NCBI RefSeq assembly: GCF_033097485.1
Contig: NZ_AP028634.1
Span: 1,231,126-1,295,125, forward strand
From: Pyrofollis japonicus
Lineage (GTDB): Archaea > Thermoproteota > Thermoprotei_A > Sulfolobales > Pyrodictiaceae
Direction of reading: 5' to 3'
Length of the DNA stretch: 64,000 nucleotides
Numbering within the stretch: the first letter of the stretch is position 1; each line of letters starts with the position of its first letter. The notes under the pieces were generated by a model, which was given only the letters and a program-made list of their open reading frames with translations, was not told the origin of the DNA and did no database searches. This document shows, in pieces, positions 1 through 64,000 of this stretch. A program made the translations under genes and the position numbers.

Positions 1-73
1 GGCTCGAGGCGGTTACGAGTACTCTTAGCCCCTTTATCCCGAAGGGCAAGGCGAGCACGCTCCCCTTGGGCAT
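1..73 (-). CDS. Short-chain dehydrogenase/reductase, N-terminal fragment (cut by window edge)
   Basis: Twenty-four codons are visible from an ATG on the minus strand. They end in a segment reading KGLRVLVTASS, which matches the first beta strand and the start of the nucleotide-binding turn of SDR enzymes. The rest lies outside the window, so substrate and length cannot be judged. It sits 65 bases downstream of the transporter gene at 139-606 on the same strand and may be co-transcribed with it. The family call rests on a short segment. Confidence 0.5.
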   Translation of the reverse strand, partial: MPKGSVLALPFGIKGLRVLVTASS

Positions 74-138
74 CCTATTGTCTAGGAGAAGTGTTCCCCC
101 GGGATGCTGGGAGTAGTTAGGTGTGGTTTTGAAAAAGG

Positions 139-606
139 TTAGCCCAGGGGCTTTAGGCTGAAGAAGATTATCGCGGCCGTGTAGAAGGCCATACCTATTA
201 GCTCGCTTGTAGAAAGCTTCTCGCCGAGCAAAAGCCAAGCCAGGCTAGCTACTAGCAGGGCGTTTGAGAGGGCTATTGCTGTAGCAGGCCCTGCTTTGCC
301 GTGGGCTACTGCTACTTTTAGAAAGTACATGCCTAGGGCTAGGAACACTCCCGCTACGGCCATTAAGGCGTAGAGCTTCGGCTCAACGCCTGCCAGCACA
401 GGGTTACGCGCACTGTCGTAGCGCCCCGTGCTCAGCAGGGCCAGTGCAGCCAAGACCCCGACAAGGCCGGCTCCGAGCAGGAGTACAGCAGTACCCTCGA
501 CAGAGGGCATGCCCTTGACCGATGCGTATTTGAGGATGAAGTTAGTCAGGCCAAACATGAGGAATGTGCCCAGCGCGTATAGTACCCACACGTTGCTCTC
601 CGCCAA
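139..606 (-). CDS. Half-size EamA/DMT-family membrane transporter
   Basis: A 155-residue hydrophobic protein with about five membrane segments. It has the DMT layout: an N-terminal segment with GLTNFILKYAS, alternating helices, and the typical end of an EamA repeat (ALSNALLVASLAWLLLGEKLS followed by a last helix). Full EamA proteins have two such repeats and about 300 residues, so this is a single-repeat form that would need to dimerise. The substrate is unknown; small metabolites or drugs are typical of the superfamily. The SDR fragment lies downstream on the same strand. Confidence 0.7.
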   Translation of the reverse strand: MAESNVWVLYALGTFLMFGLTNFILKYASVKGMPSVEGTAVLLLGAGLVGVLAALALLSTGRYDSARNPVLAGVEPKLYALMAVAGVFLALGMYFLKVAVAHGKAGPATAIALSNALLVASLAWLLLGEKLSTSELIGMAFYTAAIIFFSLKPLG

Positions 607-771
607 GGCTCGTCCACCGCCACCTGGAAGCCAGTACCGTGTCCAATGCCGAGGGCGGAGAGGAAGACTATAATAGCTTAAGCGCCGGCTACAACAGTCT
701 CCACGGACAACTTGTACCCGGCGCAGTTAGAAGGGCAGCACTAAGAAGGGAGCGCAAAGGGGCTGATCCTC

Positions 772-1110
772 TTGAACCTGAATAGGCGAAGAGAACTAGC
801 CTTTCTAAACCTCTATACTATCATGGGGCTGGGGTTCTTAGCGCTTACAGCACTAGCATACATTGATCACGACATCCCGCTCGCATCCTTCTACCTCCTC
901 ATGGGCGGAGCCATGCTCCTCGGCAAGGTAGCAGTAATAATGCCCAGGAACAAGACCGCGAGAATACTCGCCGACATAGGCGTCATACTCCTCGCGCTAA
1001 ACGCTCTCCAGCACTATGGGTTCACAACAGTCAACCTCTACACGCTGATCTCGTGGGTAGTGCTGATTGCGGCAATAATAGAAGCCATATACGTTGCCAA
1101 GAAATACTAG
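772..1110 (+). CDS. Small four-helix membrane protein of unknown function
   Basis: A TTG start at 772 gives 112 residues with about four predicted membrane segments and a short basic N terminus (NLNRRRE). No catalytic motif is visible. The plan is similar to the 111-residue protein at 30344-30679, but no clear sequence identity can be seen. It stands alone on the plus strand between two minus-strand units. The reading frame is supported by length and by hydrophobic periodicity only. Confidence 0.5.
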   Translation: MNLNRRRELAFLNLYTIMGLGFLALTALAYIDHDIPLASFYLLMGGAMLLGKVAVIMPRNKTARILADIGVILLALNALQHYGFTTVNLYTLISWVVLIAAIIEAIYVAKKY

Positions 1111-1251
1111 GCACGTTATACACACCAATACATGCTATCTGAAGGATAATCCATTGGATAAACGCACGCCGCCTTACGTTAGCTATGCAGTGTTCTAAAG
1201 AATATCTTGCTAACTCCGTATTAGGATCCGGCTGCCTCATAATTCAAGGTA

Positions 1252-1923
1252 TTATTCAAGTACTCCGTCTCTTATCTTTATGATCCTTCGCGCCCTAGAG
1301 GCTAGGCTGGGGTCGTGTGTCGAGTACATCACGGTTTTTCCGAGCTTGTTTGCCTCTACGAGGAGACTGATTATCTTGAGCTTATTCTCGGTATCTAGGC
1401 TTGCTGTTGGCTCGTCTGCAAGTATTATGGGAGGGTTTGCTGCTAGAGCCCTTGCTATTGCTACTCGTTGTTGTTCTCCACCGCTTAGCTGGGACGGGTA
1501 CTTCTCCCTCTTGTCCCACATTCCTACAAGCTCGAGAAGCATTTTAGCCCTTTCAAGTCTCTCTTCTCTATCCCCCCACTTGGCGAGTTCCATTGGCAAG
1601 AGTACGTTCTCTAGCACAGTGAGTGTCGGAACTAGGTGGTAGAATTGGAAAACGATCCCGACGTTCCGCCTTCTCCATTTCGCCCTTGCGGCTTCACTCA
1701 TTCCTGTTAGGTCTGTTCCGTTAACCTCTACTCTCCCCTTTGTTGGCAGTTCTATTCCTCCTGCAAGATATATTACCGTGGTTTTACCGCTTCCGCTGGG
1801 CCCTAGCAGCGAGACCAGATCGCCTTTCTCTATCTCAAACGTGATTCCCCGTAATGCAGTGTACTCAGCTCCTCCAGGGGATCGGTATATTTTCCATACA
1901 TTTATGAACCGTATGGCCTTCAA
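1252..1923 (-). CDS. ABC transporter ATP-binding protein, LolD/MacB type
   Basis: A 223-residue cytoplasmic ATPase with Walker A GPSGSGKT at residues 41-48, the signature [14 protein letters not shown], Walker [10 protein letters not shown] and a switch histidine in STHDPS. This subfamily powers FtsX-type permeases that export peptides, drugs or lipids or drive surface events. It follows the FtsX-type permease gene on the same strand with 13 bases between them, so the two form one export operon. The length is normal for the family. Confidence 0.9.
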
Positions 1924-1936
1924 TCTATCTCATACC

Positions 1937-2060
1937 TCACTCCACTCTTAGTAACTGGGCTGTGGGCTGCTTCCTTAGGTATAGGAGGCCAATAAGCAAT
2001 ACGACAAGTATGGATGGTACTATTATCCAGGCTGTTCTCGGGACATCCAGCACCGAGGTA
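1937..2060 (-). pseudogene. Displaced C-terminal end of the FtsX-type permease
   Basis: This minus-strand frame reads SVLDVPRTAWIIVP, then a hydrophobic helix, then LYLRKQPTAQLLRVE. This is the usual last transmembrane segment and cytoplasmic tail of an FtsX-family permease. It continues the 2023-4209 protein in a frame offset by one base. It is best seen as part of the same gene, separated by a single-base deletion or a sequence error, and not as an independent gene. Confidence 0.65.
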
Positions 2061-4209
2061 CAGGTGTGAGGTATCCAACAGCGTCTCTCATAATACTCAG
2101 CATTGTGTGTGAAATCGCGTAGCCGACGAGGTAGACTAGGGGCATAGAGGCGAGCCACGCCACTAGCAAGATTATAATGTCTAAGACGAGTATCTGAACG
2201 TCAGTGAATCCTATGGCTCTTAGTACACCGATTTCCCGGAGCCTGCCCGCAATATCCACTATGACTAGCACGGCTAGGCCAACCACTCCTACAAATAGTA
2301 TGGAAGCATCTATGATTGAGAGGAATACGGATAAGAACCGCATATTGCTATCCTGCATCCTCAGGAGATCGGCCTTAGTCCTTGGCTTCGAGGCTGGTAT
2401 ACCGTTTTCAATGAGCACCCGCTTAATCCTGAGCCCCACTTGCAAGGAGTCCCTATCAGCCTTATAGTAGAGGAGGAAAGAAGTAGGATGCACTATTTGG
2501 AGGTAGTCGCCTCTATCAATGAACACTACGAGGCCATTATCGAAATGATCCGTTACTATGCCAGTAACCCTGAACACATATGTGCCACGGGTAGTGTTTA
2601 GCGTTATGACATCTCCGATACCTATTCCAAACTCCTCGGAAACGGTGACAGTTATTGCTGCTTCTCCTCTATGCTGAGGCCATCTTCCCGAGAGGAGGCG
2701 TGGCCCAAGGCTCCAATTACCAACTATGCAGCTCATTAATGATACTTCCTTCCCATTAATCTTGGCTCTTCTCCAGCTAAAATCCCAAACCTCTATGCTC
2801 TTCACCGATGGAGCGCTTAAGGCCTTATCCACGACATCGTCTAGCCTCGTAGAAGACGCGGCAAAGAGGAGCTTGCCGTCAAACCCATAGCCCTTTATCT
2901 CCTCCTTAATAATGTTAAGCCCTCTAAGGCTCATAGGTATGGATGCTGTGGCTCCCCAGGATACTGCGAGAAAGAGCACCAGGAACGCCGAAAACCACGG
3001 CCTAGAAGCCATTCTCCTCAGAGAGTATACTAGGAGTAGTTTCCCTCCATGCAAGGATTTGAGCTTGATTATTCCCCCGGTAAGCCCGGTGAATCTCAGC
3101 GCCTGTCCTGTTGGGACTTGGTAGGCTAACATAGGAGGAAGCACGGTGGCCGCTAGTATCAGCGCTAATGCTATTAGCCCAGTCTCTCCTAGGGTCCCCC
3201 AGTCTATGGTGAAGGGGTACTTCTGCATTAAAAGCTCCATTACCTGGGATCCTTGGGCTTCTCTTGCACCCATGCTTACTAGCTTTTCTGCTACCGGCAC
3301 CGATGCTGTTAACCCAGCAGCAACTCCTATTGCTCCTCTTATCATATTGTATCCAGCATAATAGAGAATAACACTACCCTTACTGAATCCCAGTGCCTTG
3401 AGTACGCCTATCTCTCTCACGTTTCTCTCTAAGAGGCTCGCTTCACTACCAGCTATAAGGAAGCCTGCAATAACTAGTGCTATGCCAGTAAAGATCTCAA
3501 GGGAGTTCGCCATACTCTTCAAAGGCGCAGTGGCAGGATTGCTTCGCCCGCTTTGTACGAAAACTGTACGAATACTTCCCCCCTCGCTACGTACAAGGTT
3601 TTCAATCTCGCTAGCTATCTTGCTAGGATCTGTACCAGGAGCTACTATGAATAGGATCTGCTCCTTCCTACCCTTAGCCTTCTCGATCAAAGACTCGTTG
3701 ACGAACAAAGTAATGTCTGTTCCAGATACTGAGACTATCCCTTTGGCTATTCCGGTTATTCTGATACTACCGAGGCCCGATACTACTACTATGTCTCCAG
3801 GCCTCGTAATAGGTTGGCTATTTGTCACATACTCTAGGACACCGGGTACCCCCTTCGAAATATAGTAGCTCATAGGATAAGAATCATCCGGGTTATAAAC
3901 AAGCGTAATACTTATTGGCGTAGAGTCGAAATAGCCTATGGTATCCACGGCCATTATAAGTTTTGCTCTCTCAACACCCTCTATACCCCTAACCTTATCT
4001 AGCACAGAATACGGAATATGCCCCTCAACAACAACGCTACCAACCTCATAAACCCAAGCCTTGCCAGCTAAGCTAAGGCTGTAGGAGGCAGCCAGCTTTA
4101 TCGAAGCAAGCCCCACAACCCCCACGAACAAGACCATGATAACGGCGAACGACTCCAGCTTTCTCCTTGAAACAGCTCTCCACGACGCCTTGATCAACAT
4201 ACCAGCCAT
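2023..4209 (-). CDS. FtsX/MacB-type ABC transporter permease, apparently frameshifted near the C terminus
   Basis: The 728-residue frame has the duplicated FtsX plan: an N-terminal membrane helix (about residues 18-40), a large extracytoplasmic domain, a cluster of membrane helices (about 235-370), then a second helix, a second soluble domain and helices near the end. The motifs EIGVLKALGFSKGS and EIGVLRAIGFTDVQ mark the two FtsX repeats. The frame stops after an untypical tail, while the expected last helix and basic tail lie in another frame down to 1937. One missing base near 2050-2060 would join them. The gene is first in an operon with the ATPase at 1252-1923. Confidence 0.8.
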   Translation of the reverse strand: MAGMLIKASWRAVSRRKLESFAVIMVLFVGVVGLASIKLAASYSLSLAGKAWVYEVGSVVVEGHIPYSVLDKVRGIEGVERAKLIMAVDTIGYFDSTPISITLVYNPDDSYPMSYYISKGVPGVLEYVTNSQPITRPGDIVVVSGLGSIRITGIAKGIVSVSGTDITLFVNESLIEKAKGRKEQILFIVAPGTDPSKIASEIENLVRSEGGSIRTVFVQSGRSNPATAPLKSMANSLEIFTGIALVIAGFLIAGSEASLLERNVREIGVLKALGFSKGSVILYYAGYNMIRGAIGVAAGLTASVPVAEKLVSMGAREAQGSQVMELLMQKYPFTIDWGTLGETGLIALALILAATVLPPMLAYQVPTGQALRFTGLTGGIIKLKSLHGGKLLLVYSLRRMASRPWFSAFLVLFLAVSWGATASIPMSLRGLNIIKEEIKGYGFDGKLLFAASSTRLDDVVDKALSAPSVKSIEVWDFSWRRAKINGKEVSLMSCIVGNWSLGPRLLSGRWPQHRGEAAITVTVSEEFGIGIGDVITLNTTRGTYVFRVTGIVTDHFDNGLVVFIDRGDYLQIVHPTSFLLYYKADRDSLQVGLRIKRVLIENGIPASKPRTKADLLRMQDSNMRFLSVFLSIIDASILFVGVVGLAVLVIVDIAGRLREIGVLRAIGFTDVQILVLDIIILLVAWLASMPLVYLVGYAISHTMLSIMRDAVGYLTPVPRCWMSREQPG

Positions 4210-4387
4210 CCGCCGCGCACCCTAAGAATTCGTTAAAAGCCCTCGATTCTATCGCTGCATTTCTGACAATTCTAGCACCAATATTTATCATTTCTTCTCA
4301 TCTCTTCTAGCTTCACTCTTATCCGCCTAATGGCCTTCTCGGCTGCGGCTAAGACTATCCTAGACTTCTCCTAGGCCATTCGCCTAA

Positions 4388-4961
4388 TCTTGTCTCCGGC
4401 CTGGCCGGTTCCTCAGCCTTTATGAGGCTCTTCTAGACTCTGTTATAAAGCAGAGAATAGCGTTGAAAGCCGCTCTTTGCATGCAATCACGCCTGGTTAA
4501 GTCCTATGGTCATCACATGATTGTGGAGGGGCATAGTTTCTACTCGTTCCCCGACCTGGAAAGAATAGCCAAGGCGTCAGTGGGGGAGCTGAGGAGTATA
4601 GGACTTACAAGGATGAGGACTGAGGCCATAAAGGCCATAGCTGTGGCGGAGCATGAGGGAGGACTGCCTAGTGTCAGAGATGTTGAAAGGACGGAAGACC
4701 TCCCCGGTATAGTACGGGAATTGACTAGGCTGAGGGGGTGGGGCCTTGGACTGCTGAGCTAGCACTTGTACAAGTCATCCGCTCTCCCTGATAGGTCCTA
4801 GAAGCGATCTAGTAGTCCGGAGGGGGTTTGAGAAAATACTCGGACTTGATCACGAAACGGTTGACAAAGTGATAAGCGAGCTTGGCGATTATGCGGGGCT
4901 CCTCATGTATATAGCCGCTTTCCACTATGAGGCAGGCAAGACAAGGAGCAGAAAACCATGA
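4388..4961 (+). pseudogene. Decayed HhH-GPD DNA glycosylase (AlkA-like)
   Basis: Translated segments in three frames line up as one glycosylase. From 4388, RFLSLYEALLDSVIKQRIAL runs into RLVKSYG, SVGELRSIGL and a helix-hairpin-helix lead. After the five-G run at 4734-4738 a one-base shift gives GVGPWTAELAL, the HhH motif before the catalytic region. After a second shift near 4775-4795 the end reads PRSDLVVRRGFEKILGLD through YAGLLMYIAAFHYEAGK to a stop at 4961. Such enzymes excise alkylated bases from DNA. At least two frameshifts make this copy non-functional as read. Confidence 0.75.
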
Positions 4962-4967
4962 GACAGT

Positions 4968-5216
4968 ATGGAGCTACGCGATATTATTCTTGAAATAGGG
5001 TATGAGTACTTTACTTGCACTATGCTCGGCTACGTGTTGCACCAGAGAGCCTACCCCTCGTATACAAATGGGCCTATTTATTTGGATCTCTATCCCTCTT
5101 GGCTCGGTGGCTTCGTGACGCGTGGCTGGGGCTTAGTCGGGGGCTTGAATTATGCGTTTAAGAGTCCTATTAATTCCTGGGACAAGTTACTAGTGTATGG
5201 TGTGTTCTCGCTGTGA
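4968..5216 (+). CDS. Uncertain open frame of 82 codons
   Basis: An ATG-started frame lies between the decayed glycosylase and the HEPN gene and overlaps the HEPN start by four bases. It is rich in tyrosine, tryptophan and glycine and I recognise no domain. The four-base overlap would suit translational coupling to the HEPN/nucleotidyltransferase pair, but the composition could also be chance. It may be a remnant or non-coding. Confidence 0.2.
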   Translation: MELRDIILEIGYEYFTCTMLGYVLHQRAYPSYTNGPIYLDLYPSWLGGFVTRGWGLVGGLNYAFKSPINSWDKLLVYGVFSL

Positions 5217-5623
5217 GCCACGAATATGCTGAGACGCTCATGAGGAGGGCTAATGAGTACCTCTTATCGGCTGAGAGGAACTATAATGATGGCTTATACG
5301 ACATAGCGTGTGTTGAAGCAGAGATAGCCGCCCAGTTAGCGATAAAGGCTGCTATCGTTAAGGCCGGGCTTAGCGCGCCACGCGTGCACAGTATTCGTAG
5401 ACTTATAGCATTTATAGTCGAAAACACGGAAAAAGAGGATATCAAGAAGAAGCTACTGGACTATGTTAGGATGAATCGGGCTAAGCTCATAGTGCTAGAG
5501 AGGTGTAGGGAAGCTGGGCAATACGGCATGGAGAGCGCTGATAGAGAGGAGGCCGAAATAGCTCTTGAGGCTAGTAGAGAGGTGATAAGACTTGCCAAAG
5601 AGATATGGGAGCTGGGTTTCTAG
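5213..5623 (+). CDS. HEPN-domain protein, partner of a MNT nucleotidyltransferase
   Basis: A 136-residue all-helical protein beginning with a GTG at 5213. The HEPN signature is clear in residues 10-60: a helix with RANEYLLSAERNYNDGLYD, then a second with AEIAAQLAIKAAI and PRVHSIRRL. HEPN proteins paired with minimal nucleotidyltransferases act as toxins or RNases, or as substrate-binding partners. I do not see the R-x4-6-H motif of the toxic RNase subgroup in the C-terminal half, so toxicity is uncertain. The downstream nucleotidyltransferase overlaps it by 32 bases. Confidence 0.85.
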   Translation: MSHEYAETLMRRANEYLLSAERNYNDGLYDIACVEAEIAAQLAIKAAIVKAGLSAPRVHSIRRLIAFIVENTEKEDIKKKLLDYVRMNRAKLIVLERCREAGQYGMESADREEAEIALEASREVIRLAKEIWELGF

Positions 5624-5936
5624 GCAGTTCCAGCTCCTCCGTGACTGGCGCAGAATGGTATCTCTTGTAGCAGAGATTGCGGCAGTCATTGATCCTTATT
5701 CACGCGTATATGTATTCGGCAGCATCGTTGAGGGCCGCTACACGGGCGCAAGTGATATAGATGTCTTGATTCTTACACGGATCGACCCGAAGAAGCTATA
5801 TGAGGAAGTCACTGCACGGCTCTGGGACCTTATTGGTGAGGATTCCGCGATACTGGATCTGCACGTAGTGCCGCTAGAGGCTGCCGAGAAGCCTCCCGTT
5901 AAATGGTGGCTAAGAGGAGCCATAAGGATACGTTAA
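5592..5936 (+). CDS. Minimal nucleotidyltransferase (MNT), antitoxin-type partner of HEPN
   Basis: A 114-residue protein with the polymerase-beta-like motif GS followed by D-x-D: VFGSIVEGRYTGASDIDVLI at about residues 40-58. A third acidic position lies in LDLHVV. MNT proteins transfer nucleotidyl groups; in HEPN/MNT modules they can AMPylate and silence the HEPN partner. The start at 5592 overlaps the HEPN gene by 32 bases; an internal ATG at 5655 is an alternative but would remove the conserved LRDWRR lead-in. The two genes are surely co-transcribed. Confidence 0.8.
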   Translation: MPKRYGSWVSRQFQLLRDWRRMVSLVAEIAAVIDPYSRVYVFGSIVEGRYTGASDIDVLILTRIDPKKLYEEVTARLWDLIGEDSAILDLHVVPLEAAEKPPVKWWLRGAIRIR

Positions 5937-6301
5937 CGAAGGGGGGCAAAAGCTCGTTAACCTTATCCAATACTCTATTGGTGCCATCATTTCCCTAGAG
6001 CCCTAGAAAAGTAAGGAGCAGGACAGGATACTGGCATATCTAGACTCTTCGAAAAACCGCAGTCACCCTGCCAAGGTATTTCGCACGTCTCTGAGCACTA
6101 ACCAAGATAGCAGTAATGGACGTGGTTCGGCTCGTATTAAACTATCCCAGCAATCATAGAGAATTATAGTCGATCCCCGTATATCCCGGTACATCTAAGC
6201 ATAGCTAGCATTGCGATAATAATGGTCCTTGCCTAGATCTCCACGTTTCCCTCTAGATTATTTTAGTGCCTAATGAAAAATTTTAGTTATGGGAAACCGG
6301 G
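5937..6301. other. Intergenic stretch without recognisable genes
   Basis: This 365-base gap lies between the convergent nucleotidyltransferase and radical SAM genes. I looked at both strands and found no coding frame, no tRNA-like fold and no clear repeat. The last 60 bases before 6301 are AT-rich (TGAAAAATTTTAG near 6272-6284) and could terminate transcripts from either side. Confidence 0.5.
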
Positions 6302-7453
6302 TTAATAATAGTCTCCTAGGAGCCATACGTTGCCGATGAAGACTTCTTTTACTCCGGCTTCCCTCGCAGCCCTGTAGGCTTCTAGAGCGTGCCTCCTGCT
6401 AGTTGGCGGGAGGTCTCTCATCCTGAAGTCTGGGTGGAAGGCGAGAAGCACCATTGGTATGTTTACCCCGTGTTCCTCCATGAGCTTGGCTACGTAGCTT
6501 GCGATTCCTCGCACCTCCTCCGCGTCCACGTAGCCCGGGACGAGGAGCACGCTTATCACGAGGAGCGGGGGCTCCGGCCTCTCAGAGGCCATCTTGGCGA
6601 GCATTGCCGTGTTCTCCCTGAGTCTTCGGAGAGCCTTCTCGCCATTGGCGCCGGTTAGGGCCTCGTATATTGCGGGTGTCCATGCCTTCCAGTCTATCTT
6701 CACTATGCCGCCGCTCACGAGGCTGAGCTTCGCGGCTTCCCGTAGCAGCGGGGGCGAGGCTAGGCCATCGGTCTCCCAGCATATCCTCTTAGGCCATTGT
6801 CTTCTCTTCTTGGCTTCTTCCAAGATCCTTCTGGAGGCGGCTATGAGTACTGGTAGGTGCGGGGTAGGGTCTCCGCCGAAGTAGCAGATACATGTTACTC
6901 GGGGATTCATCGCTTCCTCTACTAGCTGCTCCACGGTCTTCACGTAGCTCTTCCAGGTATCCCCGGCTAGGTGGAGCTTGTGCTCCGGGTTCTGGCAGAA
7001 GTGGCAGTCGAGGGGACAGCCTAGGAGGAAGACTGCGAGGTTGTAGTACCCCTTCTCTACTCCTGGTGTAAACGTGTACTTTGGGTAGCCTCGTGACGTG
7101 TTGGCTGGGCAGACGTAGCCAGCCGTACAGTTAGTTGGATGCGGGTCTAGGTACGTATATGCGAGGAGCTTCCCGTGGCCTGGGAGCGGCTCTAGTCTTC
7201 CACTACGGTTGACCCATACTCCGCAGTAGCCACGGCCGCCCTCTGGTATGATGCACTCGTTTACACAGATCTTACACGGGGCGCCGGGGCCTCTCGGAGG
7301 CTCCTCGGGGAGCCCAAGTGCTTGGCGGAAGCGGCGGCGACGCTCACGGACAACACGTAGAGCCTCCTCTGGTCTACGCCGGAGGCAGTCAGCACAGACA
7401 CCTATAGCCTCAGACACGAGGCCCTCACGGCCGCAGAGAGTGCATCGAGCCAA
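6302..7453 (-). CDS. Radical SAM protein, pyruvate formate-lyase-activating-enzyme-like (AmrS-like family)
   Basis: A 383-residue protein with an N-terminal zinc-ribbon-like Cys pair arrangement (C4/C7 and C20/C23), further cysteines at 60, 63, 67 and 77, then the radical SAM cluster motif CPLDCHFC with C146, C150 and C153 and the SAM-contact motif GGDP. The architecture matches archaeal radical SAM proteins annotated as activating-enzyme homologues. The substrate is unknown. The gene is a single unit and none of the usual AmmeMemoRadiSam partner genes lies beside it. Confidence 0.8.
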   Translation of the reverse strand: MARCTLCGREGLVSEAIGVCADCLRRRPEEALRVVRERRRRFRQALGLPEEPPRGPGAPCKICVNECIIPEGGRGYCGVWVNRSGRLEPLPGHGKLLAYTYLDPHPTNCTAGYVCPANTSRGYPKYTFTPGVEKGYYNLAVFLLGCPLDCHFCQNPEHKLHLAGDTWKSYVKTVEQLVEEAMNPRVTCICYFGGDPTPHLPVLIAASRRILEEAKKRRQWPKRICWETDGLASPPLLREAAKLSLVSGGIVKIDWKAWTPAIYEALTGANGEKALRRLRENTAMLAKMASERPEPPLLVISVLLVPGYVDAEEVRGIASYVAKLMEEHGVNIPMVLLAFHPDFRMRDLPPTSRRHALEAYRAAREAGVKEVFIGNVWLLGDYY

Positions 7454-7591
7454 GGAGCAGCATTCCCCGGGGACTCTGTCAAGAATAGTGCTAGGAGGCC
7501 TCCATAGAAGTAATATGCTTGGACAGTGCCCCTATAACCTCTCGTGCCCGCATTGACTGCCTTTGTAGCCCCTGGTTCCGATCGCTAGACG

Positions 7592-8731
7592 TCACTGTAG
7601 TCTCCTAGCCTTCCAGTAGACTTCTCCCCTCAAGGCCCTCACGAGGCCTAGTGGGTAGACGAGCTGGCCGTAGACTATGCCGGTGAGCGCGTGCAAGGGG
7701 GTATGGCCCTCGATTACTGCTCCCGCGGCGTAGGCTGCCAGCTGTAGCGCTAGCGGCGCCAAGAACGCTGCCTTGGCGAGGATGCTGCCCGTCAACGCTG
7801 CAATGAGGGCTGTGAAGAGTGGGCCGTAGGTCGCAGTTGGCGCAGCAGCCGCTGCTAGGGCCTTGCCTAGGCCTCTTCGGCTGCGGAGAGGATCTATGTA
7901 TAGCCTTGCGATGAGCCACGCAAAGCTGTCTACGTCGTCGTATGTCCAGACTCCTACCAGGTCGCGCGCATCTGGCAGGATAACGGGTACTCCGTGCCTC
8001 TTAGCATGCGTCGCAAAATCCCTATCCTCCACGATACTCTCTGCTACGGCTTTGTGGCCTCCTAGGCTCCAGTAGGTCTCTCTCCTAATGGCCCAGCAGC
8101 AGCCATACATCCATGCAAGCTTGTCTCTGCGGTCCATTACTCTGTGTAGGCCGTAGAATCCATAGGCGGCGGCAGTCACGGCTGCTTCTATTGCCTCGCA
8201 GCGCTTCGTCTTGCAGAGGAAGCGGGGCACGAACCCTACTATTTCGCCGTTGCGGGTCTTCTCCACGAGGCGGCGGAGCTCGGCGGCGCCATGGATGGGG
8301 GTGTCTGCGTCTAGGAAGAACAGTATGTCGCCGGTGGCTAGCCCTGCCCCGGTGTAGAGGGCGTAGCTCTTTGGTGCCCAGCCCCGCGGCACCTCCTCTA
8401 CACGGATATAGCGTAGCTCCTTCACCTCCTCGGCGAGCCTGGCCAGTATGCTCGGAGTAGTGTCTGTGCTCGCATCGTCAACAACTACGACTTCGTCGAA
8501 GACACCCGCTATGCCTGGGAGCAGCTTGGCTAGGTTCTCGGCCTCGTTGCGGGCAGCTATGACCACTGAGACCCTTGCACTGCTCCGGGGCCTAGCGGCT
8601 AGTGCTTGCCGTGCTTTTTTCGCAGCCCTCACGCTTAGGACGATGCTTCTTAGAGCATATAGCCATAGCAGAGCAAGGCCAGCAGCAATTAATGCTGCAA
8701 CGGCTTCAGCTACTGTGGATAGCCATGCCAC
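7592..8731 (-). CDS. Membrane-anchored family 2 glycosyltransferase
   Basis: A 379-residue protein. An N-terminal membrane helix (about residues 5-35) leads to a GT-A domain with VVIAARNEAENL, VVDDAST, the metal-binding FFLDADT and a later VEDRDF, followed by several C-terminal membrane helices (about 275-365). This layout is typical of GT2 enzymes that transfer sugars onto lipid carriers or lipids at the membrane. The acceptor is unknown. Neighbours are unrelated, so it is probably a single-gene unit. Confidence 0.85.
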   Translation of the reverse strand: MAWLSTVAEAVAALIAAGLALLWLYALRSIVLSVRAAKKARQALAARPRSSARVSVVIAARNEAENLAKLLPGIAGVFDEVVVVDDASTDTTPSILARLAEEVKELRYIRVEEVPRGWAPKSYALYTGAGLATGDILFFLDADTPIHGAAELRRLVEKTRNGEIVGFVPRFLCKTKRCEAIEAAVTAAAYGFYGLHRVMDRRDKLAWMYGCCWAIRRETYWSLGGHKAVAESIVEDRDFATHAKRHGVPVILPDARDLVGVWTYDDVDSFAWLIARLYIDPLRSRRGLGKALAAAAAPTATYGPLFTALIAALTGSILAKAAFLAPLALQLAAYAAGAVIEGHTPLHALTGIVYGQLVYPLGLVRALRGEVYWKARRLQ

Positions 8732-8828
8732 GCTGCTCCTACCTGTGCTGTAAAACGTGCTAAGGTGGAGGCGTCAATAATGTTGCCGTTGTGCGCTTAA
8801 CCCGACTAGGTCTCCGTTGACCAAGCTC

Positions 8829-8836
8829 TTTTTAAG
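8829..8836 (+). promoter_or_regulatory. TATA-like box upstream of the gene at 8886
   Basis: TTTTTAAG lies about 50 bases before the TTG start at 8886. It would place transcription start near 8860 and argues against the longer frame beginning at 8817, which would contain the box. A GGGGTG ribosome-binding sequence at 8872-8877 sits 8 bases before the TTG. Confidence 0.45.
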
Positions 8837-8885
8837 CAGGCGTAAAAGATTCTGTTTCGTAGAATCAACTTGGGGTGCACGCGTC

Positions 8886-9308
8886 TTGTCAGTACTGGCT
8901 GCGCCTAGGAGGAGAGAGGACGTCAAAGCCATTGAGAAGCTAGTCGACCTCGCTATTAAGAGGTATAATCGCTACCGTGGCGCAGAGAGCGAAGCAAAGC
9001 TCCTAAAGATAATGGGGGACACGGTGATCGTTGCCTTTGAGGGGAGCTTCTGCGAGACATGTGGCATAAACGACTGGGTTGACGACTTCCGCTACGTGAT
9101 CGAGGATCTTGGAGGCGAGGCCGAGCTAGTAACAATCATTGAGCCTGAGAAGCCCGAGGAGTTCTTCGATTACAGGATCGGAGTATTCAAGATAAAGAAG
9201 GTTCCTCCACTGGAGGAGCTTGAACGAATCGAGGCTGAGGAAAGGGAGCTAGAGGAGTGGTTCAGCGAAGGAGCTGGCGAGGCGGGGGAAAAGGCCGTAG
9301 AGGCCTAG
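8886..9308 (+). CDS. Conserved-looking acidic archaeal protein with a CETC motif, function unknown
   Basis: I chose the TTG at 8886 because a TATA-like box at 8829 and a GGGGTG at 8872 precede it; an in-frame start at 8817 would add 23 unlikely residues. The 140-residue product has an N-terminal helix (DVKAIEKLVDLAIKRYNRY), a beta-rich middle with SFCETCGINDWVDDF, and a highly acidic C-terminal tail. The paired cysteines could bind metal or form a disulfide. I do not recognise the family. It is a single gene that converges on the ABC-2 permease gene. Confidence 0.6.
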   Translation: MSVLAAPRRREDVKAIEKLVDLAIKRYNRYRGAESEAKLLKIMGDTVIVAFEGSFCETCGINDWVDDFRYVIEDLGGEAELVTIIEPEKPEEFFDYRIGVFKIKKVPPLEELERIEAEERELEEWFSEGAGEAGEKAVEA

Positions 9309-9364
9309 GCCTCTTTCTTTTCCGAAACGAGTCTTGGCGGGGAAAGCGATACCCCCTTGTTCTG

Positions 9365-10303
9365 CTAGAGGTCTGCTCTGTCAACGATCTTGTATAGCAG
9401 GATTACTGTGGCTATTATCCATGCTGGAAGGGAGACAAGCAGTAAGGGTATCAGGGAGCCAAGGTTCACCGTCGTGCTCAGAGCTATGGTTCTGCCAGCG
9501 ATGCGCACCTCTTCATGCCCTGTTTGGACCAGGTGCACTACCGGGCCGTGCGCGTGGTAACTGTACACGATTTCTGCAAGGGACTTACCCGCGTCGAGTG
9601 GTATGAGTGTCGCTAGGCGCAGCGCGGTTTCCTCAAGGCTCCCCCCATGAGCCATGATTATGAGGAACGACCCGAAGCTGATTATCATTGAGGCTACGAA
9701 GTATATACCTATACCGGATATTATGCCTACAAGTGGCTTACTACTCCTAAACCCCATTAGCGCCGACAGCGCGGCTAGGGGTACCGAGCCCACTGCTAGT
9801 AGTAGGCCGGTTACCAGGGGCCAGAGTGGCTCGGCCTGCCTTCCCGCGAGGATCCATGATGCAGCATAGATGCTGTAGAGCCCTATTATCCCGGCCAGGG
9901 CGAGGAAGGCGAGCAACGCTAGGAGCTTCCCCAGCACGTATTCTAGGCGTGTCACCGGCCTGCTCAACACTAGCCTCGTTAGGCCCGAGGCCCTGTCGGA
10001 GGCGAACAAGTCTCCCCCGTAGAGCGATACTACTAGCCACCACCAAGCTGCAAGGCCTGCCAGGCCCACGGCTAGAGATGAGCCAGTTACTCCCTGTAGC
10101 TCCGGGCTAACGTCTATCCCCGCGAGAAGGACCCAGAAGCGCGGACTATGCGGCACACTGACGTAGTGCTTCAGTGCTGCCGCTACGAGCACGGGGAGCA
10201 CGAAGAGCGCCAGCACGAACAAAGTAGACTTCTTGGCCAGGAATCTCCTCGCCTCTACTAATGCTATCCCAGTCACTACGCTGAGCCTAGGCATTCTCCT
10301 CAC
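9365..10303 (-). CDS. ABC-2 type transporter permease
   Basis: A 312-residue membrane protein with about six transmembrane segments, including an N-terminal one after EARRFLAKKS and a last one before LLYKIVDRADL. The segment FASDRASGLTRLVLSRPVTRLEYVLGKLLA is the typical ABC-2 cytoplasmic loop between the first helices. It overlaps the upstream ATPase gene by 17 bases, so the two are translated from one mRNA. The substrate is unknown; multidrug or lipid export is usual for this class. Confidence 0.85.
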   Translation of the reverse strand: MRRMPRLSVVTGIALVEARRFLAKKSTLFVLALFVLPVLVAAALKHYVSVPHSPRFWVLLAGIDVSPELQGVTGSSLAVGLAGLAAWWWLVVSLYGGDLFASDRASGLTRLVLSRPVTRLEYVLGKLLALLAFLALAGIIGLYSIYAASWILAGRQAEPLWPLVTGLLLAVGSVPLAALSALMGFRSSKPLVGIISGIGIYFVASMIISFGSFLIIMAHGGSLEETALRLATLIPLDAGKSLAEIVYSYHAHGPVVHLVQTGHEEVRIAGRTIALSTTVNLGSLIPLLLVSLPAWIIATVILLYKIVDRADL

Positions 10304-11207
10304 CTCCTAGGAGGGCCAAGTAGGCGTCCTCTAGGCTCGTCTCCCGGACCTCGTAGCTAAGCACCTTCACGCCGCCGCGCCTAAGCGCCTCCAGAACCTT
10401 GTCGGCCTCATCTATGCTGTGCAGCTGTATTCTCAGCGAGCCGGCCGCGACCCTGGTGAAGCTATAGCCCATGCTGCGCAGTAGCTGAGCCGCCTCCTCA
10501 ACATCCCTAACCCTTACAACAATGTATGGGCGCTTCACAGCCTTCTCGAACAATTCTCCAAGCGAGCCCTCAAACAATACTCTGCCAAAGTGTATTATTG
10601 CCACCCGGTCTGCGATGTCCTCAAGCTCCTTCAGTATATGGCTTGAGACAAGTACTCCCGCACCACTGTCCCGGAGCTCTAGGATAATCTTCCGGACCTC
10701 GGCAACCCATTCCGGGTCCAGGCCGCTAAAGGGCTCATCCAGCAAATAGTATTGTTTGCCCCGGGGGATGAGGGCCTGGGCTATGAGTAGGCGCTTCCTC
10801 ATACCCTTGCTCATACCGGCTATCTTCCGATCACAGTACTCCAGCAACCCGAGCCTCTCCAACGCCTCCCTAGCCAGGCGGCGCGCCTCGCTCCTCGGGA
10901 CACCCTCGAGCATAGCCAGTGACTCGAGTAGCCCGCAGCCGGTCTCCCATGGAGGGGCTTCTGGGGCTTCGGGGCTATAGGCTAGGAGCCTCTTCGCCTC
11001 AGGGATCCACGCAGGCACATCGTCGACCAATATTTCGCCGCTATTCGGCTTGACGAGGCCGAGCACGGACTTTATGAGCGTTGTCTTGCCAGCCCCGTTT
11101 GGGCCGACAAGCCCCATAACCGTGCCTCTGTCGAGGCTCAGCGAGACGCCGTTAAGGGCCCTTACCCGTCCATAGTTCTTGACGAGATCCCTTACTATGA
11201 GTGCCAC
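10287..11207 (-). CDS. ABC transporter ATP-binding protein, ABC-2/DrrA-like
   Basis: A 306-residue ATPase with Walker A GPNGAGKT at residues 35-42, a signature of the variant form MSKGMRKRL, Walker B YYLLDEPFSGLD and switch VSSHILKELE. The C-terminal 80 residues form the regulatory extension common in ABC-2 partners. It overlaps the permease gene at 9365-10303. The region upstream (11208-11349) carries an AT-rich stretch (TACATTATATAAATG near 11258-11272) that is a candidate promoter. Confidence 0.9.
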   Translation of the reverse strand: MALIVRDLVKNYGRVRALNGVSLSLDRGTVMGLVGPNGAGKTTLIKSVLGLVKPNSGEILVDDVPAWIPEAKRLLAYSPEAPEAPPWETGCGLLESLAMLEGVPRSEARRLAREALERLGLLEYCDRKIAGMSKGMRKRLLIAQALIPRGKQYYLLDEPFSGLDPEWVAEVRKIILELRDSGAGVLVSSHILKELEDIADRVAIIHFGRVLFEGSLGELFEKAVKRPYIVVRVRDVEEAAQLLRSMGYSFTRVAAGSLRIQLHSIDEADKVLEALRRGGVKVLSYEVRETSLEDAYLALLGGEENA

Positions 11208-11349
11208 TGTATCCTGCCTCCGAGAAGGGTTAGACTGGGCGCGGGGGACACTCTACGCTACATTATATAAATGTGACGGACTACTAAATATCTATCGAGT
11301 GCGGGGGTCTAGTCGGGCGGAAAACGAGGCGCAGCGAAGAAGGGGCAGC

Positions 11350-12177
11350 TTAGAGTTGTTCAAGCCGCTCAATGTCCTCTGGGCTGAGCCGCCACCCCAG
11401 TGCCCCGAGTATTTCGCGAAGGTGTTGCTTCTGCTCAGTCTTCGGGATAGCGACCACCCTGGGCCTAGCTATTAGGAAGTTGAGCGCCACCTGCACCGGG
11501 GTCTTGCCGTACTTCTCAGCTATCTCCCTCACAACCTTGTTCCTAGCCACCGCGCCCCGCTCAAGCGGGGTATAGGCCTGGATGGTTATGTTGAGGTTCT
11601 CACGTAGAATAGTCTCAAGTATCTCCTCGGCCTCGGCGCGGTGAAGCACACTGTAGTGCACCTGGTCCACCACTATCTCCGTCATAGATGTAGCGTGTAC
11701 CGCCTCCAATAGCTCGCGGGCGTCGAAGTTGCTGACACCTATGTAGCGGGCATAGCCCTTCCCATAGACTATTTTCTCGAAGCGCCTCACCTGCTCCGCG
11801 ATAGGCATTCCCGGCGCTGGCCAGTGTATGAGGAAGAGATCCACCTCCCTCACGCCCAGCCTCTCCAGGCTCGCCCTAGCAGCCGCCTCGATCCTCTCCT
11901 CACTGCTCAGCCTGCTCGGCAGCATCTTCGTGGTAATGAACACGCGGTCCCTGCCAACACGCCTAACAACCTCGCCAACAATCCTCTCCGCAGCACCCTC
12001 GCCATACATCTCAGCCGTATCTATAAGGTTGACAAGCCCAGACTCAATAGCCTCAACAAGAGTCTCAATCGCCCTCTGAGGGCTACGAATAGCCCAAGTA
12101 CCAAGACCAATAGCCGAAACCCTATCCGAGCCAATGACTTTCCAATCACTCGTGTCAACGGGGAACCTAGGCACCAA
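11350..12177 (-). CDS. Aldo/keto reductase family protein
   Basis: A 275-residue protein with the AKR tetrad visible: D53 and Y58 in DTAEMYGEG, K84 in TTKML and H118 in LIHWP. The C-terminal NADPH-binding element reads IPKTEQKQHLREI. Such enzymes reduce aldehydes and ketones with NAD(P)H in a TIM-barrel fold; the substrate cannot be told from sequence. The length is on the short side but complete. It is transcribed alone. Confidence 0.9.
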   Translation of the reverse strand: MVPRFPVDTSDWKVIGSDRVSAIGLGTWAIRSPQRAIETLVEAIESGLVNLIDTAEMYGEGAAERIVGEVVRRVGRDRVFITTKMLPSRLSSEERIEAAARASLERLGVREVDLFLIHWPAPGMPIAEQVRRFEKIVYGKGYARYIGVSNFDARELLEAVHATSMTEIVVDQVHYSVLHRAEAEEILETILRENLNITIQAYTPLERGAVARNKVVREIAEKYGKTPVQVALNFLIARPRVVAIPKTEQKQHLREILGALGWRLSPEDIERLEQL

Positions 12178-12454
12178 GAACCACCCCTAACCACTTAGAG
12201 AAAGCCATAGGGGGCTAGAAAACAACTAGCCCGGACACCTAAAAGCAGAATACCCTATTTCAGACCTTAAAGCAAAGACTTGTCTCGGAGGCAAAAAGGT
12301 ATAGTATTGATAAACTGCTAGCTTTGAGAACCACGTTCTAGATAGCGTTTAGAAGGCATGAAATTAATAAGGACATAAAGAATTTGTATTGACTAAAGTG
12401 CTGTGTAGTATTTTAGGTAGCTGTTCAACCTATTTGTGCTATTGGGTGTACTGC

Positions 12455-12724
12455 TTGGAGCCTCTGATCCGCGAGAGCTTAGAGATGATGCTAAGGAGAA
12501 TCAACCAAGAGATTGCTCTTGTTGAGGCTAGGCTTCAACGCATAGCTACCAGACTAGGTGCAAAGAGCTGGAGAGAACTAGATAAACTATTCAGCGAGAA
12601 GGACATTGATAGCCCTGAGGCGGACATGCTTTGGCCAGAGTACCTTTACTTGAAGAAAAGGCTCGAAGAACTCGTGGAGCATAAGAAGCGTGTGCTAGCT
12701 ATGCTAGAAGGCAGAGAGAATTGA
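12455..12724 (+). CDS. Small coiled-coil partner of a TumE-like toxin
   Basis: A helical protein of about 89 residues. Heptad-like segments (EIALVEARLQRIATRL and EYLYLKKRLEELVEHKKRVLAML) flank a loop. The longer frame from 12389 has a cysteine-rich lead that looks untranslated, so I favour the TTG at 12455, preceded by GGGTG at 12445-12449; the ATG at 12485 is also possible. Its stop overlaps the start of the next gene by four bases (TTGA), so it is likely the antitoxin-side partner in a two-gene module. That role is inferred from position. Confidence 0.5.
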   Translation: MEPLIRESLEMMLRRINQEIALVEARLQRIATRLGAKSWRELDKLFSEKDIDSPEADMLWPEYLYLKKRLEELVEHKKRVLAMLEGREN

Positions 12725-13103
12725 CGAGACTATATCGTGTACTAGACCTGGTCAATAAGCTCCTAGAAGAGTTTCACCCCATTATCAAGGTTGTAGAGCA
12801 TTACATGAGCGCCGAGGGGCGTTCCGAGTACTTGAATATAAGGATAAGCCTCCCCCAAATAGGAGGCCTTGTGGTTATACGCGAGTACTTGGAGAGCGGC
12901 AACGCTGTAGCCTATGGCTATTATCTGCAAATCAAGGGCTATGAGGAGTGTGGGATAACAGGCCGCATCATCCCGAAATACCTACCCATCCCCACCATAG
13001 ACATATAGATGGAGAAGTATATCCTCCCCCAAACCCATCACTAGAGGACTTCTTAAAGAGAGCAAGGAGCCTCCTCCAAGAAATAGGTAACCACAATGCT
13101 TGA
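12721..13103 (+). pseudogene. TumE-family (DUF6516) toxin gene with a frameshift
   Basis: The first frame (12721-13008) carries the usual beta-rich core, GGLVVIREYLESGNAVAYGYYLQIKG, then stops early with untypical residues. In another frame from about 12970 to 13103 the conserved end appears: PTHPHHRHIDGEVYPPPNPSLEDFL with the histidine cluster typical of the family, then a final helix. A net loss of one base modulo three around 12970 joins them, with the usual KYDN segment apparently deleted. TumE-family proteins are toxins of archaeal and bacterial TA systems. As read, this copy is inactive. Confidence 0.7.
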
Positions 13104-13131
13104 CCGACTTTCAAATACTTAGAACAAATAC

Positions 13132-13724
13132 TTAGAATATGACTCTCTCATTTTTCCTCGTCCACCAGACTCTAGTGGTCTGCTCTGATTGTAGCACAAA
13201 CTCGCTGTTCCTTTGAAGCCTTCTTGCCGTGCTATCGGCTCTAGCCCTGTCGGAGTGTAGAGCCTTAGCGCATCGGCTATAGGATAAGATCTTATTCCCC
13301 GTTGCTCTTAATTATCGTTACTAGTCGTTTAAACCTAATCTCTCCATGAATCCAGTCTACTACTTCTCTCCAATCTCCATAATAGTATCAAAAGAGTCTG
13401 CGAGAAAGATTCTGCTGAGTTCCCTCTGGCATCAGCGACTACAAACCTCACCTTAATACCCGGTTCTCCCGCCTTCTCCTTAGCTATACTTACTATTTCT
13501 CTATGAACATCAACCCCTATTACATTATACCCTCTCCTAGCAGGCTCTATCGTCGAGCCCCTAGTCCTGCATGCAACATCAAGCGCATTGAGGACCCTGC
13601 GACCCGCGTACTTCTTAAACACCTTTTCGGTAGCATCAACAAGCTTGGACACGCTATACACTAGGTAATCCCTATAGATTACGTCATAGTACCTAGCTAG
13701 CCGCATATAGAGAGGAATACTCAC
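13132..13724 (-). pseudogene. Decayed SAM-dependent methyltransferase
   Basis: The N-terminal 100 residues are readable from 13724: MRLARYYDVIYRDYL, a motif I region degraded to LDVACRTRGST, then YNVIGVDVHREI and VRFVVADAR. The middle of the domain is missing. Further down, in shifted frames, pieces of the same family follow: EVVDWIHGEIRFKRLVTIIK, then LRLYTPTGLEPIARQEGFK and TTRVWWTRKNE to about 13132. Deletion, frameshifts and stops show a pseudogene. It faces a second interrupted methyltransferase at 14054. Confidence 0.65.
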
Positions 13725-14053
13725 ACAAATCTCTAGTCCGATAAATATATGGGCTTAATCCAGGATAAGACTTGATGCAAGATCTCCCTTAAGTACCGAG
13801 AGCCAGGAACCCAGCATGAAACCGGTCTTATGAATCTTGATGACAACCTTTCTATAAGCCATGTGTGGAACAAAAGTCTATACAGAGATGCTCCTTCATA
13901 TAATTCACTAATGAGCCTCTCGACTAGACGAGCCCAGCTTAGATAAGATTCAAGACTAGGCCGGTGCCAACACGGGCCTGGGTGTAGTTACAGTTTTGGA
14001 GCATCATTGTGCTTATTTACACTATTATGGCGGATAGGCGGAGGAATCGCTCT

Positions 14054-14848
14054 ATGAGTGAGTGGATTCGAGAGGTTTTCATTGATAAGGCAGAGCTGTT
14101 CATCATAGTCATGGAGCACAAGTGGGATAGAGGGAGGAAGGAGGCCGAGGGTATTGCAAGAGTCCTGGAGAAGCACGGCGTCTCCAGAGGCTCTAGGGTA
14201 CTTGAGCTTGGCTGCGGCATCGGCAGGGTGGCGATACCGCTTGCGCAGCTAGGCTACAAGGTAACATGCCTCGATCTCTCCGAGCCCTTTATAGCTAGGG
14301 CCAAGGAGAGGGCTCAGCAAGAGGATGTGAAGAACCTGGCCCTAGTCGTTGGTGACGCCTATAGGGTGGACGGGGTTTTAGCCGGGCATAGTTTTGACGC
14401 CGCATATATAACGTAGACTACCCTCCTAGGCTATGGTAGCCGCGAGGACGATCTAGAATTGCTGAGAAGAACCAGGAGAGTTGTAAAGCCAGGCGGCCTA
14501 CTAGTAGTAGCCAATACTGCGAGCAGAGACCTAGTCCAGCGCACTGCTAGCTGCCCTAAGCCCTTCATGAGTGATCTCGATGACTTCGTTCTAGCCGAGA
14601 ACCCGGAATTCGACCCCGTTCGCTCCATAGTCAAGAATAGATGGGTCTTCTACAAGAAATCCGGCAAGAACTTGATATACGTAGACGAGTTCTCATTCAC
14701 GCTAAGAGTCTATACGCTCACAGAGCTAGTAGAGATGGCTGAAAACACGGGATGGGTCTTTGAGGCAGCGTACCACAGCCTAGAGACACTGGAGCCGCCG
14801 CACCCGGAGGGAAGCCCAATTAACGCAGTCTTTAGGAACCCGAAATAA
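14054..14848 (+). pseudogene. SAM-dependent methyltransferase interrupted by an in-frame TAG
   Basis: A strong ribosome-binding sequence (GGCGGAGGA, 14037-14045) precedes the ATG at 14054. The protein shows motif I VLELGCGIGRV and motif II VTCLDLSEPF, then reaches TAG at 14414-14416 after FDAAYIT. The same frame continues at once with TTLLGYGSREDDLELLRR, VVKPGGLLVV and a full C-terminal half to 14848. A TGG to TAG change would explain it, since tryptophan is common before this T-x-x-GYG segment in relatives. Substrate unknown. It is either a pseudogene, a readthrough gene or a sequence error. Confidence 0.7.
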
Positions 14849-15123
14849 TTGTCTTGCAAGGCTCGTGAAAAGCGATTAGATGTCTGCAACGGTTGAACTA
14901 GTTATTGTAGCTTTTAGCCTCTTTAAAATCTTTTTGTATGGCTAGATGAGGCTATGTAATTACGAAAAGAACTTTTAAGCTCCGGGGCTCTGGTAGCGTA
15001 GCTAACAAATGTCTTAGAGGATAGCATTAGTTGCTCGCAACTCGTAACCCCTAGTATTACAAGCAATGAAATATTCGTGACAACTATGCCTTAGCATTCA
15101 TTGTCTGGAATTTTGTTCTCCTC

Positions 15124-15378
15124 CTAGTCCTCAAAGATCTTCTTATATAGCTCGTTAAACAGTCTTATATATTCTCGTCCCTTGTCAGTCGTCACGTACA
15201 TATCCCCTTGCTTAGCGAGGAACCCCTTCCTCGTCAGCAGCTCAAGATACTTTTCAGCCGTCTTTGTGTTTAGGTTACATGCTAGCATTATCTGTGAGAT
15301 CCTTCTAGGCCTTCTGCAATATGTTAGAATGTCCCAGATGATTTCGTAGATGTTTCGCCTCGGCCTCATCCCTATCAC
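15124..15378 (-). CDS. Winged-helix DNA-binding protein (HTH_45-like)
   Basis: An 84-residue protein typical of archaeal winged-helix regulators: NIYEIIWDILTYCRRPRRIS, a recognition helix with LNTKTAEKYLELLTRKGFL, and a wing with YVTTDKGREYI. Such proteins regulate neighbouring genes as dimers. It lies 20 bases after the membrane-protein gene at 15399-15986 on the same strand, so the pair is probably an operon in which this protein regulates its own unit. That regulatory link is inferred. Confidence 0.8.
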   Translation of the reverse strand: MIGMRPRRNIYEIIWDILTYCRRPRRISQIMLACNLNTKTAEKYLELLTRKGFLAKQGDMYVTTDKGREYIRLFNELYKKIFED

Positions 15379-15398
15379 GCTCAGCGTTTTAGATAAAG

Positions 15399-15986
15399 CT
15401 ACTTTATGAGCTCAGAGAGCAAGTCCTCTAGCTGCTGAGCCTTCGCCAGCCTTCTGCAAATGGTTCTCTTCTCAAGATATAGTTCTAGAAGGCCGTAGAA
15501 GAGGTATACGGTGGCTGCGGCGAATTTAATCAAGCTTTCGTACGTCTTCTCAGCAATATATTCTCTTATAGCGAGTATTGTGCCTATGGCGCCAGTTATC
15601 GTTAGTAACGCACCCACAACTGCCAGGTGTAGACGATAACCCCGGTAGAGAGAGACCACGTCTTTTATGAGCTGGGCTGTCTTCTCTTCATCTAGTTCGC
15701 GTAATCTTTCATAGGGGGATGGTAGGAGCATGTACTTTCTTAGAAGACGCCAGATGCTATAGGTTAGAATAGCCGATATCAAGAACCATATAGCGCCGAA
15801 GAGGGCTGAGAATACGTTAAACAAAGTCTCCAAGATACAAGTGCTCTCTAAAGCTTTCCCAGCAAAATAGCTTGCTATTGAACCTGATAAAGCAAGCGAG
15901 ATCGACGATATAGTAAACCAGGCAAGTATCTCGCGGACAACCCTTTTACCTATTGCTGCTTCGTTAACAACCACTACAGTCACCAC
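15399..15986 (-). CDS. Four-helix membrane protein paired with a winged-helix regulator
   Basis: A 195-residue protein with about four membrane segments in two hairpins (about residues 20-45, 55-80, 118-142 and 150-172) joined by a charged loop (RLRELDEEKTAQLIKDVVSLYRG) and ending in a charged helix. I recognise no family. A TATA-like CTTTATAAG on the minus strand (plus coordinates about 16047-16055) lies upstream. It is first in a two-gene unit with the winged-helix gene. Confidence 0.6.
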   Translation of the reverse strand: MVTVVVVNEAAIGKRVVREILAWFTISSISLALSGSIASYFAGKALESTCILETLFNVFSALFGAIWFLISAILTYSIWRLLRKYMLLPSPYERLRELDEEKTAQLIKDVVSLYRGYRLHLAVVGALLTITGAIGTILAIREYIAEKTYESLIKFAAATVYLFYGLLELYLEKRTICRRLAKAQQLEDLLSELIK

Positions 15987-16191
15987 TAATACCTGCGTAG
16001 GTACTATACTTGTCTAAGGCTATTGTGTACTCCAGGTTCAAAAAGCTTATAAAGTAAAACATTGATTTGGCTAAAGTCGGCATATAGCTAAATAGAACAT
16101 TTTGATATCTATAAATGTAATGCAAGAGATTCGAGGAAGAATAGTAACAGCTTAGGGACTCTATTCTGTCCTACTGTTAGCGGTGGCTAGC

Positions 16192-16386
16192 ATGTCTAAA
16201 GCTATCAAGGTCAAGTATGAGAAAGGAGTACTGAAACCGATTGGAGAGGTTGAGCTCAGAGAGGGAGAAGAGCTAGAAGTAATAGTTGTCCGTAAGACTT
16301 TCAAGGGTTTTAGCAAAGAGGCTGGCAAGTATCGATTCAAGGTTGGTCGAGATATTGTTAAAGAGTTTATAGAGGAGAGGAGATAA
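16192..16386 (+). CDS. AF2212/DUF104-family antitoxin
   Basis: A 64-residue protein beginning at the ATG at 16192, which has GGTGG six bases upstream; a GTG at 16183 is in frame. The sequence KAIKVKYEKGVLKPIGEVEL followed by EGEELEVIVV is the hallmark beta structure of AF2212-like antitoxins, which pair with PIN toxins. A basic helical C terminus would contact the toxin. The PIN toxin gene follows at once and is frameshifted. Confidence 0.85.
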   Translation: MSKAIKVKYEKGVLKPIGEVELREGEELEVIVVRKTFKGFSKEAGKYRFKVGRDIVKEFIEERR

Positions 16387-16859
16387 TTGACACATCGCGT
16401 CATAGACGTAGTGGTAATCGACACTAGTGTGTTTGCCAACTACTATCTACTTTATCCGAGAAACCGGAGAGCCGCGGGAAGGCTAGAAGGGTTCTCGACA
16501 AGCTGTCTCTCAGAGATGTAATAGTTTATGAGCCTTTTCTCTTCGAAAAAGAGCTTCGAGCCGTTCTTGTACGAAGAATTCCTCCGGAGCAGGTTCTTGA
16601 GATAGTTAGCGCTACACTAGGCCATGTAAACGTGGTGGGAGAGGAAGAGATACACGATAAAGCCGCAGAAATAGCACTAGTCACGGGGTGTAGAGCGGTT
16701 GACGCATATTTTACTGCAACAGCTAAGCATGCTAAAGCGATCCTAATAGCCAGTGATAAGGTTATGAGGGATAATGCTCGGAAAATTGGAGTTGAAGCTT
16801 GCTATCTGCTCGACAACAGAGACTACGCAAAACTCATAGCAAGCCTAGAAACCGGTTAG
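16387..16859 (+). pseudogene. VapC-like PIN-domain toxin with a one-base frameshift
   Basis: The first frame gives VVVIDTSVFANYYLL with the first catalytic aspartate. After about 16447-16455 the correct continuation is in another frame: LSEKPESRGKARRVLDKLSL, then FEKELRAVLVRR, AVDAYFTATAKHA and ASDKVMRDNARKIG to the stop at 16859. The catalytic E and the later D are all present. One deleted base accounts for the break. VapC toxins are RNases that cleave tRNA or rRNA. The intact antitoxin precedes it, so the toxin alone appears inactivated. Confidence 0.75.
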
Positions 16860-16980
16860 ACTCTAACACATTTAGGAAAATAAAGATACTCGCAAAGCCC
16901 TACATCCCAGTGCATATTCTAAAAGAGGTTATGTAAAAAGCTCATACTCTCTCTATCATTAAGGTTGAAGAGACACAAGT

Positions 16981-17184
16981 GTGTACAAGGTTAGAGACAT
17001 TATTAGAGCTAAGCTCACTAGGCTCAACAAGACAGCGGAGAAACTCAACGTGACTCCACCAACTCACAACGACTTCAAGGAGAGCAAGAGAATAATACTA
17101 GAGTACAGGCTGCTACTGAGCTATGCACTAATAACAGGCAATTATGAAGAGAGATTGAATAGAAGAGGTCTTGACAATGGATAA
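16981..17184 (+). CDS. Uncertain small basic protein
   Basis: A 67-codon frame from a GTG at 16981, rich in lysine, arginine, leucine and asparagine, with two helix-like segments (VRDIIRAKLTRLNKTAEKL and SKRIILEYRLLLSYALI). I recognise no family. It lies at the end of an island of broken toxin-antitoxin genes and could be a remnant of a larger helical protein. Confidence 0.3.
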   Translation: MYKVRDIIRAKLTRLNKTAEKLNVTPPTHNDFKESKRIILEYRLLLSYALITGNYEERLNRRGLDNG

Positions 17185-17397
17185 CGATCTAGGAGAATAC
17201 CTTGACTAAAAATCGTATATTAAGATTCCTGCCGGCTCAGTATATCCCTGCACTCCAACCAGTTGCCCTAAAAGACTCTACAGTAGCTCCTATAACTTCA
17301 AGTAATTAATCATGTCCTCTATACTATTATACAATTTTCTACAAATGTTGTCAACAAAATGTTGTGATTCGCTAGCACGAGTCTACAGTCTCGGAGA

Positions 17398-17772
17398 CTA
17401 ACACCTCCTTAGCATTAGAAGGATTAGGGCAACGATTGCTAGGATGGCCATGGCTGCCTCTCCTGGGGATAGGTAGCAGTTGGCACATGTGTGTAGGCCC
17501 GTGTAGAGATGGGTGATTGCCGAGGCTAATAGGAGGCCTATGCTCGGTAAGAGGCTGCGCCTATGTATCGCGGCTAGGGCGGCGAGCTCGACTAGGAGTG
17601 CGGAGCCGTATACTGGTAGCAGCTTCTCTACTGCTTCGCTGCCCTCGATTTTCCTGTGGTCCCAGTATCCTTCCGGGTTCATTAGGACGAAGAATACTGC
17701 GAAGAAGTCCCAGAGCGCGAGTAGCGCGACGATCGCCAAGGCGGCTCTAGCTAGGCCTCTTCCATGCCTCAT
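17398..17772 (-). CDS. Small membrane protein, function unknown
   Basis: A 124-residue protein with about four membrane segments and a soluble loop (PEGYWDHRKIEGSEAVEKL) after the first one. A short segment HTCANCYLS carries a C-x-x-C pair. It follows the large surface protein gene on the same strand with a 36-base gap and may be co-transcribed with it. I recognise no family. Confidence 0.55.
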   Translation of the reverse strand: MRHGRGLARAALAIVALLALWDFFAVFFVLMNPEGYWDHRKIEGSEAVEKLLPVYGSALLVELAALAAIHRRSLLPSIGLLLASAITHLYTGLHTCANCYLSPGEAAMAILAIVALILLMLRRC

Positions 17773-17808
17773 GGCTGCTCGAGACCCCCCTCCTTAGCTG
17801 TACCCGGG

Positions 17809-19452
17809 CTAGCGCCTCCTGAGCATGATTACCGCTGTAGCTGCTACTGCAACTACTATGGCTGCCGTAGTGGCTAGCATGGCTGCCTTGTTGTCGCTTG
17901 TTGTTCTCGTTGTGCTTGCTTGCTGGCTCTCAGCTACTACTCCTGCGTCGGCGCCTCCGTGCTGGGCTGGCATGGTACTAGCATTCTTCGCCGCTGAGGC
18001 GGTTGTATGGCCGGTCGTGTTCGTCGCTGTGGTTGTTTCTCTGATCGTTGTAACGGTTATCGAAGTTGGTGCTTGCACTGTTATTGTTGTCGTTACTGTG
18101 TGTATTGGTATGGAAGGCAATACTTCCACCTTTATTACACCGTTGGAGAGCCTTGAGAAGCTTATCCTACTAATATTGGTCTCCGTCAACACTATCCTAT
18201 CTGTCAATGTATTGTTTACGAGGAACCTTACACCCTTGCCTACAATTAGCACTTTTGAGACTTTAAGCGCAGTATATCCCCCGAAGAAGGGGTTATCCTT
18301 AACTGTGTCGTAGAATGCTTTAAGCATCTGAAGCGTGCGAGCAGGGTCTCCTCTATACGTTACTGGAGGAAGCTTGACGTGCATCGATGTCTCAAATATA
18401 CCATTCTTCATGGAAGCGCTGGTCTCTATGTAGATTCTTCCATTGGATACGTGAAAGTCCTTTATAAAGAGGGGTATTAGGCTTCTGCCAAAGATGAAGC
18501 CCTCTCCTATGCTACTATACGCGTATAGTGTTGACTCTACCCCGCCGTTGCTCCGTATCTCCATACGATAGTTCACGTTTATTGTCGTGGTATTGGAGAC
18601 GTTATCCCACATAGCTTTCGCAACAGCGTTGTGGCGGATTTCTAGCCGCGTCTCGTTCTTGGCTAGGAGCGCCGAGAAGAAGTCCTGAATGAAGTCTTGT
18701 GGACCGCTGCTCTGCTGGGACAATAGCTTTACTGAGGCATTAAACACTATCTTCGCGGATGAGCCGTTGATCTCTGTCCGTGTCTTTACCCAGGCGTCTG
18801 AGCCTATAGAATTGTTTGTACCGTTTATCTTAATTATTTCGTCCAGCACCATGGGTGACGCATACTCGATATCCACGTTTCCCTTGAGTATTACGATCTC
18901 CTTGTCTAGCAGCATGTATCCCTGCACGTTAAAAGTCGCATTACCTATCTCCACGTAAGGCGTATCCTCCAGGGGCGGCATATAGACGCTCAGCCAACCC
19001 GACATACTGAGCTTCCTAGCCGTATCGTTGACTGGCCTCGTTGAGGCAACAAGATACAGCTTTATGAACGAGGAGGTTTCCCTCATTGACACGTTTGAAG
19101 CTATGCCCTTCTTCTCGATAATCGTTAGGTTGCCTTCATTCACAAGCACGGTCTCTGCTCCAGTAACGACTTGCAACACGCTATGAGACCACGTCTCCTC
19201 GCCAAGGGATGCTAAGGCCTCCATTCTGCTCAGGTTCAACATGACCTCAACGCTCCCGTCACTATGGACTATTAGCAGGGCTTCGTAGGAACCACTTTCA
19301 TCAGTGTTAACAGCTATGCCTATATGCGAGATAATCGGGAGGATCAATAAGAGCAGGGATAGAGCCAATGGGAACATGAGTTTCGACAAATTGCCCCTCT
19401 TGTTTCTTTGCTTCTTGTTCCTTATAAAGAGGACTGTAGATGCCAGGTACAC
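17809..19452 (-). CDS. Large secreted or surface-anchored protein with a Thr/Ser-rich stalk
   Basis: A 547-residue protein. A basic N terminus precedes a hydrophobic signal helix (about residues 25-45). The ectodomain is rich in beta-strand patterns and has many N-x-S/T sites. A Thr/Ser/Ala-rich stretch follows (about 455-520), and a C-terminal membrane helix ends in RRR. This is the plan of crenarchaeal surface proteins attached to the membrane through a glycosylated stalk. The ligand or enzymatic role is unknown. It is divergent from cdvC, with 147 bases between the starts. Confidence 0.7.
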   Translation of the reverse strand: MYLASTVLFIRNKKQRNKRGNLSKLMFPLALSLLLLILPIISHIGIAVNTDESGSYEALLIVHSDGSVEVMLNLSRMEALASLGEETWSHSVLQVVTGAETVLVNEGNLTIIEKKGIASNVSMRETSSFIKLYLVASTRPVNDTARKLSMSGWLSVYMPPLEDTPYVEIGNATFNVQGYMLLDKEIVILKGNVDIEYASPMVLDEIIKINGTNNSIGSDAWVKTRTEINGSSAKIVFNASVKLLSQQSSGPQDFIQDFFSALLAKNETRLEIRHNAVAKAMWDNVSNTTTINVNYRMEIRSNGGVESTLYAYSSIGEGFIFGRSLIPLFIKDFHVSNGRIYIETSASMKNGIFETSMHVKLPPVTYRGDPARTLQMLKAFYDTVKDNPFFGGYTALKVSKVLIVGKGVRFLVNNTLTDRIVLTETNISRISFSRLSNGVIKVEVLPSIPIHTVTTTITVQAPTSITVTTIRETTTATNTTGHTTASAAKNASTMPAQHGGADAGVVAESQQASTTRTTSDNKAAMLATTAAIVVAVAATAVIMLRRR

Positions 19453-19547
19453 AGAGGTATTTATGCTGAATAGCTTCGCGGCATCCTTTCTACGAGTCTA
19501 CGAGAAAGGGGCTTGTTCTTATCCCGTGGGTTATGTGGCCCTTTGCC

Positions 19548-19556
19548 TTAAAAACG
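19548..19556 (+). promoter_or_regulatory. TATA-like box of cdvC
   Basis: CTTAAAAAC lies 44 bases before the TTG start of cdvC and would place transcription start near 19582, leaving a short leader. The divergent surface-protein gene starts at 19452, so the 147-base interval holds promoters for both. Confidence 0.4.
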
Positions 19557-19599
19557 CGGGTATGGGGTGAGTGTAATCTGTCTCTAAGGGAGCTATGGA

Positions 19600-20715
19600 T
19601 TGTCTGCTGGAATCCACAAGCTTGAGGCGATGGCTAGGAGCTATGCGTTAGCAGCTGTTAAGGCTGATCGTGAGGGCAGGATCCAGGAGGCGGTCCAGAA
19701 CTATAAGAAGGCTATCGAGATCCTTACTCGTTTGCTCCAGCTTCGCCCCGATAACCCGCTTGCCCACGTCTATCGCAACATTGTTGAACAGTATAAGCGC
19801 AGGGTTGAGCAGCTCGAGAAGATAGGGGTTCCCGCTACTCCTGCTGAGGCCGAGCAGCTCGAGGACTGGATTGTGACCGAGAAGCCCAAGGTAAGGTTCA
19901 GCGATATAGCTGACTTGGAGCACGCTAAGCAGGCGATAAAGGAGGCAATTATCTACCCGGTTAGGCGCCCCGACCTGTTCCCCCTGGGTTGGCCTCGCGG
20001 GATACTCTTGTTCGGGCCACCGGGCTGCGGTAAGACGATGCTCGCCGCAGCTGTGGCTAACGAGGTTGACGGGGTCTTCTTCAACATAGACGCCGCCACG
20101 ATTATGAGTAAGTGGCTTGGCGAGGCAGAAAAGCGCGTAAAGATGCTCTTCGACAAGGCCCGCGCGGCGGCAAAGAACGGGAAGCCGGCGATAATATTCA
20201 TTGACGAGGTTGACGCGCTCCTAGGCGTCTACGAGAACGAGGTTGGCGGCGAGGTACGCGTCCGCAACCAGTTCCTCAAGGAAATGGACGGGCTACAGGA
20301 TAAGAGCAACAAGCTCCACGTATACGTCATCGCCGCAACCAATAAGCCGTGGAAGCTCGACGAGCCCTTCATAAGGAGGTTCCAGAAGAGGATATTCATA
20401 CCACCGCCCGACAAGGAGGCTAGGCTAGAGATACTTAAGCTCTACACGAAGGGGCTACGCCTCGCACCAGACGTCGACCTCGAGAAGCTCGCCGAGCTAA
20501 CAGAGGGCTACAGCGCGAGCGACATAAAGGACATAGTTATGGAGGCTCATCTCCGCACGATAAGAGAGCTGTTCGAGGAACGCGGAGGAGAAGGAGACCC
20601 CCGGCCCGTCACTATGGAGGACTTCTTGGCCGCGATAAGGTCTCGGAGACCGAGCATAACCCGAGAGATGATAGAGCGGTACCAGAAGTGGTTCGAGAAA
20701 TTCGGGAGCGTCTAG
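19600..20715 (+). CDS. cdvC: Vps4-family AAA+ ATPase CdvC (archaeal ESCRT cell division)
   Basis: A 371-residue protein with an N-terminal MIT domain (about residues 1-75, ARSYALAAVKADREGRIQEA) that binds CdvB-type ESCRT-III tails. One AAA+ module follows: Walker A GPPGCGKT at 139-146, Walker B IIFIDEVDAL, MSKWLGEAEK pore-loop region and arginine fingers in RRFQKR. It closely resembles the Sulfolobus enzyme, which remodels ESCRT-III filaments during cytokinesis. The start is a TTG. CdvA and CdvB are not adjacent, unlike the usual cdvABC operon. Confidence 0.92.
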   Translation: MSAGIHKLEAMARSYALAAVKADREGRIQEAVQNYKKAIEILTRLLQLRPDNPLAHVYRNIVEQYKRRVEQLEKIGVPATPAEAEQLEDWIVTEKPKVRFSDIADLEHAKQAIKEAIIYPVRRPDLFPLGWPRGILLFGPPGCGKTMLAAAVANEVDGVFFNIDAATIMSKWLGEAEKRVKMLFDKARAAAKNGKPAIIFIDEVDALLGVYENEVGGEVRVRNQFLKEMDGLQDKSNKLHVYVIAATNKPWKLDEPFIRRFQKRIFIPPPDKEARLEILKLYTKGLRLAPDVDLEKLAELTEGYSASDIKDIVMEAHLRTIRELFEERGGEGDPRPVTMEDFLAAIRSRRPSITREMIERYQKWFEKFGSV

Positions 20716-21182
20716 CCCTCCTCTCTCCTCGCTGAACTCTTTCTTCTCAACATGGTCCTATACGTTGCCGCTAATAGGGCCAAGCCCGTACCCACAACCA
20801 GCCCTTTCGCGAAGCTCTCTAGCTCCGTGAACGGCGAATCCCCTAGAACCCATTCCCCCACCTGGTACGTGGAGAAGAACGTTGCGAATCCCAGGGCTAG
20901 CCTCCTCCAAGCCTCCTGGAGCAAGCCATACCCGGCAAGGATGCCTGGCACCACATGTGTAATGAATCCGCAGAGGACACAGCCTCCTCCCTGGCCTGTC
21001 GCTGCGCCGGATGCTATGAAGAATATACGGGCAAGTATCCCCGCCACGAATCCTGTAAACGAGCACCGAATAAGGCTCTCCATTACAGGGGCTCTACGAA
21101 CACTTGCCGTAATGCTGCTTATGCTTCTGAAGAGCCTAGTCTGCGGAGCCACTGCTCCTCGGCCCCCTTCTTTAGCTAGCAC
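20712..21182 (-). CDS. Membrane protein, function unknown
   Basis: A 156-residue frame with about three to four membrane segments, beginning near SFTGFVAGILARIFFIASG and including GGGCVLCGFITHVVPGILAGYGLL. The first 33 residues are basic and may be untranslated; a start at 21083 (MESLIRC) is an alternative. Its stop overlaps the cdvC stop in a convergent arrangement. The CVLC pair lies at a membrane boundary. I recognise no family. Confidence 0.55.
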   Translation of the reverse strand: MLAKEGGRGAVAPQTRLFRSISSITASVRRAPVMESLIRCSFTGFVAGILARIFFIASGAATGQGGGCVLCGFITHVVPGILAGYGLLQEAWRRLALGFATFFSTYQVGEWVLGDSPFTELESFAKGLVVGTGLALLAATYRTMLRRKSSARREEG

Positions 21183-21334
21183 GTATAGCGTTAGTGCATG
21201 GGCCCGGCTGACGGGAGATATTACCGTTGGCCCCTTAATTACGCTGCCTGTGCGACTTCTCTCGGGGAGCGCCTAGGCGCTAGGACTAATAACGCCTAAC
21301 AACCTCTACAGGAAGGTAGGGGTGCAGGTGGAGG

Positions 21335-21769
21335 ATGAGATACGCTCTAGGACTTGTAATGGCAGCCGCTATGATCACTGTCATCGGGCTCGCAGTAGCC
21401 GGACACGCTGAGGCAACCAATACGACAACGAACACGACTGTTACAGATATAGTTGCAAAAGCCATGAGTAACCCCAAGGTGGCAATAGCGACCCTTATAC
21501 AGTTCTTGCTTGGATTCGCACTCGGCTACTACAGCGTGAAGATAGCTAGGTACCTCTTAGCCTGGATAGGCGTGATAATACTGGGCTCCCTCCTCTCCGT
21601 CTGGAGCCTCGGCGGAAGCGCCGAGGACATATTGACAAAGATAGGGGCTGAGGCGAAGAAGGTTCTACCGATAGTCAAGGACTTCCTAGCGGCGCTCGGC
21701 ATTTTGACCGTCGGCCCCGTTGCAGTAGGGTTTATACTTGGACTCATAGTCGGGTTCACAAGAAAGTAA
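21335..21769 (+). CDS. Secreted/membrane protein with signal peptide, function unknown
   Basis: A 144-residue protein. A signal-like helix (RYALGLVMAAAMITVIGLAVAG) is followed by a Thr/Asn stretch and then three membrane segments with a short charged loop (LTKIGAEAKKVLPIVKDFLA). GGTAGGGGTG just upstream (21315-21323) serves as ribosome-binding sequence. It is a single gene convergent with the radical SAM-like gene at 21802. I recognise no family. Confidence 0.6.
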   Translation: MRYALGLVMAAAMITVIGLAVAGHAEATNTTTNTTVTDIVAKAMSNPKVAIATLIQFLLGFALGYYSVKIARYLLAWIGVIILGSLLSVWSLGGSAEDILTKIGAEAKKVLPIVKDFLAALGILTVGPVAVGFILGLIVGFTRK

Positions 21770-21801
21770 TGAATACAGATAATAATAGTAGAGGAGGCTG
21801 T

Positions 21802-22944
21802 TCACCAGACCACTGTCTCTCGATGAAGCGCCCTATGCCTCCTGGGTTTTTCCCTACATAGTCTTATCCATGGGTGTTCTGCGCCACAATTCATGCAACG
21901 TGCCATACCCTCGGAGCCCCTCTCGGCTTGTATCCTTATGCCCCAGGGTTTTCGCGACACGAGGGGCTTGCCGCAGCTCCTACAAAGGGTGTCGGTTAAG
22001 GTGTAGCTCTCGTCGCCGTACAGGTACACGTAGTGCTTGCCCTTGTCGCGGAGCTTCTCGACCAGCGAGTACCCCTTGTCCGCTACCTCCTCGCCACCCT
22101 TAACCGGTACAACGTGGACTGCTGCCTCGGGGTAGCGGTCGACTAGCTCAGAAACCATCATGTCTGCCTTCTTGGAGCCGTCGTAGGCCACGTGTATCTC
22201 CACTACGGGGAAGAGGCGGTAGGCCTCCCTTAGCGCCTCGTATACGTGGTCTAGGCGGGGAGGAGTCTCCACTGCTGCGAGGTGCTCGAACACTATGAAG
22301 CTGTAGCCCTTCTCCTTAGCCGCCCTAAGCCTCTCAAGGGATACGAGGCCAGCCGTTCGAGCACCATAGTACTCCGGGGCCTTGTCGCCGAGGACTCGGC
22401 GCAGCATAGAAGGGAGTTCGAGAGCCCAGTCTAGTGCTAAGGGCTCTCCGCCGTCAAGGAGAAAGACGTCGGGCTGTAGTAGGAGGAGCCTCTTAGCCTC
22501 GCCTTCGCCGAACCTTCGGAGCACGAGAGAGCCAGGGTCGGAGTAGGGAGCCCAGCTACAGTAGCTACACCTCCAAGGAGGAACCGGGGCGACAAGGCGG
22601 GCTGCAACACCTCCTGGGCACACGTGGTAGAGAGGAACCTGCTCAACGGGCAGAATACTCATGTAGAGCGCGTGCCACGGGTACTTGTCCCCCGCCACGG
22701 GGTCTATTACGCCGCAGGCCGGCTCCGAGTCGCAACCGATTACACATCTCCTGCACTTCGCCAAGACCGCTGAACGCCCTCCGGGAGCAAACGGTCTAAG
22801 CAGGGAAGGCCGCCTTTCCACGGACCAGGGCAACACATAATGCGGCCACCTATAAGAATCCCGACACATAGGCAGGAGCCCCGAACACGCCGAATTGCTG
22901 CTAACAGGGTTCTCGGACCCGGCAATGGAAATCCCTTTGGCCAC
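21802..22944 (-). CDS. Radical SAM-fold protein with an incomplete cluster motif and a C-terminal zinc ribbon
   Basis: A 380-residue protein. The segment PPWRCSYCSWAP takes the place of the C-x3-C-x2-C motif, but the first cysteine is proline. The next elements of the fold are kept: VFLLDGGEPLAL matches the GGE motif, followed by barrel-like repeats. Early cysteines (CRRCVIGC) and a late pair of C-x-x-C knuckles (CRSCGKPL and CMNCGAEHPW) suggest zinc or an auxiliary cluster. It is related in plan to the 6302-7453 protein. The start is uncertain; a later ATG would drop the first 25 residues. Activity as a true radical SAM enzyme is doubtful. Confidence 0.6.
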   Translation of the reverse strand: MAKGISIAGSENPVSSNSACSGLLPMCRDSYRWPHYVLPWSVERRPSLLRPFAPGGRSAVLAKCRRCVIGCDSEPACGVIDPVAGDKYPWHALYMSILPVEQVPLYHVCPGGVAARLVAPVPPWRCSYCSWAPYSDPGSLVLRRFGEGEAKRLLLLQPDVFLLDGGEPLALDWALELPSMLRRVLGDKAPEYYGARTAGLVSLERLRAAKEKGYSFIVFEHLAAVETPPRLDHVYEALREAYRLFPVVEIHVAYDGSKKADMMVSELVDRYPEAAVHVVPVKGGEEVADKGYSLVEKLRDKGKHYVYLYGDESYTLTDTLCRSCGKPLVSRKPWGIRIQAERGSEGMARCMNCGAEHPWIRLCREKPRRHRALHRETVVW

Positions 22945-23122
22945 AAGGGGGGATGATGGGGATTGGCCTTTGAGGACTCCCCGGGCCGATCCCCGGGGCT
23001 AGGGGATGAGCGAAGAACCCCTTGCTGACCGCCACTACCTTTATCAAAAACACGTTGAGACTGCTGCCTCTGGTACGGGTGGTACGGGCTTCCATACTTG
23101 ACCTGACCCGAGGGTTTCTGCC

Positions 23123-23854
23123 ATGGGCTGGCTTACTGGCAGGGTTGTTCTCGTTACTGGGTCTAGTCGCGGCATTGGCCGCGCCGTGGTGCTTGAGGCT
23201 GCTAGGCGTGGAGCTCGAGGCGTGGTCGTGAACTATGTTTCGAGAAGAGATGCTGCTGAGAAGGTTGCCGAGGAGGCTCGGAGGATTGGGGCCGACGCGG
23301 TTGTCGTAGGCGGTGATGTCTCTAGGTGGGAGGACGCAGAGAGACTCGTGAAGGCAGCCGTAGAGAGATGGGGCCGGCTCGACGTGGTTGTCAACAACGC
23401 GGGTATTCTGCGCCCGAAGCTCTTCGAGGAGATGGCTCCGGGGGACTGGGAGAGGGAGATGGCTGTCAACTTCTTCGGTGCACTCAACGTTGCAAAGGCT
23501 GCCCTGCCGCACCTCACCAAGACCCGGGGAGTCATTGTCAACATCGCCTCTGTTCTCGGGCTACGCCCAGAGCCGTGGGCAAGCCACTACTCGGCCTCAA
23601 AGGCCGCGCTAATAGCGTGGAGCATTGCCGCTGCCAAGGAGCTGGCAGAGAAGGGTGTGAGGGTCATAGCTGTGGCTCCTGGCGGCGTAGACACTGATAT
23701 GGCTAGGGAGTGGGGAGACCTCGACTGGGTAGAGGAGGAGATTCCCCTCAAGAGGCTGGCTAGACCGGAGGAGGTGGCCCGCCTAGTAATGGACGCGGTA
23801 GAGAACCCCTATGTTACCGGCGACGTGCTGACAATAAGCGGAGGCCTACTATAG
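23123..23854 (+). CDS. Short-chain dehydrogenase/reductase, FabG-like
   Basis: A 243-residue SDR with the cofactor motif TGSSRGIG (12-19), NNAG (91-94), the catalytic S143, Y156 and K160 in YSASK, and the C-terminal PGGVDTDM and YVTGDVLTISGG. Length and motifs match classical 3-oxoacyl-ACP reductase or alcohol-type SDRs. N40 and R41-R42 after the second strand suggest NADP(H). The substrate is unknown. It is transcribed alone. Confidence 0.9.
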   Translation: MGWLTGRVVLVTGSSRGIGRAVVLEAARRGARGVVVNYVSRRDAAEKVAEEARRIGADAVVVGGDVSRWEDAERLVKAAVERWGRLDVVVNNAGILRPKLFEEMAPGDWEREMAVNFFGALNVAKAALPHLTKTRGVIVNIASVLGLRPEPWASHYSASKAALIAWSIAAAKELAEKGVRVIAVAPGGVDTDMAREWGDLDWVEEEIPLKRLARPEEVARLVMDAVENPYVTGDVLTISGGLL

Positions 23855-24045
23855 CTGACACATTACGAATACCGTATCTTCTCTGCTCATAGACCGCAAT
23901 AATGCTATGAACTGCGCGAGCTTTGGGCACGTTGCAATAAACAATGCTTAAATATAGGCTGTAGAGTACCGCCCTCCTAGACAAGTAGTGCTCGAACCCT
24001 GGTTTCACGTAGCCATTGTGTTCTTGGAGAGGTGTGGTCTCGGCT

Positions 24046-25077
24046 TTGGAGTTTAGTCTGAACGAGGATCTTCTCCGCAGGCTCGTCATGGAGCCCGGCG
24101 TGTCTGGCTACGAGGAGCCTATTCGCAGGCTCATAGGGTCCGAGATCGACGGGCTCGGAGAGGCGTGGGTTGACGACGTGGGTAACCTGTTTCTCGACCT
24201 AGGCGGCGAGGGAGACACCGTTCTTATCGCTGCGCACATGGACGAGCTAGGCCTGGTGATAACCAGTATCTTCGATGACGGTTTGCTGGCTTTCCGCAAG
24301 CTCGGCGGGATAGATGACCGTGTCCTCCCGAGCCAGCACGTAGTGGTGCTTGGCTCCAAGGGGCCCGTGGAGGGCGTTATCGGGCTCGAGCCTCCCCATC
24401 TCCAGCTAGAGAAGGAGCCCAAGGTTGTGCCTTGGCACCAGTTGAGGATAGACGTTGGTGCTTCGAGCAGGGAGGAGGTGGAGGAGCTCGGTATCCGCGT
24501 GCTCGACCCCGTTGTGCCTAAGAAGCACTGGACCCGGCTAGCCGGGGGCAGGTTCTTTGCGAGCCGGGGCTTCGATGACCGAGCAGGAGTCTACGTGCTC
24601 GTAGAGCTAGCAAGGCTCGTAGCAAGGGGCTCCGTGAGGCCCAGGCACCACGTGGTACTGGCATGGACTGTTCAGGAGGAGCTAGGGCTTCGGGGAGCCC
24701 TCGCGATAGCTGCGCGCCTAAAGCCAAAATACTTCATAGCAGTAGATACGATGGCTTGCTGCCGCCCAGAGATAACGGGGCCAGCGAGGCCCGGCAACGG
24801 GCCAGTCATAAGGGCGCTCGACAACGCCTATGTAGCGGACTGGGGGCTCGTCAGGAGGGCTAAGGAGGTTGCCGAGGAGGAGGGAATCCCGTACCAGTTA
24901 GCGAGCGCAGGGGGAGGCACGGACGCAGCAGCATTCATGAGGGCAGGAGTACGCTCGGTAGCAATAGTGATGCCGGTCAAGTATGGACACACAACAGTCG
25001 AGACAATAGCGCGGAGCGATATAGAGGACACAGTAAAGCTCCTAGCCAAGCTGCTTGAGAAGGGTCTCGTAGAGTAG
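24046..25077 (+). CDS. M42-family aminopeptidase (tetrahedral aminopeptidase type)
   Basis: I favour the TTG at 24046, about ten bases after GGAGAGGTG; the frame is open from 24016. The protein has the M42 metal and catalytic sites: AAHMDELGLV, FDDRAGVYVLVE, the glutamates in VQEELGLRGA, VDT and GGGTDAAAF, and HTTVE near the end. Such enzymes form dodecameric tetrahedra and trim peptides from the N terminus. The family is cobalt- or zinc-dependent and typical of hyperthermophiles. The length is normal. Confidence 0.88.
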   Translation: MEFSLNEDLLRRLVMEPGVSGYEEPIRRLIGSEIDGLGEAWVDDVGNLFLDLGGEGDTVLIAAHMDELGLVITSIFDDGLLAFRKLGGIDDRVLPSQHVVVLGSKGPVEGVIGLEPPHLQLEKEPKVVPWHQLRIDVGASSREEVEELGIRVLDPVVPKKHWTRLAGGRFFASRGFDDRAGVYVLVELARLVARGSVRPRHHVVLAWTVQEELGLRGALAIAARLKPKYFIAVDTMACCRPEITGPARPGNGPVIRALDNAYVADWGLVRRAKEVAEEEGIPYQLASAGGGTDAAAFMRAGVRSVAIVMPVKYGHTTVETIARSDIEDTVKLLAKLLEKGLVE

Positions 25078-25217
25078 CTAGAGTAGCTCATTACTTTGTA
25101 TAAAGAGTTATGTGATCTTATATAGGGTTTTATATACTAGCAAGGACGTTTTATATTCTTTAACAGCGTTAACTATTTTGAAGAGCTTCTCATACAGTTC
25201 CTTGGAGGCTGATTTAC

Positions 25218-26297
25218 ATGGTTTACGACGTTGTGGCTTATCCTCGTCTCCCGTCGGCCGCGCTCCACGTTCTAGAGGGTCTTCGCTACCAGATGTTTCA
25301 TTATGGCGAGGAGGATGCTTTACGAGAGTTCTTGCGAAGAGTGGGAGCCCGAGTACTTATCCGCGTAGGGCTGCCAGTTAACCGGGAGCTGCTCGGGGAG
25401 GCTAAAGGGCTCGAACTAGTGATTACGCGGACGAGTGGCCTTGACGGCATCGATGTGGGGGCCGCGGAGGAGAAGGGGGTATGTGTGACGAATCAGCCGG
25501 AGGTCATTGCTGAGGCTGTTGCTGAGCACGCGCTGGGCCTGGCGATTGCCGCGGCGAAGCTCCTCGTGGCTGGGCACAGCTACGTGGTTAGCGGTGAGTG
25601 GGCTAGGCAGGGCTGGCCTAGGTGGTGGCGGCCCCGCTTACTCTATGGTAGGAGGCTCGGCCTCCTGGGCATGGGGCGTATCGCCTCCCTCGTGGCTCAG
25701 AAGTTCCGAGCCGCGCTCGGCGTAAGGGAGATATATTATTGGTCTAGGCGGCGTAAGCCTGAGCTAGAAGTAGTTCTTGGCGCGAGGAGGCTGAGCCTAG
25801 AAGAACTATTCGAGCGCTCCGAGATACTCGTAGCAGCCCTGCCATGCACCGATGAGACCCGGGGCCTCGTCACGCTAGACCTTCTCGAGAAGCTGCCTAG
25901 GAACGCAATCTTCGTCAACGTGGGGCGCGGCTGCGTTGTTGAAGAGGGTGCGCTTGAGAAGCTCTTGGAGCGGAGAAGCGATATCAGGGTAGCACTCGAT
26001 GTCTACGAGGAAGAGCCCGTACCGCCCGAGCACCCCTTGGTAAATCAGTACCAGGGCGGCGATAGAGCTGTATTCACGCCACACATAGCCGGCTACTCGG
26101 AGGAATCAATGATAGCCACCGCTATCCTTGCAGCCATGCAGGCCCGCCGCTACCTCGAAAAAGGCTGCGTATGGAACCCTGCGACAAAGAACTGCAAACA
26201 GTGCACAGACTCACCGCCGACACTAGATGAGGCGATAAGGCTAGCCCGCAACATGCTTCAAAGAGATTCGAAACACCTGCAGCGACCACCAGACTAG
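25218..26297 (+). CDS. D-isomer-specific 2-hydroxyacid dehydrogenase family protein
   Basis: A 359-residue protein with the family triad: arginine in VNVGRG, glutamate in DVYEEEP and histidine in TPHIAGYS. The dinucleotide site reads GLLGMGRIASLVA. Homologues include phosphoglycerate, glyoxylate/hydroxypyruvate and phosphonate dehydrogenases; which one applies cannot be told. A C-terminal extension of about 50 residues carries three cysteines (CVWNPATKNCKQC) and is not usual. An AT-rich element TTTTATATA near 25127-25135 is a likely promoter. Confidence 0.85.
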   Translation: MVYDVVAYPRLPSAALHVLEGLRYQMFHYGEEDALREFLRRVGARVLIRVGLPVNRELLGEAKGLELVITRTSGLDGIDVGAAEEKGVCVTNQPEVIAEAVAEHALGLAIAAAKLLVAGHSYVVSGEWARQGWPRWWRPRLLYGRRLGLLGMGRIASLVAQKFRAALGVREIYYWSRRRKPELEVVLGARRLSLEELFERSEILVAALPCTDETRGLVTLDLLEKLPRNAIFVNVGRGCVVEEGALEKLLERRSDIRVALDVYEEEPVPPEHPLVNQYQGGDRAVFTPHIAGYSEESMIATAILAAMQARRYLEKGCVWNPATKNCKQCTDSPPTLDEAIRLARNMLQRDSKHLQRPPD

Positions 26298-26352
26298 GAA
26301 AATTCTTTTACAGTCTTCGCAAAGACTATTGTGTAATGTTTTAGCACTAGAG

Positions 26353-26658
26353 TTATTCATCATCTTTCTGTCCCGTTTTGGGTGGCAGGAGCAGCGAGGG
26401 GCACTCCATGCAGCCTTTGTCTAGGTGGCCTCGGTGTATGCAGCACGTTGCTAGTGGTAGGCGATCTCTACCTCTCAACTCAACGAGGAGGTAATCGCCG
26501 ACGAGCTTGGCTTCGGCATAGCCGGGTTCTCGAACAAGGTTTCCGAGTCTTATCCTGTACTCTTTGCCACGGTATGTGATGAGGAGCTGGGCCTCATAGA
26601 GGCCGCTTGGCTTCTTTTCTGCCTTCTCTATTCTTGCGACTACGTGTTCTTGCACCAT
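26353..26658 (-). CDS. Small protein with a cysteine-rich C terminus, function unknown
   Basis: A 101-residue protein with a beta-rich core (YEAQLLITYRGKEYRIRLGNL) and a C-terminal CCIHRGHLDKGCMEC cluster that could bind zinc. I recognise no family. It is single and divergent from the PadR operon, with 174 bases between the starts. Confidence 0.55.
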   Translation of the reverse strand: MVQEHVVARIEKAEKKPSGLYEAQLLITYRGKEYRIRLGNLVREPGYAEAKLVGDYLLVELRGRDRLPLATCCIHRGHLDKGCMECPSLLLPPKTGQKDDE

Positions 26659-26788
26659 GTACGCAACCCCTCTCTAGCCCGAGTTGTTAATATAGTGATA
26701 ATTGTGCATTTATCTTATTTTGTCCGTACAAGTACGTGATATACAGAGGAGCCTTGACGGGGAGGAGGCCGGGGCAGGAACCGTTGGG

Positions 26789-26822
26789 AATAAAATAGGG
26801 GAATAGATGTATCGGCCCGATA
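26789..26822 (+). promoter_or_regulatory. TATA-like box and palindromic operator of the PadR operon
   Basis: AATAAAATA at 26789-26797 is a TATA-like box. A perfect palindrome with six-base arms, TATCGG and CCGATA around one C, lies at 26810-26822, just before the GTG start of the PadR gene at 26833. PadR regulators often repress their own operon through a dyad over the transcription start, so this is the likely operator. The functional link is inferred. Confidence 0.5.
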
Positions 26823-26832
26823 TATCGGGGTC

Positions 26833-27324
26833 GTGGAGACCTTGTCGCAGCGAGAGCCTAGGCGGAGGAGGCGCCGCCCGGTAGAGATGAGGATGCTTAT
26901 GCTCTATTTGCTTGAGAGGGGGCCACGGCACGGCTACCAGTTGATGAAAGAGCTTGAAGAGCTTCTTGGCAAGAGGCCTAGCCCTGGCACGGTTTATCCG
27001 CTGCTCCGGGATCTCTTGCGCGAGGGGCTTGTCGAGGCAAGGGTTAGTGGCATAGGTGGCCGCCTCGTTAAGACGTACTCGCTTACCAGTAAGGGTGCCG
27101 AGCTGCTCGAGAAGGCTAGGCGTGATGTTGAGAGCTTCATTGCCTCGATGATGGCGCTCCACGAGGCTAGGGACCTGGGCCTTGACGACTTGTTGCGCGA
27201 GCTATGGGAGCTTGTACGGCTACTACCAGAGCTTGAAGACAAAGAGAAAAAGACTATAGCCAGGATGATAAGATCCATGGTCGTAGAGGTTAGGAGGCTA
27301 CGCGAGCAGCTACTGGGCGACTAG
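26833..27324 (+). CDS. PadR-family transcriptional regulator
   Basis: A 163-residue protein. The PadR winged helix covers about residues 15-95: MLMLYLLERGPRHGYQLMKELEE, SPGTVYPLLRDLLREGLV and TYSLTSKGAELL. A dimerising helical region follows. PadR repressors respond to small molecules and control exporters. The gene starts an operon with an ABC ATPase and an ABC-2 permease. A palindrome at 26810-26822 immediately upstream is the candidate operator, and the short leader suggests near-leaderless translation. Confidence 0.9.
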   Translation: METLSQREPRRRRRRPVEMRMLMLYLLERGPRHGYQLMKELEELLGKRPSPGTVYPLLRDLLREGLVEARVSGIGGRLVKTYSLTSKGAELLEKARRDVESFIASMMALHEARDLGLDDLLRELWELVRLLPELEDKEKKTIARMIRSMVVEVRRLREQLLGD

Positions 27325-27330
27325 GCTCAT

Positions 27331-28362
27331 GTGGGGCGAGAAGTAGAATTGAGTAGTAATGACTACGTTATAATTGTTGAGAACCTTGTCAAGAAGTATG
27401 GAGACTTCCCCGCTGTTCGCGGCATAAGCTTCAGAGTGAGGAGAGGCGAGATATTCGGCTTCCTGGGCCCAAATGGGGCCGGTAAGACCACTACTATACA
27501 TGTCCTCGCCACGCTTCTGCGCCCCACGAGCGGCAAGGCCATAGTCGCCGGCTACGATGTTATGAGAGAGCCCGACAAGGTTAGAAAGTCCATAGGCATT
27601 GTCTTCCAGGACCCTAGTCTCGATGATAGCCTCACTGCTTACGAGAACATGTACATACATGGAAGAGTATATGGTCTCAGGGGGAGATTGCTCGAGGAGC
27701 GCATCGAGGAGTTGCTACGCTTCGTGGAACTCTATGAGCACCGGAACCGTTTGGTGAAGACCTTCTCCGGGGGCATGAGGAGGAGGCTCGAGATAGCACG
27801 AGCCCTTCTACATGAGCCTATTGTATTGTTCCTAGACGAGCCGACGCTCGGCCTTGACCCACAGACGCGGACGCATATATGGGACTATATTCGCCGCCTA
27901 CGCAACGAGAAGAACGTCACAGTATTCATGACGACGCACTACATGGAGGAGGCGGAGCAGCTCTGCGACAGGATAGCGATAATTGACCACGGCAAGATAA
28001 TCGCAGAGGGGACGCCGGAGCAGCTCAAGTCACTGGTAGGCAGCGACATCATATACCTGAAGATAGCTGGCCCTATAGACGATGCATGCAGCTTCTTCGC
28101 GTCAATAGACGGCGTGGAGGAGTGCAAGAAGCTCGGCGGCGACCGCGTTGCACTTAAGGCTAGAGATGCCCCAAAGATGCTGCCAAGAATACTTGTAGAG
28201 GCTTCCCGGAGAGGCATAGAGGTGCTGGAGGCCAGCTACCATAGACCGACGCTCAACGATGTCTTCATTTATCTTACGGGCCGCGAGATTAGAGAGGAGG
28301 AGATAGACTCTGCTGAGAGGATCCGGCTCTATGCTCGTAGCATCATGATGCGCCGAGGATAG
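27331..28362 (+). CDS. ABC transporter ATP-binding protein, DrrA/daunorubicin-resistance type
   Basis: A 343-residue ATPase with Walker A GPNGAGKT near residues 50-57, signature FSGGMRRRL, Walker B LFLDEPTLGLDP and switch TTHYMEEAEQ. The C-terminal extension of about 100 residues is typical of DrrA-like exporters. It lies 6 bases after the PadR gene and 26 bases before the permease. A drug or lipid efflux role is inferred from the family and the regulator. Confidence 0.92.
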   Translation: MGREVELSSNDYVIIVENLVKKYGDFPAVRGISFRVRRGEIFGFLGPNGAGKTTTIHVLATLLRPTSGKAIVAGYDVMREPDKVRKSIGIVFQDPSLDDSLTAYENMYIHGRVYGLRGRLLEERIEELLRFVELYEHRNRLVKTFSGGMRRRLEIARALLHEPIVLFLDEPTLGLDPQTRTHIWDYIRRLRNEKNVTVFMTTHYMEEAEQLCDRIAIIDHGKIIAEGTPEQLKSLVGSDIIYLKIAGPIDDACSFFASIDGVEECKKLGGDRVALKARDAPKMLPRILVEASRRGIEVLEASYHRPTLNDVFIYLTGREIREEEIDSAERIRLYARSIMMRRG

Positions 28363-28388
28363 GAATAGTGGATGAGGAGGGTTGAAGA

Positions 28389-29168
28389 GTGTTGAGGGGC
28401 TTCCTTGACGCTGTCTACGTGATGGCCTACAGACAGGTTAAGCACTTTGTTCGCTCACCGTCCCGCATCATAGGCAGCATTGTGAACCCGTTGATCTGGA
28501 TAGTGTTCTTCGGACTGGGGTGGGCGAAGGCCTTCAACAACCCATTCATGAAGGTATTGCTCGGGGGGCTGGACTATCTATCATTCCTCGTGCCAGGCGT
28601 CATAGCGATGTCGGTGTTCACGGGCAGCTTCCTCAGCGGCATCTCGGTCATATTCGACAAGCAGTTCGGGTTCCTCAAAGAAATACTGGTTGCACCTACC
28701 CCGCGCTCAGCCGCAATACTTGGAAGAATACTGGGAGACTCTTTAACAGCAATGGTGCAAGCCGCCCTAATAGCACTAGTCAGCATACCCTTCATGGAAC
28801 ACATAAGCGTTATTGGAACCCTAGTCGCGCTGATCTATGGATACTTCGTCGCAATAGGATTCTCTGCTCTAGGCGTAGCAATAGCCTCGCGCATGAGGAG
28901 CCACGAGGGCTTCCAGCTAATAATGAGCTTCCTTATACTTCCCCTACTCTTCCTAAGCGGCGCATTTTACCCGGTAAGCCTCATGCCGACATGGATGAAG
29001 GTGCTTGCATACCTCGACCCACTAACGTACGGAGTTGATGCCATGAGGTACTGGATGACAGGGGTCTCATGGCTAAGCCCGATAACGGACCTAGCTGCCC
29101 TAGTCCTGCTCGACACCGCCCTCGTCGGGTTTGCGGCGATGCTCTTCAATAAAATGACAATAGAGTAG
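28389..29168 (+). CDS. ABC-2 type transporter permease, DrrB-like
   Basis: A 259-residue membrane protein with six predicted helices. The conserved family features are present: an N-terminal RQVKHFVRSPSRIIGSIVNP, GVIAMSVFTGSFLSG, EILVAPTPRSAAILGR and the late LSGAFYPVSLMPTWMK. It starts with GTG. It pairs with the ATPase at 27331-28362 and closes the PadR-controlled exporter operon. Confidence 0.9.
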   Translation: MLRGFLDAVYVMAYRQVKHFVRSPSRIIGSIVNPLIWIVFFGLGWAKAFNNPFMKVLLGGLDYLSFLVPGVIAMSVFTGSFLSGISVIFDKQFGFLKEILVAPTPRSAAILGRILGDSLTAMVQAALIALVSIPFMEHISVIGTLVALIYGYFVAIGFSALGVAIASRMRSHEGFQLIMSFLILPLLFLSGAFYPVSLMPTWMKVLAYLDPLTYGVDAMRYWMTGVSWLSPITDLAALVLLDTALVGFAAMLFNKMTIE

Positions 29169-29285
29169 CCGTTAACCCGTCCCAAGTACCTAGTTTTTGA
29201 TACGATCAGAGGCTCTTTGCCGGAGAAAATATTGGTCGTTGAATAGAGGGCAGTGCCCCGATGTCCTTGATCCTGTTCTTACTGC

Positions 29286-30158
29286 TTAGTGAAAGGGCGT
29301 TATTCTATGTCTTGCAATGAACTCTGCTACCCTTATAGCATCGATTGTCTCTAGTGGGTCATGGGTTCTCACTATGTGGGCTCCATTGTATACTGCTATG
29401 GCTGTGGCTGCTAGGCTTCCCCATAGTCTTTCCTCCGGGCTCTTGCGCCCCGTTATTGCTCCTATGAAGGACTTCCTTGAGACTCCTACGAGTATTGGTT
29501 TACCAAAGGTTCTAAGCACATGCAGGTTTGCGAGTATTGTTGAGTCCCAGACATACCATGGCGGGTTTCTCGGCCGGAAGAACCCTATTGCCGGGTCAAC
29601 TACTATCTTTTCCTCGTCTACGCCGTGTCTGCGGGCAATCTCTATGCTCTCGCGCAGCGCCTCCAAGACCACTGCTATTGGCGAGCTGTTCTCGGGTACC
29701 GGGTCCATGTGGGCACCTATTATCACTGGCACACCGTACTCCGCAACCACTGAGGCCATTTTCTCGTCGCCCTTAAACCCGTAGACATCGTTAACAATGT
29801 CTGCACCAGCCTCAATAGCCTTCTCAGCCACAAAGGCCCTAGTCGTGTCAACGGAGACTGGGATCCTTATGCTAGTATTCTCCTTTATCGCTCTAATCGC
29901 CTCAACGACCCGTCTAGCCTCCTCCTCTACTGGTACCTCTGTTTCGAGATAAGGCGCTGTGGACTTCCCGCCAATGTCTATGAAGTCCGCGCCTTGCTTG
30001 GCCATCGCCTCTGCACGGGCTATGATCTCCTCCCTTCTCTGTGCAACCGAGCCCTTGTAGAACGACTCGGGGCTGACGTTTATTACGCCCATTATCCTGG
30101 CCGGTTGCTCATCACCTACGACTACGCCGGCTATATCAGCCCTAATGCGGCTAGCCAA
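29286..30158 (-). CDS. folP: Dihydropteroate synthase family protein
   Basis: A 290-residue TIM-barrel protein with the two pterin-binding signatures: IMGVINVSPESFYKG near the N terminus and ADFIDIGGKST in the following strand. SVDTTRAFVAEKAI, NDVYGF, DPAIGFF and GVSRKSFIG are the other DHPS elements. In bacteria the enzyme joins pterin pyrophosphate to p-aminobenzoate in folate synthesis; in archaea relatives serve folate or methanopterin-type cofactors. Which one applies here is unknown. It is transcribed alone. Confidence 0.88.
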   Translation of the reverse strand: MASRIRADIAGVVVGDEQPARIMGVINVSPESFYKGSVAQRREEIIARAEAMAKQGADFIDIGGKSTAPYLETEVPVEEEARRVVEAIRAIKENTSIRIPVSVDTTRAFVAEKAIEAGADIVNDVYGFKGDEKMASVVAEYGVPVIIGAHMDPVPENSSPIAVVLEALRESIEIARRHGVDEEKIVVDPAIGFFRPRNPPWYVWDSTILANLHVLRTFGKPILVGVSRKSFIGAITGRKSPEERLWGSLAATAIAVYNGAHIVRTHDPLETIDAIRVAEFIARHRITPFH

Positions 30159-30343
30159 CCCTGGATCTCCTCCCCGGGCCTCATAGGGGTATCCAGTACT
30201 GCTTCAAATGCTCTAATAATGTAGCCTTCCCAGCGTTATGGATTTGCCTAGTGTCTTGGAGGGAGTGGCTATAAGTATCCCTGGGGGTAGGGAGTGGCAG
30301 TATAGGCTGCGAAGCCGAAACGATTACGGGGTGATGTTTCGCG

Positions 30344-30679
30344 TTGCAGGCACTAGACTATGTACTGGTCGGGTTGCTCGCACTCCTAGTAGCTGGCCAT
30401 ATCGGAATAAACTTCGTGACAGAGCTCGAGAAGTTCCTAGTAGCAGAGAACCTCGTCCTAGCAATACTGTATGTAGCGAGCATCGCAGGCATCTGGAGAG
30501 GTGCGTCATGGGGCTACGCGCTCGTTGCAATAGTTGCGCTCTTCAGCGCTGGCAGAGTTTCCCGCAGCATAGTTGGATCACGAGGCGAGATAGGAGAACT
30601 GGCAGTACAACACATACCACTGCTAGCGATAGACCTGATCGTCGGGATAATCGCTGTCCTCAGACTCATGAAGCCCTAG
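30344..30679 (+). CDS. Small membrane protein, function unknown
   Basis: A TTG at 30344 with GGGGTGAT just upstream starts a 111-residue protein with about four membrane helices and the loop GRVSRSIVGSRGEIGE between the third and fourth. A TATA-like CTATAAGTA lies near 30269-30277. The overall plan recalls the 112-residue protein at 772-1110. No family is recognised. Confidence 0.55.
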   Translation: MQALDYVLVGLLALLVAGHIGINFVTELEKFLVAENLVLAILYVASIAGIWRGASWGYALVAIVALFSAGRVSRSIVGSRGEIGELAVQHIPLLAIDLIVGIIAVLRLMKP

Positions 30680-30748
30680 CTCCAGTGGCTCCGTTAGCTC
30701 ATTTTCCTCTATGCTCATAATTCTCTAGTAGGAGGCACGCATAGAGGT

Positions 30749-31309
30749 ATGGCGCGCTGTGACCCCCTTCTACAATTGCTGTATCGGGTCGTTCCGCTCA
30801 GCTTATACGATACTGTAACCGGGGAGGCAGTGAAGCTCGAGCCAAGACTAGCTGTAGACGTGGGAGGGGGCTCTGGGCTCCTAGGGAAAGCTCTCCGCAG
30901 AAAGGGCTTTCTCGGAGAATATGTGCTCGTGGAGCCTGATGCGTGCCTAGCTAAGAGGGCGCTTAGAGACGCCTTCTCCCACATTGTTGTAGGGGTTGCT
31001 GAAAGCCTGCCTCTAAGGAGGGTTAGCGGCTCGGTTACCGTTTTCCACGATTCGCTCCACCACGTGGCAGAGCCGTATTTAGCACTAAAGGAGGCTATGC
31101 GGGTCTCAGAGTGCATACTTATAGGCGACTTTGACGCGTCATCGCTGCTCGGAAAGCTACTAACAGTTTTCGAAAAGATACTTGGCTATCCCGCCTCCTT
31201 CCTGGAGCTCAGAGAAGTACTTGCAACCATAGAGAGCGGCAACTTCAGAGTCGTGAGGCTTAGGGTTTCCCGCCTCGGCAGCTACTTGTTATCTACCTGC
31301 AAGAACTAA
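30749..31309 (+). CDS. Small SAM-dependent methyltransferase
   Basis: A 186-residue class I methyltransferase. Motif I is AVDVGGGSGLLGKAL, followed by an acidic residue in VLVEPDACL, SLPLRRVSGSVTVFHDSLHHV (motif IV, as in UbiE/type 11 enzymes) and the late strand. The C-terminal part after the core is short. The substrate is unknown. GAGGT touches the ATG. Confidence 0.8.
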   Translation: MARCDPLLQLLYRVVPLSLYDTVTGEAVKLEPRLAVDVGGGSGLLGKALRRKGFLGEYVLVEPDACLAKRALRDAFSHIVVGVAESLPLRRVSGSVTVFHDSLHHVAEPYLALKEAMRVSECILIGDFDASSLLGKLLTVFEKILGYPASFLELREVLATIESGNFRVVRLRVSRLGSYLLSTCKN

Positions 31310-31333
31310 AGGACATGGACTTGGAGTAGGCTT

Positions 31334-31939
31334 TTAGTGCTTCTTGCCTCGGAAGAAGCCAGTTATTACTGAAAACAAGCTGCGCCGCTTTGTGATGCAC
31401 GTTGTTTTTGGCTCATCGCCTCTCTTGCGCAACTTTATGTAGAGAAGGCCCACGTATACAGCGTCAACGATGGGATCGTGGAACCTCGTTTCCGGAGGAG
31501 ATATACCTAGGATCTCCCTTATTGCTTCCTCGAGGGGATAGCCGCCTCTCCTCATAGCTTGGTATCTCCTAGAGGGGTTCGAGAGCAAGTAGCTGAGGAC
31601 GTCTATGAAGCAGACCTTGTTTATGGGCAGCCCTCTCCTCTCAGCCTCCTGGAGCAAGAGGGCTGCATCGTGGTCTCCATAGGTTACGAGTGTATAGGTT
31701 GCTGCCTCTGCTAGCAGGGAGCTGAGGCTGCCCAGCCGGGTAGCGTTCGCACCAGTTATGCCGTGCACGAGGGCTGTCCTGCCAACGCTGACACTAGGCG
31801 GCTCAACGGCGCACCGTATGCTATCTAGTACTAGTTCGTCGCCACGTATCTCCACGAGTGCGGCTGAGACTATCTTACAGCTAGGGCCGCGTATGCACGT
31901 AGCTTCTACGTCAAAGGCTGCAAGCCTCTTAGGCATCAT
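31334..31939 (-). CDS. DnaQ-like 3'-5' exonuclease domain protein
   Basis: I chose the ATG at 31939, 31 bases after the upstream gene, because the longer frame would overlap it. The 201-residue product has ExoI FDVEATC (D and E), ExoII around THVTYGDHDAALL-like TLVTYGDHDA, and ExoIII HDPIVDAVYVG, so DEDD-type exonuclease residues are recognisable. The first acidic pair is DVE rather than DTE or DIE. In bacteria the same type of gene follows CBS/DUF294 and acetate symporter genes. It is the last gene of that operon here. Confidence 0.75.
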   Translation of the reverse strand: MMPKRLAAFDVEATCIRGPSCKIVSAALVEIRGDELVLDSIRCAVEPPSVSVGRTALVHGITGANATRLGSLSSLLAEAATYTLVTYGDHDAALLLQEAERRGLPINKVCFIDVLSYLLSNPSRRYQAMRRGGYPLEEAIREILGISPPETRFHDPIVDAVYVGLLYIKLRKRGDEPKTTCITKRRSLFSVITGFFRGKKH

Positions 31940-31970
31940 AGAGCTGTTGCCCCTTCCAGGGTCGGGACTA

Positions 31971-33668
31971 CTAGGCTCCAGTCCTGGCCCGGTCGACGAG
32001 TCTTGACGCTGCTTGTAGCGCTGAGCGTAACAAGCTCCTCTCAACACCGCTTAGCTCGTCTACATCTATCTCCCTAGACCCGTGCACTGCTATACTCCAT
32101 GCAGTAAATCCTAGTAGTATCCGGTAGGCCTCTGCGGCCTCAGCCGCCATGCTTGGAGAGAGCACCGCCTTGGCGGCGAGCTCTTCGAGGCGCTCAACAG
32201 TTGAAACAGGGCGCCATATGTTGGCTGAGACCACTAGGGCCTTCACAGCGAACACTATGGGGGCAAGACCGTCCTTCTTCAAATCTATTCTGCGTGGCAG
32301 CCTGCCCAGCGCACGAAGCCTAGGCCTATAGGCCGCCAACACGGATCGAAGATAAGGCGCTGAGCCGGCCTCGGAGATCGCTGAGAAGAGGTGCTTCCTT
32401 AGCTCCTCACCGTGATCGCCTCCCTGTTGCCTTGGATAAGCCTGGGCAGCGTCCATGAACAAGCCTATGGTCACTACTTCTTCGTCGCCCTTGGGGCTCG
32501 TTGCTGCTCGGCGCAGCCGCTCCTTTGCTTCCTCGAGGGAGTAGAGGAGGCGGCGAGCAGTATAGCCGTGGCTGCATCCCGGGAACCCGATTTTGTCAAG
32601 AAAGTCTTCTATTGTCTCGGCTAGTTCCCTTGCCTTACTCTCCGGCACTGAGCCGCTGTATATGAGTGCTGTGTCCCTATCCGTTGGCGCCATTTGCTCG
32701 AGCCTAGCATTGCTCCCCATGACTATGTAAGCCCAGTCCTTGGGCCCTACTCCGAGCTGCTTGGCTGCCAGTTCTGCAGCCTTCTCTATAACTGAGCGAA
32801 GGACGAGACTAGCCATCTTGACCAGCGTGACTACTCCGCCGCGGCTAAGCAGGGGGTGCAGCTGCTTATTGAACCTTGAGAGCATGCGAGTGAGCCTAGC
32901 ATAGGCGTCTCTAAGCTCGTCTAAGCTGCTGGCTGTGCGCACTATTCTCCGAGCATAGAGGGGGCCAAGGGCCTCAGCATAAGCTATGTCACGTATAGTC
33001 ACGACTCCGAGTAGTTTGTCGCCGCGGCCCTTTACGAGCAGGTGCTTGATATTCCTCTCCATCATTAAGTATACTGCATCTGTGCAGGCGGTGCTGGGAG
33101 GAACTCCTATAGGGTTCGGCGTCATAAACTCGTCGACCGGCTTAGACAAGTTCTCTCCTAGAGCCACTAGGCGCCGGAGATCAGTGTCGGTAAAGATCCC
33201 CTCTGGTCTCAGCTCCTCGTCGACAACAATTACCGAGGAGACACCGTTCTCGTACATCGTTCTCACAGCGTTTACTACGGGTGTACCGCGAACCACTGTG
33301 ACCGGTGCACGGTACACAAGGTCCTCGACGCGGCATGCTTCCACTTCGGCAGTGCTTATCAAGAGGTTAACGCACTCAGGCCTAACTCTGACAACTATGC
33401 TCTCGCTCTCGGCTTCCGCTGATACACTGCCCTCTACTACAAAGTAGTCGCCGCGATGATAAGAAGCATCTCCTACGCGTATAGACCCGTTATAGACTAT
33501 GTAGAGCCCTGGCTTCTCCACCTTTTCTCCTTCAGATAGGAGCGTTATGGATGAACAAGTAAGCACTTCTTCAAGAGTTTTGCGGGGAAGGTGAGGGAAT
33601 ACTTCTTCGGCTAGAAAAAACAATATGTCTCGGGGCACAGGCTTGCCCGCCAAGGTTGTCCAGGTCAC
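31971..33668 (-). CDS. Cyclic-nucleotide-binding-like, CBS pair and DUF294 nucleotidyltransferase signalling protein
   Basis: A 565-residue protein. Residues 1-100 resemble a cNMP-binding jelly roll (GLYIVYNGSIRV). Two CBS motifs follow at about 115-235 (GVSSVIVVDEELRPEGIFTDTDLRRL and HLLVKGRGDKLLGVVTIRDIAY). Next is a GlnD-like nucleotidyltransferase with GSNARLEQMAPTDRDTALIY, and a C-terminal DUF294-C helical domain. Bacterial proteins of this plan sit with acetate/solute symporters and regulate them. Its start overlaps the symporter stop by four bases. Confidence 0.88.
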   Translation of the reverse strand: MTWTTLAGKPVPRDILFFLAEEVFPHLPRKTLEEVLTCSSITLLSEGEKVEKPGLYIVYNGSIRVGDASYHRGDYFVVEGSVSAEAESESIVVRVRPECVNLLISTAEVEACRVEDLVYRAPVTVVRGTPVVNAVRTMYENGVSSVIVVDEELRPEGIFTDTDLRRLVALGENLSKPVDEFMTPNPIGVPPSTACTDAVYLMMERNIKHLLVKGRGDKLLGVVTIRDIAYAEALGPLYARRIVRTASSLDELRDAYARLTRMLSRFNKQLHPLLSRGGVVTLVKMASLVLRSVIEKAAELAAKQLGVGPKDWAYIVMGSNARLEQMAPTDRDTALIYSGSVPESKARELAETIEDFLDKIGFPGCSHGYTARRLLYSLEEAKERLRRAATSPKGDEEVVTIGLFMDAAQAYPRQQGGDHGEELRKHLFSAISEAGSAPYLRSVLAAYRPRLRALGRLPRRIDLKKDGLAPIVFAVKALVVSANIWRPVSTVERLEELAAKAVLSPSMAAEAAEAYRILLGFTAWSIAVHGSREIDVDELSGVERSLLRSALQAASRLVDRARTGA

Positions 33669-35392
33669 CTCCGTTCCTCGCTAGGAGCCTCAGCTAGTAT
33701 CGGGACACGCACCTTCTCGACAAGATCTTGTACGTTCTTGGGCGGTGGCGGCGTAAGCAACGACACCACTATGGTTACTATGAGGTTCACCGTGAACCCT
33801 ATCGTCCCCCACGCTATGCTTCCTATCGCTTGTCCTGCTATGGTTACTGGGTGTATCTTTCCGGCCGCTAGGAGTACCACATATGGCACGGTTACTGCGA
33901 GGCCTGCAAGCATGCCGGCTATTGCTCCCTCTTTCGTGGTTCTCTTCCAGTGTATGCCTAGTATCATTGCCGGCGTCAGCGTAGATGCAGCGAACGCGAA
34001 TGCCCAGCCAACGGTCTTCGCTATGTATGCTCCGATCTTCGGGTTCGCGGCCATGACGTAGGCCAGCAGGCCCGAGAAGAACGCTATGAGGACCATTGAT
34101 ATTCTCGCTATTCTCAACTCTTGCTTATCGCTAGCCCTAGGATTAATTATTGACTTGTAGATGTCCCTCGTGGCGGCAGTCGTCATGGCTAAGAGTAGTC
34201 CATCAGCTGTTGAGAGCGCGGCAGAGATTCCGCCAACGAGTATTATCGATGCGACTACCGCTCCCAGTCCATACATGTCGGGGAGGCCTAGCACCGCTAT
34301 GTCCTTGTGTATTGAAAGCTCCTTGAGACTGTCGAAGACGCCGTTATGGTTTAGGTCAACTATCTTGATAAGGCCTGCGCTGTGCCACTTTGCCACCCAT
34401 GAGTGCTGGGCCGCTATCTCTGCAAGCCGTTGCTGCGCCTCAGATATTGGGTGTCCTACGAGGTCTTTGAACTGGAGCGCTAGCCAATACTCTTTCTCAC
34501 CAGCCAGCGCTGCATAGACCGGAGCAGTCAGGTATAACAAGCCTATGAAGAAGAGGGCCCAGGCAACGCTCTTCCTAGCATCCTTGACGCTTGGGACAGT
34601 GTAGAACCTCATTAATACGTGTGGCAGCCCCATTGTTCCGAGCATTAGTGCCAGTGTCGCTAGCAGCCAGTTCAGCTGGCCATGACCATCTGCGTATGGT
34701 CTCCAGAACGGCTCTGTCCATGCATGATCCTTGAGCTGCATAACCATCTCGTCAACCTTCTCAACGTGTCCGCCATAAGCTACGTGCGGTATTGGGTGCC
34801 AGAGGTTGGTCAGCAGTACTATTGGGAGCCAGTAGGCCGATATGAGTACTACGTATTGGGCCACCTGTGTCCAGGTAATGCTCTTCATGCCGCCAAAACT
34901 GCTGTAAAGTATGACTATTAGCGGCGCTATGAGCGACATGAGCGCGGCTGAGGCGCCCACCGCCCTTGAGAGCACTATTCCTACGCCGAGTAGCTGGCCG
35001 GTCAGATAAGTCAGCGAAACAACGTATAACATAACGACGGCGAAGATTCGTGCAAGCTTGCTATAGTACCGGTCCTCGAAGAAGTCGGGCACAGTATACT
35101 TGCCGTAGCTTCTAAGGAAAGGCGCAATAGCCATGGCTAGCAGGACATAGCTGAGGCTCCAGCCTATAAGGAACACGCTCGCATCGTACCCCAGTATCGC
35201 GACCGCGCCAGCCATCGATATGAAGCTGGCACCGCTCATCCAGTCAGCCGCTGTCGCCATACCGTTCCTTATTGGCGAAACCCTTCTACCAGCTACGTAG
35301 AACTCCTCGGCCGTGGCTGCCCTGGCGCGATAAGCTATGAACATGTAAAGAGCGATTGCAGCCGTAAGAAAGCTCACAGCCAGGACATCCAC
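33665..35392 (-). CDS. Sodium:solute symporter, VC_2705/ActP-like subfamily
   Basis: A 575-residue protein with about 13 membrane helices of the SSS family. Typical parts are EEFYVAGRRVSPIRNGMATAADWMSGASF, the sodium-site helix, and SFGGMKSITWTQ. A long extracellular loop carries DLNHNGVFD, an EF-hand-like calcium loop. This subfamily transports acetate, pyruvate or related acids. It follows the DUF4212 small subunit gene by 14 bases and precedes the CBS/DUF294 gene. Acetate as substrate is inferred from the nearby acs. Confidence 0.9.
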   Translation of the reverse strand: MDVLAVSFLTAAIALYMFIAYRARAATAEEFYVAGRRVSPIRNGMATAADWMSGASFISMAGAVAILGYDASVFLIGWSLSYVLLAMAIAPFLRSYGKYTVPDFFEDRYYSKLARIFAVVMLYVVSLTYLTGQLLGVGIVLSRAVGASAALMSLIAPLIVILYSSFGGMKSITWTQVAQYVVLISAYWLPIVLLTNLWHPIPHVAYGGHVEKVDEMVMQLKDHAWTEPFWRPYADGHGQLNWLLATLALMLGTMGLPHVLMRFYTVPSVKDARKSVAWALFFIGLLYLTAPVYAALAGEKEYWLALQFKDLVGHPISEAQQRLAEIAAQHSWVAKWHSAGLIKIVDLNHNGVFDSLKELSIHKDIAVLGLPDMYGLGAVVASIILVGGISAALSTADGLLLAMTTAATRDIYKSIINPRASDKQELRIARISMVLIAFFSGLLAYVMAANPKIGAYIAKTVGWAFAFAASTLTPAMILGIHWKRTTKEGAIAGMLAGLAVTVPYVVLLAAGKIHPVTIAGQAIGSIAWGTIGFTVNLIVTIVVSLLTPPPPKNVQDLVEKVRVPILAEAPSEERR

Positions 35393-35406
35393 AGCCTTTT
35401 CACCCC

Positions 35407-35673
35407 CTACACATTTTTCTCGAACTTCTCGTCAAGCTTGTTGATGGTATAGGCGTAGAGAAAAGCCAGCACTATGCCTAGCGCGATGCTAATCTGTATC
35501 ATCCACCAGTTTAGCGGTGCTCCTCCAATCCTTGCCTCGCTCCCCGGTGGCGCATAGAATTGCTTAGCTGGCAAGTGGAGCCCGAGCGCAATGACGAGCC
35601 ATACTATAAAGTATATCGTCGTCCATGTAGCGAAAGCTTTCTTGTACGCTAATACTTTAGACGTAGCTACCAT
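35407..35673 (-). CDS. Symporter small subunit, DUF4212 family
   Basis: An 88-residue protein with two membrane helices. The first includes ATWTTIYFIVWLVIALG, and the loop PLNWWMIQISIALG leads into the second with FLYAYTINKLDEKFE. This matches the small protein that accompanies VC_2705-type symporters. It is first in the operon. A TATA-like box lies at 35714-35722, about 40 bases upstream of its start. Confidence 0.88.
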   Translation of the reverse strand: MVATSKVLAYKKAFATWTTIYFIVWLVIALGLHLPAKQFYAPPGSEARIGGAPLNWWMIQISIALGIVLAFLYAYTINKLDEKFEKNV

Positions 35674-35713
35674 TTATAGAGCACCGGCTTCTGCCGAAAC
35701 ACCCCCAGCAAGC

Positions 35714-35722
35714 TATTTAAAT
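35714..35722 (-). promoter_or_regulatory. TATA-like box of the symporter operon
   Basis: ATTTAAATA on the minus strand is 41 bases upstream of the start at 35673 and implies a leader of about 15 bases. A second copy of the same kind of element lies at about 35753-35760 and could serve a start farther up. The rest of the 35674-35980 gap holds no gene that I can recognise. Confidence 0.45.
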
Positions 35723-35980
35723 CTAATCTTTCCTAACAATGAAACTTAGCATTTAAATAACCCGTTAAACCAAGAATAGGGGGCCAGATGTGCGGCCCTA
35801 GATACTTAGGGACAAGAGCAGCTCATAGAAGGAGGGCGGAATAGAAGCTGAGGAGCCCGGTGCGCCTCGGCCTTGAAACACTTCCCCATAGACCCGTGAT
35901 CGGCAGGTCTGAAGGGTTCACGGCCCTCCTCATCGGCCAGAAAAGGATGCCGCCCTGTATAGGCACGTGGCTCGTCATTG

Positions 35981-36790
35981 TTAGAGCTTTAACAAGTCCA
36001 TTATTCTCTCGGTAATGCCTTTGCCTGTAAATGCTTTAAGGGCCACCTCTAGCGCGAAGTAAGTCAGCACTACTCCCAAGCCTGCAAGGAGCACCGCATA
36101 TGGCTTTGCCGCTATGCGGGCAAGGCCTCCCAGGCCTGCAAGGAATGCAAGCCACACATAGTCTAGCCAGACATGAGCAGCATACATTGCTGCAAAGCCT
36201 TTCCTGCCATGCACTGCTGCGCCACGTATCAGCGGAAGCCCTATTGTTAGCCACCATGCGAGGAAGTACGGATTGGCTCCAGTGAACACTATCCCCGCTA
36301 GTACCGCGCCGAGCGGCGATGACCCTACGCGGAGGGAGCCATTGTTTAGATCCAGCTTATTCTCCGTATAGACCGTGTACGCTGTCTCAAAGAGGCCTAG
36401 GGCGAAGAAGAGAGCAAAAGCAAGCGTTATGAGTGCCAAGGGTTTCTCAAGCCTCTTAAGAATCTTCTCTAGTTTCTCGACCCAGAGGACGAGGCCAGCT
36501 ACGTAAGGTAGTTCGAACAACATGTGGCCAAGCGATACAAGGACTCCGCCAAGAACACCGAGATAGGCTCCAACAGCTACAGCTGATGCGCTCAACATGC
36601 CGGGGCTTAGAGCCCCGCTAGGCGTAATGAGCAGCGTATCGATCACGACTTTTCGGAGAGAGATCTCGCGTGCGCGCTCCAAGCCAAGCCACCCTACGTG
36701 CACCGGGGAGACGAGGGAGTCTCCTAGCTGTTGGATGCGGCTTCTGAGCCTAGTTGCACTTGATACGAGGGAGCTGAAAACGTTACGCAT
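35981..36790 (-). CDS. LysE-family transporter
   Basis: A 269-residue protein with a soluble N-terminal lead of about 45 residues and then about six membrane helices. The LysE/RhtB motif is present as LLITPSGALSPGMLSA, and the second repeat as VFTGANPYFLAWWL. Family members export amino acids or similar small solutes. Its start overlaps the amidohydrolase stop by eight bases, so the two genes are one unit. The long N-terminal lead is unusual for the family, and a later start is possible. Confidence 0.75.
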   Translation of the reverse strand: MRNVFSSLVSSATRLRSRIQQLGDSLVSPVHVGWLGLERAREISLRKVVIDTLLITPSGALSPGMLSASAVAVGAYLGVLGGVLVSLGHMLFELPYVAGLVLWVEKLEKILKRLEKPLALITLAFALFFALGLFETAYTVYTENKLDLNNGSLRVGSSPLGAVLAGIVFTGANPYFLAWWLTIGLPLIRGAAVHGRKGFAAMYAAHVWLDYVWLAFLAGLGGLARIAAKPYAVLLAGLGVVLTYFALEVALKAFTGKGITERIMDLLKL

Positions 36791-37799
36791 ATGAGGTGTC
36801 TACTTGTCTCTCAGCTGGCTTTATTTCTAGAACTTCTTCGGCGAGACCGTGGAAATAGGCCTCAATGAACCTTCTGCTGACTCCTGCGTAGACTAGTGCA
36901 TCATAGTACTCGACTACGATGTCCTCTGGCCTCTTATTTATAACGGGGTAATCCGTGCCGAAGAGGAGCTTGCAGCAAGGAGTATCCTTTGCCGCCATCT
37001 CCACGACTACGGGGTTAAGTGCAGAGGTGTCTGCGTAGACATTGGGGTAGCGGCGGAGGAGCTCTAGGGTCTCAGCCACAAATACTCCTGGTGCTATCGC
37101 GCTGTAGCCCCCAACGTGGGCTATTATTATCCTTGCTTCTCGGTGCTGCTTTATGACTGGCTCGAGCCTAGATGGGTCGCCGTACTTACAGTACCTGGGT
37201 AGCTCCCATACTCCGGGGTCGCATCCGGCATGCACTATTACTGGGATATCCAGTTCCTCGGCTGCCTCTATAGCGGCCTCCACTGAGGGGTCGTCAAGGC
37301 TCTTCATGAAGAGTGTCGATATTATTTTGAGCCCCTTGGCGCCCCGCTTAACGGCCTCCTCTGCTTCCTCCTTTACATCGTCCGGTGCCTTGTCTAGCTG
37401 GACTGCATGGAATACTGCAAATTCAGGACCTGTCTCCTCTATGCTTATCAGCGACTGTATGAGGGCTTCGTCTTCTAGGAGGCCACAGAGGGGGCCATAC
37501 TCTCTTGCAAGCTCGAGGGCTGATAGGTAGAGTGCCTCGGGGCGCAAATTATCCCACAGCTCTCTCGGAACATGGCGCTCTATGACGCTCCTCGTTCGCT
37601 CATACTCTCTAATAACGTCTTCGAGGCTTAGGGAGGCAATGATCTTGCTGAAGTCAGGTATACCTAGGAGTACTACTGCACCTATCCCAGCAGAAGCCAA
37701 GTCCTCTAAGTAGCGATGGGGAAAAGAGCCTACAGGTAGATGCGCATGCGCATCAATTATTACCCCGACCTTCTCTAGTACTCTCTTCACTTTCTCCAC
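36783..37799 (-). CDS. Amidohydrolase-superfamily metal-dependent hydrolase
   Basis: A 338-residue TIM-barrel protein of the amidohydrolase-2 type. Metal ligands are visible: H18 and H20 in DAHAHL, histidine in VIVHAGCDPG, histidine in IIIAHVGG and the aspartate in FGTDYP. A lysine segment lies in GAKGLKII. Members hydrolyse or decarboxylate small aromatic or cyclic compounds. The substrate is unknown. It is first of two genes with the LysE transporter. Confidence 0.85.
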   Translation of the reverse strand: MEKVKRVLEKVGVIIDAHAHLPVGSFPHRYLEDLASAGIGAVVLLGIPDFSKIIASLSLEDVIREYERTRSVIERHVPRELWDNLRPEALYLSALELAREYGPLCGLLEDEALIQSLISIEETGPEFAVFHAVQLDKAPDDVKEEAEEAVKRGAKGLKIISTLFMKSLDDPSVEAAIEAAEELDIPVIVHAGCDPGVWELPRYCKYGDPSRLEPVIKQHREARIIIAHVGGYSAIAPGVFVAETLELLRRYPNVYADTSALNPVVVEMAAKDTPCCKLLFGTDYPVINKRPEDIVVEYYDALVYAGVSRRFIEAYFHGLAEEVLEIKPAERQVDTSYA

Positions 37800-37944
37800 A
37801 ACCGCGATACCTAATCACCTTTACTCGATAATCGTCGTAGGCAGTAGTAGACCTTTGTCTAAGTCTTTCTAAATATGAGTACGGCTGAGGCGGCCAGTAC
37901 TTTACATTTTCGCAGAACAGCCAAGACGGGAGAGAAGAAATACG

Positions 37945-38484
37945 CTAAGCAGCAGTAGCCTCAGCCGCTTGTTCTACAGTCTTGACTACTATACCCTTCT
38001 CTGCGAGCACTTTTTCGCCTATCTTCAGCGCCTCTTCAGTATCAAAGACAAAGTCGTACATATCTTCTTCTATTCTCCCTGCTAATCGGCCGCCAAACTT
38101 CTTTGCAAGCCTCTTCATAGGTATATTTGTTTCATGCGTGTATGCGTGTATCTTCCGTATACCCTTCTTAGCGGATTCGAGAAACAACGTGTACATTATG
38201 AGCGAGCCCAATCCACGCCTCTGATACGCGTCATGAACAACTATTGCAAGTTCTCCCTCACTTGGAGTTATCTTATAGACCTCGCCCGAGCCTATCACCT
38301 TTCCATCTGGGAGCGACGTCACGACGGCAACCGGGGTAGTGCTTCTATCAAGTATCCTCCTAACCTCTGGGCCGAAGTGGCGTATTGGTCTGAGAAACCT
38401 CATTAGAACTGTTTCTCTAGAAAGGCTCTCAAAGAATGCAAGAAGGCGGTGCTCGTCGCCCTTTGAAGGCTCCTCGAGCCTCAC
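37945..38484 (-). CDS. GNAT acetyltransferase, Pat-like
   Basis: A 179-residue protein. The lead SLSRETVLMRFLRPIRHF resembles the GNAT part of the bacterial acyltransferase Pat, and the acetyl-CoA loop reads YQRRGLGSLI. Pat acetylates a lysine of acetyl-CoA synthetase and switches it off. The gene is divergent from acs with 277 bases between the starts, so control of Acs by acetylation is a reasonable inference. The GTG start is not certain because the frame stays open for about 100 bases upstream. Confidence 0.8.
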   Translation of the reverse strand: MRLEEPSKGDEHRLLAFFESLSRETVLMRFLRPIRHFGPEVRRILDRSTTPVAVVTSLPDGKVIGSGEVYKITPSEGELAIVVHDAYQRRGLGSLIMYTLFLESAKKGIRKIHAYTHETNIPMKRLAKKFGGRLAGRIEEDMYDFVFDTEEALKIGEKVLAEKGIVVKTVEQAAEATAA

Positions 38485-38691
38485 CTCGCCTATTCTAGGA
38501 ACTTCCGCTAGGGCTATGAGCCTAGGCGTTTCTGAAACCCCTCCACGCTCTACTCTTAGGAACGGCTCAGAAAAGATACTTAGCCCTTACCTCTTCCTGG
38601 GCGCGTCTTTTGCACGCATTTCTGCCACGTGGACCGAAATTCGTTAGAATTCTTTCAAATTCTTTATCTTTGGTAAAGTATTGGTAGAAAA

Positions 38692-38700
38692 GCTTAAATT
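38692..38700 (+). promoter_or_regulatory. TATA-like box of acs
   Basis: GCTTAAATT lies about 62 bases before the GTG start of acs. A ribosome-binding sequence GAGGTG is at 38748-38753, eight bases from the start. Together they support the GTG at 38762. Confidence 0.45.
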
Positions 38701-38761
38701 CGACACATCATTACTACTCCGTTAGCTCGAGTATCGACTATTGCCTAGAGGTGTATAACCA

Positions 38762-40756
38762 GTGAGCGTTGGAGATGAGAGAGAATTCACTGCGCTCCCC
38801 TTCGAGGAGAAGTACTGGCCCGATCTCGGCAAGTTCCTAGAGATACGGCAAAAGAGCCTCGAAGACATAGAGGCGTTCTGGGACGAGAGAGCCAGGCAGC
38901 TGATCTGGATTAAGCACTGGGACCAGGTACTCGATGCCTCTAACCCGCCCTTCTATCGCTGGTTCAAGGGCGGTGTCACAAACATTAATCTAAACGCGCT
39001 CGACAAGTGGATAGGAACCAGTGTTGAACACAAGGTCGCGTACTACTGGGAGGGCGAGCCTGGAGACAAGCGGGCAATAACCTACGGCGAACTCTACCGC
39101 GAGGTCAACAAGTTCGCATGGGTGCTAAAGGAGGTAATCGGGCTCAAGCCCAACGACACGGTCTCTATCTATCTCCCAATGATACCAGAACTCCCAGTAT
39201 CTATGCTCGCTGTCACGAGGATAGGAGCTATACACAGCGTAGTCTTCTCCGGGTTCAGCGCCCAGGCGCTAGCCGAGAGAATCGTCGATGCCAAGGCAAA
39301 GGTCTTGATAACCGCTGACGGATTCTACAGGAGAGGCAAGGTCATAGACCTCAAGAAGAATGCTGATGAAGCTGTGAAGATCGCTGAGGAGCGCGGCGTA
39401 AAAGTAGAAAAGGTGATCGTTGTTAAGAGGGCTGGCAACGATGTCCACATGGTCAGCGGCAGGGACTACTGGTACCACGAACTCATAAAGGAGGCCCCCG
39501 AGAAGGCCTACGTCAAGCCGGAGCCTAGGAAGGCAGACGATGTCCTATTCATACTCTACACCAGCGGCACCACGGGCAAACCAAAGGGTATAATGCACAG
39601 CACTGGCGGCTACATGACCTACGTGTACAATGTGTTCAAGTGGAACTGGGACCCCCAGCCCCACGACATATACTGGTGCGCCGCGGACATTGGCTGGATA
39701 ACAGGCCACACCTACATAGTCTATGGCCCACTCATGCACGGAGTAACTCAGGTAATGTATGAGGGCGCCCCCGACTACCCGGCGCCCGACCGGATCTGGG
39801 AGATGATAGAGCGCTACGGGGTAACAATCTTCTACACAAGCCCCACCATGCTCCGCCTCCTCCGCCGCTTCGGCGACAAATGGGTAGAGAAGCACGACCT
39901 CTCAACACTGAGGCTGCTTGGCAGCGTAGGCGAGCCCATCAACCCCGATGTCTGGAAATGGTACTTCACGAAGATCGGCGGCGGCAAGGCACCAATCGTT
40001 GACACATGGTGGCAGACCGAGACCGGCGCTGCAATGATATCCCCCGCACCAGGCCTAGCACTCGTACCCCTCAAGCCCGGAAGCGCGACACTACCACTAC
40101 CAGGCATAGACGCCGACGTCTTCACACCAGAAGGCAAGCCCGCAGAGCCAGGGAAGAAGGGGCTACTCGTAATCAAGAAGCCCTGGCCGGGCATGCTAAT
40201 GGGTATCTGGGGTGACCCTGACCGCTACATTAGGACCTACTGGGAGAGGTTCAGCAAGCCCGAGGAGGGCATCTGGATCTACTACCCAGCAGACTACGCG
40301 ATAAAGGACCAAGAGGGCTACTTCTGGCTACTAGGTAGAGCAGACGAAGTGCTCAACGTGGCAGGCCACCGCCTCGGAACAGCAGAGATAGAAGACGCGA
40401 TAGTAGCACACCCAGCAGTAAGCGAGGCAGCCGTCGTCGGAGCACCTGACCCCGTGAAGGGAGAAGTTCCGGTAGCATTCGTAGTCCTCAAGGAAGGCTA
40501 TGAGCCGAGCGAGCAACTCGAGCAAGAAATAAAGCTCACAGTAAGGAAAATTGTTGGCCCAATAGCCGTACCGGCAAAGGTATTGTTCGTGTCAAAGCTG
40601 CCGAAGACCAGGAGCGGCAAAATAATGAGAAGAATACTCATCAGCCTCATCAAGGGCAGACCAATAGGAGATGTATCAACTCTAGAGGATCCAAGCGCAG
40701 TAGAAGAGGTAAAGAGAGCGGTAGAAGAGTTCAAGAAACTAATGCAGCAGAGCTAA
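38762..40756 (+). CDS. acs: AMP-forming acetyl-CoA synthetase
   Basis: A 664-residue protein of full length. The adenylation motif TSGTTGKPKG is near residue 267. WWQTETGAAM carries the acetate/AMP-pocket motif, and the C-terminal PKTRSGKIMRR has the reactive lysine near residue 620 that Pat-type enzymes acetylate. The enzyme activates acetate to acetyl-CoA with ATP. Neighbours include a GNAT acetyltransferase and an acetate-type symporter operon, so acetate uptake and activation are likely linked. Confidence 0.95.
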   Translation: MSVGDEREFTALPFEEKYWPDLGKFLEIRQKSLEDIEAFWDERARQLIWIKHWDQVLDASNPPFYRWFKGGVTNINLNALDKWIGTSVEHKVAYYWEGEPGDKRAITYGELYREVNKFAWVLKEVIGLKPNDTVSIYLPMIPELPVSMLAVTRIGAIHSVVFSGFSAQALAERIVDAKAKVLITADGFYRRGKVIDLKKNADEAVKIAEERGVKVEKVIVVKRAGNDVHMVSGRDYWYHELIKEAPEKAYVKPEPRKADDVLFILYTSGTTGKPKGIMHSTGGYMTYVYNVFKWNWDPQPHDIYWCAADIGWITGHTYIVYGPLMHGVTQVMYEGAPDYPAPDRIWEMIERYGVTIFYTSPTMLRLLRRFGDKWVEKHDLSTLRLLGSVGEPINPDVWKWYFTKIGGGKAPIVDTWWQTETGAAMISPAPGLALVPLKPGSATLPLPGIDADVFTPEGKPAEPGKKGLLVIKKPWPGMLMGIWGDPDRYIRTYWERFSKPEEGIWIYYPADYAIKDQEGYFWLLGRADEVLNVAGHRLGTAEIEDAIVAHPAVSEAAVVGAPDPVKGEVPVAFVVLKEGYEPSEQLEQEIKLTVRKIVGPIAVPAKVLFVSKLPKTRSGKIMRRILISLIKGRPIGDVSTLEDPSAVEEVKRAVEEFKKLMQQS

Positions 40757-40763
40757 TCAACTC

Positions 40764-40787
40764 AATTTCCTATTTTAAGGGGTTTTT
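40764..40787 (+). terminator. T-rich stretch after acs
   Basis: Three T-tracts (ATTTCC, TATTTTAA and GGTTTTTCC) follow the acs stop within 30 bases. Crenarchaeal transcription often ends at such runs without a hairpin. Confidence 0.35.
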
Positions 40788-41002
40788 CCGGCTCCTGCCC
40801 AACTCTTTCTCTAAGCCAGCGGCCAAGCGCTAGCAGCGCCACAAGCGACTCTCTTACAAGCCTCACCTTTTCACTAAGAGCCTCCTGGCAAGCTCTTGAG
40901 CTTATAGATTAATACTCCTAGAAACAGGAACTAGGGCCAGTTGCTATTTTCGTTCACAATCGAGCCTTTGCTTTTCTACCGGGAACCGCGCATCCCTACG
41001 CG

Positions 41003-41839
41003 GTGAGCCCTGGCTTGAAGATATTCGTATCCGTTGATGCAGAGGGCATGCCCTGGGCTCCGAGCAAGTACATGATGTCTCCCGGACAGCCACTCTACAA
41101 CGAGCTTAGACGCATCATGACTCTCGTAACCAATGTTGTTGCCGAAGAAGCTTTCAAACATGGTGTTGAAGAGGTTATTGTTGCCGACAGTCATGGAGCT
41201 ATGGTGAATATTGATCCCTTTGAACTCGATAAACGAGTTAGCCTTATTCGCGGATTCCCCCGGCCCATGGCAATGATAAGCCAGGCTACGGGCGTAGATG
41301 CTGCATTCTTCCTAGGGTATCATTCTAGTCCCCAGCTTGGAGGCGTACTGGGCCACACCTATTCCGGGCGAATAGTACAACGAGTAAGGCTCAGCGAGTG
41401 CGATGCCGCCACAGAGTACCTTCTAAACACATATGCTCTCGGAGAACTAGGTGTACCCGTCGCCTTAGTAGCAGGCGACGCAAAGCTAAGGGAACATGTA
41501 GAGAAACACACACCCTGGGCGCGCTTCATTGCCCTAAAAGATACTGTCTCCTATTACGCTGACCACACCCCTCCCTGGAACAGACTTGAACACGAACTTA
41601 GGGAAGCAGTCAAAGAAGCCATTAATGCAACGAAAAACAGGGAAGTGAAGCCATTGAAACCCAAGGAGCCATGGATAGAGGTTGAACTCAAGAGGCCATT
41701 CCACGCCGACATAGCGGAACTATTCCCCTGCGTCGAGAGAATAGACGGAGTAACAATCCGGCTAACATGCAACAACTATATAGAGAACTACAAGCTATTT
41801 GAAGGAATAGTAATAGCAGCCTATAGCTTCGAAAAATAA
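41003..41839 (+). CDS. M55-family D-aminopeptidase (DppA-like)
   Basis: A 278-residue protein. Metal-binding motifs of the M55 family are visible: VDAEGMP near the start, VADSHGAM, FFLGYHSSP and LGHTYSG. The family hydrolyses short D-amino-acid peptides or related peptides and forms decameric rings in bacteria. A GTG start at 41003 is used; a TTG at 41012 is also possible. It is a single gene beside the large non-coding inverted repeat. Confidence 0.88.
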   Translation: MSPGLKIFVSVDAEGMPWAPSKYMMSPGQPLYNELRRIMTLVTNVVAEEAFKHGVEEVIVADSHGAMVNIDPFELDKRVSLIRGFPRPMAMISQATGVDAAFFLGYHSSPQLGGVLGHTYSGRIVQRVRLSECDAATEYLLNTYALGELGVPVALVAGDAKLREHVEKHTPWARFIALKDTVSYYADHTPPWNRLEHELREAVKEAINATKNREVKPLKPKEPWIEVELKRPFHADIAELFPCVERIDGVTIRLTCNNYIENYKLFEGIVIAAYSFEK

Positions 41840-42059
41840 AGAACCATTACGATTCACAAGAACATCAGAATAGCACACCACAAAGATACCGATGACCCCC
41901 AAGCCTTAAACAGTGTCCAAACAAGAAAACAACTAGACCGGGCCACCCAGGCCCAGGGAGAACACACCCCGCGGGACAAGCCTCTCCCGCGGATAAAAGG
42001 GGAGGCAGAGTCCCCATCCGCGCGGGAGGGGCAGGCCTCGAGGATCCTCAGAGCCCGTG

Positions 42060-42080
42060 GGGGAGGGGTAGCCCCTCCCC
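42060..42080. repeat. GC palindrome, left copy
   Basis: Nine-base arms GGGGAGGGG and CCCCTCCCC surround TAG. The same 21 bases recur exactly at 42847-42867 in the other arm of the large inverted repeat. It could be a protein site or a very stable hairpin. Confidence 0.85.
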
Positions 42081-42439
42081 CGGGGCCACGGGGTCGGTCA
42101 CCTCCCTGGGCAACGTGGGCCCACCCAGGTGCTAGGAAGCCGGTATGGGGGTGAGACCCGGGTAGTTGGAGGAGGAGATGATACCTGGCTGCGGCTCTGG
42201 GCCTTAGGGTAGGGAGTCTCTAGCTAACCCATACACTGCACCCGCGTGGCGGGTGACGGGGGTCCTGCGGCCTCCCGGTCCCCGAGGCAGCTACGGTAGC
42301 CCAGGGCCCCGCAGGCAAGCGGCTCTGCCGCTGGCTAAGGGCCCGGGGCGGACAACGAATAATCAATAGCAATAATTGCAAAAATAATACAATACTGGGG
42401 GCCCGGCACGGCCACCCGCCTTGGCGGCTAAGGAGGGGC

Positions 42440-42493
42440 ATATAATACAAGAGAATATTAGATAGATATAGCTTATAAATGTAAATATATTAC
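42440..42493. other. AT-rich centre of the large inverted repeat
   Basis: About 54 bases are almost all A and T (for example AATATTAGATAGATATAG and ATAAATGTAAATATATTA) and separate the GC-rich arms. This would melt easily, as a duplex-unwinding element of an origin does. It could equally hold divergent promoters that transcribe both arms; TATA-like strings occur on both strands. Confidence 0.75.
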
Positions 42494-42846
42494 GCCCCTC
42501 CGAGGCTGCCAAGGAGGCGGCTGTGCCCGGGCTCCTCTCGAGCCGCCCCGCAGGGCTCTTAGCACAACGCGGTAGAGTCGCTTGCTTGCGGCTTATTGTG
42601 CCGCAGAGGGGCCTGGGCACGGGGCTGTCTCGGGGACTAATTAGGGGCCCAAAGGGCCCCTCTAGCTCCCGCTACGTGGGCGTGGTGTATGGGTTAGCTA
42701 GAGACTCCCTGCCCTAAGGCTCATGGGCTGCAGCTGGGTATCGTCTTCTCCTCCAATTGCTCTGGGTCGCCCCATGCTGGCTTTCTGGCGCCTGGGTGCG
42801 TGCCTGCGTGGTTCCAGGAGGAGGTGATCAAGACCTCTTGGCTTCG

Positions 42847-42867
42847 GGGGAGGGGTAGCCCCTCCCC
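42847..42867. repeat. GC palindrome, right copy
   Basis: Identical to the palindrome at 42060-42080, at the mirror position in the right arm. Confidence 0.85.
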
Positions 42868-43116
42868 ACGGGCTCTCCGGGCCCGGGAGGCCTGCCCCTC
42901 GGGGGCCGGCCGCTCTGCCTCCCAGTGAGAAGGGGTTCTCCCTGGGCCTGGGTGGTTTTCCTTAATAGTTATTGTTTTTGCCTGGGTTTTGTACTATATA
43001 GTTATGTGCTGTTATCCTCGGCTTAGATAATACGTCTGTATCGGTCTTTCTGAGGAGTACTATCTCGTGTCTTAGTGTATGTCCTCTGTTTTCCTTGCGG
43101 CTTTGATTCTTTGTTT

Positions 43117-43554
43117 CTACTTTGAAAGGGTGACTATTTCCTCTGTTCCTGTGCTATTAACTTTCAGACTGTTCTGATTGTCTTCTTGGATAATCTTGCC
43201 GAGTATTCCTACTATTATCTTTATTTCTTTGAGCGATATTGTGTAGAAGTATGAGCCTTTGGAGTATAGTTGGTCTATTTCTGTAACTGTTTGTAGGAGT
43301 GTTCTCAAACACTCATCGTCAGCTAGGCATTCTCTTATTCCTTCTTCCCCCATCCCGTGGTATATGAACAGGTACGTCTCGAGCGTCGCCATTTCAAGAC
43401 CAACAATGAGGGCTACTTCGTTGTCTGATAGTTCTTTATCGATGCAGAGGTCTCCGGCTTCGCGGCATACTATCTCTGCTAATTTCCTGGGCTCCATTGA
43501 TCCTATTGGCTCGTCATATGAGTCGTGCACTTGGCACACCCTTTTTTCTTCCAA
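43117..43554 (-). CDS. Hypothetical acidic helical protein
   Basis: A 145-residue protein with several predicted helices and four to five cysteines spread in the first two thirds (VCREAGDLC, RECLADDECLR). I recognise no family. The surrounding DNA (43.0-44.4 kb) is AT-richer than its neighbours, and the gene lies 160 bases from the edge of the inverted repeat. Codon use looks acceptable and the frame is continuous, but the function is unknown. Confidence 0.5.
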   Translation of the reverse strand: MEEKRVCQVHDSYDEPIGSMEPRKLAEIVCREAGDLCIDKELSDNEVALIVGLEMATLETYLFIYHGMGEEGIRECLADDECLRTLLQTVTEIDQLYSKGSYFYTISLKEIKIIVGILGKIIQEDNQNSLKVNSTGTEEIVTLSK

Positions 43555-43744
43555 TCCTTTCCTAGGTTCTTCGCGACTTTTCTACTAACTATAACACGCG
43601 TTAAAAAACTGGGTTATTAATGTTACCAGTACATGGGTATTCCGAGTGCTGTGTTCGGTATGGGGACTATATTAGAGTTTGTGGGGTGTATAACCACTTG
43701 ATAGAGATGTACAGAACCATATTCCTGCTAGGTAAAAAGTAGGC

Positions 43745-44359
43745 CTACTGGGGATTATTGTCTTCTCTAAGCACATCTAGATATCCTATTGTAGACGCTG
43801 TTAGCGCTACGAGTTCTGGTATAAGTGTGCCAGGCGGCCAATTGGCAACGACACTAGTATACCATACAATGATTGACGTAAAGGAGAGCATGCCCACGTT
43901 GAGCCTCCTCACGAACGCACGGTGAACATCTAGGCTGAATTGGGCAATACTTGGTCTTGGCGGAGGACTAGTTACCAAATATGTTACTGCAAATGCAATC
44001 GTTGCTGCAAAGAATACTTGTGAAAGCACATGTACTACTTCTGGCTCCTCTATCGAAGCAAATGGAATTGCTGCTAATATGAGCGAGTATATTAGCCCTA
44101 TTATTGCAAGGGGCTTTGAGGAACGGGCTATACACCTAGCAAACGACATCGCTGATACAAGCCCTGATAGTTCTATCACTATTGGTAGGAGAATGTTCAT
44201 CGTGTTTCCGGGCTTTATGCTTGCAAAGGAGGCTATGGATGAAGTATATATCGACATCCATCCATTGTGCAAGGCAAAGACTGCTGCACTAATATAGATA
44301 ATAGTAGTGGGTAGAAACGCCGCATGCTTGCAATAGTGATTTCTAGACCCCATGCCCAA
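43745..44359 (-). CDS. Six-helix membrane protein, function unknown
   Basis: A 204-residue protein with about six membrane helices. A short soluble loop (SPPPRPSIAQFSLDVHRAFVRRLN) separates the fourth and fifth. I recognise no family with certainty. It lies between the hypothetical at 43117 and the his operon, on the same strand, and has a 193-base gap to hisI. Confidence 0.55.
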   Translation of the reverse strand: MGMGSRNHYCKHAAFLPTTIIYISAAVFALHNGWMSIYTSSIASFASIKPGNTMNILLPIVIELSGLVSAMSFARCIARSSKPLAIIGLIYSLILAAIPFASIEEPEVVHVLSQVFFAATIAFAVTYLVTSPPPRPSIAQFSLDVHRAFVRRLNVGMLSFTSIIVWYTSVVANWPPGTLIPELVALTASTIGYLDVLREDNNPQ

Positions 44360-44552
44360 TTACCCCCTTTATAAAGGGCATGGATGAGGCATCAACACTC
44401 ATGACCATCCCTGTGCCCTGGATTCCGTTACAGCAGTACCTATAGTCCTCTGGTCCCGCTAGAGCCCCGGATAAGTTTCAATGAAGAAGCAGCGTACTGT
44501 GCGCAGTATTGTTTCGGCATGGCGCCTACCTAGAATAGTGTCTACACAGTGT

Positions 44553-45554
44553 TCATCGCTGCTTTATTGGTATGATTAGCTCTGCTTTCCTGCCCTCTAT
44601 TATTCCGTGCCCTTGTATCTGGAGCATGGCGTTGTCCTCTTTGGGCTGTACGTATAGGTCTAGTATTCTTGTAACTTGGTGGCCTAGCTCCTTTATCCGG
44701 TCTACTCCACGGTACTGTGGCTTAGCTAGTGCTGCAGCAATTGCTACTACCTCGTGGCCTCGCTGCTCCAGCAGCTTTAGTAGCGCTATTGCTGTGCCCC
44801 CGGTAGAGACAGTGTCATCTACTATTGCTACGCGTTTGTACTCGTTACTGAGCCCGTATACGTAGTATTTGCCCTCCTCGTAGCCGGAGGCGTAGCTTAT
44901 CTCGATTCCTGGCGCTTCGTATTGCCGCTTCCTAACAATTATCATAGGCTTTGCGAGCTGTTGTGCGACGAGAGTCCCTAGGGGGAGACCAAGTGCTTCT
45001 GGAACCATTACCGCGTCTGGCTTTAGGGGCTCTAGCTGCTCGGCCAGGGTGTCGGCGAGTAGCTGTAGGAGGAGCGGGTTTATTGGCGGAATGTTGTCAG
45101 TTATTGGGTTGATAACGTATAGGTATTGGTCTAGTCCGGCGTACCCCTTTCTTGGGACGACACGGGCTTCTCTGAAGGCTTCAAGTACTAGTTGCCAGAG
45201 GGCTTCGCTACGTCCCTCGGCAACCGGGTTGTGGAAGCACCTCTTCGCCCCGGTATGGCATACTGGGCCACTCGGGACTCCCTCGTATATAAGCGAGTCG
45301 AGGTCGCAGTCGGCAACAACCCGTAGCACTCTTATCGTGTTCCCGCTTGTCTCCCCCTTCATCCAGAGGCGTTGACGGCTCCTAGAGTAAAACCAGGCAT
45401 AGCCGGTCTCGAGCGTCTTTGCTACTGCTTCTCGGCTAGCATATGCCTGCATGAGCGGCTTCTTCGAGACAGCATCGATCACAGTGACGGGAACTAGCCC
45501 ACCCATCTTCTCGTAGTCGATTTCGTCGGGGCTGCGGATGACATGTAGCGGCAT
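44553..45554 (-). CDS. hisI: HisI (phosphoribosyl-AMP cyclohydrolase) fused to a phosphoribosyltransferase domain
   Basis: A 333-residue protein. Residues about 20-112 are HisI: MQAYASREAVAKTLETG, WMKGETSGNTI, the metal-site ADCDLDSL (C83) and CHTGAKRCF (C99 and C106). It opens the ring of phosphoribosyl-AMP in histidine synthesis. Residues about 140-333 form a type I phosphoribosyltransferase domain with the PRPP loop AIVDDTVSTGGT (244-255). HisI alone is about 110-130 residues. The second domain may be a purine or AICAR-related salvage enzyme; this is inferred. It is the last gene of the operon, nine bases after hisH. Confidence 0.9.
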   Translation of the reverse strand: MPLHVIRSPDEIDYEKMGGLVPVTVIDAVSKKPLMQAYASREAVAKTLETGYAWFYSRSRQRLWMKGETSGNTIRVLRVVADCDLDSLIYEGVPSGPVCHTGAKRCFHNPVAEGRSEALWQLVLEAFREARVVPRKGYAGLDQYLYVINPITDNIPPINPLLLQLLADTLAEQLEPLKPDAVMVPEALGLPLGTLVAQQLAKPMIIVRKRQYEAPGIEISYASGYEEGKYYVYGLSNEYKRVAIVDDTVSTGGTAIALLKLLEQRGHEVVAIAAALAKPQYRGVDRIKELGHQVTRILDLYVQPKEDNAMLQIQGHGIIEGRKAELIIPIKQR

Positions 45555-45563
45555 AGCTTGTTC

Positions 45564-46160
45564 TCACCTCTTCACGGCCTCTACAAAGTTTCTTAGAACG
45601 AGTGAGCCCTTGCGCCCGCTCCTCTCTGGGTGGAACTGGGTACCATACAAGGGATGCTTCTCAATGACTGCTGCAAAGCTTTCACCGTGAGCACTGTAAG
45701 CCTTCACCCAGCCTGGCGCTGTATTAGTATAAGCATAGCTGTGCACATAGTACATGTAGGACCCGTTCTCTACGCCCCTTAGTAGCTCGCTGTCGCGGAG
45801 CATGAAGGTGCGTGTCCACCCTATGTGGGGGAGCTTTGGCGCCCTAAGCCTCGTAACCCTGCCAGGCAGGAGGCCTAGGCCTCTTCCCCCCTCCTCGCTT
45901 TCCTCGAAGAAGAGCTGCATCCCTAGGCAAATGCCGAGAACTGGAATGTTGTTCTCGAGTAGCTTGTTGAGCAGGCTTCTCTCCTCTCTTAGCCTCCTAG
46001 TTGCAGCGGGATACGCGCCTACGCCGGGAAGAATGAGTGCATCTATTTCTCCCGCGTCTCTCAGCGTCTCCGACACCTTGACGCTGACTCCTAGCCTCTC
46101 GAAGCCAGCCTTCACGCTATAGATATTGCCGACACCGTATTTCAGCACAAGTATCCTCAT
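45564..46160 (-). CDS. hisH: Imidazole glycerol phosphate synthase, glutaminase subunit HisH
   Basis: A 198-residue class I glutaminase. The nucleophile lies in LGICLGMQLF, and the catalytic histidine and glutamate in QFHPERSG. The PGVGAYPAA segment is the usual oxyanion-region motif. It supplies ammonia to HisF for imidazole ring closure. Its start overlaps hisE by four bases. Confidence 0.93.
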   Translation of the reverse strand: MRILVLKYGVGNIYSVKAGFERLGVSVKVSETLRDAGEIDALILPGVGAYPAATRRLREERSLLNKLLENNIPVLGICLGMQLFFEESEEGGRGLGLLPGRVTRLRAPKLPHIGWTRTFMLRDSELLRGVENGSYMYYVHSYAYTNTAPGWVKAYSAHGESFAAVIEKHPLYGTQFHPERSGRKGSLVLRNFVEAVKR

Positions 46161-46468
46161 CGCCTCCTCCTCCTGAGAAGCTCTTTCGCCACGTCGCGGG
46201 TACTCACGCCGCTCAGGGCGAGAACCACTACAAGGTGGTAGAGAAGGTCGGCTGCCTCTCTGACCAATGCTTCTCGGTCACCTTGGAGGGCTTCGACGAT
46301 GGTCTCTATGGCTTCTTCGCCTAGCTTGCGGGCAGCAAACCCTACTCCCTTCTCGGCTAGGCTGGCTGTGTAGCTACCCTCTGGCTTCTCCCGGATGCGC
46401 TGCAAGACGATGTTGTAGAGTTCGTCGAGGAAGCCAAGACCCTCCGAGCAATCCATGGTTTTGCTCAC
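46157..46468 (-). CDS. hisE: Phosphoribosyl-ATP pyrophosphatase HisE
   Basis: A 103-residue helical MazG-like protein with EKPEGSYTASLAEKG, KLGEEAIETIVEAL and EAADLLYHLVVVL, the metal-binding glutamate and aspartate pattern of HisE. It removes pyrophosphate from phosphoribosyl-ATP. HisE and HisI are separate genes here, not the HisIE fusion. It overlaps hisD by four bases. Confidence 0.93.
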   Translation of the reverse strand: MSKTMDCSEGLGFLDELYNIVLQRIREKPEGSYTASLAEKGVGFAARKLGEEAIETIVEALQGDREALVREAADLLYHLVVVLALSGVSTRDVAKELLRRRRR

Positions 46469-47706
46469 CTTGCCTTCTTTCTCGCTTCTAGGCTCTCAGC
46501 GTGGAAGCGGAATCCTTCTAGCCTGGCAAGCACTATTGCCGCATCAAGGGTCTCTTCGTCCACAGCGCTTACAAGCGCTATTGGTTTCAGAAAGTCATAG
46601 ACGCTTAGCCCGCCACGCCACCTCGCTGCACCACTTGTTGGAAGAACATGGCTAGGCCCAGCAGCGTAATCCATGTAGGCTACTGGCTCGCCCAGCGAGA
46701 CTGCTCCAGCATTCCTTATTTCGTTGACCACGTCGCGGGGATTCTCCATGACTATTTCTAGGTGTTCGGGAGCATACTCGTTAACAATGCCTATCGCTTG
46801 TCCAACGCTGCTCGTAACAACTACGAAGACGAGCCCCATATGTGGTTCCCGAACATGGTCCTTTATCCTCGAGGCAACCTGGTCTGCGAGGCTCTTAGAC
46901 GGCGTGACGAGGACTGCAGAGGAGAATGCTCCGTGCTCTGCTTGTGCAAGGAGGTCTAGGCTCACTAGCTCGGGGTTAGCCGAGTCATCTGCCAGGATTG
47001 CTATCTCGCTTGGCCCCGCAACCATGTCTATACCGGTCTCGGTCGATACTATGAGCTTCGCGGCCTCTACGTAGGGGCTGCCTGGGCCAACAATCTTGTC
47101 CACTCGTGGCAAGGGATTAACCCCGAAGGCTAGCCCGGCTACAGCCTGTGCACCACCCACGGCGTAGAGTGCGTCTATTCCAGCAACAAGGGCAGCCGCC
47201 TCTATGAGTGGGTGGGCTTTGAACCCCCTATCGCGATACGGTGGAGATGCTGCAACTACTAGCCGCGAGCCAGCGACGCGGGCCGGTATACACGTCATCA
47301 AGAGTGTTGATGGATAGGGCTTCGCGCCAGCCGGGACATAGGCGCCAACACGCTCTACGGGACGCCATACGAGTCCATAGCCTTCTCGAACGGTGTCCCG
47401 GGGCATTGTTGCTTCGTGGTATTCCCGTATCCTCTTAGCCGCTACCTCCAGGGCCCAGCGAGCCTCATCGCCTATTTCTCGCAGCGCCTCCTCCATCTCG
47501 CTCCTCGCTACACGTGGGTCATCGAAGCTTCTTGTGTCGAAGCGCTCAGAGTACTCCCTTACAGCGGCATACCCTCTCTCACGGACATCTTCCACAATGG
47601 GCTTAACCTTCTCAATATACTCTTCTAGGCTATACGGTCTCTTCATCTCCCGGATAACAGTCTTCGTATCCACTTGTCTCGCATCAATGTATACTAGGCT
47701 ACCCAT
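46465..47706 (-). CDS. hisD: Histidinol dehydrogenase HisD
   Basis: A 413-residue protein of normal length. Conserved stretches are [64 protein letters not shown] and YAPEHLEI. It oxidises histidinol to histidine in two NAD steps and uses zinc. It lies between hisF and hisE and overlaps both by a few bases. Confidence 0.95.
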
Positions 47707-48466
47707 CGGGAGGCCTCACCTCAACACCACGCTCTAAGAGGTATTTCTTGAGGTCAGGTATGCGGATCAACGCCTCATGGAAAACGCCTGCAGCGAGAGC
47801 CGCATCGGCTCCCGCAATAGTGAATGCTTCAAGGAAGTGCCGGGGCTCGCCAGCACCCCCACTCGCTATAACCGGTACATTCACTGCCTCAACAACAGCC
47901 CCTGTAAGCTCGAGGTCATAGCCCTGCCTCGTTCCATCACGGTCAATGCTTGTTAACAGTATCTCTCCTGCACCAAGCTCGGCTGCTTTTCTAGCCCATT
48001 TCACCGCGTCTATGCCGGTGGGTATGCGACCACCCGCTACGTATACTTCCCAGCCGCCCGCGGCACTTCGGGCAGCGTCTATCGCTACTACTACTGCTTG
48101 TGAGCCATACTCTTTGGCTGCTTCCTGGACGAGTCGTGGATTCTTAACGGCAGCCGTGTTTATTGACACCTTGTCAGCGCCGCTGTCAAGTAATCGGCCG
48201 AAGTCCTCAATGCTACGCACGCCGCCGCCGACAGTAAAGGGCACCGTTATCGTGCTTGCAACGTCCCTTACAACGCGATAGAGGGGTTCACGATCCTCCA
48301 CCGTAGCAGTTATGTCGAGAAACACTAGCTCGTCAACACCCTCCTCCTCGTACCTTGCAGCAAGCTCTACCGGGTCGCCCTGATCCCTTAGGTTCCGGAA
48401 CCGAATCCCCTTGACTACTCGCCCCTTATCCACGTCTAAGCAAGCAATGATTCTCTTAGCTGGCAT
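47699..48466 (-). CDS. hisF: Imidazole glycerol phosphate synthase, cyclase subunit HisF
   Basis: A 255-residue TIM barrel. The catalytic aspartates are in [13 protein letters not shown] and VVAIDA, and phosphate-binding turns are in FTVGGGVRS and [10 protein letters not shown]. It makes imidazole glycerol phosphate and AICAR with ammonia from HisH. It overlaps hisB upstream by eleven bases and hisD downstream by eight. Confidence 0.95.
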
Positions 48467-49043
48467 CCAGCCTCACCTCTCCCTTAGTGCTTATAGTCTC
48501 GGCGCTGGGTGCGAGTGCTTCTCGCAGAGCCATGCCGAGAGCCTTGAACGCCGCCTCGGCGAGGTGGTGGTTATTCCCCGTGGCGATGGCCCTAACGTGT
48601 ATTGTTGCACGCATTGCCGAGGCGAGCGAGGATACGAAGTGGTGTATGTTTTCTAGTGCTAGGCCGCCTATCTCTTCCCGGGTAAATGGCAGCTCAACAT
48701 ACGCGCCGGAGCGCCCCGAGACATCTACCGCTGCGAGGACGAGGACCTCGTCCATGGGGACTATCGCGTAGCCAAACCTCTTTATCCCGGCAGATCCGAT
48801 AGCCCTGGCTATTGCTTCGCCTAGCGTGAGCGCTGTATCCTCTACCACGTGGTGGTCGTCGAAGCCGCGCTTGTCAACCGCCTCAACTGAGCCACTCGCA
48901 CCCATGTAGCGTAGAAGCGTCTCCAACATGTGGTCAAAGAACCCTATCCCCGTGGAGACTTTCGCGTCACCAGGCTCCAACACTATGTTGACAATTATCT
49001 TCGTCTCCCGAGTCTCTCGCACAACTCTTGCCTTCCTAGGCAT
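48456..49043 (-). CDS. hisB: Imidazoleglycerol-phosphate dehydratase HisB
   Basis: I use the ATG at 49043, which overlaps hisA by eight bases; the frame stays open to 49103 but that would run far into hisA. The product is a monofunctional dehydratase with the duplicated metal motifs [13 protein letters not shown] with [12 protein letters not shown], and [11 protein letters not shown] with [14 protein letters not shown]. The histidinol-phosphate phosphatase domain of enterobacterial HisB is absent, and no phosphatase gene is in the cluster. Confidence 0.93.
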
Positions 49044-49752
49044 AGCGAGCAGCCTCCTCCCAGCTAATCTTTCCAGAGTAAAGGGCCATCCCGACGACCA
49101 CACCGTCTACGCGGAGCGCTTCAAGAGCCTCTAGGTCAGCAATGCTCGAGACGCCTCCCGAGTAGATGAGGAGCCCCTTCACCTCCTTGCGCACGTTTCT
49201 TACTCTCTCAAAGCTAGGTCCTCCGAGGGAGCCCTCGACCCATACCTGTGTATAGAACACACCGTCTGCCTTTGTCGAGGCGATTAGCCTCAGCGCCTCC
49301 ATCGTGCTTAATCGCTCCTTTTCTCTCCAGCCACGGGAGAGGAGACGGCCGTCACTATCCTCCTCCACCGCTGCTAAGACCTGGCAACCAGTAGTATCTA
49401 CCACATCGTCGAGGAAGCCGGGGCTGTGGAACCACGCGGACCCTATTACTAGTCTCCTCACACCCTTGCTACACGCCTCAATCGCTGCCTCAATGCTGCG
49501 GATTCCTCCGCCAAACTCAATGCTAACACCTATATCGTTGGCTATTTTCTCTACTATACTGAGGTTCCAGGGGCTCGGTGCACCCTTCTCAGCACCATCT
49601 AGATCAACCACGTGGATCCACTTGAAGCCGTAGCTCGCTATGCGCTCCGCCAATGCCAGGGGGTCTCCGAGCCGGAGGCCGGTGCCCCTCACCCCTCGTA
49701 CACGCTTAACCGCCTCACCGGCCTCCAAGTCTATTGAGGGTAGGAGCTTCAC
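49036..49752 (-). CDS. hisA: ProFAR isomerase HisA
   Basis: A 238-residue TIM barrel. The first catalytic aspartate is in PSIDLEAGEAVKRVRG, phosphate-binding turns are in IEFGGGIRSI and LIYSGGVSSI, and VVDLDGAEKGAPSP is the usual loop. It isomerises ProFAR to PRFAR. It overlaps hisG by four bases and hisB by eight. It resembles HisF in fold, as known for the pair. Confidence 0.93.
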   Translation of the reverse strand: MKLLPSIDLEAGEAVKRVRGVRGTGLRLGDPLALAERIASYGFKWIHVVDLDGAEKGAPSPWNLSIVEKIANDIGVSIEFGGGIRSIEAAIEACSKGVRRLVIGSAWFHSPGFLDDVVDTTGCQVLAAVEEDSDGRLLSRGWREKERLSTMEALRLIASTKADGVFYTQVWVEGSLGGPSFERVRNVRKEVKGLLIYSGGVSSIADLEALEALRVDGVVVGMALYSGKISWEEAARYA

Positions 49753-50615
49753 GGTATCACCCTCTCAACGCTCAGTACGAGTATGTCTCTTGCACCCCTC
49801 TTCTTAGCCTCAAAAACAACCTTGGACAATTTATCAATAGGCACAACAGTCATAACCTCCCACATAGGCTCCGGCGCCTCTATGCGTGCAAGCGTCGGGC
49901 CACTCATCGATGGAAGGACCGAGAGGACCTCATGGAGAACCCGGTCTGGCACATTCATGAGCACGAGCTTGTGCCTACGGGCTCTAACAACACTCCTCAA
50001 CGCCTCTATTACCTCGTTAACCGTGTCCTCGTCGTCGCGCACCAACGGGCTCTTTATGAGCCGTGCACTTGTCTCAAGAACGGTGGCAATGGGCACAAGG
50101 CCGTGAAGCCTCATAGTGGTCCCGGTCGACACTATGTCAACAACAGCGTCACATGCACCAAGGCTAGGCATAACCTCTGAGGCACCGCTTATCCTTAGAA
50201 TCTCGGCAGCTATCCCATGCTCCTCGAAGAACTTCCTGGCAATATTGACGTACTTTGTAGCCACTCGCACACCGTCAGGTAGTTCTTCGAGACTCCTTAT
50301 CCCGCTGCTACGCGGCACCGCGACAACAAGCCTTGCACGACCAAATCCTAGGTCGGCTACTTCTTCTACCCGTGCACCCGACTCAACAACGTAGTCTCGC
50401 CCAGTGATGCCTAGCTCGGCTGCACCCGAAGCAACAATGCTCGGGATATCCTCGGCCCTCACATAAACTATTTTCACATCCTCCCTACTCGTCGGGACCA
50501 CAAGCGCCCTATCAGAGTCACCGTACAGCGGCTCAATGCCCGCAGACTCCAAGAGACGGAGCGCAGGAGCACGTAGCCTACCCTTGTTGGGGACAGCTAT
50601 CCTCAGCATCGCCAA
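49749..50615 (-). CDS. hisG: ATP phosphoribosyltransferase HisG, long form
   Basis: A 288-residue protein that starts with TTG; an ATG lies two codons later. The N-terminal part has LRIAVPNKGRLRAP and AELGITGRDYV; the PRPP loop is VVDIVSTGTTM. The final 75 residues form the regulatory domain of the long HisG form that responds to histidine, so no HisZ is needed. It catalyses the first committed step. A 374-base gap separates it from hisC. Confidence 0.94.
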   Translation of the reverse strand: MAMLRIAVPNKGRLRAPALRLLESAGIEPLYGDSDRALVVPTSREDVKIVYVRAEDIPSIVASGAAELGITGRDYVVESGARVEEVADLGFGRARLVVAVPRSSGIRSLEELPDGVRVATKYVNIARKFFEEHGIAAEILRISGASEVMPSLGACDAVVDIVSTGTTMRLHGLVPIATVLETSARLIKSPLVRDDEDTVNEVIEALRSVVRARRHKLVLMNVPDRVLHEVLSVLPSMSGPTLARIEAPEPMWEVMTVVPIDKLSKVVFEAKKRGARDILVLSVERVIP

Positions 50616-50989
50616 TCATTATCCCTCGCCACGATTCTTTTCCTGGGAGAATAGAGGCCGCAATCCGAAGCCGTATTTGCTCGAGGCGGGCCGTGCTTCA
50701 CATCTGCTGCATCAACATCCTTCTCTTCGAGAAGGAGGCTTAGGGACGAAGAGAACAAGGAGACCATCGTAGGCCGAGGCATGTACATCTTATCCTGTAT
50801 GAACGCACATCTCCCTTCACCCTTGCCTCGATAACGGGCTATGCAAAGCCCACTCCTTTGTGGAGGTTAAAGAGGTTACCCTCGAGAGGGGTGCGGCTTC
50901 CAAACCACTCTTCATGCAAGACTAGTCAAAGATCTGTAAGCTTTCCTCAAAGAGTGCAGGGCTAACGACTTTCGGTTAGCTGATATTCT
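50616..50989. other. Gap inside the his cluster between hisC and hisG
   Basis: This 374-base interval contains no convincing gene on either strand. It is the only long gap in an otherwise overlapping operon, so it may hold a second promoter for hisG onward or a leader. I see no clear TATA box next to hisG and no perfect palindrome. Confidence 0.5.
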
Positions 50990-52048
50990 TCATCCTTTTA
51001 TCTCCGATAACGTTTTTAGAAGTATCTCGAGCTCGCCTCGTGCCCCGATCGTTATCCGTGCCCATGTGTCGCCAAAGGGTACTCGGCGAACCATTACACC
51101 GCGCTCGGCGAGCCTGTCCACAACATTGTCTATGCGGGTGTCTACTAGGACGAAGTTCGTCCAGCTCCTATAGGGCTTCATTCCGAGGGCTCCTAGGTGT
51201 TCCCGTAGCCATTCCCTTCTCTCAGCAATATTCTCAACGATTTTCTTGAAGATGTTCCTGCAGCCTAGCGCAGCTATGGCGGCTGCTATACTGGTGCGCG
51301 GCATGGGGAAGGGGGCTAGGAACTTCCAAACAGCGTCGCGAACATCCTTTGCGGCTACCAGGTAGCCTATGCGGAGCCCGGCGAGCCCGAAGGCCTTGCT
51401 AAAGGTCCTAGTGACGACGATGTTGCTGAACTCGCTCACTAGGTCTATGACGGTTTCTTTGCTGAACTCGTAGTAGGCCTCATCAACTACTACGAGCCCC
51501 CTCGTGTTTTCCGCTATGCTAGCTATCGTTTCTCTGTCGAACAAGAGGCTGCCCGTAGGGTTGTTTGGGTTATCTATTACGACTAGTTTCGCGTTCTTCG
51601 CCTCCTCGAGGAACGCGTCTCTATCAACGCACCACTTGTCACCGCACTCCCTTAGAGGAGTCTCACGGTACCGTGCGCCGCTTAGCGAGGAGTAGACCCG
51701 GTACATTGAGAACGAGGGGGCAGCTGCTACGACTACGTCGCCTGGGTCGAGAACTGCTTCGAACAAGGATCTTAGCAGCGCGTCACTGCCCGGGCCGAAG
51801 GCTATGTTATCTCTACTTATACCAGTGTACTCCGAGAGCCCGTCCAGGAGCTGGTTGTACATGTTCTTCTCGGGGTACCGGTTTGCTCTACGAGCCTCCT
51901 CTAGTATAGCGTCAACTATGCACTGGGGAGGGGGTTCAGGGTTCTCATTGAGATCAAGCCTGGCAACTGTGTCACGAGAATAATCGCGTGGCTCGTAAAC
52001 CGGTGCTTCTCGGACCCATTTTCTTATAATCATCACCGTGGACACCAT
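50990..52048 (-). CDS. hisC: Histidinol-phosphate aminotransferase HisC
   Basis: A 352-residue PLP-dependent fold-type I protein. Conserved features are LDLNENPEPPP, the GPGSDALLRSLFEAVLDPGDVV stretch, IDNPNNPTGSLL, VVDEAYYEFS and the Schiff-base lysine in TFSKAFGLAGLRIGYL. It makes histidinol phosphate. It opens the hisCGABFDEHI order known from Sulfolobus. A later ATG at 52033 is an alternative start. Confidence 0.93.
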   Translation of the reverse strand: MVSTVMIIRKWVREAPVYEPRDYSRDTVARLDLNENPEPPPQCIVDAILEEARRANRYPEKNMYNQLLDGLSEYTGISRDNIAFGPGSDALLRSLFEAVLDPGDVVVAAAPSFSMYRVYSSLSGARYRETPLRECGDKWCVDRDAFLEEAKNAKLVVIDNPNNPTGSLLFDRETIASIAENTRGLVVVDEAYYEFSKETVIDLVSEFSNIVVTRTFSKAFGLAGLRIGYLVAAKDVRDAVWKFLAPFPMPRTSIAAAIAALGCRNIFKKIVENIAERREWLREHLGALGMKPYRSWTNFVLVDTRIDNVVDRLAERGVMVRRVPFGDTWARITIGARGELEILLKTLSEIKG

Positions 52049-52107
52049 TCCGCGGCTATTCCTCGATATCCTTCTGGCTACAGGCGCCTCTCCCCTGGTG
52101 CTAAGGG

Positions 52108-52115
52108 ATTTAAAG
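52108..52115 (-). promoter_or_regulatory. TATA-like box for hisC
   Basis: CTTTAAAT on the minus strand is about 60 bases upstream of the hisC start. The same interval also separates hisC from the divergent HTH-phosphoribosyltransferase gene, so it likely holds both promoters. Confidence 0.4.
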
Positions 52116-52248
52116 ATACCAGTCCTCGGAGGGCCGGGGACGTTTCCTCGCAGAGGTAAGTCCTTTAGCCGCGTCCTTGATACTCTGACGCGGTACTGTG
52201 TGCGGCTTCTTTATTGCGCTTGTCGCCGTGCTTGGAGGCGTCGGCCTG

Positions 52249-52971
52249 GTGGTTGTTCCTAGCAGGCGGTTCGACGAGGCAAGGTTCGTGTTAATGGTTG
52301 TTGAGGCGCTTCGCTTGGCGAAGCAGAGGCATAGTTACCGTGAATTATCAAGGGCTACGGGGATTCCAGCGCCACACCTTTCGCGCTACGTGACTGGTAG
52401 GGGCTTGCCCTCGCCGGAGAAGGCCAAGGTTATCCTTGACGCTATTTGGCGCCTAGAGAACCCGCGCAGGGTGCTTGCAGAGCGCCTCGCCGAGACCGGA
52501 GGCGTTCTCGACACAAGTGTTATTCTAACCGATCCCCTGTATCTCCTACTGGTCTCGCTCCACTACGCTGACAAGATACGGGGCAAAAACATCACGAGGA
52601 TACTTGTGCCCGAGGCGTCAGGTATACCGTTCGCCACCGCCATGAGCATGGTGATTGAGAGGCCCTTTACCGTGGCGCGCCGCGGACCAATAACCGATAG
52701 CGATGTGTGCAGCTCAACTATACCCAGCTTCTGCATACCTCGCAACACACTTTCAAGGACAGATAATGTACTCATAGTTGACGACATCGTTGAGACCGGG
52801 AAGACGCTGAAGGCTCTCCGCGACCTAGTAGAAAGAAGTGGCGCCAGAATAGCCCATATCGCTGCAATCGTGGTAGTTGGCGAGGAATGGGTTGAAATAA
52901 GCGGGTTCCGGGAAGTAGACGCACTGGTTATCCTCACAAAGCCAGGAGCCAGGCGCGTACCGAGCCTCTAG
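52249..52971 (+). CDS. HTH-phosphoribosyltransferase regulator (GfcR/PurR-like)
   Basis: I favour the GTG at 52249, ten bases after GGAGG; the frame extends to 52198 but that lead is hydrophobic and unlikely. An N-terminal helix-turn-helix (SYRELSRATGIPAPHLSRYVTG) leads into a type I phosphoribosyltransferase domain with the PRPP loop VLIVDDIVETGKT. Such archaeal proteins bind DNA and sense PRPP or nucleotides instead of acting as enzymes. It is divergent from hisC. Control of the his operon is a testable inference. Confidence 0.82.
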   Translation: MVVPSRRFDEARFVLMVVEALRLAKQRHSYRELSRATGIPAPHLSRYVTGRGLPSPEKAKVILDAIWRLENPRRVLAERLAETGGVLDTSVILTDPLYLLLVSLHYADKIRGKNITRILVPEASGIPFATAMSMVIERPFTVARRGPITDSDVCSSTIPSFCIPRNTLSRTDNVLIVDDIVETGKTLKALRDLVERSGARIAHIAAIVVVGEEWVEISGFREVDALVILTKPGARRVPSL

Positions 52972-53021
52972 GACCAAAATATTGGGCGGGATAGGCAGGC
53001 ACTCAGAGCGGCCTTTGGCCC

Positions 53022-53375
53022 TTATTTCTCCTCGCCGCGCTTCCCAAGCTCTTCCTCGAGCTCACGTATTCTTTCATCAATAGCCTTTATCTGCTCCTCT
53101 ATCATCTTCTTCATTGCTTCTAGCCACTGCTTCTGCGCCCTAAGCATCTGCAGCTCTACTTCCGGGCTCAGTGGAGCCATGCCGGGAAACGGTGGCGGAA
53201 ACGCCCAAGGAGCACCAGGTGGCGGCGTATACTGAGGCGCCGGTGGAGCTGCTTCAAATCCAGGGTACGGTGCATGGTACGGAGGCTCTTCCTCCGGCGT
53301 TGGCAGCGGTTCCTCTCTTCTACCGCGCCTCTTGCGCCCGTATCCGTATCCGTAGCCTCCTCCCCACCAACCCAT
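53022..53375 (-). CDS. Low-complexity Gly/Pro-rich protein with C-terminal coiled coil
   Basis: A 117-residue protein. The N terminus is rich in Gly, Tyr and Arg (GWWGGGYGYGYGRKRRGRR), the middle in proline, and the last 45 residues form a charged coiled coil (EEQIKAIDERIRELEEELG). The plan recalls DUF5320-type proteins, but the identity is not certain. It is short, single and of unknown role. Confidence 0.6.
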   Translation of the reverse strand: MGWWGGGYGYGYGRKRRGRREEPLPTPEEEPPYHAPYPGFEAAPPAPQYTPPPGAPWAFPPPFPGMAPLSPEVELQMLRAQKQWLEAMKKMIEEQIKAIDERIRELEEELGKRGEEK

Positions 53376-53489
53376 GGCTATCTTCCCAAGAATATAGTGG
53401 ATGCGGGCGCGTAGATATGTTGTAACCCGCTCAGCAACCAGGGTTCCTGCCAGACGGTTTTTGCCTCTTTAGACTCTAGTACATGTTCT

Positions 53490-54215
53490 TCAGCAGGGCT
53501 CAACACTTACCAATCCCTTGAAGAACACTTTGAGTGTCATCTCATCCCCGTTATCCTTCTCGATCAGGGGCTCTACGCGGTAAGCATAGAGTTCTAGGCT
53601 GTTGCGGTGCGCGCAGAGGAGGCGGGAGAACACTGGATCAACTACGCGGTTAGGTTTCAGTATATCAGCGTCTGGTCTGAGAACGGTGAATACTATTGCG
53701 GCGCGTGTGCCGTTCTTGGAAGCCGTGACTAGGACCTCTATTTGGCGTCTAGCTCTCTGGCTCGGTGCATCGGGGAACAATGCTACACGGTCGATTACGA
53801 GGTTTGTTGACTTTACCTCTATGAGTACAATGTTGCCAACACTATCGGTTGCTATGAAGTCCACGCGTGTCCCATTGATCCACTTCTCCGCCGTAAGGCT
53901 GCTTATGCCCGGTATGACTCTGTGAGCCACTAAGGGGAAGAGTTTGTTCCCGAATCTCGTGTCCTCTAAAACTATTGTACCAGTGCGTGGCTCCTCTACC
54001 GCCACGACGTCACAGCTGGTTTTTCTCCCAGGACGCCAAGAAGGTCTGTAATACACCCTTGTACCCGGTTTTAGCAAGTGTGTTAGCCTGCCTGGATCAT
54101 GTATATGGCATTGTACTTTGTCCCGGCCAGTTGAAAGCATCACAGTGAAGCGCTTAATCCTCGCAACCAGCTCTGCACTCCTAACATGCTCTATCGAGAC
54201 TATAGGCTGCTCCAC
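53490..54215 (-). CDS. sfsA: SfsA family DNA-binding/nuclease-like protein
   Basis: A 241-residue protein with the conserved SfsA elements: HIHDPGRLTHLL, ADEP-like FGNKLFPLVAHRVIPG, VDFIATDSVGNIVLIEVKSTNL, FPDAPSQRARRQIEVL and IVFTVLRPDAD. The D-x-E-x-K pattern (DFIA then EVKS) is a nuclease-like core. SfsA was named for sugar fermentation stimulation in E. coli, and its archaeal role is not clear. It is transcribed alone. Confidence 0.9.
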   Translation of the reverse strand: MEQPIVSIEHVRSAELVARIKRFTVMLSTGRDKVQCHIHDPGRLTHLLKPGTRVYYRPSWRPGRKTSCDVVAVEEPRTGTIVLEDTRFGNKLFPLVAHRVIPGISSLTAEKWINGTRVDFIATDSVGNIVLIEVKSTNLVIDRVALFPDAPSQRARRQIEVLVTASKNGTRAAIVFTVLRPDADILKPNRVVDPVFSRLLCAHRNSLELYAYRVEPLIEKDNGDEMTLKVFFKGLVSVEPC

Positions 54216-54387
54216 TCTACGGAACCCCTAGAGACGCTGCGGCTCTTACCCCTAATCAGCTACCATGTCCAGGTCAACTATATAGGGGGCGCAAGGGCGA
54301 GATATAGAATCTGAAAGAGTGGCCGCGCTTACCAAGAGCCCGTGATAGTGTTTTGACACTGCCATGTAGGACGTGGTGAACAGGGCT

Positions 54388-54750
54388 ATGAGCGATATAG
54401 AGGAGAGGCTGTTAAGCTTTCTCAAAGAGCATCCAGGAAGTAGCCCGCGCGAGATAGCAGATGCTCTTGGAGAGCCGCTGCAGAAGGTGAGAAGTGTACT
54501 TGCGAAGCTGCGCGATCGTGGCCTCGTGGCGCGGGGAGATGAAGGGAAATACTACGCTGTAATGCCGGCGCTGCGCGGCCTTCCTCGGAGAGATGTTAGG
54601 AAAAACGTTGTGCACCGGCTGAGTCCTGATGTAGAGGCGCTCCTCGTCGCCATAGAGGAGCTCAGAGCCCGCATAGAGATTCTCGAGAAAAGAGTTGAGG
54701 AGCTAGCAAAGGAGCTAGAGTACTTGAAGACAGCTGCTGCCCAGGACTAG
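54388..54750 (+). CDS. Winged-helix protein with C-terminal coiled coil
   Basis: A 120-residue protein from the ATG at 54388 (a GTG at 54373 is in frame). An N-terminal winged helix (LSFLKEHPGSSPREIADALGEPLQKVRSVLAKLRDRGLV) is followed by a linker and a coiled coil (ALLVAIEELRARIEILEKRVEELAKELEYL) that would dimerise. It is probably a transcription regulator; its target is unknown. It is a single gene. Confidence 0.75.
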   Translation: MSDIEERLLSFLKEHPGSSPREIADALGEPLQKVRSVLAKLRDRGLVARGDEGKYYAVMPALRGLPRRDVRKNVVHRLSPDVEALLVAIEELRARIEILEKRVEELAKELEYLKTAAAQD

Positions 54751-54923
54751 TGCAAGACTATGTCTCGAACCAAGCATATAGGAGGCTCTTGCAGCAGTTG
54801 TTGCCAAGCGATAGTGCTGACAGCAGGGCACGGCATCGCTGGGAACAATGTTTCGTATCTATAAGGGCTATAATTTCAGCTCATCTAGGCTTTCGTAAAA
54901 AGTATACGATAGTAAAGGCCTAA

Positions 54924-55394
54924 TTACGATTCACCGGTTAGTACTCGTGCTATGCGAGGCGTGACTAGTTCTACTAGTTCGCCTTGGCCTCGCGATAGCT
55001 CTTCCGCCTCTACTAGTGCGAAACCCCCCGCCTTGATCTTTATGGCTCCTCCCCCGATGAGGCAGGAGACTATTAGCTCTATGCTCGGCGCGTGGCCTAC
55101 GAAGACTGTTTCCGGCTCTGCTCCAAGCTCTTCTATGGCTTCGCAGCTCGCCATGCCGGGGGAGAGCTGCTCGACTACCCTGACTTCGCCGCCCCTTACC
55201 TGTGCAATTATTTCTGCTGTCTCTCTTGCCCGTCGGAGAGGACTCGTATAGACTACTTTCGGCATGAACGGTATGAGCTTCGCCACTAGGGCTACGTCTT
55301 TCCTACCTTCCTCGGTTAGCCAGCGCTCTTCGTCGCTACCGGCCACGCTGGCTGGCACGGCCTTCCCGTGCCTCATGAACACATAGAGACCCAT
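54924..55394 (-). CDS. SixA-like histidine phosphatase
   Basis: The ATG at 55394 follows GGAGGGTGAT with normal spacing, so I prefer it to the upstream start. The 156-residue product has the phosphoacceptor RHG near residue 9, YTSPLRRARETAEI and the second histidine in VFVGHAPSIE. SixA-type enzymes remove phosphate from phosphohistidine; members of the branch also act on small phosphate esters. The active site is complete. It is single. Confidence 0.85.
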   Translation of the reverse strand: MGLYVFMRHGKAVPASVAGSDEERWLTEEGRKDVALVAKLIPFMPKVVYTSPLRRARETAEIIAQVRGGEVRVVEQLSPGMASCEAIEELGAEPETVFVGHAPSIELIVSCLIGGGAIKIKAGGFALVEAEELSRGQGELVELVTPRIARVLTGES

Positions 55395-55492
55395 AACGGC
55401 ATCACCCTCCATACGTGCATCATATGTGCACCGGCGGAAGGGGGGCTAGTTCTCCGCTGCTATCCATGTCTCTATGTTATCTATATCCACGC

Positions 55493-56011
55493 CTATTCTT
55501 TATGCTTTGGTGGACGCCGGCCCAGCGCCTTCAGCAGGCAACGTGGGCGGAGATTGAAGGCTGGCACTTTTTTACGATATTCTGTGTACTCTTTGCCGAA
55601 CCTGGTTATGCTCTCCTTCTCGTCAATGGTTACAGCGAGCACGAGTACCAGCACGGCCTCGGCTACGCCAACTATTATTGAGCAGCTAGTAGAGGCGAGA
55701 AGGCCGAGCGAGAGGGGGAACAATGATAGGAATAAGTGCATGGGGTGCCTCATGCACGAATATGGGCCTTCTCTCACGAGTCTTGTTGGCTCCCCTGGGC
55801 CTCTTCCGCGGCGGATAGGGTTGCCGTAGACTGCGAGATAGCGGCCAGTCACAGCCGCGCCACGCATAGATATGAGGAGCAAGATGGCGCCAAGCAAGCG
55901 ACACCACAAGGGGTCGCAGATGTTTACGGGCTTGGAGACTATCCCGCAAATCACGATAACTATTATCATGCCTAGCCATGCTGCGCCGCGCAGACGGTTA
56001 CTTATAATCAA
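55493..56011 (-). CDS. Isoprenylcysteine carboxyl methyltransferase (ICMT/PEMT)-like membrane protein
   Basis: A 172-residue protein with about four membrane helices. The C-terminal half has the family signature: LVREGPYSCMRHPMHLFL, then DEKESITRFGKEYTEYRKKVPAF. These enzymes methylate lipids or prenylated substrates with SAM. The bacterial and archaeal substrate is mostly unknown. It is separated from the phosphatase gene by about 100 bases on the same strand. Confidence 0.82.
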   Translation of the reverse strand: MIISNRLRGAAWLGMIIVIVICGIVSKPVNICDPLWCRLLGAILLLISMRGAAVTGRYLAVYGNPIRRGRGPGEPTRLVREGPYSCMRHPMHLFLSLFPLSLGLLASTSCSIIVGVAEAVLVLVLAVTIDEKESITRFGKEYTEYRKKVPAFNLRPRCLLKALGRRPPKHKE

Positions 56012-56259
56012 GCCCCTTCAGCACCTACACGAGCCTAGCCCTATGTACGAAAATGCTTGTGCCCAAGCTTAAGGTCTTCGGGGAACTCATTGGCTGCTCT
56101 TCGGCCAAGGAGTCCTCGGAGCCGCCAAGACCGCTACACGATGAGTGCGGAAACAGCACCAGCCGCTATGAATTCTCATTTAAAGCCCTAGCCTGAAGAG
56201 TCCAGGAAGCCAGCACTCGCATGATACTTGCTGCACATGGCTAGGAGAGGATAACCGGC

Positions 56260-57177
56260 TTGAACAGGGCCCGGAGTCTGTTACTAGCATTTTTCGCGCC
56301 GCTAGCATGGGCTACTAACGTGGTTGCCTCAAGAGTGATAGTAGTCAATGGTGTTGATCCTTTCGCGCTAACAGCTATACGGTGGCTCCTTGTCGCGGTA
56401 ATGCTGGCTGGATACTCTTTTGCACTAGGCCTTGGCGTCCCCCTTGGGAGGAGGCTTCTCCTGGCAGGGCTCCTAGGCATAACACTGTTTAACAACTTAT
56501 TGTACGTTGCCCTGCGATTTGCACCTGCAGCACTAGTTGGCCTCACCTTCGCCCTATTACCAATAGTCACCATGCTCCTAGCCGAGGCCATGGGCCTTGA
56601 GAAAGGCGACAATATACTGTACCTTGCCGCAATCCTTGGACTACTGGGCGTCACGCTTATCGAGCTTGGGTCCTACAAGGGCTCGCTCCACGGCGGCAAG
56701 GCTTGGCTAGGAGTACTGATAGCCGTCATAAGTGTATTCGTCTGGGCTCTTTACACGATAGAGTCCAAGAAGCTGATGCGCGGCCTGCACCCATTAGCGG
56801 CGCTTGCCGGGAGCACCTTGCTCAGCACACCCTTCAACATAGTCGTCGCTCTTCCACAGCTACCGGGATCAGTAATAAGGCTCGCTGAGCCTAGACTACT
56901 CGTCTTGCTCCTCTACATTGTCGCCGTACCCGGTTTCCTCGCCTATATCGCATGGTTTCACGCAGTAAAGGCGCTAGGTGCGTCGACTACAAGCTTGTTC
57001 GTAAACCTCTTGCCAGTATTTACGACGATACTCGCATGGATACTCCTGGGAGAAAGGCTTAGGGGAACACAGCTCGCCGGGGCCATACTTGTCTTCACCG
57101 CGCTCGGCTTAGCAACGATAAGGTATGCCAGGATAACGTACTATACACCGCGCACACGCGGGGCACGAGCCCACTGA
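56260..57177 (+). CDS. EamA/DMT-family transporter, full length
   Basis: A 305-residue protein with ten membrane helices in two EamA repeats. The first begins ATNVVASRVIVVNGVDPFALTAIRW and ends with EAMGLEKGDNILYLAAI; the second ends SLFVNLLPVFTTILAWILLGERL. Such carriers move metabolites or amino acids. It starts with TTG at 56260. It has the full two-repeat plan, unlike the half-size protein at 139-606. Confidence 0.88.
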   Translation: MNRARSLLLAFFAPLAWATNVVASRVIVVNGVDPFALTAIRWLLVAVMLAGYSFALGLGVPLGRRLLLAGLLGITLFNNLLYVALRFAPAALVGLTFALLPIVTMLLAEAMGLEKGDNILYLAAILGLLGVTLIELGSYKGSLHGGKAWLGVLIAVISVFVWALYTIESKKLMRGLHPLAALAGSTLLSTPFNIVVALPQLPGSVIRLAEPRLLVLLLYIVAVPGFLAYIAWFHAVKALGASTTSLFVNLLPVFTTILAWILLGERLRGTQLAGAILVFTALGLATIRYARITYYTPRTRGARAH

Positions 57178-57270
57178 GACCCTATGGGGAGGAGAAATAA
57201 CGGAAAACAACACTCCGCGGTCAAAGAGGATTAAGGGCTGGTATCAGCTGCCCGTAGGCGTGGAGCCGGC

Positions 57271-58425
57271 TTGGAGTGGCTCGAGTTCGTTATCAAGCCG
57301 AGTAACTATATCTCGTCGCTCTGCTACTCGGTATTCCGCATAGAGCCCTTCAAGACCTGCAGCTACGCGTGCATCTATTGCTATGCTAGGTGGTACCGGG
57401 GGCCCCACGGAGCCCCGGCCGCTAAGCCGTGGGTGCCCCGGCTCTTCGAGAAGCTAGCGAGAAAGCTGCCCGATGATCTACCTAGGCCGTTTTTCCGGCT
57501 CTCAACGCTGAGCGACCCCTTCCAGCCAGTAGGGGGCAAGGTCTCCGGGGTCGTCAAGGACATTCTCCGGGCCGCTCTCCGCCACCAAGTACCCCTAGTT
57601 GTTAACACGAAGGGACTCGTCACAAGAGACTCGGAAGCGCTAAGCCTCATACTGAGCCTAGCAGACCACGGCCTCCTCCTACTACAGTACACTATCGGGT
57701 TCGGCGACGGCGTCGCCCAGCTACTCGAGCCCGCGGCACCGCCGCCCACAGAGAGGCTCCTCGAAGCAGAGCAACTATCAGAGCAAGGCGTGCCCATCAT
57801 TGTGCGTGTGCAGCCACTCATACCCGGCTTAGAGGAGGAGCACTTGAGGGCGGCAGAGGAGGCTCTCAGCCACGGAGCAAAAGGCCTCATAGCAGAGCCC
57901 ATTAGAGAGATAGGGAACGGGCTGCAAATGCTCTACCAGGTGCTTGGCTTCAACGAGCCCGCTGGGTGCTGGGAGCCCTACCAGCTAGGCGAGGAGCCTG
58001 GGAGAGAGCCGCTGCTCCACCCCTGCCCCGAGTGGAGGCTCCACGTGCACGAAGCACTGGCATCGGTAGCGGCAAGGCATGGTGCACCCTACGCGGCGTG
58101 CAAAGACACCATACTCGCAGCCCTCCCCGCGGCAAAATGGTATCGCCCGGGGAGAACGTGCTGCCTGGAGTGGCTCGCGTACCGCGAGGAGCCATTGCTC
58201 CGCCCGACTCTCCACGAATACGCGTACCTCGGCTGGCCGGATAAGGCGCCCCAGCAGCTCTGCGAGGAACTAGGCCCGCCATACGTGTGCGGTGAACAGC
58301 TAGCAAAATACCCTAAGCCAATACGTAAAGGAATACAACAGCACATGAGAAAGCTACAGACAATAATAGAGAACAAGGAAAAGCTGAGAAAGATGCTGGA
58401 AAGGCTAGGAGACCTTAAAGATTAG
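57271..58425 (+). CDS. SplB-like radical SAM protein
   Basis: A 384-residue protein. The cluster motif is CSYACIYCYA (C-x3-C-x2-C) near residues 31-40, followed by LSTLSDPFQPVG, the SAM-contact region. The layout matches spore photoproduct lyase-like proteins common in archaea, many of which are of unknown function. A C-terminal basic helix rich in lysine ends the protein. It is single, 93 bases after the EamA gene. Confidence 0.83.
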   Translation: MEWLEFVIKPSNYISSLCYSVFRIEPFKTCSYACIYCYARWYRGPHGAPAAKPWVPRLFEKLARKLPDDLPRPFFRLSTLSDPFQPVGGKVSGVVKDILRAALRHQVPLVVNTKGLVTRDSEALSLILSLADHGLLLLQYTIGFGDGVAQLLEPAAPPPTERLLEAEQLSEQGVPIIVRVQPLIPGLEEEHLRAAEEALSHGAKGLIAEPIREIGNGLQMLYQVLGFNEPAGCWEPYQLGEEPGREPLLHPCPEWRLHVHEALASVAARHGAPYAACKDTILAALPAAKWYRPGRTCCLEWLAYREEPLLRPTLHEYAYLGWPDKAPQQLCEELGPPYVCGEQLAKYPKPIRKGIQQHMRKLQTIIENKEKLRKMLERLGDLKD

Positions 58426-58468
58426 TAATAAGTGCTCTGCCTGTAAATCTCGGTCTAGGGCTTACACG

Positions 58469-59182
58469 CTAGCTGTAGTCTCTAGCTCCCGGGTTCACGA
58501 ATGCTTGTTCACCGCTAACAACTCGTAGCCACATATACCTTGTTTCCACAAGGTAAGACTCGGCATCAACTCTAAGCAAATATGTGTGCCACGGCTCGAG
58601 AAGCACTACTTTTCCAACTCTATCGTGAACTATCTCTATGAAGAGAAGGGAGCTAGTTATTCCTATCATGGTTATCCTTACAAGGCTCCCATGCCTATAG
58701 GTAAACAGTATTGCCTCTGCATGTGGCCAGCAATAGTAGCCGCACTCCGCCCTGAGCCTAGTATCAGCAACCACGGCACTAAGCCGCTCTCCGCCAAGAT
58801 GGACAACAGCGTGTCGCAGAGGAGGAGCAACAAAAATATTGATACCCGTAAGAACCGGCTGAAGCATGACGGCAAGGAAGAGCCAAAAACCCAGCTTCTT
58901 CAGCTTCTTAGCAGCAACCGCTACTCCGATGGCCTTAAAGGCGCTATACGTAGCCCAGGCAGTTGCAGAATACAATACAGGATACTCCCACGGGTAAAGC
59001 ACAACCTCGCCAGAGCTGCGTAGAAACCACAAGAGAAACTGAGAAACAAGCACCACAGAGACCAATACAATAATGCGGCCAAGCGAAAAGCGACGACCCA
59101 AAACATGGTAGAGGAGCAAAGAGAGTAAGATTAACCCCAAAACCCCTATCTCCATCGACGAAACCCCAACAAGACACTCCAA
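58469..59182 (-). CDS. Membrane protein with soluble C-terminal domain, function unknown
   Basis: A 237-residue protein. Four predicted membrane helices (about residues 10-120) precede a soluble domain of about 110 residues with beta strands (ILFTYRHGSLVRITMIGI). I recognise no family. The first nine residues may be untranslated if the internal ATG at 59155 is used. It is convergent with the SplB-like gene. Confidence 0.6.
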   Translation of the reverse strand: MECLVGVSSMEIGVLGLILLSLLLYHVLGRRFSLGRIIVLVSVVLVSQFLLWFLRSSGEVVLYPWEYPVLYSATAWATYSAFKAIGVAVAAKKLKKLGFWLFLAVMLQPVLTGINIFVAPPLRHAVVHLGGERLSAVVADTRLRAECGYYCWPHAEAILFTYRHGSLVRITMIGITSSLLFIEIVHDRVGKVVLLEPWHTYLLRVDAESYLVETRYMWLRVVSGEQAFVNPGARDYS

Positions 59183-59367
59183 GGCAAGAGATATCTTACT
59201 TTATGTCACGAGAATTCTATAGACCCACCTTGGCTTAACACGTCCACGATAAAAACAGCTACAATGACCTTGCTTGATGATTATATATGAGAGTTAAGGG
59301 CAACGACAGAATAACAGTAATGACGAGGAGCATCCATCGTATAAAGAGGCTTTTGTTCCGAAAGGAG

Positions 59368-59445
<78 letters not shown>

Positions 59446-59677
59446 ACGTGGGACCCGCGGTGTCTGTGTTCCCGTGTTTGTAGGTTTGTTGTTCATTGTT
59501 GCTGTCTTAATAGTTTTTCTTGGCTGCTGGGCCGGTCATGTTTGTTTCGTATTTTTTATAGTTTTATCACTTATTTTAATATGTTACAGTGTGGAATAGC
59601 GTGTATAGCTAATAATAAAACCCCTACTCATTCATCGGTTTACTTGAACATAGTACGGTGTCTCGCAGAGGTGTGAA

Positions 59678-61057
59678 TTGTTGGCTTCCCGAACCGGGCT
59701 CATTATAACGTCGATAATCATTATATTGGTAATCATAGGTGCTGCATATTATCTTGCAAAGGGAGGAGGAAAGGGTACAACAACTACTTCTTCGGCCCCG
59801 GCTACGAGTACACCGAGCCCTACTACGTCTACGCCGCCGGCAACGACAACAAGCGGCGCTGGCGGTGCCGGCGGTGAATGTATTGTTAAGATCGGGTTTA
59901 CGGCGTCCCTGACAGGTAAGTTGCAGAAGGAGTCTGCTGAGCAGCTTAACGGTATCAAGCTGTGGGAGGAGCAGGTTAACTCTAAGGGTGGCGTCAAGCT
60001 CCCCGATGGCAGGGTTTGTAAGATAAAGCTCGTCTACTATGACGACGAGTCTAAGAGCGCGCGTGTCCAGGAGCTTTACCAGAAGCTCATAACCAGTGAC
60101 AAGGTTGATTACCTTATCAGCCCATATAGCAGCGGACTGACTGCCGCCGCTGCTGCCGTGACTGATAGCTACCACAAGATAATGATCGCGACTGGCGCTG
60201 CTAGTGACTCGATCTTCACGAAGGGCTACCAGTACGTCTACCAGCTCTACACCCCCGCCAGCAGATACATGACGCCCACTGTTGACTTGTTGATGAAGCT
60301 TGACCCCAATAATAAGAAGGTTGCACTGCTCTTCGAGAACAGCAAGTTCGCGAAATCAGTTGCAGCTGCAACTAAGAAGTACTTGGAGGAGAAGGGCTTC
60401 CAGATAGTATACGAGGACTACTACCCGCCGGGTACTACTGAGTTCTCCACCTATATAGCGAAGATAGCGTCTTCGGGAGCTACTGCTGTGTTTGGTGGAG
60501 GCCACTTCCAGGACGGCTTCAACCTCGTCAAGCAACTATACGACGCTAAGATCAAGGGCTTGAAATACGTAGCAATACTAGTGGCGCCGCCGGAGCCCGC
60601 GTTCGCGGAGCTCGGCGACGCGGCTGTAGGCGTTATTGGTCCTAGCCAGTGGGAGCCTGGAGTCAAGTACAGCCCAGATGCGGCCAAGAAGCTTGGCATA
60701 GAGTGGTATGGCCCCACTGTCGAGGAGTTTGTCAAGGCATATGAGGCCAAGTATGGGCACACACCGGGCTATCACGCTGCAGGAGGCTATGCCGCTGGCC
60801 TGCTGATACAGTACATTCTCGAGCACGCTGGGCTTGACACTGAGAAGGCTAAGCAGCTCCTAGACAACCTAGACCTAATGACTTTCTGGGGCCACATAAA
60901 GTTCGACAATACTCCGGAGAAGCACGGCCTCCAGATAGGCCACAGCATGGTACTAGTACAGTGGCAGAAGCAGGGCGGCAAACTAGTCAAGGTGATAGTG
61001 TACCCGGAGGAGGCTGCTGAAGCAGAGCCCGTGTACCCATTGCCCTGGGGCAGCTAA
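59678..61057 (+). CDS. Branched-chain amino acid ABC transporter substrate-binding protein (LivK type)
   Basis: A TTG at 59678 with GAGGTG eight bases upstream; a TATA-like AATAATAAAA lies at about 59611-59620. The 459-residue protein has a signal-anchor helix (residues 7-27), a Gly-Lys and Thr/Ser/Pro-rich linker to about residue 65, and a two-lobed type I periplasmic-binding fold (IVKIGFTASLTGKLQ to GHSMVLVQW). The linker likely tethers it to the membrane. It starts the liv operon; the ligand could be branched-chain amino acids, amides or urea. Confidence 0.88.
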   Translation: MLASRTGLIITSIIIILVIIGAAYYLAKGGGKGTTTTSSAPATSTPSPTTSTPPATTTSGAGGAGGECIVKIGFTASLTGKLQKESAEQLNGIKLWEEQVNSKGGVKLPDGRVCKIKLVYYDDESKSARVQELYQKLITSDKVDYLISPYSSGLTAAAAAVTDSYHKIMIATGAASDSIFTKGYQYVYQLYTPASRYMTPTVDLLMKLDPNNKKVALLFENSKFAKSVAAATKKYLEEKGFQIVYEDYYPPGTTEFSTYIAKIASSGATAVFGGGHFQDGFNLVKQLYDAKIKGLKYVAILVAPPEPAFAELGDAAVGVIGPSQWEPGVKYSPDAAKKLGIEWYGPTVEEFVKAYEAKYGHTPGYHAAGGYAAGLLIQYILEHAGLDTEKAKQLLDNLDLMTFWGHIKFDNTPEKHGLQIGHSMVLVQWQKQGGKLVKVIVYPEEAAEAEPVYPLPWGS

Positions 61058-61073
61058 GGGCGACTAATCATGT

Positions 61074-61099
61074 AGTTTTTTACCGCTGATATTGTTTTT
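61074..61099 (+). terminator. T-rich stretch between substrate-binding and permease genes
   Basis: Two T-tracts (TTTTTT at 61076-61081 and TTTTT near 61094) follow the binding-protein stop. Partial termination here would give more binding protein than membrane components, a common arrangement for ABC importers. Confidence 0.35.
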
Positions 61100-61198
61100 A
61101 TCAATTCCTAACTAATATGCACGCATAGCTCCATAATAGCTTCGGTTCCATAACCGATGATACTATCTCAGGGTAGAAAGCATTAGATAAATCAAGTC

Positions 61199-62080
61199 TT
61201 GCTGGGTGTTGATGCCTTGGTTTCGCCCGAACTGCTGCTAGGAGGCCTTACGGCCGGACTTGTGGTTGGTAGTCTATATGGCTTAGCGGCTCTCGGGCTA
61301 AGCATTATCTGGGGCATACTTAGGGTAGTCAATCTGAGCCATGGCGCTGTCATAGCGCTGAGCATGTACGTCGCATACCTGCTTAGCGTGGAGTATGGTT
61401 ATCCCTTACTCGCATCTGTGCTTATATCGATATTCTTCGGCTTCGTGCTCGGAATGGTAGCGTATTACCTCTTCGTGCACAAGGTGTTGGGTGGGCCCGA
61501 ACTCGCCAGCCTCTTGTCAACGTTCGGCTTCGGGCTCATTATTCTAGGAACACTGCAGCTCAAGTTCGGCGGAATCGCGAGAACACTGCCAGTAACCACT
61601 GCAACTATAGAGGTTGGCCACGTGCCGATACGCATGGTGCAAGTAGTAGGCGCAGTAATAGCCATCGCTGTAGCCATAGCAGCATACTTGCTGATCTACC
61701 GCACATGGTTCGGCCGCGCAGTAAGAGCCGTGGTCATGAACCAGGAAGCAGCCGCGCTTATGGGCGTAAACGTGACTAAGGTGCTGATGCTCAGCTTTGC
61801 CCTAGGATTACTCTTCGCGTCAACCGCCGGAACACTGCTCGCGCTCTCCTATAGCTTCACACCAGAGACCGGCAGCATGTACGAGCTATACTCCTTCACA
61901 ATAGTGGTCCTCGGGGGTCTCGGCAACCCGTTAGGAAGCCTCATAGGTGGAATCATTCTAGGTATTGCAGAGCAGCTCACAAGCATAGTGGCGAGCGGGA
62001 GCTGGGGGCCCCTAGTTGCATTTGTTCTGCTGCTGGTGATGCTGGTGATTAAGCCTACAGGACTCTTCGCAAAACTATAG
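61199..62080 (+). CDS. livH: Branched-chain amino acid ABC transporter permease (LivH)
   Basis: A 293-residue membrane protein of the LivH family with about eight helices. Family features are GLVVGSLYGLAALGLSIIWGILRVVNLSHGA, the coupling region RTWFGRAVRAVVMNQEAAALMGVN, and VVLGGLGNPLGSLIGGII. The TTG start is not certain. A 141-base gap separates it from the binding-protein gene. Confidence 0.9.
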   Translation: MLGVDALVSPELLLGGLTAGLVVGSLYGLAALGLSIIWGILRVVNLSHGAVIALSMYVAYLLSVEYGYPLLASVLISIFFGFVLGMVAYYLFVHKVLGGPELASLLSTFGFGLIILGTLQLKFGGIARTLPVTTATIEVGHVPIRMVQVVGAVIAIAVAIAAYLLIYRTWFGRAVRAVVMNQEAAALMGVNVTKVLMLSFALGLLFASTAGTLLALSYSFTPETGSMYELYSFTIVVLGGLGNPLGSLIGGIILGIAEQLTSIVASGSWGPLVAFVLLLVMLVIKPTGLFAKL

Positions 62081-62094
62081 GCGGGGTGATTGCC

Positions 62095-63111
62095 ATGGAG
62101 GCGGCGAGAATAGTTAGTGAGCTCCGAAAGGGCAGATACATAACAAACATCATTGTCGCTGCAGTTATAGTCCTACTCCTAGGCCTCGGCATAGGCTCTA
62201 TCTACTCGGAGTCATTAGCCTACTACAGGGAGACCCTAACCACATTCATGGTGTTACTATCAGTTGTCCTCGGCCTCAACATCATACTAGGCTATACTGG
62301 CTACGTGAGCTTCGGCCACGCAGTGTTCTTCGGCATAGGCGGCTACACTGCAATGGTGCTGATGTACTACTATGGAGTAAACATCTACCTTGCGATGATA
62401 GCTGCTGCACTAGTAGCTATGGCCACCGCGTACCTAGTAGGCCTAATCGTGCTTAGGCTGCGGGGAGCATACTTCGCGATCGCAACAATAGCTGTCTTGG
62501 AAGCCTCCCGCGTCATCGCGGAGAACATTAACTATCTTGGAGGAAGCGAGGGGCTCCAGCTCCCCGCGACATACTATAGGGGCTACCATATCGCCGGGTA
62601 CAGCGGCCTAATGGCGGTACACTACATAGCCTACTTCCTGCTAGTAGCAACTATAACTGTCGGGCTACTTCTCAACCTCTACGTGTCTAGAAGCAAGTTT
62701 GGCGCCGGACTGAGAGCGATAAGGGAGGACGAAGACGCAGCCGAGGCAATAGGTGTTGACACGTGGAAGTATAAGACGTTGGCCTACGTCCTCAGCGCTA
62801 TTCCGCCAGCCCTAGCGGGCGCAGTAATAGCTTGGAAGAGGATGATAGTGCTTCCGGGAGAGTTCTTTAACCTAGAGCTAAGCATCAAGGCAATAATCTC
62901 GGTGATGCTCGGCGGCTCCGGCACCGTGACAGGAACACTTGTTGGCGCGGCAACATACCATGCAGTAGAGACATCATTCCTAACCAGCTTCCCCTCGTTC
63001 CACCTCATCATATTCGGCGCAGCAATAGCAGCAATCGCCGAATTCCTGCCAATGGGTGTAATAGGGTGGCTCCGCTTGAGGAGCGCAAAGCTCAGATTCC
63101 TCCTCGAGTGA
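62095..63111 (+). CDS. livM: Branched-chain amino acid ABC transporter permease (LivM)
   Basis: The ATG at 62095 follows GGGGTGAT with good spacing, while the GTG at 62086 lies within that sequence. The protein is about 338 residues with LNIILGYTGYVSFGHAVFFGIGGYTA and the coupling region FGAGLRAIREDEDAAEAIGVD, both typical of LivM. It forms the second half of the channel with LivH. It precedes livG by ten bases. Confidence 0.92.
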   Translation: MEAARIVSELRKGRYITNIIVAAVIVLLLGLGIGSIYSESLAYYRETLTTFMVLLSVVLGLNIILGYTGYVSFGHAVFFGIGGYTAMVLMYYYGVNIYLAMIAAALVAMATAYLVGLIVLRLRGAYFAIATIAVLEASRVIAENINYLGGSEGLQLPATYYRGYHIAGYSGLMAVHYIAYFLLVATITVGLLLNLYVSRSKFGAGLRAIREDEDAAEAIGVDTWKYKTLAYVLSAIPPALAGAVIAWKRMIVLPGEFFNLELSIKAIISVMLGGSGTVTGTLVGAATYHAVETSFLTSFPSFHLIIFGAAIAAIAEFLPMGVIGWLRLRSAKLRFLLE

Positions 63112-63121
63112 GGTGATAACC

Positions 63122-63892
63122 ATGATAGTCCTCCGTGTAGAGAATATTCACAAGAGCTTTGGAGGAGTAAGGGCACTCCAAGGAGTTTCCATGAGCGTTG
63201 AGGAGGGAGAGATAGTTGGCCTCATAGGCCCCAACGGCGCGGGCAAGACGACACTATTCAACGTGATAACAGGGTTCTATCCGCCGGACAAGGGCCGAGT
63301 AGAAATCTTCGGCAAGGACGTGACGGGGTGGCCTCCGCACCGTGTAGCTGGCCTGAGAGTCGCCCGTACCTTCCAGATACCCAAGCCCTTCCACGACCTA
63401 ACGGTCTACGAGAACGTCCTGGTTTCGATAAAGTTCTCTAACCGTAAGCTCAGCGAGCTAGAAGCGGCAGAGGAGGCTAAGCGCATACTCGAGTTCCTTG
63501 ACCTCGACAAGTACGCCCACATGCTGGCAGCGCAGCTCAACGTCGCGCTTGAGAAGAGGTTGGAGCTTGCGAGAGCGCTTGCGAGGAGCCCGAAGCTCTT
63601 GTTGCTCGACGAGGTTCTCGCAGGCCTAAACCCGGCTGAGGTATCGTTTATGCTCGAGAAGATAAGGAAGGCTAAGCAGGAATTCGGGCTAACGATAGTA
63701 ATGATAGAGCACGTCATGCACGCGGTGATGAACCTGGCTGATAGGATAGTTGTCCTACACCTTGGACGCAAGCTTGCAGAGGGGACACCGGAGGAGATAG
63801 CGACCAATCCACAAGTTATTGAGGCCTATCTAGGTGACCCCAAGCTCGCACTCGCGTTCGTCAAGAAGTTTAAGGAGGGGGCAAAGGCATGA
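63122..63892 (+). CDS. livG: Branched-chain amino acid ABC transporter ATP-binding protein (LivG)
   Basis: The ATG at 63122 follows GAGGTGAT. The 256-residue ATPase has Walker A GPNGAGKT, the family-typical degenerate signature LNVALEKRLELARAL, Walker B LLLLDEVLAGLN and switch MIEHVMHAVM. It couples ATP use to LivHM. It overlaps the start of livF by four bases. Confidence 0.92.
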   Translation: MIVLRVENIHKSFGGVRALQGVSMSVEEGEIVGLIGPNGAGKTTLFNVITGFYPPDKGRVEIFGKDVTGWPPHRVAGLRVARTFQIPKPFHDLTVYENVLVSIKFSNRKLSELEAAEEAKRILEFLDLDKYAHMLAAQLNVALEKRLELARALARSPKLLLLDEVLAGLNPAEVSFMLEKIRKAKQEFGLTIVMIEHVMHAVMNLADRIVVLHLGRKLAEGTPEEIATNPQVIEAYLGDPKLALAFVKKFKEGAKA

Positions 63893-64000
63893 CGGAGCCC
63901 CTGCTACGGGTAGAGAATCTTCACACAGGGTACGGGAGAATACCAGTACTTTGGGATGTCTCGCTGAGCGTGGAGAAAGGAACGATAACAGCACTAATCG
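63889..64000 (+). CDS. livF: Branched-chain amino acid ABC transporter ATP-binding protein (LivF), N-terminal part
   Basis: An ATG overlapping the livG stop (ATGA) opens a frame that continues beyond the window. The 37 visible codons read LLRVENLHTGYGRIPVLWDVSLSVEKG, the typical LivF lead before Walker A. Only the N terminus is seen, so this is a partial gene. Confidence 0.85.
   Translation, partial: MTEPLLRVENLHTGYGRIPVLWDVSLSVEKGTITALI

Follow-up and report, generated by a model that had tools for sequence, protein, structure and literature searches.

A 1-kb imperfect inverted repeat in the chromosome of Pyrofollis japonicus is likely to be the gene for a rod-shaped noncoding RNA made as a single transcript. 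The repeat lies within the 64,000-nucleotide stretch of DNA analyzed here (the window), to which coordinates refer unless another locus is named. Transcription would begin from a TATA-type promoter at about position 41900 and proceed on the forward strand to about 42960, and the transcript would fold back over its whole length to yield an imperfectly paired rod with an A/U-rich closing loop. Selection would then maintain the paired shape rather than the sequence. From the sequence features described below, we infer that this RNA is transcribed and stable in vivo. A large RNA was among the readings in the original prediction, which envisaged one structured RNA per arm. The RNA itself is supported by our findings, but one transcript is predicted to pass through both arms instead of two.

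The inverted repeat is near-continuous between arm ends at about 41940 and 42957, and it occurs at the place originally described, with far more symmetry than chance would produce. Under symmetric scoring the self-alignment reaches 638, compared with a maximum of 84 for 100 dinucleotide shuffles, and the repeat is recovered by self-BLAST with an E value of 2e-89. Two of the three arm pairings that had been quoted hold, namely 41943-41963 with 42935-42955 (21/21) and 42201-42236 with 42685-42720 (35/36), whereas the third, 42060-42080 with 42847-42867, is a direct repeat (21/21) whose inverted match reaches only 18/21. Each of these 21-base copies is itself a GGGGAGGGG-TAG-CCCCTCCCC hairpin, and the self-complementary twins could pair across the rod or form local hairpins, with a four-way switch being possible. 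The arms are GC-rich, as had been noted, but the center (42440-42493), which had been called nearly pure AT, is 83% AT. A second AT-rich stretch (42354-42397, 77% AT) is present only in the left arm. As also anticipated, the open reading frame inside the element matched no protein family. An assembly artefact had been named as a possible source of the symmetry; this was rejected on two grounds, as the arms agree at only ~73% and independent genomes carry their own versions of the element.

Only one copy of the element is present in the 2.005-Mb genome of its host. The 16S rRNA of this genome marks the organism as an archaeon, while genome size, gene content and relatives suggest Pyrodictiaceae and hence a hyperthermophile. 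No structural analogue turned up elsewhere in the 0.86 Mb of this genome that were scanned. The scan did pick up further inverted repeats, namely the 16S stem, inverted tRNA genes and divergent KaiC-like paralogues, as well as one weak pair at 1563857/1567907.

Mismatches between the arms indicate the level at which pairing matters. A G·U and an A·C mismatch are indistinguishable for a DNA structure, but they are distinguishable for an RNA. When arm mismatches that differ by a transition are read on the strand defined by the promoter (see below), G·U outnumbers A·C by 45:7 in the window (p = 7e-8) and by 75:39 in a genome of the same genus, G004 (p = 1e-3). The ratio of 18:12 in G013, which represents another genus of the family, is not significant alone, and the processing stem of 16S rRNA from the same genome as the window, intended as a positive control, gives 6:6 from few cases. 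There is no DNA-level reason for a preference of G·U over A·C on one strand, and it therefore counts for RNA. Predicted fold energies for the window element are -794 kcal/mol for the sense strand and -662 kcal/mol for the antisense strand, compared with -500 +/- 10 kcal/mol for shuffles. Structured RNAs typically have A-rich unpaired bases, and unpaired bases on the promoter-defined strand are 35-47% A and 17-22% T in the three genomes. This bias is opposite to the T-rich loops expected of C-to-T decay on the sense strand.

The comparison set consists of three complete copies (window, G004 and G013) and one contig end (G002). A search of related genomes for the arms had been suggested, and small BLAST matches led to equivalent elements of 1.9 kb in G004 (L033, 6275-8171) and 0.67 kb in G013 (L034, 4061-4725), a three-fold variation in size. 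Each of these is its own end-to-end inverted repeat, with self-alignment scores of 1046 versus a shuffle maximum of 132 for G004 and 510 versus 78 for G013. Within each of the three genomes the arms match each other over their length, whereas between genomes the alignable primary sequence amounts to a core of only ~70 nucleotides. In the terminal loop of the G013 element (L034, 4367-4400), two A-rich stretches flank an additional strong hairpin, GGAGCCAGCCTCTCGGGGGAGAGGTTGGCTCC, that is not seen in the window copy. The G002 contig (G002:C184, L064) breaks off at base 3694, where an element of this kind has only just begun. Drafts can therefore break here, and absences in draft assemblies mean little; draft archaeal genomes probably contain too few long self-complementary loci.

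No sequence match was found in G007, G011 or G014, relatives whose genomes are complete or nearly so, and G005 gave only chance-level sequence matches, with no comparable inverted repeat in a structural scan of 1.58 of its 1.62 Mb. The RNA is therefore dispensable in the family. Apart from L021 of G013, the weak matches L010-L024 lie in no inverted repeat. Among 214 genomes of the order, 211 lack the right core even when up to three mismatches are permitted, as do 397 of 398 genomes sampled from the phylum. The left core is present in 2 of the 214 genomes of the order when sought as an ungapped pattern, which misses the G004 copy with its length change of one to two bases. IMG/VR holds no exact match to the core, and blastn revealed no match to the element in phages or plasmids.

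The conserved core lies near the base of the rod and consists of a 14-bp helix (H3) between two internal loops. Over the three genomes H3 is 97.6% paired, with three double-sided and three one-sided pair changes, while controls in which the partner strand was slid by one to three columns are 38-67% paired. Column shuffles equalled the observed covariation in 32 of 500 trials, with three sequences counted. These observations are supportive, but not proof, of a core helix that may have been kept by compensatory change. The four strands of the two loops are perfect palindromes of 8-10 nucleotides in each of the three genomes. In loop 1 CCGCGCGG faces GGCCGGCC, and in loop 2 GAGGATCCTC faces CCGGGCCCGG, so that each strand is self-complementary while opposing strands pair poorly with one another. 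Three of the palindromes do not vary; the remaining one is CCGCGCGG, CCCGCGCGGG or CCCGCGGG depending on the genome, and each version is palindromic. For the loop 2 strands, self-duplexes are predicted at -17.4 and -23.9 kcal/mol, versus -5.6 kcal/mol for pairing across the loop. Palindromes of at least 8 nucleotides show an enrichment of only about twofold in the elements of the window and G013, and none in the G004 element overall; what stands out is not this enrichment but the constant place of the palindromes within the core. The difference between opposite loop strands is the same in two genera, and gene conversion between the arms thus cannot explain the core.

A conserved promoter motif, CCCCYAASYCTTAAA, precedes the same end of the elements by 29-32 nucleotides. 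The G013 counterpart, CCCCTAACCCTTAAA, lies 29 nucleotides before the first paired G, exactly as does CCCCCAAGCCTTAAA in the window, and G004 and G002 share the counterpart CCCCTAACTCTTAAA, with a spacing of 32 nucleotides in G004. The promoter pattern has one match in the window, where 0.01 would be expected by chance. The strand it marks is the one that carries GAGGATCCTC in its 5′ arm, and the sequence just after the rod is T-rich in the window, in G013 and in G004. In G004 the element is inverted relative to the neighbors that it shares with the window, a small ORF and a HisI-phosphoribosyltransferase (HisI-PRT) gene, and the promoter has turned along with it. Coordinates of the parts are collected in Table 1.

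Table 1. Parts of the predicted RNA gene and the adjoining ORF, in window coordinates
Feature	Position	Strand	Observation
Conserved BRE/TATA-like promoter CCCCCAAGCCTTAAA	41896..41910	+	29 nt before first paired base
Predicted rod-shaped noncoding RNA, ~1.02 kb	41940..42957	+	Sense fold energy; relatives L033, L034
Basal helix H1, 5′ strand	41943..41963	+	21/21 complementary to 42935-42955
Palindrome CCGCGCGG, internal loop 1, 5′ side	42018..42025	+	CCCGCGCGGG in G013, CCCGCGGG in G004
Core helix H3, 5′ strand GAGGGGCAGGCCTC	42026..42039	+	97.6% of cells paired
Palindrome GAGGATCCTC, internal loop 2, 5′ side	42040..42049	+	Invariant, 3 genomes
AT-rich unpaired bulge, 5′ arm	42354..42397	+	77% AT; unpaired bases overall 44% A, 18% T
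AT-rich terminal loop region (center of the original prediction)	42440..42493	+	83% AT, 27 A / 18 T
Palindrome CCGGGCCCGG, internal loop 2, 3′ side	42877..42886	+	Invariant, 3 genomes; unlike opposite GAGGATCCTC
Core helix H3, 3′ strand GAGGCCTGCCCCTC	42887..42900	+	Pairs with 42026-42039
Palindrome GGCCGGCC, internal loop 1, 3′ side	42904..42911	+	Invariant, 3 genomes
Basal helix H1, 3′ strand	42935..42955	+	Partner of 41943-41963
T-rich stretch TTTTCCTTAATAGTTATTGTTTTTGC, candidate archaeal terminator	42956..42981	+	Directly after rod
Small ORF, no known family	43117..43554	-	Homologues adjoin element in G004, G002

The genes near the element include nothing that points to a function for the RNA. 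Homologues of the small ORF are found at L033 8387-8776 (G004) and L064 3044-3436 (G002), where the element has the opposite orientation. This ORF has three copies in its own genome, is found within the family only in this genus, and adjoins the rod element in all three readable genomes of the genus. The gene at 44553-45554 on the reverse strand encodes a fusion of HisI (phosphoribosyl-AMP cyclohydrolase) and phosphoribosyltransferase domains at the end of a histidine gene cluster, and its homologue in G004 is at L033 11927-12934. Beside the G004 element are tandem genes for similar small proteins (L033 4569-5063 and 5431-5922) that have no equivalent at the window locus, and one of these two proteins has a sub-threshold MazE-antitoxin-like match.

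Three other explanations for the inverted repeat were weighed. The arms might be inverted, duplicated genes for two related RNAs transcribed divergently from AT-rich central promoters. The center is AT-rich, the arms align as copies at 73-74%, and each arm when folded singly, as had been proposed for a check, does better than its own shuffles (z = -3.0 and -3.9). However, the stabilization of the whole rod relative to shuffles (-794 versus -500 kcal/mol) is far greater, the sequence of the center is not conserved between species, and the only conserved promoter sits beyond the left end of the element. Moreover, the G·U bias runs on one strand through both arms, and the loop palindromes are specific to their arms and conserved between genera rather than common to both arms. 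Divergent transcription from a shared center is very improbable given these observations. The element might also act as DNA, for example as a replication origin, a cruciform, or a site for partition or condensation. Long symmetric arms flanking an AT-rich stretch, occurrence as a single genomic copy, and conserved palindromic decamers that could be protein sites would all suit such a role. Nevertheless, Cdc6/Orc1 genes are located at 379 and 1608 kb of the genome and the element at 1273 kb, such that no orc1/cdc6 gene adjoins it and the nearest is about 335 kb away; the original remark that cdc6 is not nearby thus extends to a distance of 300 kb. Because a cdc6 gene does not adjoin every archaeal origin, this distance only lowers the standing of an origin. 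A GC-skew check, which had been suggested, gave local values of +0.03 to +0.06 with no switch or sustained change. The GC-rich arms would be hard to melt, the element is missing from the near-complete relative G005, and neither the one-strand G·U preference nor the A-rich loops have a DNA-level reason. There is accordingly only a slim chance that this is a DNA element, and the origin in particular is disfavored.

A neutral remnant is the remaining alternative, wherein an inverted duplication or non-autonomous mobile element is kept symmetric by gene conversion and strand-biased C-to-T changes generate G·T mismatches. Its patchy presence, three-fold size variation, different neighbors in G013 and flipped orientation relative to its neighbors in G004 are what such a history might leave. 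Yet core and promoter are conserved across genera, the promoter is located outside the arms, and the asymmetry of the loop strands resists gene conversion. Likewise, the loops are A-rich, whereas C-to-T decay should make them T-rich. A transposable element or MITE would be expected in multiple copies, but its own genome contains just one, and no direct repeats were seen on reading the sequences that flank its ends. We consider it quite unlikely that the element is a neutral remnant, although a mobile element may have been the evolutionary origin of the inverted repeat. A gene for one rod-shaped RNA is the explanation we favor.

Comparison with known RNAs did not place this candidate in an existing family. 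At the gathering score, Rfam 15 identifies only a tRNA (59371-59445) in the window, and a permissive search of 41500-43500 returned only chance-level matches. The Rfam searches gave no rRNA or tRNA match inside the element, and the family models for OLE, ROOL and GOLLD do not match it. The predicted RNA does resemble OLE, ROOL and GOLLD in being a long noncoding RNA with conserved palindromic segments, one of which switches from palindrome to palindrome (PMC12286853). For OLE and GOLLD, such changes were taken as evidence of intermolecular contacts in a cryo-EM study (PMC12286853). The element likewise has self-complementary segments that are conserved or covary as palindromes, four of them in three genomes. 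However, these bacterial RNAs are branched, whereas the window RNA is a single predicted archaeal rod that has no match in Rfam and is poorly conserved in sequence. The processing stems of archaeal pre-rRNA are also long, GC-rich, imperfect helices, and the 16S stem was found in our scan of the same genome, but such stems are ~140 bp and flank rRNA, while the element encloses only an A/U-rich loop. Viroids, delta-like agents and obelisks are rod-like self-complementary RNAs of a size similar to the window rod, and replicating RNAs of this sort need both polarities to be folded. The window element is instead chromosomal and has a promoter, and its two polarities do not fold equally (-794 versus -662 kcal/mol; G·U 45:7, a bias on one strand only). 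Eukaryotic long hairpin RNAs that feed RNA interference are inverted-repeat transcripts that turn over rapidly in sequence while keeping the double strand. The window element differs in having a conserved core near its base, and to our knowledge archaea have no RNA interference pathway of this type.

The change of one loop strand from palindrome to palindrome suggests intermolecular self-pairing, as occurs in OLE, GOLLD and ROOL complexes. By analogy, it is possible, though doubtful, that copies of the RNA join by strand exchange at their palindromic loops to build a dimeric or polymeric scaffold. A 10-nucleotide strand of loop 2 and its twin from a second copy would form about one helical turn. 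On geometric grounds, loops 1 and 2 would point in different directions, and joining at both would give chains. Judged from the sequence, the anatomy would support no reading more specific than a self-assembling scaffold. The full proposal, a new archaeal RNA class in which a selected kilobase rod joins to others through palindromic loops as a self-assembling scaffold in a probable hyperthermophile, is rather unlikely to hold in its entirety. In the literature searched, we found no archaeal, cellular, genome-encoded hairpin RNA of kilobase length that is selected for its paired shape, and searches on Pyrodictium RNA, long hairpin RNA and archaeal inverted repeats revealed nothing relevant. The RNA class appears to be undescribed in what could be searched, and its newness would lie in the class and not in the mechanism. 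If transcribed, the element would specify a large RNA that belongs to no catalogued family, and its palindromic loops would offer a built-in test of whether RNA-only assembly, recently observed for large RNAs of bacteria, extends to archaea.

Follow-up and report, generated by a model that had tools for sequence, protein, structure and literature searches.

Breakage of the ATP ring during histidine synthesis yields AICAR, which textbook schemes return to purine synthesis. Among the fusions of his genes described in PMC1963479 and PMC11237513 are HisIE, HisNB, HisHF, HIS4 and HisA/F-HisIE. No fusion of HisI to a phosphoribosyltransferase (PRT) was found in the literature searched, which includes these two papers (supplements aside) and few subscription papers. 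A survey of purine genes in archaea, published in 2011, expects, in the sections bearing on this point, the last two steps of purine synthesis wherever his genes occur (PMC3261824). One his-positive archaeon without AICAR-recycling genes is recorded in the same sections, which leave it unexplained (PMC3261824). Another route for AICAR is described in part of PMC5171910: adenine PRT (APRT) accepts AICA, a beef-liver enzyme made AICA and PRPP from AICAR and PPi, and AICAR was converted to AICA in a fungal extract.

Here we describe a HisI-PRT fusion in the window, the whole 64,000-nucleotide stretch of Pyrofollis japonicus DNA that was analysed. Its PRT tail may be the missing way of coping with AICAR in heat-loving archaea that seem unable to recycle it.

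The hisI-PRT gene and the his operon

The fusion gene occupies positions 44553-45554, as the preliminary description had it, and lies on the minus strand. Its reading frame runs from the ATG at 45554 to the stop codon at 44553-44555; nothing interrupts it between the two domains, where a stop or a change of frame would have counted as a refutation. The protein consists of a complete HisI (residues 1-112) and a complete type I PRT (residues 113-333), joined almost without a linker. The HisI core thus ends near residue 112, as first described; the tail measures about 221 residues, not about 190.

44553..45554, minus strand: hisI-PRT fusion gene, 333 aa (open frame; Pfam PRA-CH and Pribosyltran; ATG at 45554)
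45219..45554, minus strand: HisI (phosphoribosyl-AMP cyclohydrolase) domain, residues 1-112 (PF01502; fold search)
45297..45311, minus strand: DCDLD, HisI Asp82/Cys83/Asp84/Asp86 (invariant in 15/15 aligned intact fusions)
45237..45260, minus strand: CHTGAKRC, HisI Cys99 and Cys106 (invariant in 15/15 aligned intact fusions)
44556..45218, minus strand: HPT/APRT-type PRT domain, residues 113-333 (PF00156, NCBIfam, AlphaFold2 and PDB match)

The HisI half matches PF01502 at residues 35-108 over the entire profile (1-74 of 74) with 100.4 bits (cut-off 27, E 4.9e-29). In a fold search it is 43% identical to 6j22/6j2l, and the matches are HisIE structures. Cys99, Cys106 and Asp82/Cys83/Asp84/Asp86 are what we take to be the metal ligands of HisI. 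No match to PF01503 (PRA-PH) was found in the fusion protein, which by this criterion is not a HisIE. An AlphaFold2 model built from 15 aligned intact fusions has a mean pLDDT of 88 and a pTM of 0.68; because of this pTM, the relative placing of the two domains in the model is unreliable.

The fusion had been placed at the end of the his operon, and hisI-PRT is indeed the final gene of hisC-G-A-B-F-D-E-H-I, starting 9 bases past hisH. The part of the cluster upstream of hisE spans 46465..52048 on the minus strand.

45564..46160, minus strand: hisH (TIGR01855, 216 bits, above cut-off)
46157..46468, minus strand: hisE, a separate gene (PF01503, 70 bits; TIGR03188)
46465-47706, minus strand: hisD (named from sequence and matching gene order in relatives)
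47699-48466, minus strand: hisF (named from sequence and matching gene order in relatives)
48456-49103, minus strand: hisB (named from sequence and matching gene order in relatives)
49036-49752, minus strand: hisA (named from sequence and matching gene order in relatives)
49749-50615, minus strand: hisG (named from sequence and matching gene order in relatives)
50990-52048, minus strand: hisC (TIGR01141, above cut-off)

Since a separate hisE is present, the PRT is no substitute for HisE in the window, and the same holds for relatives whose operon includes hisE. In the more distant carriers (loci L049, L052-L056, L114-L116 and L130), the his-operon stretches showed no hisE.

Two further genes flank the operon. 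A gene for an HTH-PRT protein, divergent from hisC, occupies 52198-52971 on the plus strand; its best NCBIfam match, PRK08558, is below cut-off, and its kin adjoin his genes in genomes G004, G011 and G005 (L041, L043, L044). It is a possible candidate for a PRPP-sensing regulator of the his operon. Downstream of hisI, an ORF of 204 residues (43745-44359, minus strand) has a membrane-bound look and no confident family match.

Sequence features of the PRT domain

The PRT half matches PF00156 (Pribosyltran) at residues 165-287 with 51.3 bits (cut-off 26.3, E 1.1e-13), and its PRPP loop is intact. This loop had already been noticed in the tail and is AIVDDTVSTGGT, residues 243-254. Both of the NCBIfam families considered score below their cut-offs: the adenine PRT subfamily PRK02304.1-4 (NF002635) at 118.3 bits against 146, and HPT_Archaea (NF040646) at 114.2 bits against an equivalog cut-off of 200. 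The best PDB match of the modelled PRT half is the APRT 4mb6 (E 8.7e-13); XPRT and PurR structures were matched as well.

44982..44999, minus strand: EALGLP, residues 186-191, pyrophosphate-binding loop by position (E186, G189 and P191 invariant in 15/15 intact fusions)
44853..44888, minus strand: SGYEEGKYYVYG, residues 223-234, flexible loop by position (S223, G224, G228, Y233 and G234 invariant in 15/15)
44793..44828, minus strand: PRPP loop, residues 243-254 (D246, D247, S250, T251, G252 and G253 invariant in 15/15)
44721..44723, minus strand: Lys278 of a K-P-Q-Y motif, candidate base-recognition residue (residue comparison)

Position 278 is occupied by lysine in all 18 intact fusion rows, in 3/3 haloarchaeal hpt proteins, in a Haloferax PRT and in the his-operon PRT of locus L120 (see below). 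It is leucine in both APRT rows and not lysine in any of the six decayed forms. In human HGPRT the matching lysine reads the 6-oxo group, and AICA carries a carboxamide at the side that matches this group. The Lys278 pattern points to a 6-oxopurine or carboxamide base, not adenine; as a residue pattern, it is equally compatible with hypoxanthine or guanine. The N-terminal helix region of stand-alone archaeal hpt is also present in the fused PRT, whose nearest kin are the archaeal hypoxanthine/guanine PRTs, purine PRTs rather than orotate PRTs. Identity as an orotate PRT was rejected, given a separate PyrE-like ORF in the genome (named from sequence) and the higher scores of purine PRTs.

The genome of the window encodes relatives of both GpT-1 (4trb, E 2.5e-51) and GpT-2 (4z1o, E 1.8e-40), along with PyrE-, Upp- and Prs-like ORFs (names from sequence). 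Neither 4trb nor 4z1o appears among the matches of the fused tail with an E-value of 0.001 or lower. Because relatives of GpT-1 and GpT-2 are already present, the fused PRT is an extra PRT and plain purine salvage looks covered; the tail as the sole adenine or hypoxanthine PRT of the genome is ruled out.

Distribution and phylogeny of the fusion

The intact fusion is present in 19 archaeal genomes of several families within one phylum, and six more carry a decayed tail in which the PRPP motif is lost. Beyond the window, the fusion occurs in 18 further genomes, as a single ORF in 17 and on two contigs in G134 (L119 and L117). The preliminary description had proposed a search of other archaea and had counted absence from all relatives as a refutation, an objection that fails with these 18 genomes. 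An assembly or frame artefact has next to no chance of being right and is ruled out by the one closed contig, the uninterrupted frame and the 18 further genomes. The preliminary description did not foresee how widely the fusion is spread, that its PRT has decayed repeatedly, or that the genome holds relatives of both standard crenarchaeal purine PRTs.

A whole-protein search covered 98 genomes, namely that of the window and those of 97 relatives, and a PF01502 search of the class covered 229 genomes, 73 of them with HisI. The carriers in the class are G000 and G004 in the window's genus, G038 in another family and G024, G114, G115, G117 and G134-G137 in a third; the fusion of G136 is cut by a contig end and starts within HisI. 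The wider phylum, of which 398 genomes were sampled and 268 of these have HisI, adds G302, G393, G399, G269, G501 and G549. A contig scan yielded 25 loci and added L115 and L116 (G555, G556) as fusion carriers. The archaeal taxa named at the loci are Pyrodictiaceae, Acidilobaceae, Aeropyrum, Desulfurococcales, and Geothermarchaeota and Thaumarchaeota MAGs; at none of the bacterial loci of the scan was a his gene found beside a PRT. G501 and G554 share the same 14640-base contig and G134 is the same as G558, and each was counted once.

In the PRT tree, in which the comparison set was small (haloarchaeal hpt as outgroup, one bacterial APRT and HTH-PRTs), all 20 fused rows (18 intact and two alignable decayed forms) fall into a single clade with support of 98/93. 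The fused HisI halves are not joined in the HisI tree; a single clade has an AU p of 0.039, on the 119 columns that the short HisI provides. One clade (98/91) unites 14 rows from families f1, f6 and f10, and the others group with HisIE or stand-alone HisI. With the PRT halves in one clade and the HisI halves scattered, the tail may either have been fused on more than one occasion or have been lost repeatedly.

Decay of the PRT tail

In four members of the window's family, f1 (G005, G011, G014 and G018), the decayed tail is about 160 residues long, and the flexible and PRPP loops are gone. The PRPP motif reads DSAISTEET in G248 and DTTISD in G098, and Lys278 is lost in both. Altogether, the PRPP loop is lost or broken in 6/6 decayed forms, and PurP is present in five of these six carriers. 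G269, the sister of G248 (support 99/93), keeps an intact PRT. The enzyme domain has decayed repeatedly, mostly in relatives with PurP.

Loss of the loops did not abolish the fold. The model of one f1 decayed tail still matches PRT folds (XPRT, E 5e-6; also PurR), and the dN/dS of the tail is 0.17-0.31 in three pairs of the f1 decayed forms, about as in HisI, indicating purifying selection. These properties of the four f1 genomes would suit a tail that adds only oligomer contacts or heat stability, its motifs being a relic. The catalytic motifs are, however, invariant over deep divergence in the intact lineages, and we regard a purely structural role as very improbable.

Retention of a tail with a decayed PRT shows that HisI tolerates an inactive tail, which would also fit a ligand sensor. 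In such a PurR-like arrangement, the PRT domain would bind PRPP, AICAR or a purine nucleotide and tune HisI without turnover. B. subtilis PurR ranks with the top matches of the PRT half in both structure and profile searches, and an HTH-PRT gene adjoins the his genes in the window and in relatives. Against this, the intact forms keep the PRPP, pyrophosphate and flexible loops all together, which is beyond the needs of binding, and HisI is not the committed step. A sensor is improbable in our view.

Missing AICAR-recycling and purine genes

Sixteen of the 19 intact carriers lack PurP (PF06973), namely G000, G038, G024, G114, G115, G117, G135, G137, G302, G393, G134 (as G558), G136, G501 (as G554), G555, G556 and G549. 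PurH (PF01808), tested in 38 + 21 genomes, was found in none of the 19. The three intact carriers with PurP are G004, which has PurC too, G399 and G269. G501 and G549 had been flagged by their missing PurP before the fusion was detected in them. PurC (PF01259) was tested in 38 genomes, among which the matches in G033 and G025 are fragments; it is absent from 12 of the 13 intact carriers tested, and PurP is absent from 10 of the same 13. The carrier of a decayed tail G098 has neither PurP nor PurC nor PurH. In G269, G248 and G399 (L052, L053, L056), PurP is present and a PurC match is absent, and these genomes may have kept only the AICAR-recycling end of purine synthesis.

Within the class, PurP is absent in 10/11 intact carriers versus 4/42 other HisI-bearing genomes (Fisher p 5e-7, kinship ignored; 53 of the 73 HisI-bearing genomes covered). 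In the phylum sample of 398 genomes, the fusion occurs in 8 of the 13 HisI-bearing genomes without PurP and PurH, compared with 2 of the 255 that have one of them (Fisher p 9e-11, kinship ignored). Here 150 of the 268 HisI matches were listed; of the other 118, 33 lie in the fully listed class and 85 outside it. Of these 85, the PRT profile was run against 61, and the remaining 24, which belong to families f18 and f25 and all have PurP, were counted as not fused. The 18 HisI-bearing genomes without PurP in this sample comprise eight intact fusions, five genomes with PurH and five unfused genomes with neither. An independent-pairs test found only four pairs when limited to branches with support in the HisI tree; it gave no significance and had no power. 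The association of the fusion with loss of PurP and PurH is phylogenetically weak. HisI occurs without an intact fusion, PurP or PurH in G009, G043, G103, G418, G443, G453, G487 and G544, several of which are incomplete assemblies; a PRT profile search found no close relative of the fused PRT in these eight genomes.

The missing genes could also reflect purine salvage linked to histidine synthesis: a hypoxanthine/guanine PRT made together with the his enzymes would allow purine auxotrophs to refill the ring lost with each histidine. Absence of PurC tracks the intact fusion slightly more tightly than that of PurP (12/13 against 10/13), archaeal hpt is the nearest kin, Lys278 is kept, and the forward reaction is favourable. 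Yet relatives of GpT-1 and GpT-2 are already encoded, AICAR would still be without an outlet, and in G399 and G269, which have PurP, histidine should cost no net purine and the domain is nevertheless intact. We consider this salvage role, the chief competitor of the reading proposed below, rather unlikely.

A second PRT among his genes

In the archaeal MAG of locus L120, hisG-D-C-B-H-F are followed by a stand-alone PRT of 186 residues and then by a HisA-HisI-HisE fusion; the PRT sits between hisF and this triple fusion (L120:8631-11766). Neither PurP nor PurH was found in this genome. The L120 PRT groups with a Haloferax plasmid PRT outside the fused clade; its membership in the fused clade was rejected, as the data favour the Haloferax grouping (AU p 0.014). 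With the L120 PRT on another branch, his genes seem to have been joined by a PRT at least twice. In the same locus (L120:6344-8044), an ORF of 566 residues matches hisC over residues 5-346 only and may carry an extra C-terminal fusion partner.

Discussion

We tentatively propose, as a possibility somewhat short of an even chance, that the HisI-PRT tail disposes of AICAR by pyrophosphorolysis in cells unable to turn it into IMP. The N-terminal domain is an ordinary HisI, and the C-terminal domain, a complete archaeal HPT-like (6-oxopurine-type) PRT, would act on AICAR. It would take up this purine remnant, which HisF releases, and, as a pyrophosphorylase, convert AICAR and PPi to AICA and PRPP. 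The PPi could be that freshly released by HisG and HisE. AICAR would be removed and PRPP returned to HisG. The analysis shows the fusion, how widely it occurs, the conserved PRT motifs with their loss in some lineages, and the match with missing PurP and PurH; activity of the PRT domain, AICAR or AICA as its substrate and the direction of the reaction are inferred. Purine PRT equilibria usually favour the nucleotide, and the reaction would run as proposed only at high PPi and with AICA being removed.

Most of the genomic support is common to AICAR disposal and to salvage linked to histidine synthesis. We prefer disposal, since it offers AICAR a way out and the genome already encodes ordinary salvage PRTs. 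Against disposal stand the three intact carriers with PurP, the decayed G098 without PurP, PurC and PurH, the eight unfused HisI-bearing genomes with neither PurP nor PurH, the phylogenetic weakness of the association, and a residue pattern that suits hypoxanthine or guanine just as well. The preliminary description was right, in our judgement, to link the fusion to the ATP, PRPP and AICAR of histidine synthesis. Its suggestion that a purine may be recycled is strengthened by the way the intact fusion coincides with missing AICAR-recycling or purine-synthesis genes.

More doubtful still is the wider reading that HisI-PRT is the missing outlet in histidine-making archaea unable to formylate AICAR. 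The his operon would then encode its own pyrophosphorylase, histidine synthesis would run partly on recycled PRPP, and the free base would be discarded. If this outlet exists, the recruitment of a different PRT in L120 would mean that the same solution was invented twice. The fusion is found chiefly in exceptions to the expectation stated in the relevant sections of PMC3261824, namely in genomes with his genes and without AICAR-recycling genes. It provides a concrete protein with which to ask about the fate of AICAR in his-positive, purine-auxotrophic cells.

Among known systems, HisIE likewise has HisI as the N-terminal half of a two-domain histidine enzyme. Its second domain is PRA-PH, whereas the fusion has a PRT in this place and HisE is encoded separately in the window. 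Archaeal HPT (HPT_Archaea; haloarchaeal hpt) is the nearest named kin among purine PRTs and has the N-terminal motif region and Lys278 in common with the fused PRT; the latter differs in being joined to HisI and in scoring 114 bits against a cut-off of 200. Adenine PRT (PRK02304.1-4; 4mb6 and others) gives the tail its best NCBIfam score and best fold match, but the score is 118 bits against a cut-off of 146, and leucine replaces Lys278 in two APRT rows. The crenarchaeal GpT-1 and GpT-2 (4trb, 4z1o) are purine PRTs too, and the tail matches neither at E 0.001. Conversion of AICAR to AICA by nucleotide pyrophosphorylase/APRT, as described in part of PMC5171910, is the reaction proposed here, although those enzymes are eukaryotic and are presented there with no link to histidine genes. 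The HisA/F-HisIE fusions of archaeal MAGs are archaeal his fusions as well, but in the portions of PMC11237513 describing them they are without a PRT. Both domain families are known; within the literature searched, their combination in one protein and the connection of this fusion with missing AICAR recycling appear to be new.
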